Positions 1 to 49,386 of a stretch of 49,386 nucleotides of DNA are shown in pieces (the first letter of the stretch is position 1; each line of letters starts with the position of its first letter). Position numbers and translations under genes: made by a program. The notes below the pieces were generated by a model. The model was not told the origin of the DNA, made no database searches, and saw only the letters and a list, made by a program, of their open reading frames with translations. The DNA is from Clostridiales bacterium (lineage in GTDB: Bacteria > Actinomycetota > Coriobacteriia > Anaerosomatales > SLCP01). The stretch covers positions 1 to 49,386 of the forward strand of contig JAGXSG010000029.1 in assembly GCA_018333995.1 (NCBI GenBank). The letters run 5' to 3'.

Positions 1-29
1 TCGTGGCCGCGGCCCGCGTGCTGTTAGAA
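1..29 (+). other. attC site, right end only (cut by window edge)
   Basis: A right core GTTAGAA lies at 23-29, preceded by a GC-rich arm (CCGCGGCCCGCG). It matches the right cores of the complete attC sites downstream, so the window begins inside an integron cassette array. The left half is outside the window. Confidence 0.6.
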
Positions 30-60
30 CTGTCCTGGACCCTCCTGCGAAAGGAGGAGG

Positions 61-149
61 TGTATCGGGCGGCGTAGAGGAGAGACCTGCAATGCGCTTG
101 GGGAGAGTCCATCCCCGGTAACAAGATTAGGCCTCCTCGCCGCCGTATA
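61..149 (+). other. possible structured RNA in a cassette without a clear gene
   Basis: The interval 24-397 has no convincing protein gene. Within it GGCGGC (68-73) plus GAGGAG (77-82) can pair with CTCCTC (133-138) plus GCCGCC (139-144), giving a 12-bp stem with a 3-nt bulge. The enclosed loop contains a second hairpin, GGGGA (100-104) with TCCCC (112-116). A further small hairpin of CCTCCT and AGGAGG type sits just upstream at about 41-58. I do not recognise the RNA. GC-rich chance pairing is possible, and compensatory changes in homologues would be needed to call a real ncRNA. Confidence 0.25.
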
Positions 150-280
150 GCCCATCTGTGCGCCGAACCTCATAAGAGCGCGAATGGAAGCTTGGCTCTC
201 CGAAGCCGTCGAAGATGAGGACTGCTGGCCCGAGGGGTCCATGACCGATCAAGAACGGAGTTCAAGACCATGACTTGCAA

Positions 281-375
281 CCCGCGTCCTTTTCATGGAA
301 GCGCATCGAGCCGAACGCGTACGGTATTCTCGGAAGCAAGCGCGCAGGTGTCTGCTCATGCGCAACACGCTCTAC
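281..375 (+). other. degenerate attC joined to an IS end
   Basis: GCGCAT (301-306) and ATGCGC can pair as L boxes, and the right core is a decayed GCTCTAC (369-375). The usual left core is missing. In its place is a 27-nt stretch (281-307) identical to 8536-8562, which is the right end of the IS110-like remnant plus the start of another attC. A TATTCT hexamer (325-330) occupies the same central position as in other sites of the array. Confidence 0.45.
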
Positions 376-397
376 GCAACCAAGCGCGTGCCGAACA

Positions 398-811
398 CTA
401 CCTGCTGGTTCGGTAGTACCGCGCCCATTCCTTGGCAGTGGACCAAGTCCCGATCGTCTTCTCGGCTCCCATGATTCTCTGGCCAGCAATCGCCATCAGG
501 TACTCGCGCAGTCCGTTCTCAGGGCTGTCCTCGATTTCCTCGGCGATCGACTCGAGCGCAGGCTCACCCCGCGCGACCAACCGGTCGAGTGCAGGTGATA
601 TCTCGGCATAGGTGAAGGGATTGGAGCTGAGGGCGATCGCGGGGTTGGCCTTCTCGGCCGCAGCTATGTCGCTCATCACCTGCGCGATGTCGCTTCGCAC
701 AAGGGCCCGCATCTCCTCGCGGTCCACCGGCGGTGTGGTTCTCGCACAGCCGACTGAAGTCATGAGCGCGACCGACAGTAGCGCGATGGCGATGATTCGA
801 ATGGGTTTCAT
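398..811 (-). CDS. hypothetical lipoprotein in a reversed cassette
   Basis: This gene encodes a 137-residue protein with a typical lipoprotein leader: positively charged start, hydrophobic stretch, then TSVGC as the lipobox, so it is probably anchored outside the cytoplasmic membrane. The rest is a helical, acidic, soluble-looking domain that I cannot assign. The start at 811 is preferred over an in-frame ATG five codons upstream because a strong GGGAGGGG ribosome site lies just ahead of it. The gene is opposite to the cassette direction and lies between the degenerate attC at 281-375 and the attC at 874-960, so it is a cassette passenger that needs its own promoter. Function unknown. Confidence 0.7.
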   Translation of the reverse strand: MKPIRIIAIALLSVALMTSVGCARTTPPVDREEMRALVRSDIAQVMSDIAAAEKANPAIALSSNPFTYAEISPALDRLVARGEPALESIAEEIEDSPENGLREYLMAIAGQRIMGAEKTIGTWSTAKEWARYYRTSR

Positions 812-873
812 TGCGCCCCTCCCCAAAAGAGCCAGATCCTCCAGAGGCTACACACTAAACATGGAGATGGTGC

Positions 874-960
874 GTAGAACAAGCGCATTACCTGACAACC
901 AGGCGCTACACTGCGGAAGAGAAGCGCTTGCGTTGCAGGTTATGCGCATCAACGTTAGAG
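874..960 (+). other. attC site
   Basis: The left core GTAGAAC (874-880) and right core GTTAGAG (954-960) bracket inverted L boxes, GCGCATTACCTG paired with GCAGGTTATGCGC. The site is about 87 bp. The cassette to its right begins at 955 under the G/TTRRRY cleavage rule. Confidence 0.75.
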
Positions 961-974
961 CCAACGCCGGGACG

Positions 975-1013
975 TTGACGGAACTCGTTTCAAAGCGTAC
1001 GCTATGTCGTACG
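975..1013 (+). promoter_or_regulatory. promoter and operator of the yefM-yoeB cassette
   Basis: TTGACG (975-980), a 17-bp spacer and TACGCT (998-1003) form a sigma70-type promoter. An inverted repeat CGTAC (996-1000) / GTACG (1009-1013) overlaps the -10 region, as expected for autoregulation by a YefM-type antitoxin. It starts 15 bp after the attC, so the promoter belongs to the cassette. Confidence 0.55.
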
Positions 1014-1029
1014 TAAGAGAGGAGCCGTC

Positions 1030-1272
1030 ATGATCAGCATCACTGCGACCGAGGCCCGCAAGTCGCTCTACCGCCTCGTCGACGAGGTCCAGGATACCCA
1101 CGAGCCGATCCAGATCACCGGCAGGCGCGGCAATGCGTTCCTCGTTGGCGAGGACGACTGGCGTGCGGTGCAGGAGACTCTGCATCTCGTCTCGATCCCC
1201 GGCATGCGCGACTCGATCATGAAGGGTATGGCTACGCCCACCGGCGAGCTCGGCAGTAAGCTCGACTGGTGA
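1030..1272 (+). CDS. yefM: YefM/Phd-family antitoxin
   Basis: This 80-residue protein begins with the Phd/YefM fold signature (ISITATEARKSLYRLVDEV), followed by the HEPIQITGRRGNAFLV strand pair. In this family the N-terminal half binds DNA and the C-terminal tail wraps and inhibits the toxin. The start has a GAGAGGAG ribosome site. The stop overlaps the GTG of the toxin gene by 4 bp (GTGA), so the two are translationally coupled. An inverted repeat over the promoter is the likely operator. The pair fills one integron cassette (955-1633), a common setting for addiction modules in chromosomal integrons. Confidence 0.9.
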   Translation: MISITATEARKSLYRLVDEVQDTHEPIQITGRRGNAFLVGEDDWRAVQETLHLVSIPGMRDSIMKGMATPTGELGSKLDW

Positions 1273-1532
1273 CTTGGAGCCTCGTATACACGAAGGCCGC
1301 TCAGAAGGACGCTAAGTTGCTTGCCGCAGCCGGGCTGAAGCCCAAGGCCCTAGAGCTGCTGGCGGTGCTTGAGGACGATCCGTTCGCGACACCGCCGCGA
1401 TCCGAGACGCTCGTCGGCGACTTGAGTGGCGCGTACTCGCGTCGCATCAACATCCAACACCGGCTCGTCTACCAGGTGCTTGAAGAGGAGAAGGTCGTCA
1501 AGGTGCTTCGGATGTGGAGCCACTACGAGTGA
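1269..1532 (+). CDS. yoeB: Txe/YoeB-family mRNA interferase toxin
   Basis: This 87-residue RelE-superfamily toxin has the YoeB features: W near the start (TWSLVYTKAAQKDAK), the LVGDLSGAYSRRIN core with the catalytic Arg region, and the C-terminal HRLVYQV followed by MWSHYE, where the His-Tyr end is typical of the active site. YoeB cleaves mRNA at the ribosomal A site and is held inactive by YefM. Length matches the family (about 85). GTG start overlaps the antitoxin stop. The attC of this cassette begins 10 bp after the stop codon. Confidence 0.9.
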   Translation: MTWSLVYTKAAQKDAKLLAAAGLKPKALELLAVLEDDPFATPPRSETLVGDLSGAYSRRINIQHRLVYQVLEEEKVVKVLRMWSHYE

Positions 1533-1542
1533 TAGGCGTGGC

Positions 1543-1639
1543 TCTAATCAGCGCATCAGCAGATGGCGCGCCTCGTGAGGTATCCTCGGCTCGGGGCCGC
1601 GCATGGGCGCGCCACAGCTTATGCGCTGCATCGTTGGAA
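1543..1639 (+). other. attC site
   Basis: Left core TCTAATC (1543-1549), L boxes GCGCATCAG and TTATGCGC, right core GTTGGAA (1633-1639). An inner stem GGCGCGCC/GGCGCGCC lies between them, and the centre has a GAGGTATCCTCGG element (TATCCT 1581-1586) shared with other sites. Size 97 bp. Confidence 0.8.
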
Positions 1640-1666
1640 AGACCCTGTGGAACCGCTCGCCGGGCG

Positions 1667-1715
1667 TTGCTTCGTCCACTCAGATGACGTACACTTATGC
1701 CATCGTCGGTACGTC
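1667..1715 (+). promoter_or_regulatory. promoter and operator of the DUF6364-PIN cassette
   Basis: TTGCTT (1667-1672), 17 bp, TACACT (1690-1695) is a good promoter. A perfect 7-bp inverted repeat GACGTAC (1686-1692) / GTACGTC (1709-1715) spans the -10 and probable start of transcription, which suggests repression by the antitoxin complex. Confidence 0.55.
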
Positions 1716-1728
1716 TTGGAGGCGCACA

Positions 1729-1971
1729 GTGAACACCAAACTCACACTCCGGCTGGACGACCAGCTCATCAGCAAGGCCAAGCGCTACTCGGACCGCTCG
1801 GGGAAGTCCGTCTCCCAGCTCGTGGCGGACTTTTTTTCCGCGATGGATGCGGATGCGGACATCCCCGGTACGGAGATTTCGCCGCGTGTCCGATCCCTTA
1901 GGGGGGCGTTCAAGGGCTCGACTGTCACAGAGGAAGACTATCGCCGCTACCTGGAGGAGAAGTACCGGTGA
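1729..1971 (+). CDS. DUF6364-type (ribbon-helix-helix) antitoxin
   Basis: This 80-residue protein opens with TKLTLRLDDQLISKAKRYS and continues GKSVSQLVADFF, the ribbon-helix-helix pattern of the DUF6364 antitoxin group. The acidic, helical C-terminus (TEEDYRRYLEEKYR) fits a toxin-binding tail. The GTG start has GGAGG six bases upstream; longer in-frame readings would begin inside the attC and are rejected. The stop overlaps the next GTG by 4 bp, coupling it to the PIN toxin gene. It probably represses its own promoter through the 7-bp inverted repeat upstream. Confidence 0.8.
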   Translation: MNTKLTLRLDDQLISKAKRYSDRSGKSVSQLVADFFSAMDADADIPGTEISPRVRSLRGAFKGSTVTEEDYRRYLEEKYR

Positions 1972-2393
1972 GAGTGCTATTCGATGCCAACATCCTGCTA
2001 GACGTCCTGCTCGAGCGAGACCCTCACGTCGAAGTGGCCCAGAAGTTGGTGGCGCTGGTCGACAACGACCGAATAGATGGCTACATCTGCGCAACGGCCG
2101 CGACCTCGTTGTACTACGTCGGCGCCAAGGCACTGGGGCAGAAGGCCGTTCACGGACATCTCCGCACACTCCTCGGCCTGTTTCAGGTTGCAGCGGTTGA
2201 CCGCGACGTGTTGCAGCGAGCATTGGACACGAATGGCTTCGCGGATTATGAGGACGCCGTGATCCATGAGGCCGCGCACTCGGCTGGTTGTGGTGCCATC
2301 GTCACCCGTGATGCAACGGGCTTCACGAAGGCGACGATTCCGGTGTTCCAGCCGCTTGAACTGCTGGCTGCCGCTGCAGTGAGATCGGACTAA
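1968..2393 (+). CDS. PIN-domain toxin (VapC-like)
   Basis: This 141-residue protein starts VRVLFDANILLDVLLERDP, the first conserved-Asp strand of PIN-domain ribonucleases. It has a later acidic cluster (FADYEDAVIHEAA) and a C-terminal VTRD segment that complete the metal site. PIN toxins of this kind are Mg2+-dependent endoribonucleases acting on tRNA, rRNA or mRNA; the target here cannot be read from sequence. Its GTG start overlaps the antitoxin stop. A second in-frame GTG two codons later is possible. Together with the antitoxin it fills the cassette 1634-2462. Confidence 0.85.
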   Translation: MRVLFDANILLDVLLERDPHVEVAQKLVALVDNDRIDGYICATAATSLYYVGAKALGQKAVHGHLRTLLGLFQVAAVDRDVLQRALDTNGFADYEDAVIHEAAHSAGCGAIVTRDATGFTKATIPVFQPLELLAAAAVRSD

Positions 2394-2409
2394 GGTTGCT
2401 GCGAGGGCT

Positions 2410-2468
2410 TTTCAACAAGGAGATCAACCTGACAGCTTCGCTCGCAGGTTATCTCCAACACGTTGACA
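2410..2468 (+). other. attC site (short type)
   Basis: Left core TTTCAAC (2410-2416), L boxes GAGATCAACCTG and CAGGTTATCTC that pair perfectly except for one extra C, right core GTTGACA (2462-2468). At 59 bp it belongs to a short subfamily with a CTTCGCTCG loop shared with 3812-3871 and 9446-9493. Confidence 0.85.
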
Positions 2469-2507
2469 CAACATGCGGAGGGTGCAGGCAGGGGACTGGG
2501 GGAACGG

Positions 2508-3806
2508 ATGTCGGAGATCCCTACGCGCTTCATCGCCACCGGTGCGGACGCCGCAATCGCGATTACGCGTGCCGCGGTCAACCATCGCATCGGTGTGTCG
2601 TTGTCGTTCCAGTCGGGGCACCTCGACCCGGTTCGCCTTGCACGAGCACTTCGCCTGTCGTTTGACGCCGAGCCGGTGGTCGGCTGCTCGTTCCGGACCG
2701 ACGAACGCAGGGCGTACTGGCAGCGTATGTCGGATCTCGACGGTGCGAAGCTGTTGGTGAAGGAGGGCGTTTCGGACCCGGACGAGTTGATGCGCTCCTT
2801 CCAGGTGGCTGAGGTGTCAGACGAAGGACCACAGGCCACCGTGGCACTCTTCCGGTCAGCCCAGCGGGATGTCGTCGGCATCAAGGTCAGCCATGTTCTC
2901 GCCGATGGACAGGCCGCGAAACAATATGCGTATCTCCTTGCCGACATCTACACCCGGTTGGGGGCGGACCCGTCGTTCACCCCGGAACCGAACCTACGGG
3001 AGCGTCCCAGTGGGCGCGATGTATGGGCGAGCCTGACTTCGACGCAACGACGCGAAGCCAAGAAGGCCAAGTCGTGGACCAGCCCCACGTGGCCCGCGCC
3101 GAATACAGCGGATGCCGGAGAACGCCTCACGTATCGGTGGACTGCACTGCGCCCTGAGCTGTTCCATGCGCTGAAATCCTACGGAACTGACCGCGGCTGC
3201 ACCGTGAATGACATGATGCTTACCGCCATCCTGCGCTCCTGCATCTCGCGGCTCGACCCTCCGGTTGGCGTGCCGCTCTCACTCATGTACACCGCTGATC
3301 TTCGGCGCTACTTATCGGACACTGCCACGCTCCCGATATCCAACGTCTCGATCTCGGGTTCCCTCGACATCGAGCGGGTCAACGATGAGTCCTTCGAGGA
3401 GACCCTGCGACGGGTGCACGGGAGGATGCAGCGCTGGGCAGAGATGTGCCACGGCGCAGGTCCGCTCGCGAGCGCGGAGAGGATTGCGGCACTTGGGTAC
3501 GGCATCACGGAGCGTCTGCTCGGACTTGCATTTCGAGCAGGGGGCGCAACAGACAAGACCTATCCGTGGTTCACGAACGTCGGCATCGTAGATGACACGA
3601 AGCTTCTGTTCGATGGAGTCGCCCCGGACGCCGGGTTCATGTTCGGACCGATCGCTATCGGGACGAGCATCGTGCCGGTCGTCAGTACGTACCGCAGCAC
3701 GCTGACCGTTTGTATGGGTTACGGCGACTCTGACGAAAGCACTGACTTGATCGAAGCGCTTCTGGGTTCCATCACTAGCGAGATAGAGGGCGTGTGCTTG
3801 GTGTAG
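2508..3806 (+). CDS. condensation-domain / acyltransferase-like protein
   Basis: This 432-residue protein has the HxxxDG active-site motif as SHVLADG (His129, Asp133 from this start), about 125 residues from the N-terminus as in condensation-domain, WS/DGAT and alcohol O-acetyltransferase proteins. A second conserved-looking block (PLSLMYTADLRRYL, NVSISG) fits the second lobe and the channel floor. These enzymes move an acyl group from a CoA or carrier protein to an alcohol or amine; the substrate here is unknown. The ATG at 2508 follows a GGGGGAAC ribosome site, while an upstream TTG would lie in the attC core. It is a large single-gene cassette between two short attC sites, with no biosynthetic partners beside it. 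Confidence 0.75.
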   Translation: MSEIPTRFIATGADAAIAITRAAVNHRIGVSLSFQSGHLDPVRLARALRLSFDAEPVVGCSFRTDERRAYWQRMSDLDGAKLLVKEGVSDPDELMRSFQVAEVSDEGPQATVALFRSAQRDVVGIKVSHVLADGQAAKQYAYLLADIYTRLGADPSFTPEPNLRERPSGRDVWASLTSTQRREAKKAKSWTSPTWPAPNTADAGERLTYRWTALRPELFHALKSYGTDRGCTVNDMMLTAILRSCISRLDPPVGVPLSLMYTADLRRYLSDTATLPISNVSISGSLDIERVNDESFEETLRRVHGRMQRWAEMCHGAGPLASAERIAALGYGITERLLGLAFRAGGATDKTYPWFTNVGIVDDTKLLFDGVAPDAGFMFGPIAIGTSIVPVVSTYRSTLTVCMGYGDSDESTDLIEALLGSITSEIEGVCLV

Positions 3807-3811
3807 TGTGT

Positions 3812-3871
3812 GCTCAACAATGAGATCGAGCTGACTCGCTTCGCTCGCAGCTCATCTCACAGACGTTAGGC
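3812..3871 (+). other. attC site (short type)
   Basis: Left core GCTCAAC (3812-3818) fits RYYYAAC exactly; right core GTTAGGC (3865-3871) fits GTTRRRY. L boxes TGAGATCGAGCTG and CAGCTCATCTCA pair over 12 bp with a single extra C on the left. This is the most canonical site in the window. Confidence 0.9.
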
Positions 3872-3895
3872 GATCATCGGACTGGAGGTGTCGTG

Positions 3896-4447
3896 ATGAA
3901 GCCATGGGCGCTCACAGTTCTTGTGCTTGCGATGGCGTTCGCAGTCGCCTGTTCCCCGTCGGGCTCGGTCAGTCTCGAGCCAACCGGCCCCACCAGCGAG
4001 CCTGCGTCTCCCGCGTCGGTCGGAGCTGGCAAGATTACTCCGGATCAGATTCGCGAGGCGCTTGAGGCGAGCGGATTGCGGGTCGGGAGCATCGAGCTTC
4101 AGGAGCCTGAGTCAACCGATGTCTCGATCTTCGGCAGTTCGCGCGAGCGCACGGTGCTCGAAGTAGCGGATGAGGTCAGCATCGATTTCTTCGAGTTCGA
4201 ATCGCCCGATGAGGCATCGAAGGCCGCGTCAAAGGTGAGCCCCGATGGCTCGACGGTGCCAACAGACTCGGGTGACGGGATCGCGATGGTGCAATGGGTG
4301 GGCATGCCGCACTTCTTCATGCGCGGCGACCTGATCGTCATGTACATCGAGAAGCAGGTGGAGGACTCGGCTGCGCTGGACTCAGATGTGCTCGCGCCTT
4401 TAAGGCAGTTGATGGGCGATGAGTTCGCGGGCAATCGCCTTCAGTAG
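3896..4447 (+). CDS. hypothetical lipoprotein
   Basis: This 183-residue protein has a signal peptide ending FAVAC, a weak but usable lipobox, then a Ser/Pro/Thr-rich linker of about 30 residues (SLEPTGPTSEPASPAS). A compact alpha/beta domain follows, rich in acidic residues and with HFFMRGDLIVMYIE near the end. It is probably anchored on the outer face of the membrane. The ATG at 3896 is favoured over the GTG one codon earlier because GGAGGTG is then at better spacing. It is alone in its cassette, in the cassette direction. I do not recognise the domain. Confidence 0.75.
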   Translation: MKPWALTVLVLAMAFAVACSPSGSVSLEPTGPTSEPASPASVGAGKITPDQIREALEASGLRVGSIELQEPESTDVSIFGSSRERTVLEVADEVSIDFFEFESPDEASKAASKVSPDGSTVPTDSGDGIAMVQWVGMPHFFMRGDLIVMYIEKQVEDSAALDSDVLAPLRQLMGDEFAGNRLQ

Positions 4448-4461
4448 CGTCCGCCGCGTGA

Positions 4462-4510
4462 ATCGAACAAGCGCATCAAGCTGCGCAGCTTATGCGCTAC
4501 TACGTTAGTG
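4462..4510 (+). other. attC site (minimal, 49 bp)
   Basis: Left core ATCGAAC (4462-4468), then GCGCATCAAGCTG and CAGCTTATGCGC, which pair completely apart from one extra C, and right core GTTAGTG (4504-4510). The loop is only a few bases, so the whole site is close to a bare folded hairpin. Confidence 0.9.
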
Positions 4511-4530
4511 AGACCTCAAGGCGTGCCGGG

Positions 4531-4776
4531 CTACTCGATCTCGACGTGGGCGCCGGAGCAGTACGGCGGATTGGCGCTCAGCCCGCAGTTGCAGATTGCC
4601 GAGGTCACCGGCTCGTTGATCTCAAACGCAAGCGGCTCGATGCCTGTTCCGGTGTGTGAGCCGTCGCAATACGGGACGGTCTTCGTCTTGCCACAGTTGC
4701 ACCAGTAGTAGGTGCCTGCGCCGAGTTCCAGCACCACGGGGTGGCTTTTGGCGTCATCGTTCTCGAACCTGGTCAT
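4531..4776 (-). CDS. tandem CDGSH iron-sulfur domain protein
   Basis: This 81-residue protein holds two CDGSH-type 2Fe-2S motifs. The first is C-x-C-x8-CDGSH (Cys26, Cys28, Cys37, His41); the second is C-x-C-x8-CSGAH (Cys62, Cys64, Cys73, His77). The three-Cys one-His set is complete in both. Such proteins are small redox or cluster-transfer proteins in the cytoplasm. The gene runs opposite to the cassette direction, inside cassette 4505-4912, so it cannot be read from an upstream integron promoter. A GGGAAGGCGG stretch upstream of the ATG is the likely ribosome site. Confidence 0.9.
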   Translation of the reverse strand: MTRFENDDAKSHPVVLELGAGTYYWCNCGKTKTVPYCDGSHTGTGIEPLAFEINEPVTSAICNCGLSANPPYCSGAHVEIE

Positions 4777-4831
4777 CGTGTCCGCCTTCCCATCGGGATC
4801 GTGTGTTTGTTGTTCCCCGGACGGTGTGACT

Positions 4832-4918
4832 CGCTAACATGCGCGTCAACTCGACGCGCACAAGGTAGAATCGACCTGTTAGCACGCGGTGCGCAGCTTA
4901 TGCGCCACATCGTTAGAC
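4832..4918 (+). other. attC site
   Basis: Left core CGCTAAC (4832-4838), L boxes GCGCGTCAAC and GCTTATGCGC with the extra C, right core GTTAGAC (4912-4918). The centre (CAAGGTAGAATCGACCTGTT) is nearly identical to the site at 7559-7644. TAGAAT is at 4866-4871. Confidence 0.85.
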
Positions 4919-4968
4919 AGCCAGTGAAGTCCTAAAAGTAGCACACGCTTGTCTGAGCAGGGGGGCAC

Positions 4969-5610
4969 TTGTTCGGGGGTACCTGGTTCCCGCTAATCGG
5001 CAGCCTGCTGGTCGTTATCGCATCAGCCGTGCGCATCGCTCTTCGCGTGCCATGGCGCCGGGTGCTGCTCGAGGCCGTGTTCGTCGGCTATGTCCTGTTT
5101 GCCATCGACATGTCCTTGCTGCCGGTAAGATTCGACGCCGTGATGCGCGAGATGTACCTGTCCAGCTGGCCTTACTGGCAGCAGTCGGTCAACTTCGTGC
5201 CGCTCCGAACGGTCGTCGCGCAGCTTTCGGCGGATGCTCCTCCAACCGCCGTCTTTCAACTGTTCGGCAATCTCGCGCTCCTGATTCCCTTGGGTGTGCT
5301 CGCCCCGCTTGTTATCCCTCGACTTCGTAACCTGCGGGCGTTCCTAGCCTTCGCGTTGAGTGTCGCGGTGGGGATCGAGCTGTTGCAGCTGCTCCAGAAG
5401 GTGGCCCTGATCGGCTGGCGGTCGATCGATATCGATGACGTCATTCTCAACACCGCTGGCGCGCTGCTTGGCTTCGGGGTGTGGCGACTTGTAGCCGTGG
5501 TCCGGTCACGGTTTGCGGATGGCGCTGCTGAAGACGCTCGACTGCTGCCTGACCCGGGCGTCAACCAGACAACGCCGTGTGAGGTAGACTCGGGTAGGGA
5601 CCGGGCGTAG
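4969..5610 (+). CDS. VanZ-like membrane protein
   Basis: This 213-residue protein has about five membrane segments and the VanZ pattern: an early loop with SVNFVPLRTV, then LFGNLALLIPLGVLAPL, a GIELLQLL helix and the DIDDVILNTAGALLGF signature. VanZ proteins raise resistance to teicoplanin and related agents or act at the cell envelope by an unresolved mechanism. The start is a TTG behind a run of Gs, so it is less certain. The last 20 residues or so are encoded by the attC itself (PGVNQTTPCEVDSG), as in the hydrolase at 15055. It is the first of two VanZ-like genes in consecutive cassettes. Confidence 0.8.
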   Translation: MFGGTWFPLIGSLLVVIASAVRIALRVPWRRVLLEAVFVGYVLFAIDMSLLPVRFDAVMREMYLSSWPYWQQSVNFVPLRTVVAQLSADAPPTAVFQLFGNLALLIPLGVLAPLVIPRLRNLRAFLAFALSVAVGIELLQLLQKVALIGWRSIDIDDVILNTAGALLGFGVWRLVAVVRSRFADGAAEDARLLPDPGVNQTTPCEVDSGRDRA

Positions 5611-5641
5611 GCGTTGCGGGTTACGCCATAGAACGTTCGAT
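5551..5641 (+). other. attC site overlapping the end of a VanZ-like gene
   Basis: GGCGTCAACC pairs with GGTTACGCC leaving one extra C, and the right core is GTTCGAT (5635-5641). The left core is poor (GACCCG region). The central element GTGAGGTAGACTCGGG is present with TAGACT at 5585-5590. The upstream gene's stop codon lies inside the site. Confidence 0.7.
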
Positions 5642-5661
5642 ATAGACCAGGCAGGGGAATC

Positions 5662-6774
5662 GTGGTCTCGATCGGAGCAGGGGGATTCGTCGCTATCGCG
5701 TGCTTGGTTTTCGGCATGTGGCGAATCGCGCGCTGGCGTTCGTCGGGCGGCGGCGCGACTAAAGAGCGCGTGGTGGCCGTCCTCTTCATGTACTTGGTCG
5801 CTGTGTCGGTTGTCACGTTCTTCCCAATGAGCATCCACTTCTACGACTGGCATGGCCGATTCAGTTTCGTGCCGTTCGCCAGCATCATGCAGCTCGTGCA
5901 ACAGACTGATCGGGCCACGGCCCTGAAGAACATCGCTGGCAACATCGTCATGTTCGTACCACTCGGCCTGTTGCTGCCGTTACTGTTCCGGAGGCTGCGT
6001 TCTGCCGGTGCGCTTGCGTGGCGTGTGGCACTCATTTCAATCGCGATCGAGGTCCTGCAGCTCCCGACCCGTGTGCGGGCCACCGATGTGGACGACGTCT
6101 TCTTGAACGTCGCCGGAGCCCTCATCGGCTACTCGGTGTTCCTGCTGCTGCAGCGTTCAGCGCAGCGTCTGCCGGGTCTAGCGGCTTTGATGAATGCTGC
6201 GGGCTCGGACACGAAGGGCGAGCCTCTGCTGGCGGCGTGGCTCCCGGTGTCCGTGACGATTGTGCTGACGCTCGGCCTGATCGTTCCGCAGGTTCTGTCC
6301 GGCACCTTGAGCGAGAGCGCTATCTACGAGGAGGCGATCTCAGGCATGACAGCCGGGTCCGTTGTGGCACGCGCCGATTCGGGCAACTTCGTGGTGCTCG
6401 TCGCGAAGTCGGGCGAGGGCGCCTCTGAAGTGCACCAGCACGCGGAGTTCAAGCGGGTTCTTCCTGGTCGCTACACGAAACTTGGCTGGAGCGACCCACT
6501 CAGGGGTGCAGACTCGCGTTACTCGATTCGCGTCACGAGCCACAATCCCGCCGCGGGCGAATCGCCGGTGGTCTACGTTGTCGGACAAAACGAGGCCGAC
6601 GCATTGACTGTCAGTCTCAAAACGAAGACAGGCCGCACTGTCTTCGAGGGACCGATCGACAGTTACTTCGCTGTAGTCGTGCCCTCAAGCGCAGGGCCGG
6701 AAGGCTTGGACTTGGACGCGGTCTTCCGCACTGCCGACGGCCGTGATGTGACTGACATCTTCGGAACCTACTGA
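5662..6774 (+). CDS. VanZ-like protein with an extracytoplasmic C-terminal domain
   Basis: The first 170 or so residues of this 370-residue protein are a VanZ domain: SFVPFASI, NIAGNIVMFVPLGLLLPL, IEVLQLP and DVDDVFLNVAGALIGY. A further membrane helix (about 190-215) leads into a C-terminal domain of about 150 residues without membrane segments, which is probably outside the cell. Its function is unknown; it looks beta-rich. GTG start with GGGGAAT ahead. The gene occupies a whole cassette (5636-6892), just after another VanZ-like cassette. The shared motifs suggest related but not recently duplicated genes. Confidence 0.8.
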   Translation: MVSIGAGGFVAIACLVFGMWRIARWRSSGGGATKERVVAVLFMYLVAVSVVTFFPMSIHFYDWHGRFSFVPFASIMQLVQQTDRATALKNIAGNIVMFVPLGLLLPLLFRRLRSAGALAWRVALISIAIEVLQLPTRVRATDVDDVFLNVAGALIGYSVFLLLQRSAQRLPGLAALMNAAGSDTKGEPLLAAWLPVSVTIVLTLGLIVPQVLSGTLSESAIYEEAISGMTAGSVVARADSGNFVVLVAKSGEGASEVHQHAEFKRVLPGRYTKLGWSDPLRGADSRYSIRVTSHNPAAGESPVVYVVGQNEADALTVSLKTKTGRTVFEGPIDSYFAVVVPSSAGPEGLDLDAVFRTADGRDVTDIFGTY

Positions 6775-6794
6775 GCTGCGTGGAAGCAGATCAT

Positions 6795-6898
6795 GTCGAA
6801 CAAGCGGATCGAGCGGGCAGTGCGCCGCCTCGTGAGGCGGTCTCTGGCCGGAACGCGCGGCGCGCGGCGTATTGCAACTCATCCACCACGCGCTAGTC
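6795..6898 (+). other. attC site
   Basis: Left core GTCGAAC (6795-6801), L boxes GGATCGAG and CTCATCC with one extra C, and a slightly decayed right core GCTAGTC (6892-6898). A GCCGCCTCGTGAGGCGG palindrome sits in the centre. Length 104 bp. Confidence 0.7.
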
Positions 6899-6926
6899 CG
6901 AACGGCCACCCGATGCATCCCCTATA

Positions 6927-6960
6927 TTGCGATCGATATGCATATCGTCGTACGATATCG
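6927..6960 (+). promoter_or_regulatory. promoter and palindromic operator of the abrB-vapC cassette
   Basis: TTGCGA (6927-6932) and TACGAT (6951-6956) are spaced 18 bp. The spacer is largely a perfect 14-bp palindrome CGATATGCATATCG (6934-6947), and a second palindrome CGATATCG follows at 6953-6960. This is an arrangement expected for repression by the AbrB-type antitoxin. Confidence 0.55.
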
Positions 6961-6980
6961 GCATCGACAAGGAGGCTGTC

Positions 6981-7187
6981 ATGACGACTGTAACGATTTC
7001 GCCCAAGTACCAGGTGGTCATCCCCAAGAGTATCCGGGAGAGCCTCGGGCTCAAGCCCGGCCAGAAGATCCAGGCGATCGAGTACAACGGACGGGTTGAG
7101 CTTGTGCCTGTGCGTCCCGTTCGGGAGATGCGGGGTTTTCTGTCCGGCATCGACACGACCGTGCCCCGTGAGGGCGATCGTGTATGA
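6981..7187 (+). CDS. AbrB/SpoVT-type antitoxin
   Basis: This 68-residue protein is a swapped-hairpin AbrB DNA-binding domain: TTVTISPKYQVVIPKSIRES followed by GLKPGQKIQAIEYNGRVELVP. Such proteins bind palindromic operators and neutralise a partnered PIN toxin. The ATG at 6981 has GGAGG six bases upstream and is preferred over in-frame codons further upstream, which would fall in the operator. The stop overlaps the toxin ATG (ATGA). The two palindromes ahead are the probable operator. Confidence 0.9.
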   Translation: MTTVTISPKYQVVIPKSIRESLGLKPGQKIQAIEYNGRVELVPVRPVREMRGFLSGIDTTVPREGDRV

Positions 7188-7564
7188 ACGTCGTTGACTC
7201 CTCGGCATGGCTTGAGTACTTCTCCGCCGGACCGAACGCGGACTTCTTCGCCGCCGCTATCGAGGCGACCGATGATCTTGTCGTCCCCTCGATCACCCTC
7301 CACGAGGTCTTCAAGCGAGTCGCCGCCCAGCGTGGTGAGAGCGAGGCGCTCGCGGCTGTGGCCCAGATGCAGCGGGGCAACGTCGTTGAACTGAGTGGCA
7401 CGCTCGCGCTCGATTCGGCTAGAACGAGCCTTGAGCTCAAGCTGCCCATGGCGGACAGCGTGATCCTGACGACTGCCCGAGCCTTCGATGCTACGCTCTG
7501 GACGCAAGATGTCGACTTTGAGGGTGTGATCGGCGTGATGTACGCGAGCAGGGCGTCGGCGTGA
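7184..7564 (+). CDS. vapC: PIN-domain toxin VapC
   Basis: This 126-residue PIN ribonuclease begins MNVVDSSAWLEYF (first catalytic Asp at residue 5). It has ITLHEVFKR with the conserved Glu, MADSVILTTA with the third acid, and LWTQDVDF with the last Asp. All four acids of the VapC site are present, so it should be active when not bound by the AbrB-type antitoxin. It overlaps that gene by 4 bp. The stop codon TGA (7562-7564) lies in the left core of the next attC, so gene and site are packed tightly. Confidence 0.9.
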   Translation: MNVVDSSAWLEYFSAGPNADFFAAAIEATDDLVVPSITLHEVFKRVAAQRGESEALAAVAQMQRGNVVELSGTLALDSARTSLELKLPMADSVILTTARAFDATLWTQDVDFEGVIGVMYASRASA

Positions 7565-7644
7565 CAAGCGCATCAAGCTGGCGCGCACGAGGTAGAATCG
7601 ACCTGTAAGCACGCGGTGCGCAGCTCATGCGCTACACGTTCTGC
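7559..7644 (+). other. attC site
   Basis: Left core GCGTGAC (7559-7565), L boxes GCGCATCAAGCTG and CAGCTCATGCGC, right core GTTCTGC (7638-7644). The centre carries TAGAAT (7593-7598) in the same context as the site at 4832-4918. Length 86 bp. Confidence 0.85.
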
Positions 7645-7674
7645 GCACTACGGGGTATCGATATGGGGGTCGGG

Positions 7675-8214
7675 ATGGCGGGGGCAGTTTCCCTTCGCGC
7701 CGTGGTCGAGGAGCTCGATGCGCTCACCGACGAGTCCACGGCCTACCTCAATCGGGCCACCGGCGAGCTGTGCTCCCTTCGGGACGACGAGGTTTCCGCA
7801 GCAGAGGACGGTGACCCTGACGTCATCCCTGACTGGCTCGAAGGCGGTCTGCACAGGATCCGGGAGATCCTCGAGTCGGAGGAGTGGCTCGCGCTTCCCA
7901 CCCGCTTCGACATCCACGAGTGGGCGATCATGGATAGGTTCGCCCGCTCGGTGGAGGACACTGACCTGCAAGACGAACTCGCCGACTCGCTTCGGGGCAG
8001 GGGGGCGTTCCGGTTCTTCAAGGACGTGGTCCACCGGCGCGGGATCCAGCAGGCTTGGTACCGCTATCGCGTCGAAGCGCTCGCGCGGATCGCCATCGAG
8101 TGGCTCGATGAGAGCGGTGTCGCCTACGTCCGGGACGACGAAGCGTCGGCGTATGGCGCACAACCCGCGCATCAAGCGGAACTCGAACTTTGCCCGCCTA
8201 ACAAGATGGCATGA
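7675..8214 (+). CDS. UPF0158 family protein
   Basis: From this start the protein is about 179 residues. It matches the UPF0158 pattern: VSLRAVVEELD, DESTAYLNRATGEL, DGDPDVIPDWLEGG, LPTRFDIHEWAIMDRF, RGRGAFRFFKDVVHRRGI and QQAWYRYRVEALARIAIEWL. No biochemical role is established for the family. The ATG at 7675 follows GGGGGTCGGG; an ATG four codons earlier (7663) is the alternative, and codons before 7639 would lie in the attC. The end of the gene overlaps the left core of the next attC. It fills its own cassette. Confidence 0.8.
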   Translation: MAGAVSLRAVVEELDALTDESTAYLNRATGELCSLRDDEVSAAEDGDPDVIPDWLEGGLHRIREILESEEWLALPTRFDIHEWAIMDRFARSVEDTDLQDELADSLRGRGAFRFFKDVVHRRGIQQAWYRYRVEALARIAIEWLDESGVAYVRDDEASAYGAQPAHQAELELCPPNKMA

Positions 8215-8552
8215 AAAGGACGCTCCACCCACACTGTCGTCGTGTCCAGCGTCGACAGGAAGGAGAAGCGCCGATGCCAACCTGATATCTCGGGCTCGAC
8301 GTCCACAAGGGCGCACCTAGTACTGCGTGATGGATGCCGCATGTGAGGTCCTCAAGGAGGGCGCGCCCCCGCAGACGACACGGGAGTTGCGCAACCTGGT
8401 GCGGCTGCGGTGGCGCTTCGTCGCGCAGCGCACCACGGCCAAGAACCGTATCCCGAATCTGCCCGCCCCGCGAATGCCTGCGCTTTCCCGGCACCGGCAT
8501 GTTCGGCAAGTCGGGCCGGGCGTGGCTCGCCGTTGCCCGCGTCCTTTTCATG
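8210..8552 (+). mobile_element. IS110/IS1111-type insertion sequence remnant
   Basis: A perfect 14-bp inverted repeat, CATGAAAAGGACGC (8210-8223) and GCGTCCTTTTCATG (8539-8552), bounds pieces of an IS110-family transposase on the plus strand. The pieces are YLGLDVHKGA (from about 8285), then RELRNLVRLRWRFVAQRT with AKNRI, then a frame-shifted FPGTGMFGKSGRAWLA. The first and second pieces are normally about 100 residues apart, so the element has a large internal deletion and frameshifts and cannot code for an active enzyme. IS1111-group elements have inverted repeats of this size, and one subgroup is known to target attC sites. Confidence 0.7.
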
Positions 8553-8562
8553 GAAGCGCATC
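8536..8562 (+). repeat. 27-nt repeat identical to 281-307
   Basis: The sequence CCCGCGTCCTTTTCATGGAA and the following GCGCATC occur identically at 281-307 and 8536-8562. Each copy joins the right inverted repeat of the IS-like element to the start of an attC arm, so the same insertion geometry seems to have occurred at two sites. Confidence 0.8.
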
Positions 8563-8706
8563 CTTAGCGCAGGCGGCATGCCTCGTCAGGTAGACTCGAA
8601 CGGGAAGCGCTCTCGGGCGTGCCGCAGGTTATGCCCAAACCCGTTCTGCGGACTGGGCGCGCATGTGGTTTGCAATTCTGCTACCGGGGAAGGTAACATT
8701 TAGCCG

Positions 8707-8901
8707 ATGCCAAAGCTGAAGCGAGGCGGATACGTGTTTCTCGCGTGGAAGGGTGACCACTCGCCGCGTCACGTACACGTCTACAAGGACGGTGCGCTGG
8801 TCGTGAAGTGGGATCTAGACAACTCGCGCGAGATGGTCGGCTCGGCTAGTCGGCGGATTCGGAACTTGATTGAAGAGTTGGAGAAGGAGGGTCTGTTGTG
8901 A
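8707..8901 (+). CDS. DUF4160 family protein
   Basis: This 64-residue protein begins MPKLKRGGYVFLAWKGDH and has SPRHVHVYKDG, the HxHV core of DUF4160. The family is usually found next to a small DNA-binding partner and is suspected of being one half of toxin-antitoxin-like pairs; this has not been shown here. Its stop overlaps the next GTG by 4 bp, so the two genes are coupled. They share the cassette 8644-9487. Confidence 0.8.
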   Translation: MPKLKRGGYVFLAWKGDHSPRHVHVYKDGALVVKWDLDNSREMVGSASRRIRNLIEELEKEGLL

Positions 8902-9422
8902 AGATAAGGCGAGTCAAGACGAACAACCACAAGCGGGCCTTCGTGGTCACGTTGAGTAAGGGCGACTTTCCGATGCCTTACTCGAAGGTCGATCCTGCTC
9001 CAAGTAAGGACGATCCCGTTGTGAAGGTCTACGCTGACGAGGACTTCGGCCGTGAAGCATTCACGTATATCCTGGAATCCGGTACTGAGGGCTCCGTCCA
9101 CGTCGATGCTGTTCTCGAGTACAATGAAGACCCCGCCTATATGCGTGATCTGCTTCTTTACAAACTGACCATCGCTGCACAAGAGTGCATGAAGACCAGT
9201 CCGCTGTCGCAACGAGAGATCACCAGGCGAGCGAGGACATCTCCGGCCCAGATTCAGAGGCTGCTGGACGTGAAGAATCGCAGCAAGTCGGTCGACAAGC
9301 TCGTCGTCCTTCTGGGAGCAATGGACTGCGAAGTCGAGGTCACGGTGCGGCCGACTCAGCACGGGGCGAAGCACCCGGCGCGGGCCAAGTCGGGCTCCGC
9401 CGCTCGGGCCGCCCACACGTAG
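8898..9422 (+). CDS. helix-turn-helix protein paired with DUF4160
   Basis: The first 95 or so residues of this 174-residue protein are an alpha/beta region I cannot name. Residues about 100-125 form a helix-turn-helix (LSQREITRRARTSPAQIQRL), and the following VDKLVVLLGAMDCEVEVTV is typical of the end of a Cro/CI-like domain. The Ala/Arg-rich tail looks disordered. It is probably the regulator or antitoxin of the DUF4160 gene it overlaps. The longer-than-usual N-terminal part is worth noting. Confidence 0.65.
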   Translation: MKIRRVKTNNHKRAFVVTLSKGDFPMPYSKVDPAPSKDDPVVKVYADEDFGREAFTYILESGTEGSVHVDAVLEYNEDPAYMRDLLLYKLTIAAQECMKTSPLSQREITRRARTSPAQIQRLLDVKNRSKSVDKLVVLLGAMDCEVEVTVRPTQHGAKHPARAKSGSAARAAHT

Positions 9423-9445
9423 GGTGATGTGTCGCAGAATATACT

Positions 9446-9493
9446 GATCAACCGGACTCGCTTCGCTCGCGGCTCAACTCGCAGACGTTAGAA
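9446..9493 (+). other. attC site (short type, decayed left side)
   Basis: The right core GTTAGAA (9487-9493) and the loop GGACTCGCTTCGCTCGCGG match the short attC subfamily of 2410-2468 and 3812-3871. The left core GATCAAC (9446-9452) is plausible, but the left L box pairs poorly, so this site may be partly decayed. Confidence 0.6.
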
Positions 9494-9548
9494 CGACGGC
9501 CCGGCGGCCTCGAGAAGATGGTCGTCTTTACGGCTCTTCCTTGGGGAC

Positions 9549-9630
9549 ACCGAACAAGCAACAGCAGAACGCCGCGAGCTACAATGACCCGAGAGCGCAT
9601 ACGCGTCTGCCCATGCGTTACACGTTGGCA
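9549..9630 (+). other. attC-like site closing a gene-less cassette
   Basis: Left core ACCGAAC (9549-9555) and right core GTTGGCA (9624-9630) with CATGCGTTACAC before it. L-box pairing is weak. TACAAT (9580-9585) sits at the position of the central element. The cassette it closes (9488-9624) is only about 137 bp, and I see no gene in it. Confidence 0.5.
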
Positions 9631-9653
9631 AACCAGCGGGGAGGTTAGTCCAA

Positions 9654-10151
9654 GTGCAGATCCGTGCCGCGACGCTTGCGGATGCCGAAGTGCTTCGTGA
9701 CTACGCGGTTCGCCTCTTCGCGGAAGGTCTGCCCGGAATCTTCAAGCGCCCTGATCCAACGCTGGAAGAGGAGCGCGCCTTCATCCGCTCGCGCCTCGTG
9801 CCGGACAACTCGACGTTGCTTGTCGCGGTTGCGGAGGGGGGCATCGTAGGTCTGATTGAGTTTGTCGGTGGCTCGCTCGAAGAAGAGCGTCACGCCGACA
9901 CCTTCTCACTCTCAGTTGCCTCGTCCCACCGCGGACACGGAATCGGTACGGCGCTCGTCGAGGCACTGATCGCTTGGGCTCCGACCGCGGGGGTCTCACG
10001 CATCCAGGCATGGGCATGGGCGAACAATCCGGGCTCCATCGCGCTCTATGAACGGTTGGGTTTCGAACGCGAGGGGTTATGTCGGCACGCGATTGTCTCG
10101 GATGGCGAGTCGGTCGACGTGGTGCTGCTCGCCCGACTGCTGGTTGCGTGA
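9654..10151 (+). CDS. GNAT family N-acetyltransferase
   Basis: This 165-residue acetyltransferase has a GNAT core: IRAATLADAEVLRDYA at the start, the acetyl-CoA loop VASSHRGHGIGTALVEAL (Q/RxxGxG/A as RGHGIG), and NPGSIALYERLGFEREG near the end, the usual last motif. The substrate cannot be told. GTG start with GGGGAGG about ten bases upstream. It is a single-gene cassette (9625-10246); acetyltransferases are common integron cargo. The stop lies within the left core of the next attC. Confidence 0.85.
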   Translation: MQIRAATLADAEVLRDYAVRLFAEGLPGIFKRPDPTLEEERAFIRSRLVPDNSTLLVAVAEGGIVGLIEFVGGSLEEERHADTFSLSVASSHRGHGIGTALVEALIAWAPTAGVSRIQAWAWANNPGSIALYERLGFEREGLCRHAIVSDGESVDVVLLARLLVA

Positions 10152-10253
10152 CAAGCGCGTCAATCACGACAAACCAAACCAAGGCAAGCAAGCTAAGCGT
10201 GCTCTAAGGCTCGCCGGGCCTTGGTGCGCGGGTTACGCGCAAGAGCGTTGAAC
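10146..10253 (+). other. attC site (last complete one)
   Basis: Left core GCGTGAC (10146-10152), L boxes GCGCGTCAATC and GGGTTACGCGC with one extra C, right core GTTGAAC (10247-10253). An inner CCAAGGC/GCCTTGG stem lies between. At 108 bp it is the last site where both halves are clear. Confidence 0.75.
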
Positions 10254-10327
10254 TCAACGAAGTGGATGTTTGATTGCCCGACGCGATGCAGGTGAGACGC
10301 GTGCCCGGTGTCACGCCCGCCGCAACC

Positions 10328-10589
10328 TCAGCCCACAGTAACAATGTCGTCCGCGCCACACGCGGCTTTGACGAGAGATGGCATGTCGCCCGCCGTGCCC
10401 ACCACTAGTCCATCGGCGAGGTTGAGATGCTTGAGGCACGTGCCGCACGCCATGGTTGACCAGCATCACCGCTGCTGGCGCCCGTTCCTCGTGTGCGAGC
10501 GACACAAGGAAGCTGCGCATCAGGATGCGGCCCAACTCCGGGTCTGCGCTTCCCAGGGTGTCGCCGGTAATCAGTATTGTCTTTGCCAT
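10328..10589 (-). pseudogene. DsrE/YedF-like (selenium-metabolism type) protein, internally deleted
   Basis: From the ATG at 10589, behind an AGGGGG ribosome site, the reading frame gives MAKTILITGDTLGSADPELG and RILMRSFLVSLAHEE, then VMLVN, which fits the YedF-like DsrE fold. It then leaves frame. The adjacent frame resumes with ACGTCLKHLNL, DGLVVGTAGDMPSLV and ends DIVTVG at 10328. About 27 residues expected between the halves are missing and the join is out of frame, so the gene is broken by a small deletion. The intact family has a CGTC-type cysteine pair and is linked with selenium or sulfur handling. Confidence 0.6.
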
Positions 10590-10628
10590 TCGAATCCCCC
10601 TATCACTTGTGCGCTCCAGCATCTCAGC

Positions 10629-10866
10629 TCAACGCCGCCCCATACGCGCCAAATATCTGCGCCTCGGCAGGACGCGAACCTCACCGTCAAAGCTCTCCGT
10701 GATGAGCGCCACCATTGCAGGGAACGTGCCCGTACCGGCGGCGCACGTATCGTTCATCTCGAAATCTGCCAGGCGTCCGCCCTCCCCCAAAGAGATCACT
10801 GTGGTGTCCTGACTGCCGAGGACGGAGACGTTTTCGAGGGCGTTGGCCGAGGTGCATGCCCCGTGA
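10629..10866 (-). pseudogene. fragment of a BcrA/BadF/HgdC-type dehydratase activator ATPase
   Basis: One minus-strand frame reads NVSVLGSQDTTVISLGEGG, then LADFEMNDTCAAGTGTF and MVALITESF. This is the cysteine-containing centre of the 2-hydroxyacyl-CoA dehydratase activator family, where MNDKCAAGTG carries the 4Fe-4S cysteine. No start codon or nucleotide-binding N-terminus is present and the end runs into unrelated sequence, so only about 75 residues of a roughly 260-residue protein remain. It lies directly upstream of the broken YedF-like gene on the same strand, which suggests the two came together and decayed together. Confidence 0.55.
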
Positions 10867-11002
10867 CGACTCGAAGGAGAAGTTCGTGCACGACTGCGGG
10901 GCGGCGTGGGACAAGGTGATGAATCTCGACTGGGTTAATATCGGTGCCAGCAGTGGGTAAATTCATCGATAACGTTTCGACGCAGAGGAATAGGAGCGAG
11001 CC

Positions 11003-11164
11003 ATGGATGTTAAAGATGGAGATGTCCTTGTGTGTCCGTGTGAGGACTGCGACATCGAGTTAGTCGTGAGGCGCACGTGTTCGGGTGACAGCTGCACCCA
11101 CGATTCCGAGTGCGAGCTGACGGTAACGTGCTGCGGTCACCCCATGGAGGTTCGCTCGGATTAG
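11003..11164 (+). CDS. small cysteine-rich, desulforedoxin-like protein
   Basis: A 53-codon gene starts at the ATG at 11003, six bases after AGGAG. The product has eight cysteines: VCPCEDCDIEL near the N-terminus, a CSGDSC pair in the middle, and ELTVTCCGHPMEV near the end. The CC-G-x-P-M ending with an upstream C-x-C-x2-C recalls the desulforedoxin iron site of desulfoferrodoxins, so a small iron or zinc protein is likely. The extra cysteines and insert differ from classical desulforedoxin. The assignment rests on the motif alone. Confidence 0.5.
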   Translation: MDVKDGDVLVCPCEDCDIELVVRRTCSGDSCTHDSECELTVTCCGHPMEVRSD

Positions 11165-11177
11165 GGCGGGCCACCAT

Positions 11178-11482
11178 ATGAGTCCGCGGATAGACCGTAC
11201 GTTGGTGCAGGACGCCGTCGACAACATGGTCGACGGGAAGAGTACTCGACTGCCGAGGAGTGCATGCGGTTCCACGACACCGCGCCTCGTGAGCTGCTTT
11301 CGGCAAGTAAGCGCGTGACGGCGCGGCGCAGCTTGACGCCAAAGAACTAGGTGCACTGAGACGATTCGAGGAGCAACCTTGGCTGTTCCTGAACATCATC
11401 GTCGTGCTCAAACGCATGACGGACGAGTCCGGAGACAGGGTGCCTTCTGAGCTCGCCGCGCGGTTGGCGCCGCTACTTGAGG
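11178..11482 (+). pseudogene. frameshifted remnant of an unknown gene
   Basis: Three successive plus-strand frames look like one protein: MSPRIDRTLVQDAVDNMVD from 11178, then EEYSTAEECMRFHDTAPREL from 11237, then LDAKELGALRRFEEQPWLFL onward from 11332 to about LAARLAPLLEDY. Each shift is local and the residue composition is protein-like, so a gene broken by two frameshifts is more likely than chance. I do not recognise the family. The end runs over the 3' end of the gene on the other strand. Confidence 0.35.
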
Positions 11483-12006
11483 ACTACCCCGAGAGTGCCG
11501 TCGGTTCCGCTGGCATGACAGCCCTCGCAGGGCTCTATCGCAATCCCCTCGGCGATCGGCTTGCCCTGCGCGTCCCACTCGCCCCAGTACCAGCCGTCGG
11601 CGGTCTTCTTCATCGCCGCGATCTGGATGAGCTCGCCGTCCCGGAAGATGTCCTTGGCGATGATGGAGTCCAGCGGCCATCTGTCTCCGCCGCTCGCAAG
11701 ACCCTTCTCCGCGGTCGGGTCGAGCAGAATCTGAACCTCATCCCCATGTGGGCCCTTGGCGGCCACTCGCGACTCATTGCCAGGTGCGGGAGTCCAATCC
11801 GTATAGTTCGCAGCTTTGAGCTCATCGAGTAAGTTGACGGATTCTGGCGCGCCGACAGTGCCAGTCGGTTGAGTCGTTTCAGCCTGCGGTGCCGACGGCT
11901 CAGCACTCGGTACTGGCTCGCTGGGTTGGGCCGCGCCACATCCGGTCAGAGCGATGACGCATGCAAGCGTCGTGGATGTGACGAGGAAACGCAGACCTGG
12001 CTTCAC
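11473..12006 (-). CDS. cytochrome P460-like lipoprotein with CXXCH motif
   Basis: This 177-residue protein has a lipoprotein leader ending IALTGC and a Pro/Glu/Ser/Thr linker to about residue 55. The globular domain includes YTDWTPAPG, then KKTADGWYWGEWDAQGK and EPCEGCHASG. CEGCH is a c-type haem-binding motif, and the GWYW...C-x2-CH ending is that of cytochrome P460-like domains. It would carry covalent haem on the outer face of the membrane. No cytochrome c maturation or electron-transfer partner is nearby. The gene is reversed relative to the cassette direction in the decayed part of the array. Confidence 0.75.
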   Translation of the reverse strand: MKPGLRFLVTSTTLACVIALTGCGAAQPSEPVPSAEPSAPQAETTQPTGTVGAPESVNLLDELKAANYTDWTPAPGNESRVAAKGPHGDEVQILLDPTAEKGLASGGDRWPLDSIIAKDIFRDGELIQIAAMKKTADGWYWGEWDAQGKPIAEGIAIEPCEGCHASGTDGTLGVVLK

Positions 12007-12088
12007 AGTGGACTCCGTTCGTCGAGGGTCTCCTATTCTAGGTACCCTTCGAGACGGGCGAGTCGCCGCCGGGGCTCTGGTTGCACCG

Positions 12089-12140
12089 GTCGAACAAGCG
12101 CATCGTAGACAAACCGGCCGTGTGAGGTATTCTCTGCTCG
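12089..12140 (+). other. attC left half (fossil site)
   Basis: GTCGAACAAGCGCATCG begins like a true attC left arm and is followed by the array's central element GTGTGAGGTATTCTC (TATTCT 12129-12134). No matching L box or GTTRRRY core is found at the right distance, so the right half seems lost. Confidence 0.5.
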
Positions 12141-12314
12141 AGATGCGGCGTGGCCGTCCGCTCGTTCTTCATGTTCATCGCGCCTCTATCCGCGGATGTC
12201 GCAGAGCTTGTCGAGTACGTCCAGCAGATGGCTGATGACATTCTCGCTCTCGATAGGCTCGATCTCGGGACAGGCTTCGATACGGTATGACCGCAGGCGT
12301 GCGCCCGATCTAGG

Positions 12315-13028
12315 CTAGGCGAACTGGTCGACTTCCTTCGTCAGAGCTGCATCCTGGACGAGAAACCAGCCCTGTCGTATCGCGAACCACTCCACCATCA
12401 GCCGGATCGGCAGTGCGGTTGCTGCGACCCATAGTGGCCAGAACCAGAAGTCGTTTGACTGGAAGATTACGTTCAAGAAGACCGCACCGAAGGCAAGCCC
12501 CGCGGCAAGACCGATGGACTTGAGTACTCTTCCTCCTTGGACGAGCACCCTGGTCTCAACTTCACTCCAGCGCGGCACAGATCGTATGTAGGTTTCGCGT
12601 AGCCACCACACAGCGGCAGCCAGGAGGGCGAGCAGGACGACGCCGACGAAGCCACGGATGGTGTCTGTAGCCGCTCCGACCGCCGTGCACATCAGCATTA
12701 GGAAAGCAACGACCCCGGTGGTTATCGCCGCGGTATGGAATTCCAGGCTCCCTGAGTACACCTCGACCGTTGGCACCAGGGGAGCGTCTGCGTTGAGGTT
12801 CAGGGCTTCTTGCTCGGCCCTGAACTCGTCTACGAGAGCGGACAACTCGCCCATGGACGCGATTGCCGCCCCTAAAGCCTCCTCGCGTGTCTTGCCCTCT
12901 GACACCAAGTCCTCAACCTTAGCGGATATGTCCGCAATCAGCTCTTCTTGCTGTTCAAGAACTTGCGGTGTCTCCTTGACGCCTTGGAAGGCGCCCTTGA
13001 CGTAGTACCTTATTGCCTCCACGATCAC
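12315..13028 (-). CDS. PadR-associated membrane protein (permease prefix domain)
   Basis: The first 75 or so residues of this 237-residue protein are helical and charged (LEQQEELIADISAKVEDLVS, EGKTREEALGAAIASMGE), the 'permease prefix domain 1' that accompanies PadR regulators. Four hydrophobic segments follow at about 98-120, 125-145, 172-192 and 198-215. Its role is unknown; such proteins may sense or export envelope-active compounds. The start overlaps the padR stop by 4 bp, so they are one operon under PadR control. Confidence 0.75.
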   Translation of the reverse strand: MIVEAIRYYVKGAFQGVKETPQVLEQQEELIADISAKVEDLVSEGKTREEALGAAIASMGELSALVDEFRAEQEALNLNADAPLVPTVEVYSGSLEFHTAAITTGVVAFLMLMCTAVGAATDTIRGFVGVVLLALLAAAVWWLRETYIRSVPRWSEVETRVLVQGGRVLKSIGLAAGLAFGAVFLNVIFQSNDFWFWPLWVAATALPIRLMVEWFAIRQGWFLVQDAALTKEVDQFA

Positions 13029-13375
13029 CCCTCCTCCTCCGTGCCTGACACCAGGCGATCAATCAGTGTACGCGCACGCTTCCAGTCATCCAGGTTCTGA
13101 CGATAAGCTGCACGACCCTTCTCGGTTATCGTGTAGTACTTTCGTCGCGCACCCGGACCCGCTTCGCCCCAGTACGATCGAACGAAGCCCTGCGGTTCGA
13201 GGCGTCGCACGGCCGAGTACAACGTGGGTTCCTTCAGCTCGTATTCGCCATCGGAAAGCGCGGACACTCGCTTGCAGATGTCGTAGCCGTAGCGGTCTCC
13301 GGTGTTCAGCAGCCCCAAGACGATAGTGTCGATATGGCCGCGGATCAGGTCACTTGAGATTGGCGCGTCGCTCAT
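13025..13375 (-). CDS. PadR-family transcriptional regulator
   Basis: This 116-residue regulator shows the PadR winged helix: GHIDTIVLGLLNTGDRYGYD, then ELKEPTLYSAVRRLEPQGFV and RRKYYTITEKGRAAYR. PadR proteins repress their own promoter and a neighbouring membrane or efflux gene and are released by small molecules. Strong GGGAGGG ribosome site. A direct repeat CTGTCAAG...TAnTATG lies 28-60 bp upstream and is the probable operator. The downstream membrane gene overlaps it. Confidence 0.9.
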   Translation of the reverse strand: MSDAPISSDLIRGHIDTIVLGLLNTGDRYGYDICKRVSALSDGEYELKEPTLYSAVRRLEPQGFVRSYWGEAGPGARRKYYTITEKGRAAYRQNLDDWKRARTLIDRLVSGTEEEG

Positions 13376-13397
13376 TGGGCACCCTCCCTTCAGGCAT

Positions 13398-13436
13398 ATT
13401 CTCTGTCAAGCTACTATGACTGTCAAGGTAGTATGC
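13398..13436 (-). promoter_or_regulatory. padR promoter/operator region
   Basis: CTGTCAAGcTACTATG (13403-13418) and CTGTCAAGgTAGTATG (13420-13435) form a direct repeat with a 17-bp period; 14 of 16 positions match. Read on the minus strand each copy contains TTGACAG, so the repeats overlap a -35 box, with GAGAATAT as a weak -10 17-19 bp downstream. Confidence 0.45.
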
Positions 13437-13539
13437 GAGGCCTGAAGCGAGTGTCGGATTCACACGCTAGACTGACATGAAGCTGCTCGTTCGCGGCTGA
13501 AGCACAAGATCTAGGGCGAACGGCATTGGGGGTCCAAGG

Positions 13540-14382
13540 ATGGGAAGTCGAGTCGATGCGCCAGCGCTTGCTCGGCAGGCGCTTGCTCGTATCGCCGGCC
13601 CCGCCGTTCGAAGGTGCCGACGTGAGCTCCAGTGGGCCGCTGTAGGCAGGCGACTTGTGTCCGAGCGCTCCGGGCCGTTCGTCCACGTCATCGCGACGCA
13701 TTCGACTCCCCTTATTCGGCCGCTGGCTGGGCTTGAGCCACGTCTGCAGCACAACAAGATCGTGAACCTGCGTCTCGCGGCAGGGTCCTTGGACGGTCTC
13801 GTCTTGCGACCAGGACAATGGTTGTCATTCTGGAGGCAGGTCGGACCTCCCACCCGGCGCCGCGGGTTTGTTGAGGGGCTTGTTCTCAAGCAGGGAGCGC
13901 TTTCTGTCGGTGTAGGGGGTGGCCTATGCCAGGCGACGAACCTGCTGTATTGGATGACTCTTCTTACACCGCTTACCGTGACCGAAAGATGGCGGCATAG
14001 CTACGATGTCTTCCCTGATCAGGGGCGCACACAGCCGTTCGGAAGCGGCGCCACGTGTGCTTGGCCCGCCCTCGACTTGCAGATTCTCAACGACACGGAT
14101 GCGCCATACGTTTTGTCGATTCGAGTCACAGAAACGGATCTGGAGGGCAGCTGGACCTCAAGTCGTCCCGCTACCTGCGACTACCGCATAGAAGAGCGGG
14201 CTCATAGAATCACGCACGACGCTCCCGGACTCTATGTTCGCCACAACGAGCTGTGGCGTATCGCCACAGACCGATTGTCAGGAAACGAGTCGGAGCAGCT
14301 GGTCGCGGTGAACGATGCGTGCATGATGTACTCACCGTTTTTGCCACCAGCCACTCGGAGTGAGGCCTCGTCGTCGCTCTAG
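13540..14382 (+). CDS. VanW family protein
   Basis: This 280-residue protein has the VanW signature: LRPGQWLSFWRQVGPPTRRRGF, then VGVGGGLCQATNLLYWMTLL and ERWRHSYDVFPDQGRT, followed by the GATCAWPALDLQILNDTDAPY segment. VanW proteins occur in some glycopeptide-resistance clusters and widely elsewhere; their biochemical function is unknown. No vanRS/HAX genes are nearby. Just after its stop codon an attC-like left arm (GCGCATCGTG, about 14379-14415) with a TACACT hexamer suggests it was once a cassette. Confidence 0.85.
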   Translation: MGSRVDAPALARQALARIAGPAVRRCRRELQWAAVGRRLVSERSGPFVHVIATHSTPLIRPLAGLEPRLQHNKIVNLRLAAGSLDGLVLRPGQWLSFWRQVGPPTRRRGFVEGLVLKQGALSVGVGGGLCQATNLLYWMTLLTPLTVTERWRHSYDVFPDQGRTQPFGSGATCAWPALDLQILNDTDAPYVLSIRVTETDLEGSWTSSRPATCDYRIEERAHRITHDAPGLYVRHNELWRIATDRLSGNESEQLVAVNDACMMYSPFLPPATRSEASSSL

Positions 14383-14459
14383 CACGCGCATCGTGTCGGA
14401 GCGCTCGGCTACACTGAGAAGTGGCGGCGCCACCTTCCCCTCAGGACCGGAGGACCAAG

Positions 14460-14930
14460 ATGAAGGGTAGCAAGGGCATGCCCGGCGTCGGGAGCGTCGC
14501 TCCTCCGGTGGATGCGACGACCGCTACGGGCGAGCACTTCTCTCTTGCAGAGCACGCGGGAAAGTGGGTGGTGTTGTTCTTCTACCCGCGCGCCAACACA
14601 CCGGGTTGAATTCATGAGTCGAAGGACTTCCAGGCGCACCTGCCTGCGCTGAAGTCCCTGAACGCCCAGGTCGTGGGTGTGAGCGCAGACAAGCCCGAGT
14701 CACAGATCAAGTTCATCGAGAAGTACGGCCTGACCTATCCGATGGTTTCCGATACCGGCAAGCAGGTCATCGGCGCTTATGGTGCCCGAGCAGTGCTCGG
14801 TTTAGCCGCGAAGCGATCCACGTTCCTCATCGATCCTGAAGGACGTGTCGCCCACGTGTGGCCGTATGTGAAGATTGACGGACACGCAGAGGACGTGGTC
14901 AACACCATCAGGGAGCTGTCGGTGCGGTGA
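14460..14930 (+). CDS. peroxiredoxin (BCP type) with in-frame UGA at the peroxidatic residue: probable selenoprotein
   Basis: Two stretches in the same frame, joined by a single TGA at 14607-14609, give a 156-residue bacterioferritin-comigratory-type peroxiredoxin: MPGVGSVAPPVD, VVLFFYPRANTPG-U-IHES, KSLNAQVVGVSADKPESQ, KYGLTYPMVSDTGKQV and KRSTFLIDPEGRVAH. The UGA (residue 50) stands exactly where the catalytic Cys of TPGC is expected, so selenocysteine is the simplest reading. There is no Cys five residues later, so it would be a one-Sec enzyme. GGAGG precedes the ATG. The alternative, a nonsense mutation of the Cys codon, is less likely because all of the remaining frame is intact. Confidence 0.8.
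14607..14643 (+). promoter_or_regulatory. candidate bacterial SECIS downstream of the UGA
   Basis: After the UGA two small hairpins can form: GAGTC (14616-14620) with GACTT (14625-14629) around loop GAAG, and CAGG (14631-14634) with CCTG (14639-14642) around loop CGCA. The apical loop of the first begins with G, as bacterial SECIS loops usually do, but lies nearer the UGA than most. Which one, if either, binds SelB cannot be decided by eye. Confidence 0.35.
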
Positions 14931-15054
14931 CCGCGGTGCCTCGGACGACAGGGGTGTGCCTGCCTCAAGCCAGGTTTCATGAGCTGATCCGCCATCGTGC
15001 GGTCGACGAGGGCGGACAGAGGAGAAACTCCAACGAGCAGTAGGCGGTTGGTTC

Positions 15055-15867
15055 GTGGACAAGCGCGTCACCACGGTCAAGGGTTCGGCAGTCGAGTATG
15101 TCGTCGCTGGCAGCGGTGCGCCCGCCATCGTTCTCGTCAACGGTGCGGGAGGCCCTTTGGAGGGCTGGATTCGGGTGCTTGCGGCTCTCGAGGCGGTCAG
15201 CACTGTCGTAGCGTACAACCGGCTCGGCATCGGTCGAAGCAGCAAGCACTCGGAACCGCAGACCGGAGACGTCGTAGTCGGTTTGCTTCACACGCTGCTT
15301 AAGGAGCTGGACCTGCACCCTCCCTACGTTCTCGTAGGCCACTCCCTTGGCGGATTGTTTGTCAACCTGTTCGCCCGCACGTATCCATCTGAGGTTGCTG
15401 CGGTTGTCTTTTTGGATTCCGCGGCACCCGAAGACTCCACGCTGATCGACGAGCACGGCACGGTCCTTCAGCGCTTCACGCAGCGCGTGGTCGACGCAGT
15501 ACTTGGGCGAGACCGTTTATGCGAGGCGATGTTTGTCAAGGAGACCGTGGGAATGATCGCGTGCGCGTGCACCTTCCCGCCGGTACCAGTCATAGTAGTC
15601 AGCGCAGGCAGATCGGCTCGAGGTATCCCCTCCGCGGTCCGGGCTGCGCGCGCCCGGAATCAAGAGGGGCTGGTCGCTCTTTCGCCGCTGGGTGCGCACG
15701 TCATAGCCAGCAAGAGCGGCCACTTCCCACAGATCAGCGAGCCGGGCCTGGTCATCGAGGTGATTCGATCCGCAGTGGCCTCGGCCAAGGAGATAATGGC
15801 TCACCCGGGTGTCAACCCGACAACGCCGCGTGAGGTAGATTCGGGTCCTGATCAGCACGAAGGATGA
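15055..15867 (+). CDS. alpha/beta hydrolase
   Basis: This 270-residue alpha/beta hydrolase fold protein has VLVNGAGGPLEGW as the oxyanion-hole region, the nucleophile elbow GHSLGG (Ser97), FLDSAAPED following strand 6, and SKSGHFPQISEP with the catalytic His. The substrate is unknown. GTG start with AGGAGAAACTCC some distance ahead. The last 22 or so residues (PGVNPTTPREVDSGPDQHEG) are encoded by a fossil attC and match the end of the VanZ-like protein at 4969, so both genes were extended into their recombination site. It overlaps the next gene by 4 bp. Confidence 0.8.
   Translation: MDKRVTTVKGSAVEYVVAGSGAPAIVLVNGAGGPLEGWIRVLAALEAVSTVVAYNRLGIGRSSKHSEPQTGDVVVGLLHTLLKELDLHPPYVLVGHSLGGLFVNLFARTYPSEVAAVVFLDSAAPEDSTLIDEHGTVLQRFTQRVVDAVLGRDRLCEAMFVKETVGMIACACTFPPVPVIVVSAGRSARGIPSAVRAARARNQEGLVALSPLGAHVIASKSGHFPQISEPGLVIEVIRSAVASAKEIMAHPGVNPTTPREVDSGPDQHEG
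15798..15850 (+). other. attC left half inside the hydrolase gene
   Basis: GGGTGTCAACCCGACAACGCC and GCGTGAGGTAGATTCGGG (TAGATT 15836-15841) match the left and central part of the attC at 5551-5641. The right arm and GTTRRRY core are missing, and the next gene starts within 25 bp. This is a truncated site. Confidence 0.55.
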
Positions 15868-16385
15868 CTATGGTGGAATCGGGCGGTCACCACGTCGAAC
15901 TCGTTTCATACTGCCCCGAGCGTCACGGCGCTCTTGTGGCGTCCTGGCTGCACCAGCCTCATGTCTCCCGCTGGTGGGGCGACCCTAAGAAGGCTGCACA
16001 GGAGCTGTCGGTGCCCCCGGCCGGGGGAGGCGAAGCCATCATCGCCGCAGATGGAGCCCCCGTCGGTTACGTCCGCTGGCAGACTCCCAGTCGTTCAGAC
16101 CTCGACGCCGCCGGCCTGTTCGATGTCCCCGATGACGTGACCGACATCGACATAGCCATCGGGGAGACCGACTACCTGGGTCAGGGCATCGGTACCCGTG
16201 CGCTCGTGGTACTGCGCGAACGACTGGTGGAGGGCGGCACCGCGATGATCATCCTCGCGACTTCGGTGGCTAACACGCGCGCTGTCCGGGCGTACGAGAA
16301 GGCCGGATTCAGTCGGCGCAGGACGTTCATTGACACCGATGGCGGTGAGTACTGGCTGCTGACATTCGAGTTCCCGCCAGCCTGA
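15864..16385 (+). CDS. AAC(6')-like GNAT acetyltransferase
   Basis: This 173-residue protein resembles the AAC(6') aminoglycoside acetyltransferases and related siderophore acetylases: VASWLHQPHVSRWWGD near the N-terminus, the IDIAIGETDYLGQGIGTRAL acetyl-CoA loop, and ATSVANTRAVRAYEKAGFSR at the end. The combination of the WW motif, GQGIGT and NxRAxRAYEKAGF is typical of that group, but resistance cannot be inferred from sequence alone. The ATG overlaps the hydrolase stop (ATGA); an ATG two codons later has better ribosome-site spacing. It sits directly after a fossil attC, as aac(6') cassettes often do. Confidence 0.75.
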   Translation: MTMVESGGHHVELVSYCPERHGALVASWLHQPHVSRWWGDPKKAAQELSVPPAGGGEAIIAADGAPVGYVRWQTPSRSDLDAAGLFDVPDDVTDIDIAIGETDYLGQGIGTRALVVLRERLVEGGTAMIILATSVANTRAVRAYEKAGFSRRRTFIDTDGGEYWLLTFEFPPA

Positions 16386-16485
16386 CCTCGGCGGCCTCGG
16401 GCCGAAATCGCTCTCTTGTATGGGAGAAGAGATTCCTCCTTGTCAGGCGACCGTTGGCAATTTGTACACCGCCACCGGGTTCGCG

Positions 16486-16743
16486 TTACTTGCCGCCGGT
16501 GAGCGTGTCGGTGAGACCGGTCGCGGCTTCGGTAGCCTGGTCGGTAACGCCGCCAAGCGCTTCGGTAGCCTGGTCGGTAACGCCGCCCAAGCCCTCCGTT
16601 ACGCCGCCAAGCGCTTCGGTAGCCTGCGTGGCCACGTCGCCCAAGCCGGCCGACTCGGCTGCCGTCGTCGCAATCTCGCCAATGTTTCCGAGCGCGCCGC
16701 CAGCGGCCTCCTTGATCTTGTCGAAGATGCTTCCAAAGGCCAT
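16486..16743 (-). CDS. small alanine/glycine/threonine-rich repeat protein
   Basis: This 85-residue protein consists of imperfect repeats of about 11-14 residues: VTEGLGGVTDQATEALGG and VTDQATEALGG, with DVATQATEALGG before them. It has no Cys, Pro or aromatic residues after the first ten, and heptad-like spacing suggests a long amphipathic helix. A strong GGAGGAATCAG ribosome site supports translation. The matching DNA repeats (CTTCGGTAGCCTGGTCGGTA) are nearly exact, so copy number may vary. It could be a stress or surface-associated helical protein; I cannot assign a function. The plus-strand frames over it are shadows. Confidence 0.65.
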   Translation of the reverse strand: MAFGSIFDKIKEAAGGALGNIGEIATTAAESAGLGDVATQATEALGGVTEGLGGVTDQATEALGGVTDQATEAATGLTDTLTGGK

Positions 16744-17110
16744 CTGATTCCTCCGATACTCGTGCCCCCGCGTGTGAGAGCGGGCGCGTCATCCGCCGGA
16801 CTCGCCGCTTGTCCGGCTGCTGCACCAAGTGTAGACCGGCTGAGCGGTGCGAGGGGCGTCCCGCACACAATGCACATAGCCGCCGAGCGATCAACTTCCG
16901 AGGCGATCATGTTGAGCTTACCCGAAATCGAGTGAGCTCCGACCGTTGCCGCGCTTTGTAGGCAGTACCGGCATCGGCTCCGTTTGGGTTGAACTGGTGT
17001 TGCGTGCAGCATTTGCCCGTCGAAGTCGCGGACACCATACTCGTCATACAGGACGTATAGGGTCGGCCAAGCAGTGAATATGTCTGCACAGGCAGGCACG
17101 CAAGAGAGGG
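16744..17110. other. 367-bp gap without a recognised gene
   Basis: Open frames here are short and look like shadows. The leader of the small repeat protein is on the left and that of the DUF2200 gene on the right. A GTTGAAC at about 16988 resembles an attC right core but has no partner arm. I see no other signal. Confidence 0.5.
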
Positions 17111-17473
17111 ATGACCTTGACTAAGCATCGTCTGATAGCCATGAAATTCGCTAAGGTCTACCCGCTGTATATTCAGAAGGCGGAGAGGAAGGGCCGTACG
17201 AAGGACGAGGTCGACCAGATCATCTTCTGGTTGACTGGCTACGATCATGAGGGATTAGAGCGACACATCGAACAGCGGAGCGACGTCGAGACCTTCTTCG
17301 CGCAAGCACCATCCATGCATCCGAACAGCTCGCTTATCACCGGTGTGGTGTGCGGTGTTAGGGTCGAAGAAGTCGGCGATCCGCTGATGCAGAAGATTCG
17401 CTACTTGGACAAGCTGATTGATGAGCTCGCACGAGGAAAGGCCATGGACAGGATCTTGCGTCAGAGCGCGTGA
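17111..17473 (+). CDS. DUF2200 family protein
   Basis: This 120-residue protein matches DUF2200: [20 protein letters not shown], then [15 protein letters not shown] and the late [18 protein letters not shown] and [16 protein letters not shown] blocks. The family is small, widespread and uncharacterised. The ATG has GAGAGGG just ahead. It stands alone between two gaps of about 350 bp, which is the usual look of cargo in accessory regions. Confidence 0.85.
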
Positions 17474-17812
17474 CGCGAGGCTGCTATCTCCTCGAGGGAA
17501 GGAGCCCAGGTGGAAGCAGCTGACGGCTCCTTCAGCTGGAGCGGAGCAGCCGGAACCGCCTATGCCGATGGCACGCTCGCGTCTCATTGACGTGGTGCTG
17601 TGGCGCGCCTAGACTCCCGTTAAGTGTAGGCGGCGGGGGGTCGCTCAGTAGACTACGCAGGGGGGCGAGTCTATGAGATTCACGTAGGGAGCCACGCCCA
17701 ATGAGGCTCCCGCAAAGAGGCATCGCCAAGCGTGGCAATTTACGTCGTAGCATGCACAAATCCTACTTGGCATTCCAAGGGTGGAGCATGACATGAGGGG
17801 AGGGGCAGACCT
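17474..17812. other. 339-bp gap upstream of the ABC operon
   Basis: A CAGCTGA/TCAGCTG stem lies near 17516-17540 and may end the DUF2200 transcript, although no T tract follows. GCCACGC (about 17693) can pair with GCGTGGC (about 17730). No gene is evident. The ABC operon promoter should be in this interval, but I cannot place it with confidence. Confidence 0.4.
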
Positions 17813-18553
17813 GTGCGGTGGTGGTTGACAGAGATCCGACGATCGGTGCTTGCCGCACCGTTCTTCATGGGCGTTGTGCTCGTCGTTTTAGCTTTGTTCT
17901 GGTGGATCCGCCCGGAGCTTCCGTGGGGCGATGAGGTGGGCGCGCATTATCTCTACTTCCGCGCCTATAATGGATACGCATCCGTGTTGGCGGCAGTGGT
18001 GGCAGTCGTGCCTTTTGCGTCGTCGTACGCGCTCGAGCGCAACGAGGGCTTCTCGCGAAGTATCCTCATGCGAGCGGAGACCGTGCGCTATCAGGTGGTG
18101 CGGCTGCTGAGCAACGCTCTTGCGGGCGGTCTCGTCTTGGCGGTCCCGATGACCGCCGCGCGGCTCTGGCTTCAGGCGAGATACCCGCTTATCGAAGACA
18201 TCAACGGTCCCAGACCTTTCATCGGTTCGAGCGTCTATCTTGATCAGGTGACCCACATGTGGCTGCTGGTGGGGGTCTCGTTTCTCTTCGGCGCGACGTA
18301 CGCCACCGTTGGACTCGCATCCTCGACCCTGCTGCGGAACCCGTACTACGCGTACGTCATCCCGTTCGCCGTTTTGATGATCCCGGCGATCCTGCTCGGG
18401 AACACCGACTTCGCGTTCCTCAATCCGGCAATGATGTGGGACCCCTCGATGAACAGCAAAGCGACCCCTTGGTCCGTGGGTGCACAGTATGCCGTCTTCT
18501 GGGCGGTGAGCCTCACGCTGTACTTCCGCTTCTTCCGCTCCAAGGAGGAGTGA
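17813..18553 (+). CDS. ABC exporter membrane subunit 1
   Basis: This 246-residue integral membrane protein has about six hydrophobic segments (first at 11-32, last at 225-240) and cytoplasmic loops rich in Arg (SRSILMRAETVRYQVVRLL). It resembles ABC-2 type permeases in topology, but I see no specific family motif. GTG start after GAGGGGAGGGG. It is the first of four tightly packed genes that end with an ATPase, so it is probably part of one export complex whose substrate is unknown. Confidence 0.7.
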   Translation: MRWWLTEIRRSVLAAPFFMGVVLVVLALFWWIRPELPWGDEVGAHYLYFRAYNGYASVLAAVVAVVPFASSYALERNEGFSRSILMRAETVRYQVVRLLSNALAGGLVLAVPMTAARLWLQARYPLIEDINGPRPFIGSSVYLDQVTHMWLLVGVSFLFGATYATVGLASSTLLRNPYYAYVIPFAVLMIPAILLGNTDFAFLNPAMMWDPSMNSKATPWSVGAQYAVFWAVSLTLYFRFFRSKEE

Positions 18554-18554
18554 G

Positions 18555-19406
18555 GTGGGAGGACCTGCTGGCGCCATCTCTCAGATATACGTACGAAGCG
18601 CGTTGCGCAGCCCGGTCAGCTGGATCGCTGTGTTGGCTGCGCTCTTCTACACGGTCATGGTCAGCCTTGACGAGCCGTTCTTCCTTTCGCAGGCTGGTAT
18701 CGAACTCGGCGTCATCGAGAGTGTCCTGCACGTGTTCGGCAGCAACGTCCTGTACACGACCTGGGGTCTGTTCATCCCGCTGCTGTTCGTGATCGTGCCG
18801 ATGCTAAACAAGAGTGAGCAGGAGCGCCTGGTGGCGGTGCGAGGGGGCGGGCGCACGGAGCTTTGGGTAGCAAAGGTTCTTGCCATCGCCAAGCTCTCAG
18901 CTCTGCTCTTGGGCACGGTCCTTCTCGTGGCTGTCGCCCTCATCGCCCCGGGCAGGGAGCTATCCGTGCATAACTGGACGGCTGAGTACGTTGAGGTCAC
19001 GCGCGCGGTGGCTGCAAGTCCCGAGGGAAGCCTCGATCCCAACTACTACCGTGTGGCAAACGATTACCTGGTCGAGACGAAACGGCCCTGGACCGTTGCG
19101 CTCCTGCAGGCGGGGTTGCTCGTGCTCGCCTTTGTCGTTGCCGGAACGCTCTTTGCGGCGCTCGCCCACTACATCAAACACCCGGCCTTCACGTTCATCG
19201 TTGTGGCTGCGTACTGGCTCCTTATCCTCGTGCCTTTCGGAAGTGCCGCCGCCATACTTTGGTTCTTCTCGCCGCAGATGCACATCGCGCTTGATTCAAG
19301 GAGCGTGCAATTCCCGTACTGGGTCTCGTACCTTTACCTCTTGTCATCTTTCGTGATCTTCAACGTGGCCGGCTGGCGCGGGCAGCAAAGAGCGGTCGTG
19401 GGATGA
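18555..19406 (+). CDS. ABC exporter membrane subunit 2
   Basis: This 283-residue protein has an early membrane anchor (about 17-35), a helix pair around 55-90 and a long extracytoplasmic stretch, followed by three more membrane helices (about 185-275). The segment EQERLVAVRGGGRTELWVAK is a typical cytoplasmic coupling loop of ABC-2 permeases. GTG start one base after the stop of subunit 1. It overlaps subunit 3 by 4 bp. Confidence 0.7.
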   Translation: MGGPAGAISQIYVRSALRSPVSWIAVLAALFYTVMVSLDEPFFLSQAGIELGVIESVLHVFGSNVLYTTWGLFIPLLFVIVPMLNKSEQERLVAVRGGGRTELWVAKVLAIAKLSALLLGTVLLVAVALIAPGRELSVHNWTAEYVEVTRAVAASPEGSLDPNYYRVANDYLVETKRPWTVALLQAGLLVLAFVVAGTLFAALAHYIKHPAFTFIVVAAYWLLILVPFGSAAAILWFFSPQMHIALDSRSVQFPYWVSYLYLLSSFVIFNVAGWRGQQRAVVG

Positions 19407-20095
19407 GGGCGCTTCTCACCGAACTTAGGAACCACAGAGTGCTACTCTTAGCCGTCGTCGGGCTGCAGGCGCTCTCGTGCATGGCACCCTACGTCACGCT
19501 TTTCGTCTATTCTCCGAACATTTTCGAGAGTTATGTCGCCAACGTGGCGGACTACTTCTCGATGCCGCTCCTGTTGTTCTGGCTTTGGTTTGCCGCGATC
19601 GGTCTTATCGGAGCCGGTGGTTACTGGAGCACAGAAGCCGGGTCGCGGTTCCACCTCGAGGCGCTACGCCACAGATCTTTCTCGGCGTGGCTTGGACGCA
19701 AGCTTGGCACCGTCGCCGCGGTCTGTCTGCTTGTCTATGGCGCGGTGCCCTTCGCGTTCCTGGTTGCAATCTACCCAGGTCAGGGAGGAGCAGTGCTTCT
19801 CGCTTCGCTGCTACTCGCCTCGTACGGCCTGCATCTAGCGCTCGTGCTTCTCGGCTTGAGCATGTTGGGCCTGAGAACCGGGTACGCTTTTGTCGGCGTG
19901 CTTGCGTACCATTTCGCTAACCTCGCCTTCAACCACGCGGACCTTCCCAACATAATCCGCTACTTTCTGATAGCAGGGCACGGCGACATCCTCTCGCTGC
20001 TAGTTTCGATCTTCGGCATAGTTGCTCTGTTTGTCATCATCTTCCGTCTGCTGCGTCCGAGCCACATCACGACACGAGGGAGTGAGTTTTTATGA
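19403..20095 (+). CDS. ABC exporter membrane subunit 3
   Basis: This 230-residue protein has about six membrane segments and loops such as YWSTEAGSRFHLEALRHRSF and GRKLGTVAAV on the cytoplasmic side. It overlaps both neighbours by 4 bp (ATGA), so the set is translated as a unit. Three different membrane subunits with one ATPase is unusual for a two-domain exporter; one may be accessory or modulate assembly. Confidence 0.65.
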   Translation: MRALLTELRNHRVLLLAVVGLQALSCMAPYVTLFVYSPNIFESYVANVADYFSMPLLLFWLWFAAIGLIGAGGYWSTEAGSRFHLEALRHRSFSAWLGRKLGTVAAVCLLVYGAVPFAFLVAIYPGQGGAVLLASLLLASYGLHLALVLLGLSMLGLRTGYAFVGVLAYHFANLAFNHADLPNIIRYFLIAGHGDILSLLVSIFGIVALFVIIFRLLRPSHITTRGSEFL

Positions 20096-20748
20096 GTGAG
20101 GCGTTCCTGTCTGTTCGTTCCGTCTCTCTTTCGCTCAAAGGAGACCAGATACTCAAAGACGTCTCATTAGAGGCGCATGCCGGTCAGGTGATCGGGATCG
20201 TTGGCCGCAACGGCTCGGGCAAGAGCATGCTGTTCAAGTGCATCGCCGGTCTTGTAATCCCGCAGTCCGGCGAGATCGTCGTGGACGGCTTTCCGGTGGT
20301 TGCGAACAAGCGCTTTCCCCCGGACCTCGGAGCGCTGATCGAAAAGCCCGGTTTCCTGGGCTCGCTTTCAGCCTACGAGAATCTAAGCGTGCTCGCGTCG
20401 ATCCAGAACAGGATCGGCCGAGACGAGATCTTAGAGGCGCTTCGCGTGGTCGGTCTTGAAGACGTTGCACGAAAGAAGGTCCGCAAGTTCTCCGTCGGCA
20501 TGAAGCAGCGTTTGGGGATAGCGCAAGCGTTCATGGAGCGTCCGCGGCTGCTGCTCCTCGACGAGCCGACAAGCGGGCTCGATACTGATGGCGTTGAGAT
20601 GCTGCACGGAGTCGTCGAGAGACTCAAGGCGCAGGGGGTGACCATCTTGTTGGCAAGCCACATCCGAGAGGACATCGAGCGGCTGAGCGACTGCGTTTTA
20701 GGGATGGAACGAGGCGTCCTTGCCGAACTAGAACAGGTCCCGTGCTGA
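20092..20748 (+). CDS. ABC exporter ATP-binding subunit
   Basis: This 218-residue ATPase has Walker A as GRNGSGKSM (about 38-46), signature FSVGMKQRLG (about 133-142), Walker B LLLLDEPTSG (about 153-162) and the switch His in LASHIRED. The LL...NLSVL region and short length fit bacitracin/lantibiotic-exporter type ATPases (CcmA family). It energises the three membrane proteins encoded upstream. Its last 112 bp are duplicated at 23331-23442. Confidence 0.9.
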   Translation: MSEAFLSVRSVSLSLKGDQILKDVSLEAHAGQVIGIVGRNGSGKSMLFKCIAGLVIPQSGEIVVDGFPVVANKRFPPDLGALIEKPGFLGSLSAYENLSVLASIQNRIGRDEILEALRVVGLEDVARKKVRKFSVGMKQRLGIAQAFMERPRLLLLDEPTSGLDTDGVEMLHGVVERLKAQGVTILLASHIREDIERLSDCVLGMERGVLAELEQVPC

Positions 20749-20762
20749 GCGTTTGACCCGGA
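20651..20762 (+). repeat. 112-bp direct repeat, copy 1 (end of the ABC ATPase gene)
   Basis: From TTGGCAAGCCACATCCG to GCGTTTGACCCGGA this stretch matches 23331-23442 with about nine mismatches and no gaps. It encodes the last 32 residues of the ATPase and its downstream flank. The intervening 2.6 kb carries another ABC module. Confidence 0.9.
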
Positions 20763-20832
20763 TTGAGCGCGACCCTGCCCACGGTTCCGAGACCGGTCGC
20801 CTCGGCGCATGGCTCGTCCTCCGAATCCTCGC

Positions 20833-21060
20833 TCAACGCCTGAGTGAATCCGTCAGTTCGAAGCGACTGCTGACTGCATGTTTCTTGAGAAGCTTTGACA
20901 CGTGGAACTCGACGGTTTTAGGTGTGATGCCGAGCTCATTGGCGATTTGTTTGTTCGTCTGACCACCCACAAGCCGACGAAGCACTTGGGTCTCGCGACC
21001 AGTGAGCGTGGGACTCGATTCCGGGTATTGCAGGATGCCCCGTCCTTTGTCCCAAGTCAC
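20833..21060 (-). CDS. LuxR-type helix-turn-helix protein (DNA-binding domain only)
   Basis: This 75-residue protein is essentially a single LuxR/GerE domain: SPTLTGRETQVLRRLVGGQT, then NKQIANELGITPKTVEFHVS. No receiver or ligand domain precedes it, so it is either a stand-alone regulator such as the GerE type or the end of a lost larger gene. The GTG has GGGGGAGCGA ahead, supporting a real start. It lies downstream of and in the same direction as an ABC exporter pair and may control it. Confidence 0.75.
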   Translation of the reverse strand: MTWDKGRGILQYPESSPTLTGRETQVLRRLVGGQTNKQIANELGITPKTVEFHVSKLLKKHAVSSRFELTDSLRR

Positions 21061-21121
21061 TCGCTCCCCCTAGCCTCGATGTTCACCCGTGAACCATTCA
21101 TCTGTGTGGCACTCGCTCCGC

Positions 21122-21937
21122 CTACTCGTATCGTGCGAAGCGTCGAGCCGACACCATCACGAGTAACACACTCCAGGACACCAACAGTACGGCCGCCGTA
21201 AGAGGGGTGAGCGTCGAGGTCACTCCATCGGACGGCACCGTGAGCAACTGCGAGACGAGACTGCCTGGGAAGTAGCCCAGAAGAATCGATAGCACACGAG
21301 GCCCATCCAGAAGCGAGACAGCGCCGCTGATGTTCGGCATCACGAAGAACAGAACCGCTATGAGGCCCACTGCCGGGAGGCTCCTTCGGGTTAGGGTCGC
21401 TGCGGCGAAATATAGAAGCATCATGCAAGCGCAAACGAGCACAGTCATGGCGGCGTTTGCCCAGAAGGCGCCCTCGGAGACGACCTGCGTCATGCGGTCG
21501 GATCCGAAGAAGAGTAGTGCCGCAACGGATCCAATCAAAGCCGTGACCCCGCCGAAGATCACGGACAGGGCAATCGTCAATCCGAGCCGCGCCGAGAACA
21601 CGAGGTGCCGACGGGGAACCGCCATGAGTGTGAGGTAATTTGAGCCGCTGACGAACTCCTTAGTAATCCAAGTGCACAGACCCAGGCCGAATATGAGGCC
21701 GGTGATGGCGATACTTACCGAAGGCGCGCTCGTCGCGAGAGTAAGGGCTCCGGCAGGATCCCTAGTCCAATCCTCTCGCACCAGATATCCACCCAGGGCG
21801 GACATCAAGGCTGACACGATTACAGCCGTTACCGTAGCCCAGGCGAAGCCGCGATGCGTCCTGAGCTTCAACCACTCGGCGGCCATGACCCGAACATAGG
21901 TCAGTTTCACCGTTTCGGGCCGTTCCGAAGTCGCCAC
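21122..21937 (-). CDS. ABC-2 type permease
   Basis: This 271-residue protein has six membrane helices in the ABC-2 arrangement: VMAAEWLKLRTHRGFAWATV at the N-terminus (the usual cytoplasmic start), SNYLTLMAVPRRHLVFSARL as the coupling loop and LLVSWSVLLVMVSARRF at the end. It is encoded directly downstream of the ATPase with no gap, so they form a simple exporter of the bacitracin/lantibiotic-immunity type. Confidence 0.8.
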   Translation of the reverse strand: MATSERPETVKLTYVRVMAAEWLKLRTHRGFAWATVTAVIVSALMSALGGYLVREDWTRDPAGALTLATSAPSVSIAITGLIFGLGLCTWITKEFVSGSNYLTLMAVPRRHLVFSARLGLTIALSVIFGGVTALIGSVAALLFFGSDRMTQVVSEGAFWANAAMTVLVCACMMLLYFAAATLTRRSLPAVGLIAVLFFVMPNISGAVSLLDGPRVLSILLGYFPGSLVSQLLTVPSDGVTSTLTPLTAAVLLVSWSVLLVMVSARRFARYE

Positions 21938-22843
21938 CTAGACCACCGCCCTCGCGTCACGGCCATCTTCGCCCGTAAGGCCGAAGAAGACGTCCTCTAG
22001 AGTGTCCTGCCGGGGTTCCAGCCGGTCGAGCAGCACGCCCCCACGCAAAGCGACGGCCGATATCTGACGCGCGGTCACCCCGGAGACGACCGCGCCTCGT
22101 TCGCGGGGGAGCGCCGCGTACCCCTCGAGACCCAACAGTTTGATCAGCCGCTCGATATCGTCGGCTTCCACATAAACCGATTCGTCGGACGCCGAAGCCA
22201 ATAGCGAGTTCATCGCATCGTCCGCGACCACTCGACCCTCGGACAGGATTACGACGCGATCTGCGGTGTTTTGAAGCTCCGACATCAGGTGGGACGAAAG
22301 GAGCACGGATCGCCCCTCGTTGACGTAGTCTTTCAGGAACTGTCGCACCCATACGACGCCTTCGGGATCCAGGCCGTTGACGGGCTCGTCGAGTACGAGA
22401 TGGGTCGGCTCCCCGAGCAGTGCGGTCGCGATTCCCAGCCGTTGTCGCATCCCGAGGGAGAAGGTGCGGACCTGACGGTTCGCGACATCGCCCAAGCCCA
22501 CCAAGCCGAGCAGGTCGCGACAACGTTGTCGGGGTATCCCGTGGGTGAGCGCAAGCCCACACAAGACGTTCATTGCCGTTCTATCTCTCGGAATCCACTC
22601 CGGTGTGATCAAAGCTCCGACTTTCGACATCGGAAGGAACGTATCGCGAAATGGTTTCCCGTCTATAGCGGCCGATCCCTTGCACGGCCGGATGATGCCC
22701 ATAAGGATCTTCATGGCGGTCGTCTTCCCCGCGCCGTTCGGCCCAACCAAGCCGGTGATGGAGCCGTCTGGAACGGTGAAGCTGACGTCATTGAGCGCTG
22801 GTGTCTCACCGTAGTAGTGCGACACCGATTTGAACTCAATCAA
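21938..22843 (-). CDS. ABC exporter ATP-binding protein (BcrA-like)
   Basis: This ATPase of about 301 residues has Walker A GPNGAGKTTA, signature FSLGMRQRLG, Walker B LVLDEPVNG and LSSHLMSELQ with the switch His. The C-terminal extension of about 90 residues is typical of BcrA/NatA-like exporters. A TTG at 22843 with GGAGGGAAC six bases before is the best start; a TTG five codons earlier would contain that ribosome site. Forms a pair with the permease downstream. Confidence 0.85.
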   Translation of the reverse strand: MIEFKSVSHYYGETPALNDVSFTVPDGSITGLVGPNGAGKTTAMKILMGIIRPCKGSAAIDGKPFRDTFLPMSKVGALITPEWIPRDRTAMNVLCGLALTHGIPRQRCRDLLGLVGLGDVANRQVRTFSLGMRQRLGIATALLGEPTHLVLDEPVNGLDPEGVVWVRQFLKDYVNEGRSVLLSSHLMSELQNTADRVVILSEGRVVADDAMNSLLASASDESVYVEADDIERLIKLLGLEGYAALPRERGAVVSGVTARQISAVALRGGVLLDRLEPRQDTLEDVFFGLTGEDGRDARAVV

Positions 22844-22922
22844 TCTAGTTCCCTCCAAGCTGTTCGCGTGCGACTTTCACCAAGGCGTACTCAAGGGAGT
22901 TGTTCGTCCAACTCATTTCCCC

Positions 22923-23310
22923 TTAAGCGGCGTCCGCCTCTGGCTGGATGACAATGTCGTTGCTCGCCGTCTGCCACGCCAAGAGCCTGCGAGCTCCCCC
23001 AGCGAAGTAGTCAAGCGAGGTGCGGTGCAAACCCAACCAGCGGTCCCACGGACGGACTTCACTCTGAAACACATGAACCTCAGTAAGCGGAAGATAGACG
23101 GAGGACCTCCCCAACAGTCCGCGACGGTAAAGTATTCCCTTCCCGTCTCCGTCTCGAATCAGTGTTGTGAAAGATGAGTTCGCGATCATACAGACAGTAG
23201 AATCACGAATGCGAGTACGATCTCGGCGTGTTGCCACATGCCCGACCCCGCGAGCATCGCGGTCGCGAGCGAGACCGTCACAAGCACACGCATGCCCGCA
23301 AGCAGCCACA
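22923..23310 (-). pseudogene. truncated, frameshifted PH-like membrane protein
   Basis: The minus strand encodes MRVLVTVSLATAMLAG and IVLAFVILLSV (membrane segments) in one frame, which stops, and then GILYRRGLLGRSSVYLPLTE, VHVFQSEVRPWDRWLG and LLAWQTASND in another. The second part fits a bacterial PH (bPH2) domain. One frameshift separates them, and the 5' end abuts the 112-bp repeat at 23331, so the gene is both cut and shifted. Confidence 0.45.
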
Positions 23311-23330
23311 CGCCCCGGGGGTTCCCGGGT

Positions 23331-23442
23331 TGGCAAGCCACATCCGTGAGGACATCGAGCGGCTGAGCGGCTGCGTTCTAGGGATGGAACGAGGCGTCCT
23401 CACCGAACTGGAACAGGTTTCGTGCTGAGCGTTTGGCCCGGA
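23331..23442 (+). repeat. 112-bp direct repeat, copy 2
   Basis: It starts at TTGGCAAGCCACATCCG and encodes HIREDIERLSGCVLGMERGV in the same way as the end of the ATPase gene at 20092-20748, about 92% identical. Only the gene's tail is present here; the rest is missing, so this copy is a duplication scar. Confidence 0.9.
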
Positions 23443-23469
23443 GGTGCCGAAGAGCTTGACACAATCTGC

Positions 23470-23526
23470 TGGACACATCGCGATTGTCTAACTATAGTGT
23501 GCAATTGATAACTATAGTTGTCAATT
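23470..23526 (+). promoter_or_regulatory. promoter and 24-bp palindromic operator
   Basis: TGGACA (23470-23475), 17 bp, TATAGT (23493-23498) is a promoter. It is followed by AATTGATAACTATAGT with TGTCAATT (23503-23526), a 24-bp palindrome with one mismatched pair. The ACTATAGT core occurs twice, 20 bp apart. The AT-rich operator stands out from its GC-rich surroundings and probably binds the winged-helix protein encoded just downstream. Confidence 0.65.
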
Positions 23527-23543
23527 AGAAATGGAAGTGTTCC

Positions 23544-24467
23544 ATGCGCCCCCCACGAGTCCAGCGCAGCAGATTGAAATATCCGCTTGACGTGGTGCTT
23601 GGCTCCGCAGCTAACGTTCGCCTGATGCGGGTAGTCCTTCACGAGGTTGGCGGACCAGTGAGTGTCACCGATGCCGCTCGAATGGCGGGTCTGTCAACGA
23701 CCGGTACGCGGAAGGCGCTCGAGCTCCTCGCAGGAGTGGGTGTAGTCGTGCGCGTGGGGACCGGCCGGGCGCAGAAGTACGGTCCAACAGGAGACGGCTT
23801 CTTCACACCTCTACTGAATCAGCTATTCCAGCAGGAGCAGCGGCAGTACGAGGAGCTGTTCAGGAGTCTGCGCGAGGCTGTAGGCATGCCGGAGGTCCGG
23901 AACGCTTGGTTGAGCGAGTGCTCAGACCCCGCTACGCGTTCGCTCGAACTCGATGTCGTGGTGGACGCCAAGGCGCTCGGATGGATCGGACCCGAACTCC
24001 GCACCCGCCTGATGCCGACCGAGAAGCGATTCGACATCATCATCGAAATCAACGCCTTCACGCGAGCCGACAGCCCCCCGATTCCCGCGGATGCCGCCCT
24101 GATTTGGGGTCCCGGTGAAGAGGTCGTCCGTGACCGGTCCCCCGGCGCACAGGCATATGCCCAGTCGGTTGAGCGCTCCTGGAGGATGGCCCAGGCCATC
24201 GCAGACATGATGAAGTCAGATCTCTCGCTCGCCCGTCGGGCCCTGCAGTATACGAACATGCTCCTGCATGAGGGGCAGGGCACCGCAAACAGCGACCTTG
24301 GCGAGTGGCGACAGCTGCTAGAGACCTACTCGGGAGAACGATTGCGCGACTTGCTGATATCGAGGAGTTCACGCGCCGATCGACTGCGCCGCAGCTCGCC
24401 ATTCTTTGCAGTTCTCACCCCGGACGAGCGAGATCGATTGCTGCAAGAGATTGAGGGCAAGCGATGA
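23544..24467 (+). CDS. winged-helix protein with a C-terminal nucleotidyltransferase-like region
   Basis: Residues about 10-85 of this 307-residue protein form a winged helix-turn-helix (NVRLMRVVLHEVGGPVSVTD, AARMAGLSTTGTRKALELL, VGTGRAQKYGPTGDGF). The middle (RSLELDVVVDAKALGW, KRFDIIIEINAFTRAD) could be a decayed nucleotidyltransferase fold as in AbiEi/MNT-type proteins, but the GSxxxGxxxxxSDxD motif is not evident. The AT-rich palindrome upstream suggests autoregulation. A short overlapping reading frame follows (ATGA), as in two-gene toxin-antitoxin systems, but its product is broken. Confidence 0.55.
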   Translation: MRPPRVQRSRLKYPLDVVLGSAANVRLMRVVLHEVGGPVSVTDAARMAGLSTTGTRKALELLAGVGVVVRVGTGRAQKYGPTGDGFFTPLLNQLFQQEQRQYEELFRSLREAVGMPEVRNAWLSECSDPATRSLELDVVVDAKALGWIGPELRTRLMPTEKRFDIIIEINAFTRADSPPIPADAALIWGPGEEVVRDRSPGAQAYAQSVERSWRMAQAIADMMKSDLSLARRALQYTNMLLHEGQGTANSDLGEWRQLLETYSGERLRDLLISRSSRADRLRRSSPFFAVLTPDERDRLLQEIEGKR

Positions 24468-24651
24468 GATACGACCAACTCTTGGACGCATACCTTCTGA
24501 GGTATCCAAGATTGCCAAGAGCAACGCTAGCCCTGAAGAGAAGAACGCCTGGTTGACGGCCTTGGGGACTCCCGCAATCCCTTTCATTCTTGCCGAGGTG
24601 GGAAGCGGACGCTCTACGCTTCGGAGCCTTGCGCTCAACGAGGTTCGCTGA
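24464..24651 (+). pseudogene. broken partner of the winged-helix gene
   Basis: An ATG overlapping the stop of the previous gene starts MRYDQLLDAYLLRY. A neighbouring frame then continues PSEVSKIAKSNASPEEKNAW, LGTPAIPFILAEVG and RSLALNEVR to a TGA at 24651. The shift between the frames suggests one gene with a frameshift. Family unknown. The following 160 bp to 24810 contain no recognised feature. Confidence 0.35.
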
Positions 24652-24810
24652 GACTCCTGTCCGTTGGCGGGCAAGGACGTTGAAGCTCTGGTCGTCGAGC
24701 AGCACCGGCGAACTCGTGCTGCTACTCTGGGAAGGCGAACCCGGAGATGAAGATACTATGTTGCAGCCCATCTCAAGAAACGTTGGACAGCGTCATCAAA
24801 AGGCAGGCAC

Positions 24811-25506
24811 ATGGAGCTCCCAATCACGAAGAAGCTCGCCGCCGAATGCTTTGGCACCTTCTGCCTGGTGTTTGCTGGCACAGGTGCTATCGTCATCAAT
24901 GACCTCAGCGGTGGTGCCGTGACTCATGTTGGCATCGCAGTAACGTTTGGGTTGATCGTGTTCGTAATGATCGCTGCCGTCGGGGACGTATCCGGCGCCC
25001 ACTTGAATCCCGCCGTGACGACAGGCTTTTTCCTGGCGAAGCGATTTCCAGGACATGCGGTTGCTCCATACGTTGTTAGCCAAGTCATCGGCGCAGTCCT
25101 AGCGAGTATCACGCTTCGCTTGCTGTTTCCCGGCCATTCTGGTCTCGGGGGCACACTGCCGAGCGGATCGGTCTTTCAGTCCCTGGTACTTGAGGTGTTT
25201 CTTGCCGCTACGCTCATGTTCGTGATCCTCACTGTCACGACCGGGGCGAAAGAAAAGGGAATCACAGCGGGCATTGCCATTGGCGGGGCCGTCGCACTAG
25301 GAGCCCTTTTCGCCGGGCCGGTGTCTGGAGCGTCGATGAATCCTGCGCGGTCGCTTGCGCCCGCTCTGGTGTCCGGGCAGTTGGATGCTTTGTGGGTCTA
25401 TCTGGTTGGGCCTACGCTTGGCGCGGGTTTGGCAGTGCTGACCTGCCGTTGCATCCGAGAGCCCAATTGCTGTCGGGGGGCCAACACGAGAGGGGCGCGG
25501 TCATGA
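24811..25506 (+). CDS. aquaporin family channel, probably for arsenite export
   Basis: This 231-residue MIP channel has six membrane helices and both NPA boxes (SGAHLNPAVT near residue 67, SGASMNPARS near 175). Short loops and the GHS segment after the third helix favour an aquaporin Z-like fold. It overlaps the arsenate reductase gene by 4 bp. In Sinorhizobium a comparable AqpS-ArsC pair detoxifies arsenate: ArsC reduces it and the channel lets arsenite leave down its gradient. No arsB/acr3 or arsR is seen nearby. Confidence 0.8.
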   Translation: MELPITKKLAAECFGTFCLVFAGTGAIVINDLSGGAVTHVGIAVTFGLIVFVMIAAVGDVSGAHLNPAVTTGFFLAKRFPGHAVAPYVVSQVIGAVLASITLRLLFPGHSGLGGTLPSGSVFQSLVLEVFLAATLMFVILTVTTGAKEKGITAGIAIGGAVALGALFAGPVSGASMNPARSLAPALVSGQLDALWVYLVGPTLGAGLAVLTCRCIREPNCCRGANTRGARS

Positions 25507-25910
25507 CGCTTCCCGTCAAGCGAGTGCTGTTTGTCTGTGTTGAGAATGCTAACCGAAGCCAGATAGCCGAAGCATTCGCTCGGATTCATGGCGGGACGGG
25601 CGTGGAAGCCTACAGTGCGGGTTCGCAACCATCCGGAGTGATTAACCAGAAGGCGATTGATTCGATGCGGGAGCTGGGGTACGACCTGGGTTGCCATGCG
25701 TCCAAATCGCTCGCTCAGATCCCGGATGTGGAGTATGACTTCGTGGCGACGATGGGATGCGGTGATGCCTGCCCAATGGTCCGTGCCAAGCGGCGGGAGG
25801 ACTGGAGCATCCCGGATCCCAAGCAGCTCTCCCTCGACGAGTTCCGAGCGGTTCGCGACTTGATCGAAAGCAAGGTCAAGTCGGTACTTGTTGAGTTGGG
25901 GGTCGCCTGA
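25503..25910 (+). CDS. arsC: arsenate reductase (LMW protein-phosphatase type)
   Basis: This 135-residue enzyme of the thioredoxin-coupled ArsC group has a P-loop CVENANRSQ with the nucleophilic Cys near residue 12 and the Arg seven positions on. MGCGDACPMV carries the second and third cysteines, and SIPDP near residue 100 holds the catalytic Asp. It reduces arsenate to arsenite in the cytoplasm. The ATG overlaps the aquaporin stop, so the two are coupled. Confidence 0.85.
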   Translation: MTLPVKRVLFVCVENANRSQIAEAFARIHGGTGVEAYSAGSQPSGVINQKAIDSMRELGYDLGCHASKSLAQIPDVEYDFVATMGCGDACPMVRAKRREDWSIPDPKQLSLDEFRAVRDLIESKVKSVLVELGVA

Positions 25911-25989
25911 GGAGCGGCTAGCCACACGAGGAGCGGCTAGCCGTTTCCCCTGCTTGCCCCGTGTGGTAACCTACACACCGCTACGCAAC

Positions 25990-26075
25990 GCGGGTGTGGC
26001 GGAATGGCAGACGCGCATGGTTCAGGTCCATGTGGGGGCAACCCCGTGGAGGTTCAAATCCTCTCACCCGCACCA
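25990..26075 (+). tRNA. tRNA-Leu(CAG)
   Basis: The acceptor pair GCGGGTG (25990-25996) / CACCCGC (26065-26071) is complete. The anticodon arm CATGG-TTCAGGT-CCATG gives anticodon CAG. A long variable arm and GGTTCAAATCC T arm are as expected for leucine, and CCA is encoded. Confidence 0.95.
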
Positions 26076-26093
26076 ACAGATCAAGATGCGGCT

Positions 26094-26969
26094 CTACGGC
26101 GAAATCCGTGGGGCCGCTTGTGGTTGGACGGCCGGTCCGAGCCCGACATCCCGGAGCTTACGGTAGAGTTTCCAGCGCCTATTAACGATTGCGAACTCGC
26201 TTTCAAGCGGGCCGAGTGACTCGCTCGGCCCGAGGAAGAGGAAGCCATCTTCCACAAGCGAGGAGTGGAGGAGGGGCAGGATGCGGCGCTGGCCCTCTGG
26301 CTTGATGTAGATCAGCAGGTTGCGGCAGCTGATGAGGTCGATTCGAGGGAATGGCGGGTCGGCGAGCAAGTTGTGCTCGGCAAAGGAGATCATCTCGCGC
26401 AACTCCGGCGTGACGCGATACCCTCCCGCTTCCGGGATGAAAAACCGTTCGATTCGCTCGCGATCCATGCCCTCGAGCGCGTCGCCGCGATACCAGCCTT
26501 CACTCGCCTCGGCAAGTGAACCGCAGTGCACATCGGTCGCAAACAGCTTGACGCCACTGCGACCCGTTCCTGAGGATCCGAGCGCTTCGGCGAAGAGAAT
26601 CGCGATGGAGTACGCCTCCTGGCCGGTCGCACAGGCAGGAACCCACAACCTGAGCTCATGCGAGACGGCACCGTCCTCGATCAGGGCGGGTATGACCTCG
26701 CGAGCGAGCACATCGAACGCTGCGGTGTCCCGGAAGAATCGTGTGACGCCGATGAGGAGGTCGTGGTAGAGGTTTTCGACCTCCGCGATGTCGTCTTCGA
26801 GCCGCTCCAGGTAGCGCTCGACGTGTTCGTAGCCATGAAGTCTCATCCTGCGTTCGACACGCCGGAGAATCGTGGTCGACTTGTACTCCGAGAAATCTGG
26901 TCCGAGCCGTTCATGGAGCAGGTCGAGGAGCGCGATGAGGATGTCGGGCGGCTCCCTGTCGAGTGTCAA
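26094..26969 (-). CDS. cheR: CheR-type chemotaxis methyltransferase
   Basis: This 291-residue protein has the CheR N-terminal helical domain (TTILRRVERRMRLHGYEHVE) and the SAM-binding domain: VTRFFRDTAAFDVLAREVIP, LRLWVPACATGQEAYSIAIL, LFATDVHCGSLAEASEGWYR and DLISCRNLLIYIKPEGQRRI. It would methylate receptor glutamates with S-adenosylmethionine. TTG start with GAGGAGG eight bases upstream. No other chemotaxis gene is in the window. It ends 19 bp from tRNA-Leu on the opposite strand. Confidence 0.9.
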   Translation of the reverse strand: MTLDREPPDILIALLDLLHERLGPDFSEYKSTTILRRVERRMRLHGYEHVERYLERLEDDIAEVENLYHDLLIGVTRFFRDTAAFDVLAREVIPALIEDGAVSHELRLWVPACATGQEAYSIAILFAEALGSSGTGRSGVKLFATDVHCGSLAEASEGWYRGDALEGMDRERIERFFIPEAGGYRVTPELREMISFAEHNLLADPPFPRIDLISCRNLLIYIKPEGQRRILPLLHSSLVEDGFLFLGPSESLGPLESEFAIVNRRWKLYRKLRDVGLGPAVQPQAAPRISP

Positions 26970-27119
26970 ACAATTGCCTCCTCGAAAACGCTTCGATGTG
27001 TATCATTGTACCAGTGTTATCCGGCACGTGCGGGGAACCCGGGTGTCAGCTGTCCATCAGCCGCGGGTACCTACATCACTGATCGTAGTGCGTGTTCAGT
27101 CAGAGGCGAGGGAGGTACC

Positions 27120-27332
27120 GTGGACCCATACACACCGATCCCAGGGAAGTGTATGTGGTGGCGGGAGACCTGGGTCGACGAGGACCGCTACGATCTGTCG
27201 GTCAAGGCGGCAGACAAACGAGTGCGCTGCACTTGCTTTGTTGAGGGGCGCGCGTGGACGCACCCGTGTGGCGAAGTGCCGCGAGAGTGCCCGGAGTCCG
27301 CGCATTGCAGGTACTACATCGTCGCTGGTTAA
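27120..27332 (+). CDS. conserved-looking small Cys/Trp-rich protein
   Basis: A 70-residue product starts at the GTG at 27120 after GAGGGAGGT. It reads MDPYTPIPGKCMWWRETWVD, then YDLSVKAADKRVRCTCFVEG, AWTHPCGEVPRECPES and HCRYYIVAG. Six cysteines and four tryptophans point to a small zinc- or cluster-binding protein. I do not recognise the family. It stands alone between cheR and the helicase gene. Ribosome site and composition support expression. Confidence 0.6.
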   Translation: MDPYTPIPGKCMWWRETWVDEDRYDLSVKAADKRVRCTCFVEGRAWTHPCGEVPRECPESAHCRYYIVAG

Positions 27333-27442
27333 AGCGCTGCGCGCGCTCCTGGCGGCGCACCCGTGTATCATTCGGTACGGACCGCGGCCATTGGGAAAGC
27401 GATGACCGTCGGCCTTGAGCATCCATCCTGCCGAGGAGACAC

Positions 27443-28666
27443 ATGGGGTTCCGAGCACTCGGGCTGTCCGAACAGACGCTCGCCGCGATCACAGAACTAG
27501 GGTACGACACGCCTACGCCAGTTCAAGAGCAGGCCATACCGGTCGCGTTGGCCGGGTCTGACGTGCTGGCGTGCGCCCAGACTGGCACGGGGAAGACGGC
27601 CGCGTTCGTGCTGCCGATCGTCGAGCGGATGAGGCCGCGAGGGATTATCTCCGCGCTTGTCATCACGCCGACACGCGAGCTGGCGGTACAGATCGAGGAG
27701 GTTGCACGTACGATCGCAAAGCACACCGGGCACTCGGTACTTGCCGTCTACGGCGGCGTGGGCTACAAGGACCAGCTCGCGAAGCTTCGTTTCGGTGTTG
27801 ACCTCCTCGTCGCCACACCGGGCCGCTTCCTCGACCTGCACGATCGCGGCGAGATCGATCTCTCCGCGGTCGAGATACTCGTGCTTGACGAGGCCGATCG
27901 CATGCTCGATATGGGATTTTGGCCTGATGTGCGCAAGATATTGAACCTTCTGCCCGAGAAGCGGCAGAACATGCTCTTCTCGGCCACGCTTTCGGGTGAG
28001 GTCTTACGGGTGATCGGCGGGGCGGTACGCGACGCGGTACGCGTCGACGTGGCACCGGCCTCAGTGCCGGTCGATGCGGTCGAGCAGTATCTGTATCCGG
28101 TGAGTTCCTCACAGAAGACCGAGCTGCTCGTGGCGTTGCTCCGTGAGGTCGACGAGTACCGGGCGATAGTCTTCACGAGGACAAAACTGCGCGCGGATCG
28201 TCTCACGGCGGCGCTGAAATCTAGCGGAGTCGATGTCGACACAATCCACAGTGACCGCACGCAGATCCAGCGCGAACGCGCACTCAAGGATTTCAAGCGC
28301 GGAAAGCACGCGCTGCTGGTGGCGACTGACGTCATGGCGCGCGGCATCCACGTCGAGGCGGTGACGCACGTCATCAACTACGACATGCCGGAGACGCCGG
28401 AGGACTACGTGCATCGCATCGGCCGTACAGCACGCGCCGGCGAGACTGGGGTGGCTATCACGTTGCTCGCGTACGAAGATCTCGAGCCGATGAGGGCGGT
28501 CGAGCGCGTGCTCGGACGAGCGCTTGAGACGCGCGATGTTGCGGGTTTCGAGTATGCCGATCGCGTCGTGCCACAGCCCGACCGGCTCGCCAAGAAGCGC
28601 AGCATGTTCGGGGGTAAACGTTCGGGGCGGCGTCCGGGTGGCACCGGACGCACACGACGCTTCTGA
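27443..28666 (+). CDS. DEAD-box RNA helicase
   Basis: This 407-residue protein has every core motif: Q motif GYDTPTPVQEQAIPVAL, AQTGTGKT, PTRELA, VATPGR, LDEADRMLD, FSATL, VFTRTK, ATDVMARGI and YVHRIGRTARAGE. A short basic, Gly/Arg-rich tail (GKRSGRRPGGTGRTRR) may bind RNA. It resembles the RhlE group involved in ribosome assembly and cold adaptation. The start is the ATG following GAGGAGACAC. Confidence 0.92.
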   Translation: MGFRALGLSEQTLAAITELGYDTPTPVQEQAIPVALAGSDVLACAQTGTGKTAAFVLPIVERMRPRGIISALVITPTRELAVQIEEVARTIAKHTGHSVLAVYGGVGYKDQLAKLRFGVDLLVATPGRFLDLHDRGEIDLSAVEILVLDEADRMLDMGFWPDVRKILNLLPEKRQNMLFSATLSGEVLRVIGGAVRDAVRVDVAPASVPVDAVEQYLYPVSSSQKTELLVALLREVDEYRAIVFTRTKLRADRLTAALKSSGVDVDTIHSDRTQIQRERALKDFKRGKHALLVATDVMARGIHVEAVTHVINYDMPETPEDYVHRIGRTARAGETGVAITLLAYEDLEPMRAVERVLGRALETRDVAGFEYADRVVPQPDRLAKKRSMFGGKRSGRRPGGTGRTRRF

Positions 28667-28671
28667 CGCCG

Positions 28672-29517
28672 GTGGTGCGGCGAGTCCAGGCGCACGTGAG
28701 CGTCTCGGCAGAGCGGGTCGCCGAGTTCCGTGAAACGGTCTACGGGTTCTGGCGAGAGCAAGGAAGACACGACCTGCCGTGGCGGCTCACCCGTGACCCG
28801 TACGCCGTTCTTGTGAGCGAGATCATGTTGCAGCAGACCCAGGTCACGCGGGTCGTCCCGTACTACGAGCGCTGGCTTACCTCCTTTCCAACGCCCGACG
28901 CGCTCGCGGTCGCGCCCCTCGAAGCGGTACTCGAACAGTGGCAAGGACTCGGCTACAACCGGCGCGCGCTAGCGCTCAAACGCGCCGCCGAGATTATTTC
29001 GGCGGTCTATCGCGGAGCGGTGCCGCGTGACTACGGAGCGCTTGTGGCGCTGCCCGGGGTCGGACACGCGACAGCATCCGCGGTCCTGGCGTTTGCATGG
29101 GGGGATGCGCGGCCCTACCTGGAGACCAACATCCGCACGGTATTCCTGCACGAGTTCATGGCGGACGCCGACGGCGTGCCTGACACCGCGCTCATGCCTC
29201 TCGTGGACGCTGCGCTCGACCGGGACGACCCTCGGAGCTGGTACTACGCGCTCATGGACTACGGAGCGTATCTCAAGCGCACCCTTCCCAATCCCTCGCA
29301 ACGTAGCCGTCATCACACTCGTCAATCGAGATTCGAGGGCTCCCATCGGCAACTGCGCGCCCGGCTCGTTAGGGCCGTGATGGCCGCGCCGGGCAGCGAA
29401 GTCGTCACGCTGGCCGAGGGGACAGCCCGCGGACTCGAAGACGTTGAGCGTGCTCTCGCCGAGCTGTCCGCAGAGGGGTTCCTCGCCGAGGAGGATGGCC
29501 GGTTCCGGATCGCCTGA
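28672..29517 (+). CDS. MutY/HhH-GPD DNA glycosylase without Fe-S cluster
   Basis: This 281-residue protein of the A/G-specific adenine glycosylase type has VSEIMLQQTQVTRVVPYY with the catalytic Glu, EQWQGLGYNRRALAL, and the helix-hairpin-helix VALPGVGHATASAVLAFAWG. Where MutY has LDGNV with the catalytic Asp it has YLETNIRTVFLHEF, and it contains no cysteine at all, so the usual C-terminal 4Fe-4S cluster cannot form. The C-terminal MutT-like 8-oxoG recognition domain is also missing. It probably belongs to a distinct MutY-like subgroup. GTG start; the exact start is uncertain. Confidence 0.8.
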   Translation: MVRRVQAHVSVSAERVAEFRETVYGFWREQGRHDLPWRLTRDPYAVLVSEIMLQQTQVTRVVPYYERWLTSFPTPDALAVAPLEAVLEQWQGLGYNRRALALKRAAEIISAVYRGAVPRDYGALVALPGVGHATASAVLAFAWGDARPYLETNIRTVFLHEFMADADGVPDTALMPLVDAALDRDDPRSWYYALMDYGAYLKRTLPNPSQRSRHHTRQSRFEGSHRQLRARLVRAVMAAPGSEVVTLAEGTARGLEDVERALAELSAEGFLAEEDGRFRIA

Positions 29518-29518
29518 G

Positions 29519-30777
29519 CTAGCCGCTCGAGTCTCCGCGTGTGTCGCCGGGCATGTTGCCGCCAGGGTGGAGCGGAGGCGAGAACACGTCTTCGACCTCC
29601 GTTTCTAGCACGCGGGCGACCCTGTCCGGCGGCAGGTCGTGGTCGCGGGCAAGGGTTGCTACGTCGTCGTGCTCGACGCGCGCCCGACGCGCCGCCCCTT
29701 CGCCCGCCACCTTCACACGCACTGGGCCGAGTGACGTGTCCACGGTGTGGTGCGAGCGAGGCGTGACTAGCCGCGTCATCGGCGCTATCCGCACGCCGAG
29801 GGCTCCCGTGAGATCTGCGAGTGCCGTCGCAAGACGTGTCGCGTCGCCCGGCGCGACAACGACGGTCAGCTCCGCACCCAGCCGCCCCTTCTTCATAAGC
29901 GCGGGTGACTGCCACGCGTCGAGAGCGCCAGCGCTTCGAATCCGCTCCAGACACTCGGCGAGATTTTCCGGCGAGAGATGGTCGATGGCGGTAGCGAGCA
30001 CAGCTACGGGTTCCTCGGCCAGCCCACTTTCCGATGGTGACGGGCCATCGACGCCTGGGGTGATGTTGGTGCGATCGCCTACGAACAGGCGCGTGATGTT
30101 GGCCACGGGCGCGGTGTCACGTGTCCCAGCACCGTGGCCCGTGCGCCTGAGGAGCATTGCGGGAAGGGCGCCAAAGGAGCTGGCGTGCGCACGCACGAGC
30201 GCAGCGCCGGTAGGGGTCGTCGCCTCGCCCGGGACCGGGCCCGCGTGTACGGGCACCCCTTCGAGCAGCAACGCGGTCGCCGGCGCGGGCACGGGCAGCA
30301 CTCCGTGAGCGGCTGTGACCGTGCCGAAGCCGACAGCGACCGGACCGCAGACGAGTCGATCGAGACGCAGGTCGTCGAGTGCGGCCGCGGTTCCAACGAT
30401 GTCTGCTACCGAGTCAGCGGCTCCCACTTCGTGGAAGTGTACATCGGCGGGACTCGTGTCATGCACTCGCGCTTCCGCCTCGGCGAGTAGCTCGAAAGTG
30501 GCGAGCGCTCGGTCGCGCACGCGCGACGAGAGTGCGGCGGCGAGCAGCGTCTCCCGAATCTCAGCCCACGTGCGGCAGGGCGGTTCGGGCGTATGCGCCT
30601 CGACGCGAACAGACAGCCCGGCGACACCGGCACGGAGTACGGGTTCGACGCGTATCTCTACGTCGGGGGCGACCGCTTTGACCGCTTCGCGAACCACTTC
30701 GAGGGATGCGCCGGCGCCGATGCACGCCCCGAGGAACTTATCGCCCGAGACACCCGTTGTGCAGTCGAGGTAGCCGA

Positions 30778-30781
<4 letters not shown>
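29519..30781 (-). CDS. larC: LarC, nickel pincer cofactor metallochelatase
   Basis: This 420-residue protein from the ATG at 30781 begins MIGYLDCTTGVSGDKFLGAC, followed by HFHEVGAADSVADIVGTAAAL and GVLPVPAPATALLLEGVPVH, the LarC signatures. It also has TTPTGAALVRAHASSF and a C-terminal ferredoxin-like domain. LarC inserts nickel into the pyridinium bis-thiocarboxylate cofactor used by lactate racemase and relatives. It overlaps larB by 4 bp. larE and larA are not in the window. The protein runs as one piece; some bacteria split it by a programmed frameshift. Confidence 0.9.
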
Positions 30782-31560
<779 letters not shown>

Positions 31561-31691
31561 GGCATGTCCTCGCAGGTAGATGGCCAAACGGGTGTGTCGT
31601 TCAGCGTTGCTGGCGATATACTCGTAAGGATGGCACGGTTTGCTCTCCGGTTCCAGGCCGGGTGGGACGTGTTACAAGCGCGGGAGCGTCG

Positions 31692-33269
31692 GTGGCCGAA
31701 CACACGGATTCCAGTCGATTGATCGATGAGCGCGCCTACCTCGCGACGCGCGTGCTGCTCACGGCGTTCGCGTGGCTCTTGATCGCGGCGGGACAGGCGA
31801 CTGGCACCCTTGAGCTTGCGAGTCCGCTCATTGTGAGCGGGGCGCTCGCCGCGACGATTGTCACAGCGGGAGTCGCGTTCGCGCTTATTGTGTCGAGCGT
31901 GAGGTTCGATCGCGTGCTCGTGTGGGCGGCGCCGGCGGACCTCGCCGTCCTTGCGTTGTTCATACCGGCTCTCCACGATTTTGGCGATCCCGTACTTGCT
32001 GTGGTAGTCGCGTTCGTGGCGTTTTACGGTCACATCCTCACGCGATGGCCGGCCACGTTCGTGACCGTCGTGGCTGCGGCTGTTTACTCGGTAGCCCATG
32101 TGATCGCGCACGAGCCGCTGCACTGGCACGGCGCGATGCTCCTCGGCATGAAGGCATGCGTGGTGGTTTTCGTAGGGGCGCTGTCAGCCCTTCTCAACGA
32201 GCGGTACCATGAGCGTGAACATCAGTACCGCGAGGCGGTGCACGAGCGCGGAGCCCTCGCCGAAGAACTGCATCACCGCGTGGACGAATTGCAGGCGATC
32301 TCGGATCTGACGTCGATCATCCACTCGAGTCTCGAAGTCGAGCATGCTGCCCCGAGCATCATGAGGATCCTCGGTATAGCTCTCGGCGTGGAGCGCGCGA
32401 CCTTGATCGTGATGGATAAGCGCAGCGGCGATACACTCTTTCGCGGAACCCACGGTGTGTCGAGATTCCCGGAGGACACCCCGCGCGATCTCGCCGCTGT
32501 CGAGTCACTTGGACCGGAAGATCAGGTCCTGCTTGCTGGGCACCACCTCTCGTGCCGCTCCGTGTTCGAGCACCAAAGGTTCTCTGTCCTATTCTGCACG
32601 GACTCGGATGCGCTCGAACGCCTTGGCCAGCGTGATCTGGCCGTGTTGGGAGCGGTCTGTTCGGCGCTTGTCGTGGCGGTTGAGAACTCCCAGCTCTATA
32701 AGCTCAGTCTTCGGCTAGCGGTCACCGACGAGCTCACCGGCTTGAACAACTACCGTTTTTTCCAGCAGCGTCTCGATGAGGAAGTAGAGCGTTCGCGGCG
32801 CTACCATAACGATGTCTCACTGTTAATGATCGACGCCGACAGCTTTAAGGACTTCAACGATTCCTACGGGCACGTCGCGGGCGATGTCGCGCTTGCCGAT
32901 ATCGGACAAGTGCTTCGCGACGCCGTCCGTGAGGTGGATGTTGTCGCTCGCTACGGAGGAGAAGAGTTCTCGGTCATCTTGCCGGAGACTGACGGCGCGG
33001 GCGCGTTCGTTGCGGCCGAGAAGATCCGCGAGTCGATTGCCGCGTTTGAGTTCTTGGACGCCGACGGGAAACGAGGTCCCCGGTTGACCGTTAGCATCGG
33101 GCTTGCGTCGTTCCCTGAGCACGCCGAGGACAAGGAAGCACTGCTGCGCCATGCTGATGAGGCGCTTTACCAGGCAAAGAGGGTCGGTAAGAATCGCGTG
33201 CGCTCGGCCACGGCCTTCTTGAGGCGCAGCTGGAGCGACGCGTCGAAAACGAGGGGAGACGACGAGTGA
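31692..33269 (+). CDS. diguanylate cyclase with membrane, GAF-like and GGDEF domains
   Basis: About 525 residues: seven or so membrane helices to about residue 165, then a coiled segment (EREHQYREAVHERGALAEEL). A GAF-like domain (ISDLTSIIHSSLEVEHAAPS onward) is followed by a GGDEF domain with ARYGGEEFSVILPETD. The signature is GGEEF, an active form, and REVD five residues before it is a c-di-GMP inhibition site. It makes c-di-GMP in response to an unknown signal. GTG at 31692 with GGGAG is preferred over one ten codons earlier. It overlaps pheA by 4 bp. Divergent from larB. Confidence 0.88.
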   Translation: MAEHTDSSRLIDERAYLATRVLLTAFAWLLIAAGQATGTLELASPLIVSGALAATIVTAGVAFALIVSSVRFDRVLVWAAPADLAVLALFIPALHDFGDPVLAVVVAFVAFYGHILTRWPATFVTVVAAAVYSVAHVIAHEPLHWHGAMLLGMKACVVVFVGALSALLNERYHEREHQYREAVHERGALAEELHHRVDELQAISDLTSIIHSSLEVEHAAPSIMRILGIALGVERATLIVMDKRSGDTLFRGTHGVSRFPEDTPRDLAAVESLGPEDQVLLAGHHLSCRSVFEHQRFSVLFCTDSDALERLGQRDLAVLGAVCSALVVAVENSQLYKLSLRLAVTDELTGLNNYRFFQQRLDEEVERSRRYHNDVSLLMIDADSFKDFNDSYGHVAGDVALADIGQVLRDAVREVDVVARYGGEEFSVILPETDGAGAFVAAEKIRESIAAFEFLDADGKRGPRLTVSIGLASFPEHAEDKEALLRHADEALYQAKRVGKNRVRSATAFLRRSWSDASKTRGDDE

Positions 33270-34090
33270 ACAACAGGTACGCATTTCTCGGCCCTGCGGG
33301 GACGTTTACCGAGGAGGCGCTGCGATCGCTTGGGATACCGGATCTCGAAGCAATTCCGTGTGTGTCGATCGAAGACGTATTCGCGACAGTGGAGCGCGGG
33401 AAGGCTGACGCCGGGATCGTGCCGATCGAGAACTCCGTCGAAGGCAGCGTGAACTCAACGCTTGACGCGCTCGCGTTCGACTGCGGCCTCACGATATCGC
33501 GCGAGGTCGTGCTCGACATCCACCATGCGCTCATCGCCGCCCCCGGGGAGTCGCTTGAGAGCACTTCGATCGTGGCGAGCCATCCGCACGCCACCGCGCA
33601 GTGCCGTAAGTGGCTTGCCGGAAACCTGCCGGGCGCGGTGGTGGAGGCCACCAACTCCACGGCCGAGGCGGTCCGCCGGGCGGTGGCTGAACCGGGGGTC
33701 GCCGCGGTGGGGACTCGGCTCGCAGCGGAGCTGCATGGCGGCGTGCTTCTCGCCGAGAGCATCGAGGACTTCGCGGGCAACCAGACGCGCTTCGTGGTGG
33801 TCGGCCGCCGCGCGCACGAGCCTACGGGTGACGACAAGACTACGCTCGCACTCTTCTTGCATGAGGACAGACCCGGAGCGCTCCTGATGATCCTTTCGGA
33901 GTTCGCGTACGGGTCGATCAACCTCACCAAGATCCAATCGCGCCCCACAAAGCGGGCGCTCGGCGAGTACATGTTCTTCGTGACACTCGAAGGTCACGCC
34001 GAGGATCCCGCCGTGGCGCTCGCGCTTGAGTGCTTGCGGCTGAAGCTCAGACGCGTGAGGGTGCTCGGGAGTTACCCGAGAGCACGGTAG
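33266..34090 (+). CDS. pheA: prephenate dehydratase
   Basis: This 274-residue protein has the prephenate dehydratase domain (YAFLGPAGTFTEEALR, GIVPIENSVEGSVNSTLDAL, HPHATAQCRKWL, NQTRFVVVGR). An ACT domain follows from about residue 190 (TLALFLHEDRPGALLMILSE, GSINLTKIQSRPTK) that binds phenylalanine. It converts prephenate to phenylpyruvate. The GTG start overlaps the diguanylate cyclase stop (GTGA), an unexpected partnership that is probably only transcriptional. Confidence 0.95.
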   Translation: MNNRYAFLGPAGTFTEEALRSLGIPDLEAIPCVSIEDVFATVERGKADAGIVPIENSVEGSVNSTLDALAFDCGLTISREVVLDIHHALIAAPGESLESTSIVASHPHATAQCRKWLAGNLPGAVVEATNSTAEAVRRAVAEPGVAAVGTRLAAELHGGVLLAESIEDFAGNQTRFVVVGRRAHEPTGDDKTTLALFLHEDRPGALLMILSEFAYGSINLTKIQSRPTKRALGEYMFFVTLEGHAEDPAVALALECLRLKLRRVRVLGSYPRAR

Positions 34091-34150
34091 TTGGATAAGC
34101 TGTTATGATATTCAGTATTATCGCCGTGTGCGCTGAACTGGGCGGTTACT

Positions 34151-34867
34151 ATGCACCTGTTCGCCGCTGATCTCCATAACCACACACCCGCCTCCGCCGA
34201 TCATCTCCGGCCAGAGACGAGCGCACGCGAGATAGTCGAAGCGGCGCTGGACGCCGGGCTCCACGTGTACGCGGTCACCGACCATTTCTCATGTGCGTTC
34301 GCTGGGGCGTTGTTGTCCGCGGCAGATCATGTCGCCGCCGAGACAGGCCGCCACCTGCTGATTGTACCGGGAGCTGAGCTCCGGGTGACCTTCCAGGAAC
34401 ATGAAGCGCACCTTACGGCACTCTTCGATCCGGTGAGCTACCAGCGGCTCTTCCCTGAGCTCATGGGCCTGATTGGCCGAAAGCCTCCGTACGCGGCCCG
34501 CGAGGAGTTGCCGTTCCTGACTGTCGAGCACGACCCCGTCGAGGTCGCTCGGATCATCCACGCGCTCGGAGGCATCGCATGTGTGTCGCACGCGGATCGC
34601 CCATTCGGTGGCTACCGGCTCATCGATACGCCCCTGTTTACCCGCCTTGCCGCAGAGCCTTCGGTCTTTGCGATCGATCTGCTCGATCCGCAGCGCGAGG
34701 GGTACCGCTTGCCGGGCGTAAGCGCGAGCCTTATCAGGTGTTCGGATTCCCACTCCTGTGAACGGATCGGCGCGCGCAGGACGATAGTGGCGATGGAGGC
34801 GCTGACGTTTGCCTCCCTCAAACGAGCACTCGCGAACGGGACCGTTGTCCCTGAGACGCTCGTTTAG
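34151..34867 (+). CDS. PHP-domain protein
   Basis: This 238-residue protein starts with FAADLHNHTPAS, the HxH motif of PHP phosphoesterases. It has VYAVTDHFS, a Glu in IVPGAELRVTFQEHEAHLTAL, ACVSHADRP and CSDSHSCERIGARRT, so the metal ligands are present. Substrates of this group are phosphates such as histidinol phosphate or nucleotides; here unknown. The gene ends in a 4-bp convergent overlap with the phosphoglycerate mutase gene. Confidence 0.88.
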   Translation: MHLFAADLHNHTPASADHLRPETSAREIVEAALDAGLHVYAVTDHFSCAFAGALLSAADHVAAETGRHLLIVPGAELRVTFQEHEAHLTALFDPVSYQRLFPELMGLIGRKPPYAAREELPFLTVEHDPVEVARIIHALGGIACVSHADRPFGGYRLIDTPLFTRLAAEPSVFAIDLLDPQREGYRLPGVSASLIRCSDSHSCERIGARRTIVAMEALTFASLKRALANGTVVPETLV

Positions 34868-36198
34868 GAACCCGGGCCGTTCGACTCCACGGTGAACGGT
34901 TCGTAGTCGTCAGGCCAGTGCACTCCCGTGTGTGTGGCGAGCAGACCTCCTGAGTAACGCACCGTCCCTCGCCAGTTAAGCAGCATCGGCATGAAGTCGG
35001 TGCCGCGCACATGGCCGAGTGAGCCGGCGGCGCACGCGAGTTCGTCGAATGCGGCCACTGAGTCGCGTTGGGCGGCATCCGAGATCACCGCAAGCGGTAC
35101 CGGGTCGCCAGAGTGGATGAGCGACGTGCCGGAGGGTGTCCCGTGGTCGCCGGTCACGACGACGATCGTCCCGGCCGGAAAGCCGCGTCTGGTGGCGAGA
35201 CCTTCCAGACCGGCGTCTATCGCGGCGATCACATCCCGTTTGAGAGAGGGGTTCTTCGCATGGCCGGCCTCGTCGGGCGCCTTGGTGTGCGCGAGGACGA
35301 AGTGCGCACCGGTCGCGAATGCATCTGCCGCCTCAGCGAGCCGCGCCCGTGTGTCGGCGGCAATGTCTGAGCCGAGAGGCACCATCCGGTGCGCCATGCC
35401 GAGTGCAAGCGAGAGTCCTTCGAGCACTCCGGACGCCGAGATAACACATCCGCGCATTCCGGTTTGCTCGGCGAATGTTGGAAACGCCGCTCCGCGCGCG
35501 GTCCACTTGATGAGCAGGAAGGGGGACGTCTCGTCGCCCGGGGCCGTACCGGTCATACCGCGCATGGCTGTGTACGCGTGGCGCAGGAACGCGGTAAGCG
35601 CCCGCGCGGTTAGGGCCGCTCTTCTGGGATCGCGGGCACCGCGCAGCGGGTGCACGGAACCAGCGAGCCAGCCGTCGTTGTGCGGATCGGTGTCGGTGAT
35701 CTCCTCGCTCGCCTCGCCGCCAAGAAGCACTATCGCCTGCTCGCCGCACGTGTGGCGCAGGGTCACCGAGACGCCCTCGTGCTCGAACGTCTCAATCGCG
35801 GCGAACAGCTCGGCGGCGTGCTCGAGGCCGCCTTCAGGATAGCGCTCGACGATGGTGAGCGTGTCGTCGGGGTTGCGGCGTACGGTGACAAGGATCGCGT
35901 GGGCGCAGACCTGGCCCGGTGAGATAGGGATCCCCGCGCTGGTCGCTTCGAGCACTGCTCGGCCGGGGAATGCAAGCTCGTCATAGCCCAGAAGGACGAA
36001 GTGCGCGAGCTCGGTTCCGGGAGCGCGACCCCGTCCGAGAGGATGAAGTATCCCGGTAGTGCCCGCGGCGGCGATGGCGTCGAGGTTGGGGGTATGAGCG
36101 GCCGCGAGCGGAGTGAGGCCGCCAAGCTCGGCCCATGGGCGGTCGCCAAGACCATCGAGCATGACAACGAGCACGGGAGGAAGCACGCGGTCATCCAT
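34864..36198 (-). CDS. apgM: 2,3-bisphosphoglycerate-independent phosphoglycerate mutase, archaeal type
   Basis: This protein of about 444 residues is of the ApgM group: LVVMLDGLGDRPW with the metal Asp, AAAHTPNLDAIAAAGTTG with the catalytic Thr/Ser region, HPLGRGRAPGTELAHFVLLG, HFVLAHTKAPDEAGHAKN and VVTGDHGTPSGTSLIHSGDP. It interconverts 2- and 3-phosphoglycerate in glycolysis. The ATG at 36198 overlaps the end of the upstream PP-loop gene by 8 bp. A start 17 codons further upstream is possible but would sit deep in that gene. Confidence 0.9.
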   Translation of the reverse strand: MDDRVLPPVLVVMLDGLGDRPWAELGGLTPLAAAHTPNLDAIAAAGTTGILHPLGRGRAPGTELAHFVLLGYDELAFPGRAVLEATSAGIPISPGQVCAHAILVTVRRNPDDTLTIVERYPEGGLEHAAELFAAIETFEHEGVSVTLRHTCGEQAIVLLGGEASEEITDTDPHNDGWLAGSVHPLRGARDPRRAALTARALTAFLRHAYTAMRGMTGTAPGDETSPFLLIKWTARGAAFPTFAEQTGMRGCVISASGVLEGLSLALGMAHRMVPLGSDIAADTRARLAEAADAFATGAHFVLAHTKAPDEAGHAKNPSLKRDVIAAIDAGLEGLATRRGFPAGTIVVVTGDHGTPSGTSLIHSGDPVPLAVISDAAQRDSVAAFDELACAAGSLGHVRGTDFMPMLLNWRGTVRYSGGLLATHTGVHWPDDYEPFTVESNGPGS

Positions 36199-36946
36199 CG
36201 CCGAGCACCCGGCGCACGATTTCGTCCCACTCAGGCGCGCCGCCGCCATCGGCCTCCGTGCGCCACGCGTCGAGGACGGCCCGCCCTACTGGCTCGAAGT
36301 ACCCGGCGAGGTAGTGCTGGTACGCATCGGTGGCCAGCATCACGCTTCCGTCGAGCCTCGTGTAGTTGCCGGAAAGCAAACACTCAAGCTGATCGCCGCC
36401 GTCCTTCCACGCGCCGGACGCGAGCTTCGCCACCTGCTCTCCGGAGGCGTGACGTATCGGTTGGAGCAGCTCGATGCCGACGTAGGCGAGAACTCGCACT
36501 GCCGCGTCGATGCCCTCGGCCGTCTGGCTGAGTTTGATGCGGCCGTCGTGCGTGTCGCGTTCGCCGGCGATGATCGGAACCCCGCCCGCTTCCCAAGCGA
36601 GCGGCACACGGAGCAGGTGCAGGTAGAGGTGGCACGCCAGACAAGGCGAGCACATGCCGTACCGGTCGGCGATCACGGTTGCGTAGCGGGCGTTCATCGC
36701 GGCCCAAAGACGTGGTTCTTGCAGGTAGACGGGTTCGAATACCTCGCAAGCACCGCCCAAATGAACGCGCAGGGCGTCGATTGTTCGCAGTGGCTGTTCC
36801 GCGTCGCCAAATTCGGTTCCTGTGAAAGCAATGGTGGGCAGCAACTGCGTGAAGCCCCGCGTGCGCACGGCCGCCACCGCGGCGGCAACGCTGTCGCGGC
36901 CGGCGATCTCGGCGATGGCGAGCCGGTTGGTGATCTTGGAGGTCAT
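36191..36946 (-). CDS. PP-loop ATPase-like protein
   Basis: This 251-residue protein has IAEIAGRDSVAAAVAAVRTR near the N-terminus, a variant of the SGGxDS PP-loop that binds ATP in N-type ATP pyrophosphatases. YGMCSPCLACHLYLHLLRVP is a C-x2-C-x2-C metal-binding stretch in the middle, and PIIAGERDTHDGRIKLSQT follows. The family (COG1365-like) is uncharacterised; tRNA or cofactor modification is a fair guess. It overlaps the mutase gene by 8 bp. Confidence 0.7.
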   Translation of the reverse strand: MTSKITNRLAIAEIAGRDSVAAAVAAVRTRGFTQLLPTIAFTGTEFGDAEQPLRTIDALRVHLGGACEVFEPVYLQEPRLWAAMNARYATVIADRYGMCSPCLACHLYLHLLRVPLAWEAGGVPIIAGERDTHDGRIKLSQTAEGIDAAVRVLAYVGIELLQPIRHASGEQVAKLASGAWKDGGDQLECLLSGNYTRLDGSVMLATDAYQHYLAGYFEPVGRAVLDAWRTEADGGGAPEWDEIVRRVLGDG

Positions 36947-37032
36947 ACGCGAAGGATACCCGAGTCAGAGAAGCGGTGCGTCTTCGCTATACTCCTCGGC
37001 AGGTTCGCGAAGCCACGCCCAGGGAGGCCTCG

Positions 37033-38313
37033 ATGCTCGATGCCACATACGTCCGCGACAATGCCGAAGCGGTTCGCGCCGCGATGTCATCGCGTGGCGA
37101 TCGATGGGACGTCGATGCCTTTCTCGCGCTCGACGAACGGCGCCGGGAACTCATTGGCCAGGTGGAGGCGCGTCAGGCACGGCGCAATGAGGCGTCCAAG
37201 CTCATCGGCGGACTCATGAAAGACGGCAAACGCGACGAGGCAGACGCGCTCAAAGAAGAGGTCCGCGTTCTCAATGGCGAGATCTCCCAGATCGAGACAC
37301 ACCTCGCCGAGGTCGACGAAGACGCTCGAGGACTGCTGCTGACCGCCCCCAACATCCCCGACGCGAGCGTGCCCGCAGGCGCCAGCGAGGAGGACAACAT
37401 CGAGGTGCGCCGGTGGGGTACGCCGCGCGCGTTTGACTTCGAGCCGAAGGCGCACTGGGACTTAGGGCCCGAGACGGGCCTCATAGACTTCGAGCGCGGC
37501 GTGAAGCTCGCCAAGTCGCGCTTCGTGGTTCTTGGCAGGGAGGGCGCGCGGCTCACGCGGGCGCTCATCAACCTCATGCTCGATACGCATGGCGCCAACG
37601 GCTACCGCGAGTGGTGGGTGCCCGTTCTCGCCAACGCTGAGACGCTGACCGGCACCGGCAACCTGCCCAAGTTCGAAGACGACCTCTTCAAGACCACCGA
37701 GGGGCTCTATCTCATTCCTACCGCCGAGGTTCAGCTCACCAATCTCCACCGCGACGAGGTGCTCGAGGCGGCCACGCTCCCGCTCCACTACACCGCCTAC
37801 ACGCCGTGCTTCCGCGAGGAGGCGGGCAGCGCAGGCCGAGACACCCGCGGCATGATCCGCGTGCACCAGTTCGACAAGGTAGAGCTAGTCAAGTTCGCGC
37901 GTCCGGAGGAGTCCATGGACGCTCTCGAAGGCATGGTTCGCGACGCCGAGAACATCTTGGAACTGCTCGGTTTGCCCTATCGCACGGTAGTACTGTGCAC
38001 CGGCGACATGGGTTTTGCCGCCGCCAAGACCTACGACATCGAGGTGTGGCTCCCAAGCTACAACGGCTACAAAGAGATTTCGAGTTGCAGCAATTGCACG
38101 GACTTCCAGGCGCGCCGAGCAGCCATCAAATACCGCGAACCGGGTGCGTTCAAGGGCTCGCGCTTCGTGCACACACTAAACGGCTCGGGACTTGCCGTGG
38201 GCCGCACGCTTGTCGCCGTCATCGAAAACTACCAGCGCGCTGACGGTTCCATCGAGGTTCCTGACGCACTCAGACCATACCTCGGCGGTCAGAGCGAGAT
38301 CGTCCCTTACTAA
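37033..38313 (+). CDS. serS: seryl-tRNA synthetase
   Basis: This 426-residue class II synthetase has the N-terminal coiled-coil arm that binds the long variable arm of tRNA-Ser (residues about 28-105). Motif 2 is TPCFREEAGSAGRDTRGMIR, and motif 3 is GSGLAVGRTLVAVIENYQ. It charges all tRNA-Ser species, four of which lie 6-10 kb downstream. ATG with AGGGAGG seven bases ahead. A TATACT (about 36988) upstream is a likely -10. No T-box leader is seen in the 80-bp gap. Confidence 0.96.
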   Translation: MLDATYVRDNAEAVRAAMSSRGDRWDVDAFLALDERRRELIGQVEARQARRNEASKLIGGLMKDGKRDEADALKEEVRVLNGEISQIETHLAEVDEDARGLLLTAPNIPDASVPAGASEEDNIEVRRWGTPRAFDFEPKAHWDLGPETGLIDFERGVKLAKSRFVVLGREGARLTRALINLMLDTHGANGYREWWVPVLANAETLTGTGNLPKFEDDLFKTTEGLYLIPTAEVQLTNLHRDEVLEAATLPLHYTAYTPCFREEAGSAGRDTRGMIRVHQFDKVELVKFARPEESMDALEGMVRDAENILELLGLPYRTVVLCTGDMGFAAAKTYDIEVWLPSYNGYKEISSCSNCTDFQARRAAIKYREPGAFKGSRFVHTLNGSGLAVGRTLVAVIENYQRADGSIEVPDALRPYLGGQSEIVPY

Positions 38314-38329
38314 GCGCGGCGGCCGCCCG

Positions 38330-39589
38330 TCAATCTGTGCTTCTCGGCGTGCGCCAGATCCCTGACCCGTACGGCCTGAGCAAGCCCGCAGGCGTTGCGA
38401 TGACGGTGATGATCGCCATCTGTACCCAGTAGATGATCGGATAGAGGGCCGCCCACGCGTAGTAGCGGGTCACCTCGGGGTCGTAGCGGCGGTCGAGCGC
38501 AACGCCGACTCCAAGCTGCACGAGGGACATTGTGGCGATCAGCATGCCCCACCATGCCGGTACCGGTGTCGCGCCTAGGAGCGGAGCGCCGAGCGCCCAC
38601 GTCACGAGCCACATCACCGTCAGCACAACGAACGTGTACGCCCACACGATCGACAGCGAAGCCTCGATGAAGACCGGGTAGATGCGCCTGTGTCGCCAGT
38701 CGAGCCAGATGTCGGAGTTGCGCCGGAGCACCTGGGCGAGCCCTTTGGCCCAGCGCAGGCGCTGTCTCCATAGTGACTGCAGGGTTGGCGGCACCTGCAT
38801 GTAGACTTTGGCGCGGGGCTCGTATCGCACATCGAAGAAGTGGCGCTGGAACTTCCACGAGGTCGAGATGTCCTCAGTCGCCGCGTCGTGCACGAACAGG
38901 CCCACATGCTCGATGGCCCGGATACGGTAGAGCCCGATGACCCCCGAGACCGTCATGACTCGGCCCCACACGACCTGCGCTCGTTTGAGCAGGGAGACGA
39001 TCGATGAGAACTCCACCGTCTGAATCTTGGCGAGTAGCTTGTCGCGGTTTCGCACGCGCGGGTTGCCGGTGACCGCGGCAAGCCGGGGGTTGCGCAAGAA
39101 GTGCGGCACCATCCACCGCAGCGCGTCCGGAGCCGGAACGGCGTCACCGTCGATGATCATCACGAATTCCCCCGTGACGAGCGGCAAGACGTCGTTGATG
39201 GCCAGGGCTTTGCCCTCGTTGAGCGTCTTGTGCACGACGCGCACGCGCGCATCGTCGCAGAAGGACAGCGCCTTTTCGAGGGTGTCATCAGGAGAGCCGT
39301 CATCCACGATGACGATCTCGAGGTGCGGGTAGTCCATCTCGAGGAGACCGCGGATCGTCCGGCAGATGGTGAGGCCCTCTTGGTATGCGGGCACGAGTAC
39401 GGTGACCGGCGGCAGCCCCTCGTTGGGGATTCGGTAGAAGTCAGCGTCTTCTTCCCGTTCCCGGCGGAACCAGTAGATGAGCGAGGTCCACACCCACATG
39501 AGCGCCGAGAAAAGCGGATAGAGGGCGAAGAACGCCGCCGCGGCGATGTAGACAGGCGACTCGGCTATGCTGAGCACGATGTCGTGCAC
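38330..39589 (-). CDS. PgaC-like family 2 glycosyltransferase
   Basis: This 419-residue protein has an N-terminal double membrane helix and then a GT2 domain: VTVLVPAYQEGLTICRTIRG, VIVDDGSPDDTLEKAL, EFVMIIDGDAVPAPDALRWM (DxD), TEDISTSWKFQRHFFD and LWRQRLRWAKGLAQVLRR (QxxRW). Three or four membrane helices follow. It resembles poly-N-acetylglucosamine or hyaluronan synthases, which polymerise a sugar and export it. It overlaps the PgaD-like gene by 25 bp. In known systems PgaC activity depends on c-di-GMP with PgaD; a diguanylate cyclase lies 5 kb away. Confidence 0.85.
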   Translation of the reverse strand: MHDIVLSIAESPVYIAAAAFFALYPLFSALMWVWTSLIYWFRREREEDADFYRIPNEGLPPVTVLVPAYQEGLTICRTIRGLLEMDYPHLEIVIVDDGSPDDTLEKALSFCDDARVRVVHKTLNEGKALAINDVLPLVTGEFVMIIDGDAVPAPDALRWMVPHFLRNPRLAAVTGNPRVRNRDKLLAKIQTVEFSSIVSLLKRAQVVWGRVMTVSGVIGLYRIRAIEHVGLFVHDAATEDISTSWKFQRHFFDVRYEPRAKVYMQVPPTLQSLWRQRLRWAKGLAQVLRRNSDIWLDWRHRRIYPVFIEASLSIVWAYTFVVLTVMWLVTWALGAPLLGATPVPAWWGMLIATMSLVQLGVGVALDRRYDPEVTRYYAWAALYPIIYWVQMAIITVIATPAGLLRPYGSGIWRTPRSTD

Positions 39590-39996
39590 GACGCTTCCTT
39601 TTCATCTGTTGTGGCCGGAGGGCGGGTGCCAGGCTCGTATGATTTGATCGGCCCGTTTGGGCCTTCGAGCACACGCACGATGACGAAACGTTCGTAGGCG
39701 AGCGTGTCAAAATCCGCGATCACGGTGCGGTCGAGCGTGTCACGGGAGTAGTCGTGCCCTCCATCGGGGATGCGCATGCGCGGCCCCTTTCGGTGGTAGA
39801 GCCTCACGTTGTAGCGGACCCACAACGACGTCGAGACAACGACGAGCAGACTGAACGCCGCAATGGCCGCGATGTCTCGCAGCTGGTCCTCGATCGGTCC
39901 ACGCAGCGCGAACGCCCACCACCACATGGCGGCAAACGCGAGCCATGCGGCGATGGCGACGAGTAACTGGAACATCTGTGAGATGCGAGCCTTCAT
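39565..39996 (-). CDS. PgaD-like small membrane protein
   Basis: This 143-residue protein has two membrane helices (about 10-30 and 45-60) followed by a soluble tail with RVRYNVRLYHRKG-like sequence (WVRYNVRLYHRKGPRMRIP). That is the layout of PgaD, the partner that activates PgaC. The overlap of 25 bp with the glycosyltransferase gene and shared direction support a joint function. Similarity is in layout more than in residues. A GGAGAAGGGCCC ribosome site precedes the ATG. Confidence 0.65.
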   Translation of the reverse strand: MKARISQMFQLLVAIAAWLAFAAMWWWAFALRGPIEDQLRDIAAIAAFSLLVVVSTSLWVRYNVRLYHRKGPRMRIPDGGHDYSRDTLDRTVIADFDTLAYERFVIVRVLEGPNGPIKSYEPGTRPPATTDEKEASCTTSCSA

Positions 39997-40174
39997 GGGC
40001 CCTTCTCCTGAAAATGCAAACGGTCAAACGCGTTGCTAATGGTGGTATCGGGCGTGGAGCGAGCTTGCTACAGCGACCACCGCGCGCTATTTCCGGAAAT
40101 GCGGCGGCGCCTCGGCTCGCCGCCGGGGAAACATAACTGCAGTGAAGCCCCTCGCCGCCACTGGAGGCACCCCC

Positions 40175-42520
40175 ATGCCTGAGCAGCGCATGCCCACCAT
40201 TTTAACCGTCTTTGGCGCGACCGGCGACTTGATGGCCCGCAAGATCGTGCCGGCGCTCTTTTACCTCGCGAGGAAGGGCGTACTTCCCGAGCGGTTCGCC
40301 GCCGTTGGCTACTCGCGGCGCGACTGGAGCGACGACGACCTGCGCACGCGCGTCAGCGAGATGCTCGCAGAACGCTACCCCGACGCGCCGGTAGCCGACG
40401 TCGAGAAGTTCTGCGCACGCTTCACGTACGCGCGCGGCACGTTCGATGACCTGTCTGGCTACGGTGGGCTCGCGCGGCATCTGCGCGCTATAGAGGAGCA
40501 GTGGGACGTGTGCGCCAACAAGCTGTTCTATCTCGCGGTCCCGCCCGAGCACTACCGCACGATCTTCGAGCGTCTCGCTGAAAGCGGCCTTACCGAGCCG
40601 TGCAGCGATCTGAGCGGCTGGACGCGTGTGCTCGTGGAAAAGCCGTTCGGTGACGATGAGCGCACGTCACGTGAGCTCGACGAGTTGCTCGGCGGTCTCT
40701 TCCTTGAAGAGCAGGTGTACCGTATCGACCACTACCTCGGCAAAGAGATGCTCCAGGGGATCATGAACTTCCGGTTCACCAACAATCTCTTCGAGTCGTC
40801 GTGGAATCGTGAGGCGATCGAATCAATCGAGATATCCCTGCTCGAATCGATCGGCGTGGAGCATCGAGGCCGTTTCTACGACGGAGTAGGCGCGCTTCGC
40901 GACGTTGGCCAGAACCACATACTCCAGATGCTTGCGCTCATCGCTATGGACCAGCCACATGGCCGCGATGCGGCCGCGATTCGCGAGGCGCGCACTGGGT
41001 TCCTGCGAACGCTGCGCCCCCTTTCTTCCGATCAGGCCGCTCACGCCAGCTTCCGTGCGCAGTACGAGGGATATCGCGAGATCGAAGGGGTCGCCGCCGA
41101 CTCGATGACCGAGACGTACTTCAGGATGCGCTTCGAGCTTTCCGGACGCAGGTGGAGCGGGGTGCCGGTCACGGTCGAGGCGGGCAAGCGCCTCGGTGAG
41201 CCGCGCAAGGAGATCGTCGTCACCTTTCGCAATCCGCCGGTCTGCATGTGCGAGAACGGGACGCACGTGCGCAACCGTGTTGTCTTCCGCCTCGAGCCCA
41301 CCGACTCGATCTCCATCACGTTTTGGGCCAAGAAGCCCGGTTTCGAGCACGAGGTCGAGGAGCGCACACTCGATTTCTTCCTCTACGAGAAGGCCGAGAA
41401 GGTCCAGTATGTCGAGGAGTACGCCACGTTGTTGCTCGACGCGATCGACGGCGACCAGACGCTCTTCGTTGCGACAGCGGAGGTGGCCGCGATGTGGGCG
41501 TTTATCGATCCGGTCGTCCGTTCATGGGAGGAAAACGCCGTCCCGCTGCACACGTACGAGCCGGACTCCGCCGAGGTCACCACACGCGCTACCGAGGCGC
41601 TTGCCGCCCCATCATTGAGGGGTCAGGTGGGCATCGTGGGACTCGGCAAGATGGGCGCCGCGCTCGCTCTTAATATGCGTGAGCGGCGGTGGGAGATAGT
41701 CGGCTACAACCGTTCCGCCGACAAGACCCGCCAGCTCGAATCCAGCGGCATCCGTGGCGCGTACTCGCTTGCCGAGCTTGTCTCGGCGCTCGACCCGCCC
41801 CGCATCGTGTGGCTCATGCTCACTGCGGGCGGACCGGTCGACGAGATCCTCTTTGGGTCCGGCGGGCTTTCTGATTTACTCGACTGCGGCGACATCGTCA
41901 TCGATGGCGGCAACTCCCGCTTCGATGCCGCGCCCATCCGCGCCGCGCACCTCGCCGAGCGGGGCATCGGCTATCTTGACTGCGGCACGAGCGGCGGTCC
42001 CGCGGGCGCGCGGAACGGGGCGTGCCTCATGATCGGGGGGCGTGCCCAGCACTTCTCGGCGGCAGAAGCGCTCTTCGCGGACGTGGCGTTGCCCGGCGGC
42101 TATCGCTTTTTCGAAGGCCACGGTGCGGGACACTTCGTCAAGATGATTCATAACGGCATCGAGTACGGGATGATGCAGGCCATAGCCGAGGGGTTCGCGA
42201 TGATGCGCGAGAGCGACTACGAGCTCGATCTTGAGCGCGTGGCCGACGTCTACCAGCATGGGAGCGTGATCGAGTCGCGGCTAGTGGGCTGGCTTGCCGA
42301 GGCGTTTGGGGTGTGGGGCGAAGAGCTCGACGGCGTGAGCGGGGTGGTGGGGCATACCGGCGAGGGCGCTTGGACGGTCGAGTTCGCCGAGGAGCACGGG
42401 CTGGAGGCGCGCGTCATCCGCGGTGCGCTCCAGTTTCGCCAGGCGTCCGAACGTGATCCGAGCTACGCGGGGCGGCTGCTCTCCGCGATGCGTAACCGCT
42501 TTGGCGGACATGCCGTGTGA
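40175..42520 (+). CDS. fused glucose-6-phosphate / 6-phosphogluconate dehydrogenase
   Basis: This protein of about 781 residues has two complete enzymes end to end. Residues 1-480 or so are Zwf: TVFGATGDLMARKIVPALFY, VLVEKPFGDD, YRIDHYLGKEMLQGIMNFRF and DGVGALRDVGQNH. From about 485 it is a short decarboxylating Gnd (GntZ type): VGIVGLGKMGAALALNM, IVIDGGNSRFDAAPIRA, LDCGTSGGPAGARNGACLMI and GAGHFVKMIHNGIEYGMMQA with the catalytic Lys. Both are oxidative pentose-phosphate enzymes; the lactonase between them is not included. GGAGGCACCCCC precedes the ATG at 40175. Confidence 0.92.
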   Translation: MPEQRMPTILTVFGATGDLMARKIVPALFYLARKGVLPERFAAVGYSRRDWSDDDLRTRVSEMLAERYPDAPVADVEKFCARFTYARGTFDDLSGYGGLARHLRAIEEQWDVCANKLFYLAVPPEHYRTIFERLAESGLTEPCSDLSGWTRVLVEKPFGDDERTSRELDELLGGLFLEEQVYRIDHYLGKEMLQGIMNFRFTNNLFESSWNREAIESIEISLLESIGVEHRGRFYDGVGALRDVGQNHILQMLALIAMDQPHGRDAAAIREARTGFLRTLRPLSSDQAAHASFRAQYEGYREIEGVAADSMTETYFRMRFELSGRRWSGVPVTVEAGKRLGEPRKEIVVTFRNPPVCMCENGTHVRNRVVFRLEPTDSISITFWAKKPGFEHEVEERTLDFFLYEKAEKVQYVEEYATLLLDAIDGDQTLFVATAEVAAMWAFIDPVVRSWEENAVPLHTYEPDSAEVTTRATEALAAPSLRGQVGIVGLGKMGAALALNMRERRWEIVGYNRSADKTRQLESSGIRGAYSLAELVSALDPPRIVWLMLTAGGPVDEILFGSGGLSDLLDCGDIVIDGGNSRFDAAPIRAAHLAERGIGYLDCGTSGGPAGARNGACLMIGGRAQHFSAAEALFADVALPGGYRFFEGHGAGHFVKMIHNGIEYGMMQAIAEGFAMMRESDYELDLERVADVYQHGSVIESRLVGWLAEAFGVWGEELDGVSGVVGHTGEGAWTVEFAEEHGLEARVIRGALQFRQASERDPSYAGRLLSAMRNRFGGHAV

Positions 42521-42522
42521 GC

Positions 42523-43014
42523 CTAGGGGATCTTACTCGCTTCGAGAAAGCGCTCGATGGCGGCGAGTCCCGAGGACACGTCGGGAACCACCGCAAGACG
42601 CTCGCCTCCGATGCGCCGCGGATGTTCGCCCGGGTCCCAGCCGATGACCACCACCGGGCGCCTGGAGTTGAGGGCATGTGCGATCTCCGACAGGGTGCCC
42701 GCGCCGCCTTGCAGCGCGACGACTACGTGGCTTGAGAGCACGTTGATCACGTTGCGGGCATCCCCCATGCCGGTCAGCACGGCTAGGTCGACGCCCGGTG
42801 CGATACCGGAGTGGTCGTCGCCGGGGAGAATGCCGACGACGAGTCCGCCCATGGCCGAGGCGCCCTCGGCCGATGCGGCCATCACTCCGCTGTCGCGACC
42901 GCCGTTGAGTAGCACCCATCCGCGCGCGGCTATCGCGCTGCCCAGCTCGCGGGCGAGCGCGCATGTCGCCGCGTCGGCGTGTCCGGCTCCCATGACCCCG
43001 ATGATCGTGCGCAT
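42523..43014 (-). CDS. LOG-like (SLOG) protein, TIGR00725 type
   Basis: This protein of about 163 residues has IIGVMGAGHADAATC, LLNGGRDSGVMAASAEGASA and LQGGAGTLSEIAHALNSRRP, the GGxxGxM and PGGxGTxxE motifs of the LOG/SLOG fold in slightly altered form. These proteins bind nucleotides; some release cytokinin-like bases, others have unknown ligands. ATG at 43014 after GGGAGGG. It converges with the zwf-gnd gene with a 2-bp gap. Confidence 0.8.
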   Translation of the reverse strand: MRTIIGVMGAGHADAATCALARELGSAIAARGWVLLNGGRDSGVMAASAEGASAMGGLVVGILPGDDHSGIAPGVDLAVLTGMGDARNVINVLSSHVVVALQGGAGTLSEIAHALNSRRPVVVIGWDPGEHPRRIGGERLAVVPDVSSGLAAIERFLEASKIP

Positions 43015-43067
43015 CCTGAGCCCTCCCAGTGGGAGTGTAGCGCACACAGGCGTGACAGCCGCCGTGT

Positions 43068-43805
43068 CTACTCGAGCCCGAAGATCACCGTGACCTGAGC
43101 TGTAATGTCGAGTTGTCCCGGTTCGACAGGAACCATATCCGCCGCATAGGGCGCCGCGCCCATCTCAGCGCGATAACCCCAGACCGGTGGGGCCGAGACG
43201 ACCGTTTCGGTCAGCGTTCTGACCGCCCCGAGAGACCTGCCGCCCGCCCGCGCCATGGCTTCCGCGCGTGAACGTGCGTCTGCGACCGCGTCTTCGATGG
43301 CCTTGGCGTTTGCGTCCGCGTCATCGTCGAGCGTGAACATCGGCCCGCTGATCTCTGTGCTGCCCGCGTCACTCGCCGCCGAGATCACCTGACCGACGGT
43401 CGCAAGGTCGCGGACCTTCACCCTCACCGAGATCGAGGCTCGGTATCCGGTGACACGCGGCCCTTCGCCTTCACGTTGCGCGTACTCGGGATAGACGCGC
43501 ACATCCGCGGTCTGGATATCTTCCCCGGCGACCCCAGCTTCGCGTACCGCCGCGGAGATCGCCTCAGCGACTTTGGAGACCGCCGCGAGCGCCGTCTCGG
43601 CCTGGGGGGCGCTCTCAGTCGCACCGAACGTGAGTACCGCCGTGTCCGGAGGTGCGAGGGCGGTTCCTTGGCCGTGGGCGGTGACCGTATCGGGCATCGC
43701 GGCATCTGGCGACGAAACCACCGTGGTGGTACCGCATCCGCTCACCGCAAGCGCCATCACCACGATGAGCGCAAGCGCTCCGGCGAGACGTGTTCTTCGC
43801 ATCAT
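43068..43805 (-). CDS. SIMPL-domain lipoprotein
   Basis: This protein of about 245 residues has a signal peptide ending LAVSGCG (lipobox), then the SIMPL (DUF541) domain: VTAHGQGTALAPPDTAVLTF, ISAAVREAGVAGEDIQTADV, YRASISVRVKVRDLATVGQV and ARSRAEAMARAGGRSLGAV. The family is secreted or membrane-anchored and linked with envelope and oxidative stress, with no defined reaction. The ATG at 43805 follows GAGGAGGAC; two adjacent ATGs exist. Confidence 0.85.
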   Translation of the reverse strand: MMRRTRLAGALALIVVMALAVSGCGTTTVVSSPDAAMPDTVTAHGQGTALAPPDTAVLTFGATESAPQAETALAAVSKVAEAISAAVREAGVAGEDIQTADVRVYPEYAQREGEGPRVTGYRASISVRVKVRDLATVGQVISAASDAGSTEISGPMFTLDDDADANAKAIEDAVADARSRAEAMARAGGRSLGAVRTLTETVVSAPPVWGYRAEMGAAPYAADMVPVEPGQLDITAQVTVIFGLE

Positions 43806-43919
43806 GTCCTCCTCGGCAGGGTACCGCCGACACCCCTTCTGGTGACGGCTTACATCGAGTGAGACGTCACGGGGACGGTGCTGGTTCACGCTGGGATAGC
43901 GATTACCGCGAGAACGGCG

Positions 43920-43944
43920 AAAGCCCCGCGCGAGGCGGGGCTTT
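43920..43944 (-). terminator. rho-independent terminator after tRNA-Arg
   Basis: AAAGCCCCGC (43920-43929) and GCGGGGCTTT (43935-43944) form a perfect 10-bp stem with a 5-nt loop. It lies just downstream of the minus-strand tRNA-Arg gene. The stem includes the A/T ends, so it could work in both directions. Confidence 0.75.
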
Positions 43945-43956
43945 CGGGTGGTACGG

Positions 43957-44033
43957 TGGCGCGCCCTGAGAGATTCGAACTCCCGACCTTCTGATTCGTA
44001 GTCAGACGCTCTATCCGGCTGAGCTAAGGGCGC
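43957..44033 (-). tRNA. tRNA-Arg(ACG)
   Basis: The reverse complement starts GCGCCCTTAGCTCAGCCGG. The anticodon arm TCTGA-CTACGAA-TCAGA gives anticodon ACG, and the T arm is GGGAGTTCGAATCTCTC. CCA is encoded. A34 of this tRNA is the target of TadA, whose gene is about 320 bp away. Confidence 0.95.
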
Positions 44034-44084
44034 ATACCCGAAACGGGCTGTGCAATCCTGCCAGGATGCAGGTGTTATGTCAAC

Positions 44085-44178
44085 TGGCGGAGAGTGAGGG
44101 ATTCGAACCCTCGAAGGAGCGGTTAGCCCCTTACTCGCTTAGCAGGCGAGCGCCTTCAGCCGACTCGGCCAACTCTCC
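44085..44178 (-). tRNA. tRNA-Ser(GCT)
   Basis: The acceptor is GGAGAGT/ACTCTCC, the anticodon arm CTCGC-CTGCTAA-GCGAG gives anticodon GCT, and there is a long variable arm as usual for serine. CCA is encoded. Confidence 0.95.
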
Positions 44179-44243
44179 GTCGTGCGCGTCATGCGGACGT
44201 GCCGAGATATTGTAGCAGGGGCTTGTTTTGCGCGACAGCGCGA

Positions 44244-44331
44244 TGGCGGAGGGGGAGGGATTCGAACCCTCGGAGCCTTGCGGCTCGCTGGTTTTCAAGA
44301 CCAGTGCATTCAACCACTCTGCCACCCCTCC
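44244..44331 (-). tRNA. tRNA-Ser(TGA)
   Basis: The acceptor is GGAGGGG/CCCCTCC, the anticodon arm CTGGT-CTTGAAA-ACCAG gives anticodon TGA, and the variable arm is long (GAGCCGCAAGGCTC region). CCA is encoded. It is 20 bp from the tadA start on the opposite strand. Confidence 0.95.
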
Positions 44332-44350
44332 GTGCGCAGGAAAGTGTAGC

Positions 44351-44815
44351 ATGCGAGGTATGGATGCAGACGAGATCTACATGCGGATGGCCCTCGATGA
44401 GGCCCGATCAGCCGAGTCGATCGGAGAGGTTCCCATCGGAGCGGTGGTCGTGTGCGAAGGAGCAGTAGTCGCACGCGGTCACAACCGGCGCGAGATCGAC
44501 TCGGATCCCGCCGGTCACGCGGAGTTTATCGCTATCAGGGAGGCTTCGCGCAAGTTGGGGCGCTGGCGCCTCGCGGACTGCACAGTCTACGTGACGCTTG
44601 AGCCGTGCCCGATGTGTGCGGGCCTCATGCACCAGGCTAGGATCGCGCGCCTCGTCTACGGGGTTTCCGATCCCAAGGCAGGCGCTGTGGGCACACTCTA
44701 CGACCTCTCCAACGACGAGCGCCTCAACCACCGGTTCGATGTCACGCGCGGTGTCTGCGAAGCGGAGGCGGGGGCGATGCTGTCTGATTTCTTCCGGCGC
44801 TTGAGAGAGCGCTGA
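44351..44815 (+). CDS. tadA: tRNA adenosine deaminase
   Basis: This protein of about 154 residues has the deaminase motifs: [10 protein letters not shown], the HAEF zinc site with catalytic Glu ([15 protein letters not shown]), and [17 protein letters not shown]. It continues [20 protein letters not shown], typical of TadA. It converts A34 of tRNA-Arg(ACG) to inosine so that CGU, CGC and CGA can be read. ATG at 44351; another ATG three codons later is possible. Its substrate tRNA gene is just upstream on the opposite strand. Confidence 0.95.
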
Positions 44816-44917
44816 GAGGCGTGTAGGCGACGACGTGAAGGATGCCGTATGCTTAAACTCGCGATGCGTACCCCGGTTTCCGCCGAGACGAGCAGATTCC
44901 TACCGGATGGAGGCGCG

Positions 44918-45394
44918 ATGATGAGGCCTGCGAGGTTGGTGATGATGACGGTCGCGGTGCTTTGTGCGGCTCCGGCGTTTGCCGTGGCGACTTCGGAGAG
45001 CGCCGTCACGGCTCCGGCGTGGCTTGGTTTTGGGATGGGAGGCTTCGCGCTGGTTGTCTCGGCGTTGCTTCTCGTCGAGGTCGCGGCGTTGAGGCGCCTA
45101 GCCGAGGGCTCGGCCTTCTCCGACAACATGGCGTACGTGATGGCGGGGATCGTCGCGCTTGCCGCCTCGGCGCTTGCGGGATGGGTCGCGCTGCTCGATC
45201 CGGTGGGGTTAGGCGGCGATCTCGTCAGCATCGTGTCCGACGCCCTGGTAGGCGTGGGGATGGTTCTCCTCGGCGTGTACTTTTTCCGGGTGCGCCGGGC
45301 GATGAAGCGTTACCTGTCGGTGCTCTCAAGCGTCGAGCCGCTCGCGTCGGTGCAGTCGGATGCCACCGCCCGCGAGGAGCCTCCGGGTGTCTAG
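44918..45394 (+). CDS. hypothetical membrane protein
   Basis: This protein of about 158 residues has a cleavable-looking leader (VMMTVAVLCAAPAFAVA) and three membrane segments (LGFGMGGFALVVSALLLVEV, MAYVMAGIVALAASALAGWV, ALVGVGMVLLGVYFF). A basic then acidic cytoplasmic tail follows. The start is set by GGAGGCGCG before ATG-ATG. It overlaps the next small gene by 8 bp. I do not recognise the family; several archaeal and bacterial membrane proteins have this layout. Confidence 0.65.
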   Translation: MMRPARLVMMTVAVLCAAPAFAVATSESAVTAPAWLGFGMGGFALVVSALLLVEVAALRRLAEGSAFSDNMAYVMAGIVALAASALAGWVALLDPVGLGGDLVSIVSDALVGVGMVLLGVYFFRVRRAMKRYLSVLSSVEPLASVQSDATAREEPPGV

Positions 45395-45617
45395 CCTGCT
45401 TGCGACACGTATCGAAGAGGTGCTACGGCCTGTGATCGGCACCGTGCTCGCGACGGTGTCTGTCGATGTCGAGGCGAAACGCATCGGGAAGTCGGTGGAC
45501 ACATTAGAACGCAGGGATCTGCCCGTGATCGCCGAGAATCTCGCCGAGGCGCTTAAGCTGGTCGTTGGACCGGACGTCGCGATGGCCGCTTCACAGCGGG
45601 TACGAGAGCTACTCTGA
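45387..45617 (+). CDS. hypothetical small protein
   Basis: This 76-residue product starts at the GTG at 45387, behind CGAGGAGCC, overlapping the previous gene by 8 bp. It looks largely helical (LLATRIEEVLRPVIGTVLAT, SVDVEAKRIGKSVDTLERRD, VIAENLAEALKLVVG). It has no membrane segment and no cysteine. Family unknown. The overlap suggests it works with the membrane protein encoded upstream. Confidence 0.55.
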   Translation: MSSLLATRIEEVLRPVIGTVLATVSVDVEAKRIGKSVDTLERRDLPVIAENLAEALKLVVGPDVAMAASQRVRELL

Positions 45618-45642
45618 CACCGTTCGTTGTGCTCGCGATGGT

Positions 45643-47250
45643 TTACAGCGAGTCATCCGCGTCTTGTGGCGGGCACGGCGCGCGTTCGGGCAGCCACACC
45701 GTGAACGTCGTGCCTACCCCCGGTGTGCTCTGTGCGCCTATCCGTCCGCCGAGGATCTCCGTCAGGCTTCGTGCGATCGCGAGGCCGAGTCCAGCGCCCT
45801 CGGCGACATGCCCGTCTGGGGGAGCGAGCTGCGCGAACTCCGCGAAGATCTCTTCAATCCTCTCGGGGGGCATGCCAACGCCGGTGTCTGCGACCGTGAA
45901 GCACGCCCCGCCGTCGCCGGTGCGGCGGATCGAGAGGGTGACGATCCCGCGCTCAGTGAATTTGACCGCGTTGCCGAGCAGGTTCATGAGCACCTGCTCG
46001 ATACGGCCCGGATCGGAGAAGATGTATCCGGCGTCGTCAATCTCCGATTCGAACGCGAGTCCTTTGAGGCGGGCCAGTGGCTCCGCGTAGCCGGTGAGGT
46101 TCTCGCCGATACTTTCTAGGTCCACGAGCTCGCATCTCAGCTCGACGCCGCCCGCCGCGATCACGGAGATGTCGAGCAGGTCGTTGACGAGGCCGAGCAG
46201 TTTGACGCCCGACCGCGAGATCATGCGAAGCTGGGTCTCTTGTTCTTTGGTGATATCTCCCGGAACCCGTGAGAGCAGGACTGAGCTAAAACCAATAATG
46301 GAGTTGAGCGGAGTTCGCAGCTCATGGCTCATCCGCGCGATGAAACGGTCCTTTGCCTGCGTTGCTTCCACCAGCTGTTGGTTGGTTTCCACGAGCTGCG
46401 TTGTTCTCCGCTCGACCGTCTCTTCGATGTCGCGCTTCGCATCCCGGAGAGCGTGCTCGACCGTTTGCCGCTCGGCAATCTCTGACAGCAGTGCGCTGTT
46501 CGACGCGGCAAGCGAGGCAGCCATCTCGTCAAATGCGCGGGCTACCTCACGGATCTCGGTTCCGCGCATCTCACCGAATCGGAACTCGAGGTTGCCGGCA
46601 GCCAGTTGTAGCGCCCCCTCGCGCAGTCGCGACAGCGGGCGCGAGACAGTCCTCCAGTTCCACCACGAGGCCGCGCCGACGGTGAGTATGGCGGCGAACG
46701 CGATCAGGCCGCCGATCATCGAGATGCGTGATTGAATCCGGGACTGGTCTTCCGAGAGCGTGGCACGGAACTCCATGGTGGCGTTAGAAAGGTCTTGCTC
46801 GGTGAGCCGGAGTTGCTGGGCGATGCGGATCCCGTGGGCGTCGAGGCCCGTGTGCAGTAGTTCCGGGTTCGCATCGACGTGGCCAGTGAGTGCGGTGAAC
46901 AGTGTCGCGAGGCGTTCGTGATAGGGCACGAGTTTGTCGGACAGGGCGACGACTGTTTCGTCGCATCCGCCGGTGGTGGCGAGCGCTTCACCGAGCGCTT
47001 CATGTTGCGACCACCAAAGATCGGCCGTTTGCTTGTCGGGGGTCACGGTGTAGTCGCCGGTCAGTAGGGCGAGCTCGAACACCGCGATAGAGATCTGCCG
47101 AGCGCGAGTGGCGCAACGATCCCAGTGCAGGGACTGCGAGACTGAAACGAGCAGTACCGTCGCGAGCGCCAAGGTGAACAGGGACGCGAGCACCGCGACG
47201 GCTGTCATCCGTGCGCGAATGCTCATGGCGAGCGCGAGGTTAAGCCGCAT
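45643..47250 (-). CDS. membrane sensor histidine kinase
   Basis: This protein of about 535 residues has a first membrane helix (AVAVLASLFTLALATVLLVSV), a sensor domain of about 150 residues outside the membrane, and a second helix near 180-205. A HAMP linker leads to a coiled coil (EIAERQTVEHALRDAKRDIE), HisKA with FIARMSHELRTPLNSIIGFS, and HATPase with NLLGNAVKFTERG, DTGVGMPPERIEEIF and GAGLGLAIARSLTEILGG. No response regulator is adjacent, so it is an orphan kinase. The ATG at 47250 has GGAGAGG ahead. Signal unknown. Confidence 0.9.
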   Translation of the reverse strand: MRLNLALAMSIRARMTAVAVLASLFTLALATVLLVSVSQSLHWDRCATRARQISIAVFELALLTGDYTVTPDKQTADLWWSQHEALGEALATTGGCDETVVALSDKLVPYHERLATLFTALTGHVDANPELLHTGLDAHGIRIAQQLRLTEQDLSNATMEFRATLSEDQSRIQSRISMIGGLIAFAAILTVGAASWWNWRTVSRPLSRLREGALQLAAGNLEFRFGEMRGTEIREVARAFDEMAASLAASNSALLSEIAERQTVEHALRDAKRDIEETVERRTTQLVETNQQLVEATQAKDRFIARMSHELRTPLNSIIGFSSVLLSRVPGDITKEQETQLRMISRSGVKLLGLVNDLLDISVIAAGGVELRCELVDLESIGENLTGYAEPLARLKGLAFESEIDDAGYIFSDPGRIEQVLMNLLGNAVKFTERGIVTLSIRRTGDGGACFTVADTGVGMPPERIEEIFAEFAQLAPPDGHVAEGAGLGLAIARSLTEILGGRIGAQSTPGVGTTFTVWLPERAPCPPQDADDSL

Positions 47251-47443
47251 GCGACACCTCTCCTGCGGTACCGCGAACGACGGTGGAGCCAATTGTGCTG
47301 CCTGCTCCTCCGAGGCGATACCCTTATCAGAGATTATGCGCTGTTTTACGTGCTTCGACACGCTGAGGCAGGGAAGCCGCCTGGGCTGCGGGAGCATCGC
47401 TCGGAGCTGAGGTGCCGCGCTGCGGTGCGAATTGCGGTGCGAA

Positions 47444-47472
47444 TTGCCCGCACAGCGCCAGCCCGATATACT
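47444..47472 (+). promoter_or_regulatory. promoter of tRNA-Ser(GGA)
   Basis: TTGCCC (47444-47449), 17 bp, TATACT (47467-47472), about 50 bp before the tRNA. The tRNA-Ser(CGA) gene has the same hexamers and spacing. Confidence 0.6.
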
Positions 47473-47523
47473 CGCGGGTGCCGCTCGACGGTGCCCGCAA
47501 GCGAGCACCGTCGCACCACATCC

Positions 47524-47617
47524 GGAGAGCTGGCCGAGCGGCTGAAGGCGCACGACTGGAAATCGTGTATACGGGCTTGAACCCGTATCGAGGGTTCGAA
47601 TCCCTCGCTCTCCGCCA
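47524..47617 (+). tRNA. tRNA-Ser(GGA)
   Basis: The acceptor is GGAGAGC/GCTCTCC, and the anticodon arm ACGA-CTGGAAA-TCGT gives anticodon GGA. There is a long variable arm (ATACGGGCTTGAACCCGTAT), and CCA is encoded. Confidence 0.95.
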
Positions 47618-47631
47618 CTGCACGCTACGAC

Positions 47632-47668
47632 GGGAGCGCTCCCCAGAGGGGCGCAGAGGGGCGCTCCC
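47632..47668 (+). terminator. strong hairpin after tRNA-Ser(GGA)
   Basis: GGGAGCGC (47632-47639) pairs with GCGCTCCC (47661-47668) over 8 bp. No clear T run follows, so termination is probable but not certain. It lies between two tRNA-Ser genes. Confidence 0.45.
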
Positions 47669-47669
47669 G

Positions 47670-47698
47670 TTGCCCGGCTTGGCCGCCCTCGCTATACT
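47670..47698 (+). promoter_or_regulatory. promoter of tRNA-Ser(CGA)
   Basis: TTGCCC (47670-47675), 17 bp, TATACT (47693-47698), about 43 bp before the tRNA. It is identical in both boxes to the promoter of tRNA-Ser(GGA). Confidence 0.6.
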
Positions 47699-47741
47699 CG
47701 CCTTTGCGTTCGCGGCCGCCTCGCGCGGCCCGCGCCACCGC

Positions 47742-47836
<95 letters not shown>

Positions 47837-47839
47837 GTG

Positions 47840-47990
47840 ATGTCTCAGGACATCGTGGACAGATGTGTCACGACATCGTGGACACATCAGAACGACCGAT
47901 GGCCTGATAGTTCTTGGTCGGATCGAGGGTGAGGTGCCTCAGCACCTCACCCTCTTCCGTCAAGATACGGACATCGAGATCGAGGAGACC
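47840..47990 (-). mobile_element. IS481-type transposase C-terminal remnant
   Basis: One minus-strand frame reads LDVRILTEEGEVLRHLTLDP, then TKNYQAIGRSDVSTMS, and stops at 47868-47870; an in-frame stop lies upstream at about 47992. This is the usual tail of IS481-family transposases. The outer flank carries GACATCGTGGACA twice (47849-47861, 47872-47884), as seen at the ends of such elements. Only the last 40 or so codons and one end remain. The remnant begins within a few bases of the 3' end of tRNA-Ser(CGA). Confidence 0.6.
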
Positions 47991-48051
47991 CTAACACTTC
48001 AGACGGTACTCATTTCGGGGGCCGGACCAGCCGGCGATGACTCGCGGTAAT

Positions 48052-48570
48052 CTAGTGGACCACCATGACAGGGCATTTAGACAATCGAGTGACTTTGTCC
48101 GCAGTGCTCCCGATGAGTATTCTGCTTATGCCGGTCAATCCAGTGGTTCCCATGACGATGAGGTCCACTTTCTCGCGTTCGGCCACCTTAAGGATCGTCT
48201 CGGTCGCTCTTCCATGTTCAATCAGTGTGGTCACCCTCACACCTTGCTCTTCTCCGAGTGTTGCGGCGATCTCAAGGCCGGCCTCGGCCATGAGAAGCGA
48301 CTCTGGTTTTCCGATCCTGTCGTAGTACTCGGTCAATATGCCATGAACATCTACGGACTCATCCACTACGTGCTTGTCGGATCCCAATTGAGCAAGCACG
48401 TCGTACCCTCGCGCACCTACATCAACCAAAGTGGTGTTGACGCTGAGTGCGAGAACGTCTGCGCCCTTATCCCGCGCCATCTCTATGGCATGCCTGATCG
48501 CACGTATCGACGGCTCCGAGCCATCGGTCGCGACCATGATCTTCTTGATCTTCTCTATCTCAGTCATCAT
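48052..48570 (-). CDS. universal stress protein
   Basis: This 172-residue protein of the UspA family has KIMVATDGSEPSIRAIRHAI at the N-terminus and VDLIVMGTTGLTGISRILIG with STADKVTRLSKCPVMVV at the end. The GxxG-x9-GS ATP-binding motif is complete. It binds ATP and helps survival under stress in the cytoplasm. Start at one of two adjacent ATGs, with GGAGACGG ahead. Confidence 0.9.
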   Translation of the reverse strand: MMTEIEKIKKIMVATDGSEPSIRAIRHAIEMARDKGADVLALSVNTTLVDVGARGYDVLAQLGSDKHVVDESVDVHGILTEYYDRIGKPESLLMAEAGLEIAATLGEEQGVRVTTLIEHGRATETILKVAEREKVDLIVMGTTGLTGISRILIGSTADKVTRLSKCPVMVVH

Positions 48571-48682
48571 GCTCTGCCGTCTCCTTCAACCTCTAAGTGG
48601 AATGTGTCCCCTTCTTTCAAGACCTCCCTTAGCATCGGCGCCTTCAGACCTGGTCACCAAGGGAATGGACTTGCTACGACTC

Positions 48683-49386
48683 CTATATGAGCGCAGGAAT
48701 TCCGGGGATCAGTCCCGCAGCCGCCATCGCAACCGTGCATATCACCCACATCGCAAGCGGTATGGCAACGCGGTCAATGGGCACCAAGCTTCTTGTCCTC
48801 TCGGCGTCCCCAAGTACGCCACTGTTATCAAGCAGCATCGCCAGCGACCATCCGAACACCGGGTTGATGAGCGCTGAGCCGAATATGCATAGCCCTGCAC
48901 CCCAAGAATCCATCTTGGTCTGAATCATCTGCATACCGGCTTCGAGTAGCGGGAGAAACACCCCGACAATGAGGGCAACCCTGAGCATCGGCGGCCATAC
49001 TGCCATATCCATCGGATACCCGATAAGAGATGCAAGAATACAGCCGATTCCTGTCAGTATCGCACCCGCGGGAATCGGTCGCTTGGCGATTCCCGCGGGG
49101 ATTATGTAAGTTCCCCACGACGACGTGAGATTTCCGCCGCCCAGAACGCTTCCGACTGCTTGCCGCACAGAGCAGACGACCATCGTGTCGTCGACGTGCA
49201 TGAACACTTTCTCTGATCCCTTTGGATAGTTCACTTCCTGGAAGATGCGGTGACTCAGGAAGTCCGGGGGCCACATGGCGATCGCAAGTATGGCAAACGG
49301 CAATACTGCGATGAAATGTCCAAGGTCCGGCATCCCCAGCATCCATCCGGTACCCTCTCCCCACCAGTAGAACGGATTCAGGTTCG
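48683..49386 (-). CDS. DUF3360-like membrane transporter, 5' end outside the window
   Basis: The reading frame runs off the right edge. About 234 residues are visible: LNPFYWWGEGTGW, MWPPDFLSHRIFQEVNYP, FMHVDDTMVVCSVRQAVGSV, GGGNLTSSWGTYIIPAGIAK, five or six membrane helices and a C-terminal helix. The FxxVNYP...VDD and GGNxTSSWGTY blocks recall the DUF3360 group of multi-spanning proteins, probably transporters. Substrate unknown. Confidence 0.6.
   Translation of the reverse strand, partial: NLNPFYWWGEGTGWMLGMPDLGHFIAVLPFAILAIAMWPPDFLSHRIFQEVNYPKGSEKVFMHVDDTMVVCSVRQAVGSVLGGGNLTSSWGTYIIPAGIAKRPIPAGAILTGIGCILASLIGYPMDMAVWPPMLRVALIVGVFLPLLEAGMQMIQTKMDSWGAGLCIFGSALINPVFGWSLAMLLDNSGVLGDAERTRSLVPIDRVAIPLAMWVICTVAMAAAGLIPGIPALI

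Follow-up and report, generated by a model that had tools for sequence, protein, structure and literature searches.

The gene at 14460-14930 on the forward strand very probably encodes a PrxQ/BCP-type peroxiredoxin (Prx) that decodes an in-frame UGA, at 14607-14609, as selenocysteine (Sec). Read from the sequence, Sec insertion at this codon appears close to certain, and the product is predicted to act as a peroxidase. The window analyzed, that is, the entire 49,386-nucleotide stretch of DNA, corresponds to contig C29 of a 1.95-Mb genome that is 98.9% complete. The relevant features are as follows.

13540-14382: VanW-domain gene (PF04294, 2.2e-36), the immediate upstream neighbor of the peroxiredoxin gene.
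14447..14459, plus strand: ribosome-binding region CCGGAGGACCAAG, followed by the ATG (sequence).
14460..14930, plus strand: predicted Sec-containing PrxQ/BCP-type peroxiredoxin, 156 amino acids plus stop (PF00578, AlphaFold, Foldseek, orthologues).
14607..14609, plus strand: UGA codon, predicted selenocysteine U50 at the peroxidatic position (TGA in all orthologues; alignment A1).
14622..14624, plus strand: AAG codon, Lys55, at the resolving-Cys position of canonical PrxQ (residue comparison).
14624..14657, plus strand: SECIS-like hairpin (RNA fold and synonymous-recoding test, Sec clade versus Cys homologues).

The reading frame starts with the ATG at 14460, closely preceded by GGAGG, which bears out the good ribosome site claimed in the original prediction, and terminates with the TGA at 14928-14930. 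It contains the single in-frame TGA at 14607-14609, with no other stop and no frameshift. The match of the read-through product to PF00578 (AhpC-TSA) spans the full domain (residues 10-132, E 6.5e-37), and the score of 126.7 bits against a cut-off of 26 identifies the product as an AhpC/TSA (Prx) domain protein. U50 lies within the peroxidatic motif PRANTPGU, which conforms to the PxxxTxxU pattern of Sec peroxiredoxins (COG1225/PF00578). The UGA is thus located exactly at the peroxidatic Cys with the frame intact on both sides, as had been proposed. In the Prx active site, the residues Thr47 and Arg119 are invariant, and Pro43 is also found around U50. The AlphaFold model of the 156-residue protein has a mean pLDDT of 92.7; its top Foldseek matches are BCP/PrxQ structures (TM 0.81-0.89) and the best HMM matches are likewise BCP/PrxQ, which places the protein in the PrxQ fold. 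The NCBIfam PrxQ/BCP equivalog cut-offs are not reached (NF053650, 127 of 260 bits; NF006960, 87 of 140 bits).

The predicted protein contains no Cys residues. Position +5 from U50, which holds the resolving Cys in 2-Cys PrxQ proteins, is occupied by Lys55, in agreement with the earlier statement that the Cys five residues on is absent. The canonical PrxQ/BCP proteins (Xanthomonas 5iiz and 3gkm; Sulfolobus Bcp1 3drn) share the fold, the length and the active-site residues with this protein, whereas the latter has Sec in place of Cys and lacks a resolving Cys at +5 or elsewhere.

In the proposed mechanism, the UGA would be read as Sec by SelB and tRNA-Sec, aided by the hairpin. The Sec selenolate, helped by Thr47 and Arg119, would then attack H2O2 or an organic hydroperoxide and turn into selenenic acid. 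Regeneration of the enzyme would fall to a thiol from outside the protein, be it thioredoxin, a protein of the glutaredoxin/mycoredoxin type or a small thiol, by way of a mixed selenenyl sulphide; the catalytic cycle would follow the 1-Cys mechanism, with one Sec instead. An external reductant would be required because the protein has no Cys of its own. Peroxide reduction via selenenic acid is expected from such a site by established Prx chemistry. As the cycle cannot close within a protein devoid of a resolving Cys, the product could instead be a Sec thiol-disulphide oxidoreductase or a peroxide sensor. We consider this unlikely: the protein retains PxxxTxxU as well as the Arg that is invariant in peroxidatic Prx sites, the fold matches PrxQ, and neither a CxxU nor a UxxC motif is present in the peroxiredoxin. 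Moreover, homologues that lack the resolving Cys also exist among the Cys proteins; 34 of the 53 examined have a Cys at that position.

The same genome harbors a second Sec peroxiredoxin (L166:1121-1924; G000:C3:103120-103923), an AhpC/TSA domain with FTPVU. It ends in a C-terminal glutaredoxin domain (CPDC), and so has a thiol of its own. Many genomes of the order contain similar matches, each with one TGA.

By its gene content, the genome is equipped to decode UGA as Sec, because selA, selB, selD and tRNA-Sec are all present. SelA, SelB and SelD scored 605, 380 and 364 bits, respectively, each over its curated cut-off, and their genes form one cluster at C2:5415-9790. The tRNA-Sec at C19:548 scored 74 bits, also over the cut-off, and was identified by ARAGORN as tRNA-SeC(UCA). 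The selD gene itself has a Sec codon (UGA) in the classic GUAAK motif. Hence all four components named in the original prediction, selA, selB, selC (tRNA-Sec) and selD, were found in the same genome. UGA might alternatively be read as another amino acid under a variant code, or be subject to unspecific read-through, with the hairpin serving some other purpose. Low levels of UGA read-through without selenium occur in many bacteria. However, TGA also terminates this very gene and therefore UGA is not a general sense codon; the in-frame TGA is located at the redox residue, with Cys as the alternative; and tRNA-Sec(UCA) and selAB are present in the genome. Together with an additional RNA structure restricted to the Sec members, described below, these observations make such decoding highly improbable, and the variant code was rejected on the grounds of the terminal TGA, the Sec machinery and the limitation of the structure to Sec members.

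Orthologues with 54-68% identity were found in 33 other genomes of the order (149 related genomes searched), and every one of them has exactly one internal stop, a TGA, a recurrence far above what chance would give. In the detailed set of 30 Sec genes, which includes this copy, the in-frame TGA is at the identical site in 30/30. The possibility that relatives would carry TGT or TGC here, with decay elsewhere in this copy, is thus not borne out: all carry TGA at this codon and this copy is not decayed. Outside the clade, the nearest homologues have at most 46% identity and belong to alphaproteobacteria, corynebacteria and acidobacteria; they are Cys proteins. In the maximum-likelihood tree, a branch with 99/96 support separates the Sec clade from the rest, and the branch leading to this copy is long (0.53). 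The dN/dS of this copy, calculated over the codons flanking the UGA on either side, is 0.16-0.32, which indicates purifying selection. The long branch and the unusual neighborhood of this copy could raise the suspicion that the TGA is a sequencing error, or a nonsense mutation in a PrxQ gene undergoing decay. Nevertheless, independently assembled relatives share the TGA codon, no other stop or frameshift interrupts the gene, dN/dS is low on either side of the UGA, and the hairpin is retained. This explanation was rejected, as the TGA is common to the orthologues in 33 other genomes, and its probability is negligible.

As to the composition of the clade, 27/30 members have no Cys; the remaining three have a Cys beside the Sec (UCHEA), and one of these also has a second Cys near its end. 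Residue +5 is Lys in 26/30 and Cys in none of the 30. The one-Sec reading proposed for this locus also holds, as the resolving Cys is absent throughout the clade. In a GTDB species scan, the orthologue holders were Coriobacteriia/Actinomycetota MAGs, one of which bears the name Anaerosomatales; from these labels and PMC9686372, the order would be OPB41/Anaerosomatales. By these comparisons, the Sec PrxQ proteins of this Coriobacteriia order form a single clade that is almost devoid of Cys and was seen here in no other group. The chances are evenly balanced that this clade is a separate, single-origin, Cys-free "1-Sec" PrxQ subfamily, characteristic of OPB41/Anaerosomatales, that depends wholly on outside reductants and has its own SECIS type, in which the pairing register of the hairpin would change along with the Ser/Ala codon inside it.

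The hairpin placed just after the UGA by the original prediction was located at 14624-14657. It starts 14 nt behind the UGA and comprises 13 bp, a 2-nt bulge and a 6-nt loop: a stem (14624-14630/14651-14657), the bulge (14631-14632), an upper stem (14633-14638/14645-14650) and the loop CCUGCC (14639-14644), which begins 29 nt after the UGA. The coding constraint was removed by comparing each gene with its own synonymous recodings. For the 51 nt from the UGA of this gene, the MFE is -18.4 kcal/mol versus -10.7 ± 2.9 kcal/mol for 3000 synonymous recodings (P = 0.002). For 17-codon windows whose start lies 0 to 4 codons downstream of the UGA, the RNA is more stable than its recodings in 29-30 of the 30 Sec genes (mean z -1.75 to -2.22), as against a mean z of -0.13 to -0.33 for the corresponding region of 54 Cys homologues. 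Elsewhere in the Sec genes, the window mean z is near zero, the strongest value being about -0.65. When codons were permuted among sequences with the same residue, 0/100 permutations reached the real mean MFE.

The RNAalifold consensus for the 30 sequences is modest (-6.06 versus -5.40 ± 0.15 for codon permutations) because the members use two pairing registers; comparing each single sequence with its synonymous recodings was more informative. Both the register and the loop vary between members, and L028 is without the usual stem. Where the Leu-Glu-Ser segment has Ser (UCN), the Glu codon is always GAG; where Ala (GCY) takes its place, the codon is GAA in 6/9. The Ala/GAA choice might lengthen the pairing with the CUUCCAG strand, a link that is only suggestive because related sequences share such codons. 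Alignment A2, with 11 sequences only, was left out of the pair counts. By its position directly after the UGA the hairpin is SECIS-like, yet neither a search of the genome with Rfam SECIS_1 (RF00031) nor cmscan of the locus gave a match; the model is narrow and matched none of the control genomes, so this result cannot argue for absence. Presumably, SelB binds to the hairpin.

SelA was not seen in six of the 33 orthologue genomes, including G053 (98% complete) and G055 (96% complete). Most of the six are fragmentary, and G065 among them keeps tRNA-Sec. G053 has an intact Sec PrxQ gene, but is without selA, full selB and tRNA-Sec. The gene order that it shares with G041 is interrupted immediately ahead of selA (L172, G053:C3:158900-164949), and unrelated genes follow. 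Possibly, selAB was recently lost in G053, stranding the Sec genes, or the contig is chimeric.

In relatives with longer flanks, the Sec PrxQ gene usually has nth/DUF554/NYN genes on one side and a threonine-aldolase-like gene on the other, each in 16-18 other loci and named by reading the sequence. SelA is on the same contig, 20-50 kb from the Sec PrxQ gene, in many relatives. This copy is instead flanked by the VanW-domain gene and by an alpha/beta hydrolase plus GNAT pair. The context thus differs from that of most relatives and, with the long branch, was counted against the main explanation, as were the missing SECIS_1 match, the variability of the hairpin and the six genomes without selA. 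A "decayed cassette array" next door, as suggested originally, was not substantiated: the 11-21 kb region yielded no family of attC-like direct repeats, and attC core motifs in close pairs were absent from the surroundings of the gene. Imperfect 54-nt repeats at 16508-16648 lie inside overlapping ORFs on both strands within 16420-16935, the minus strand of which reads as a ALGGVTDQATEA repeat protein.

As early as 2005, a Sargasso Sea study (PMC1088965) recorded 43 sequences of TxxU-motif Sec peroxiredoxins (COG1225/Bcp), and the family also appears in current reviews (PMC9312934, PMC13188914). The present protein shares the domain, PxxxTxxU and the peroxidatic Sec with this bacterial COG1225/PF00578 family (PMC1088965, PMC1794560, PMC9312934, PMC13188914). 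Unlike the catalogued family, the clade described here stands alone, with nearly all members Cys-free, in OPB41/Anaerosomatales. PrxU of Eubacterium acidaminophilum (NCBIfam NF040737; Soehling 2001, as cited in PMC9312934) is, from what that review relates, likewise a peroxiredoxin of an anaerobe with a peroxidatic Sec. The present protein scores 47 bits against the PrxU cut-off of 270, and PrxU is a longer family. TPGU likewise occurs, with a residue other than Cys at +5, in Sec PrxQ proteins of other Actinomycetota (L161, L163 and L164). The tree sets these three apart from this clade and intersperses them with Cys proteins, on very long branches that make their placement unsure; because they lie outside the clade, more than one origin of Sec in PrxQ is probable. 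The kind of Sec peroxiredoxin is therefore already catalogued, while its presence in OPB41/Anaerosomatales and its Cys-free make-up are absent from the open-access papers searched for selenoproteins in OPB41, Coriobacteriia and Anaerosomatales, where no report of this clade was found. Selenoproteins are not mentioned where the order's first cultivated members were described.

Standard pipelines would split the gene into two fragments or call it a pseudogene, because no NCBIfam model reaches its cut-off; the annotation is corrected here. The two cultivated strains of the order are obligate anaerobes, yet catalase-positive (PMC9686372), and the predicted enzyme would add a selenium-based peroxide defence to OPB41/Anaerosomatales. 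As a natural Cys-free Prx, it would also provide a clean model for 1-Sec peroxidase chemistry, because no resolving thiol complicates the reaction.
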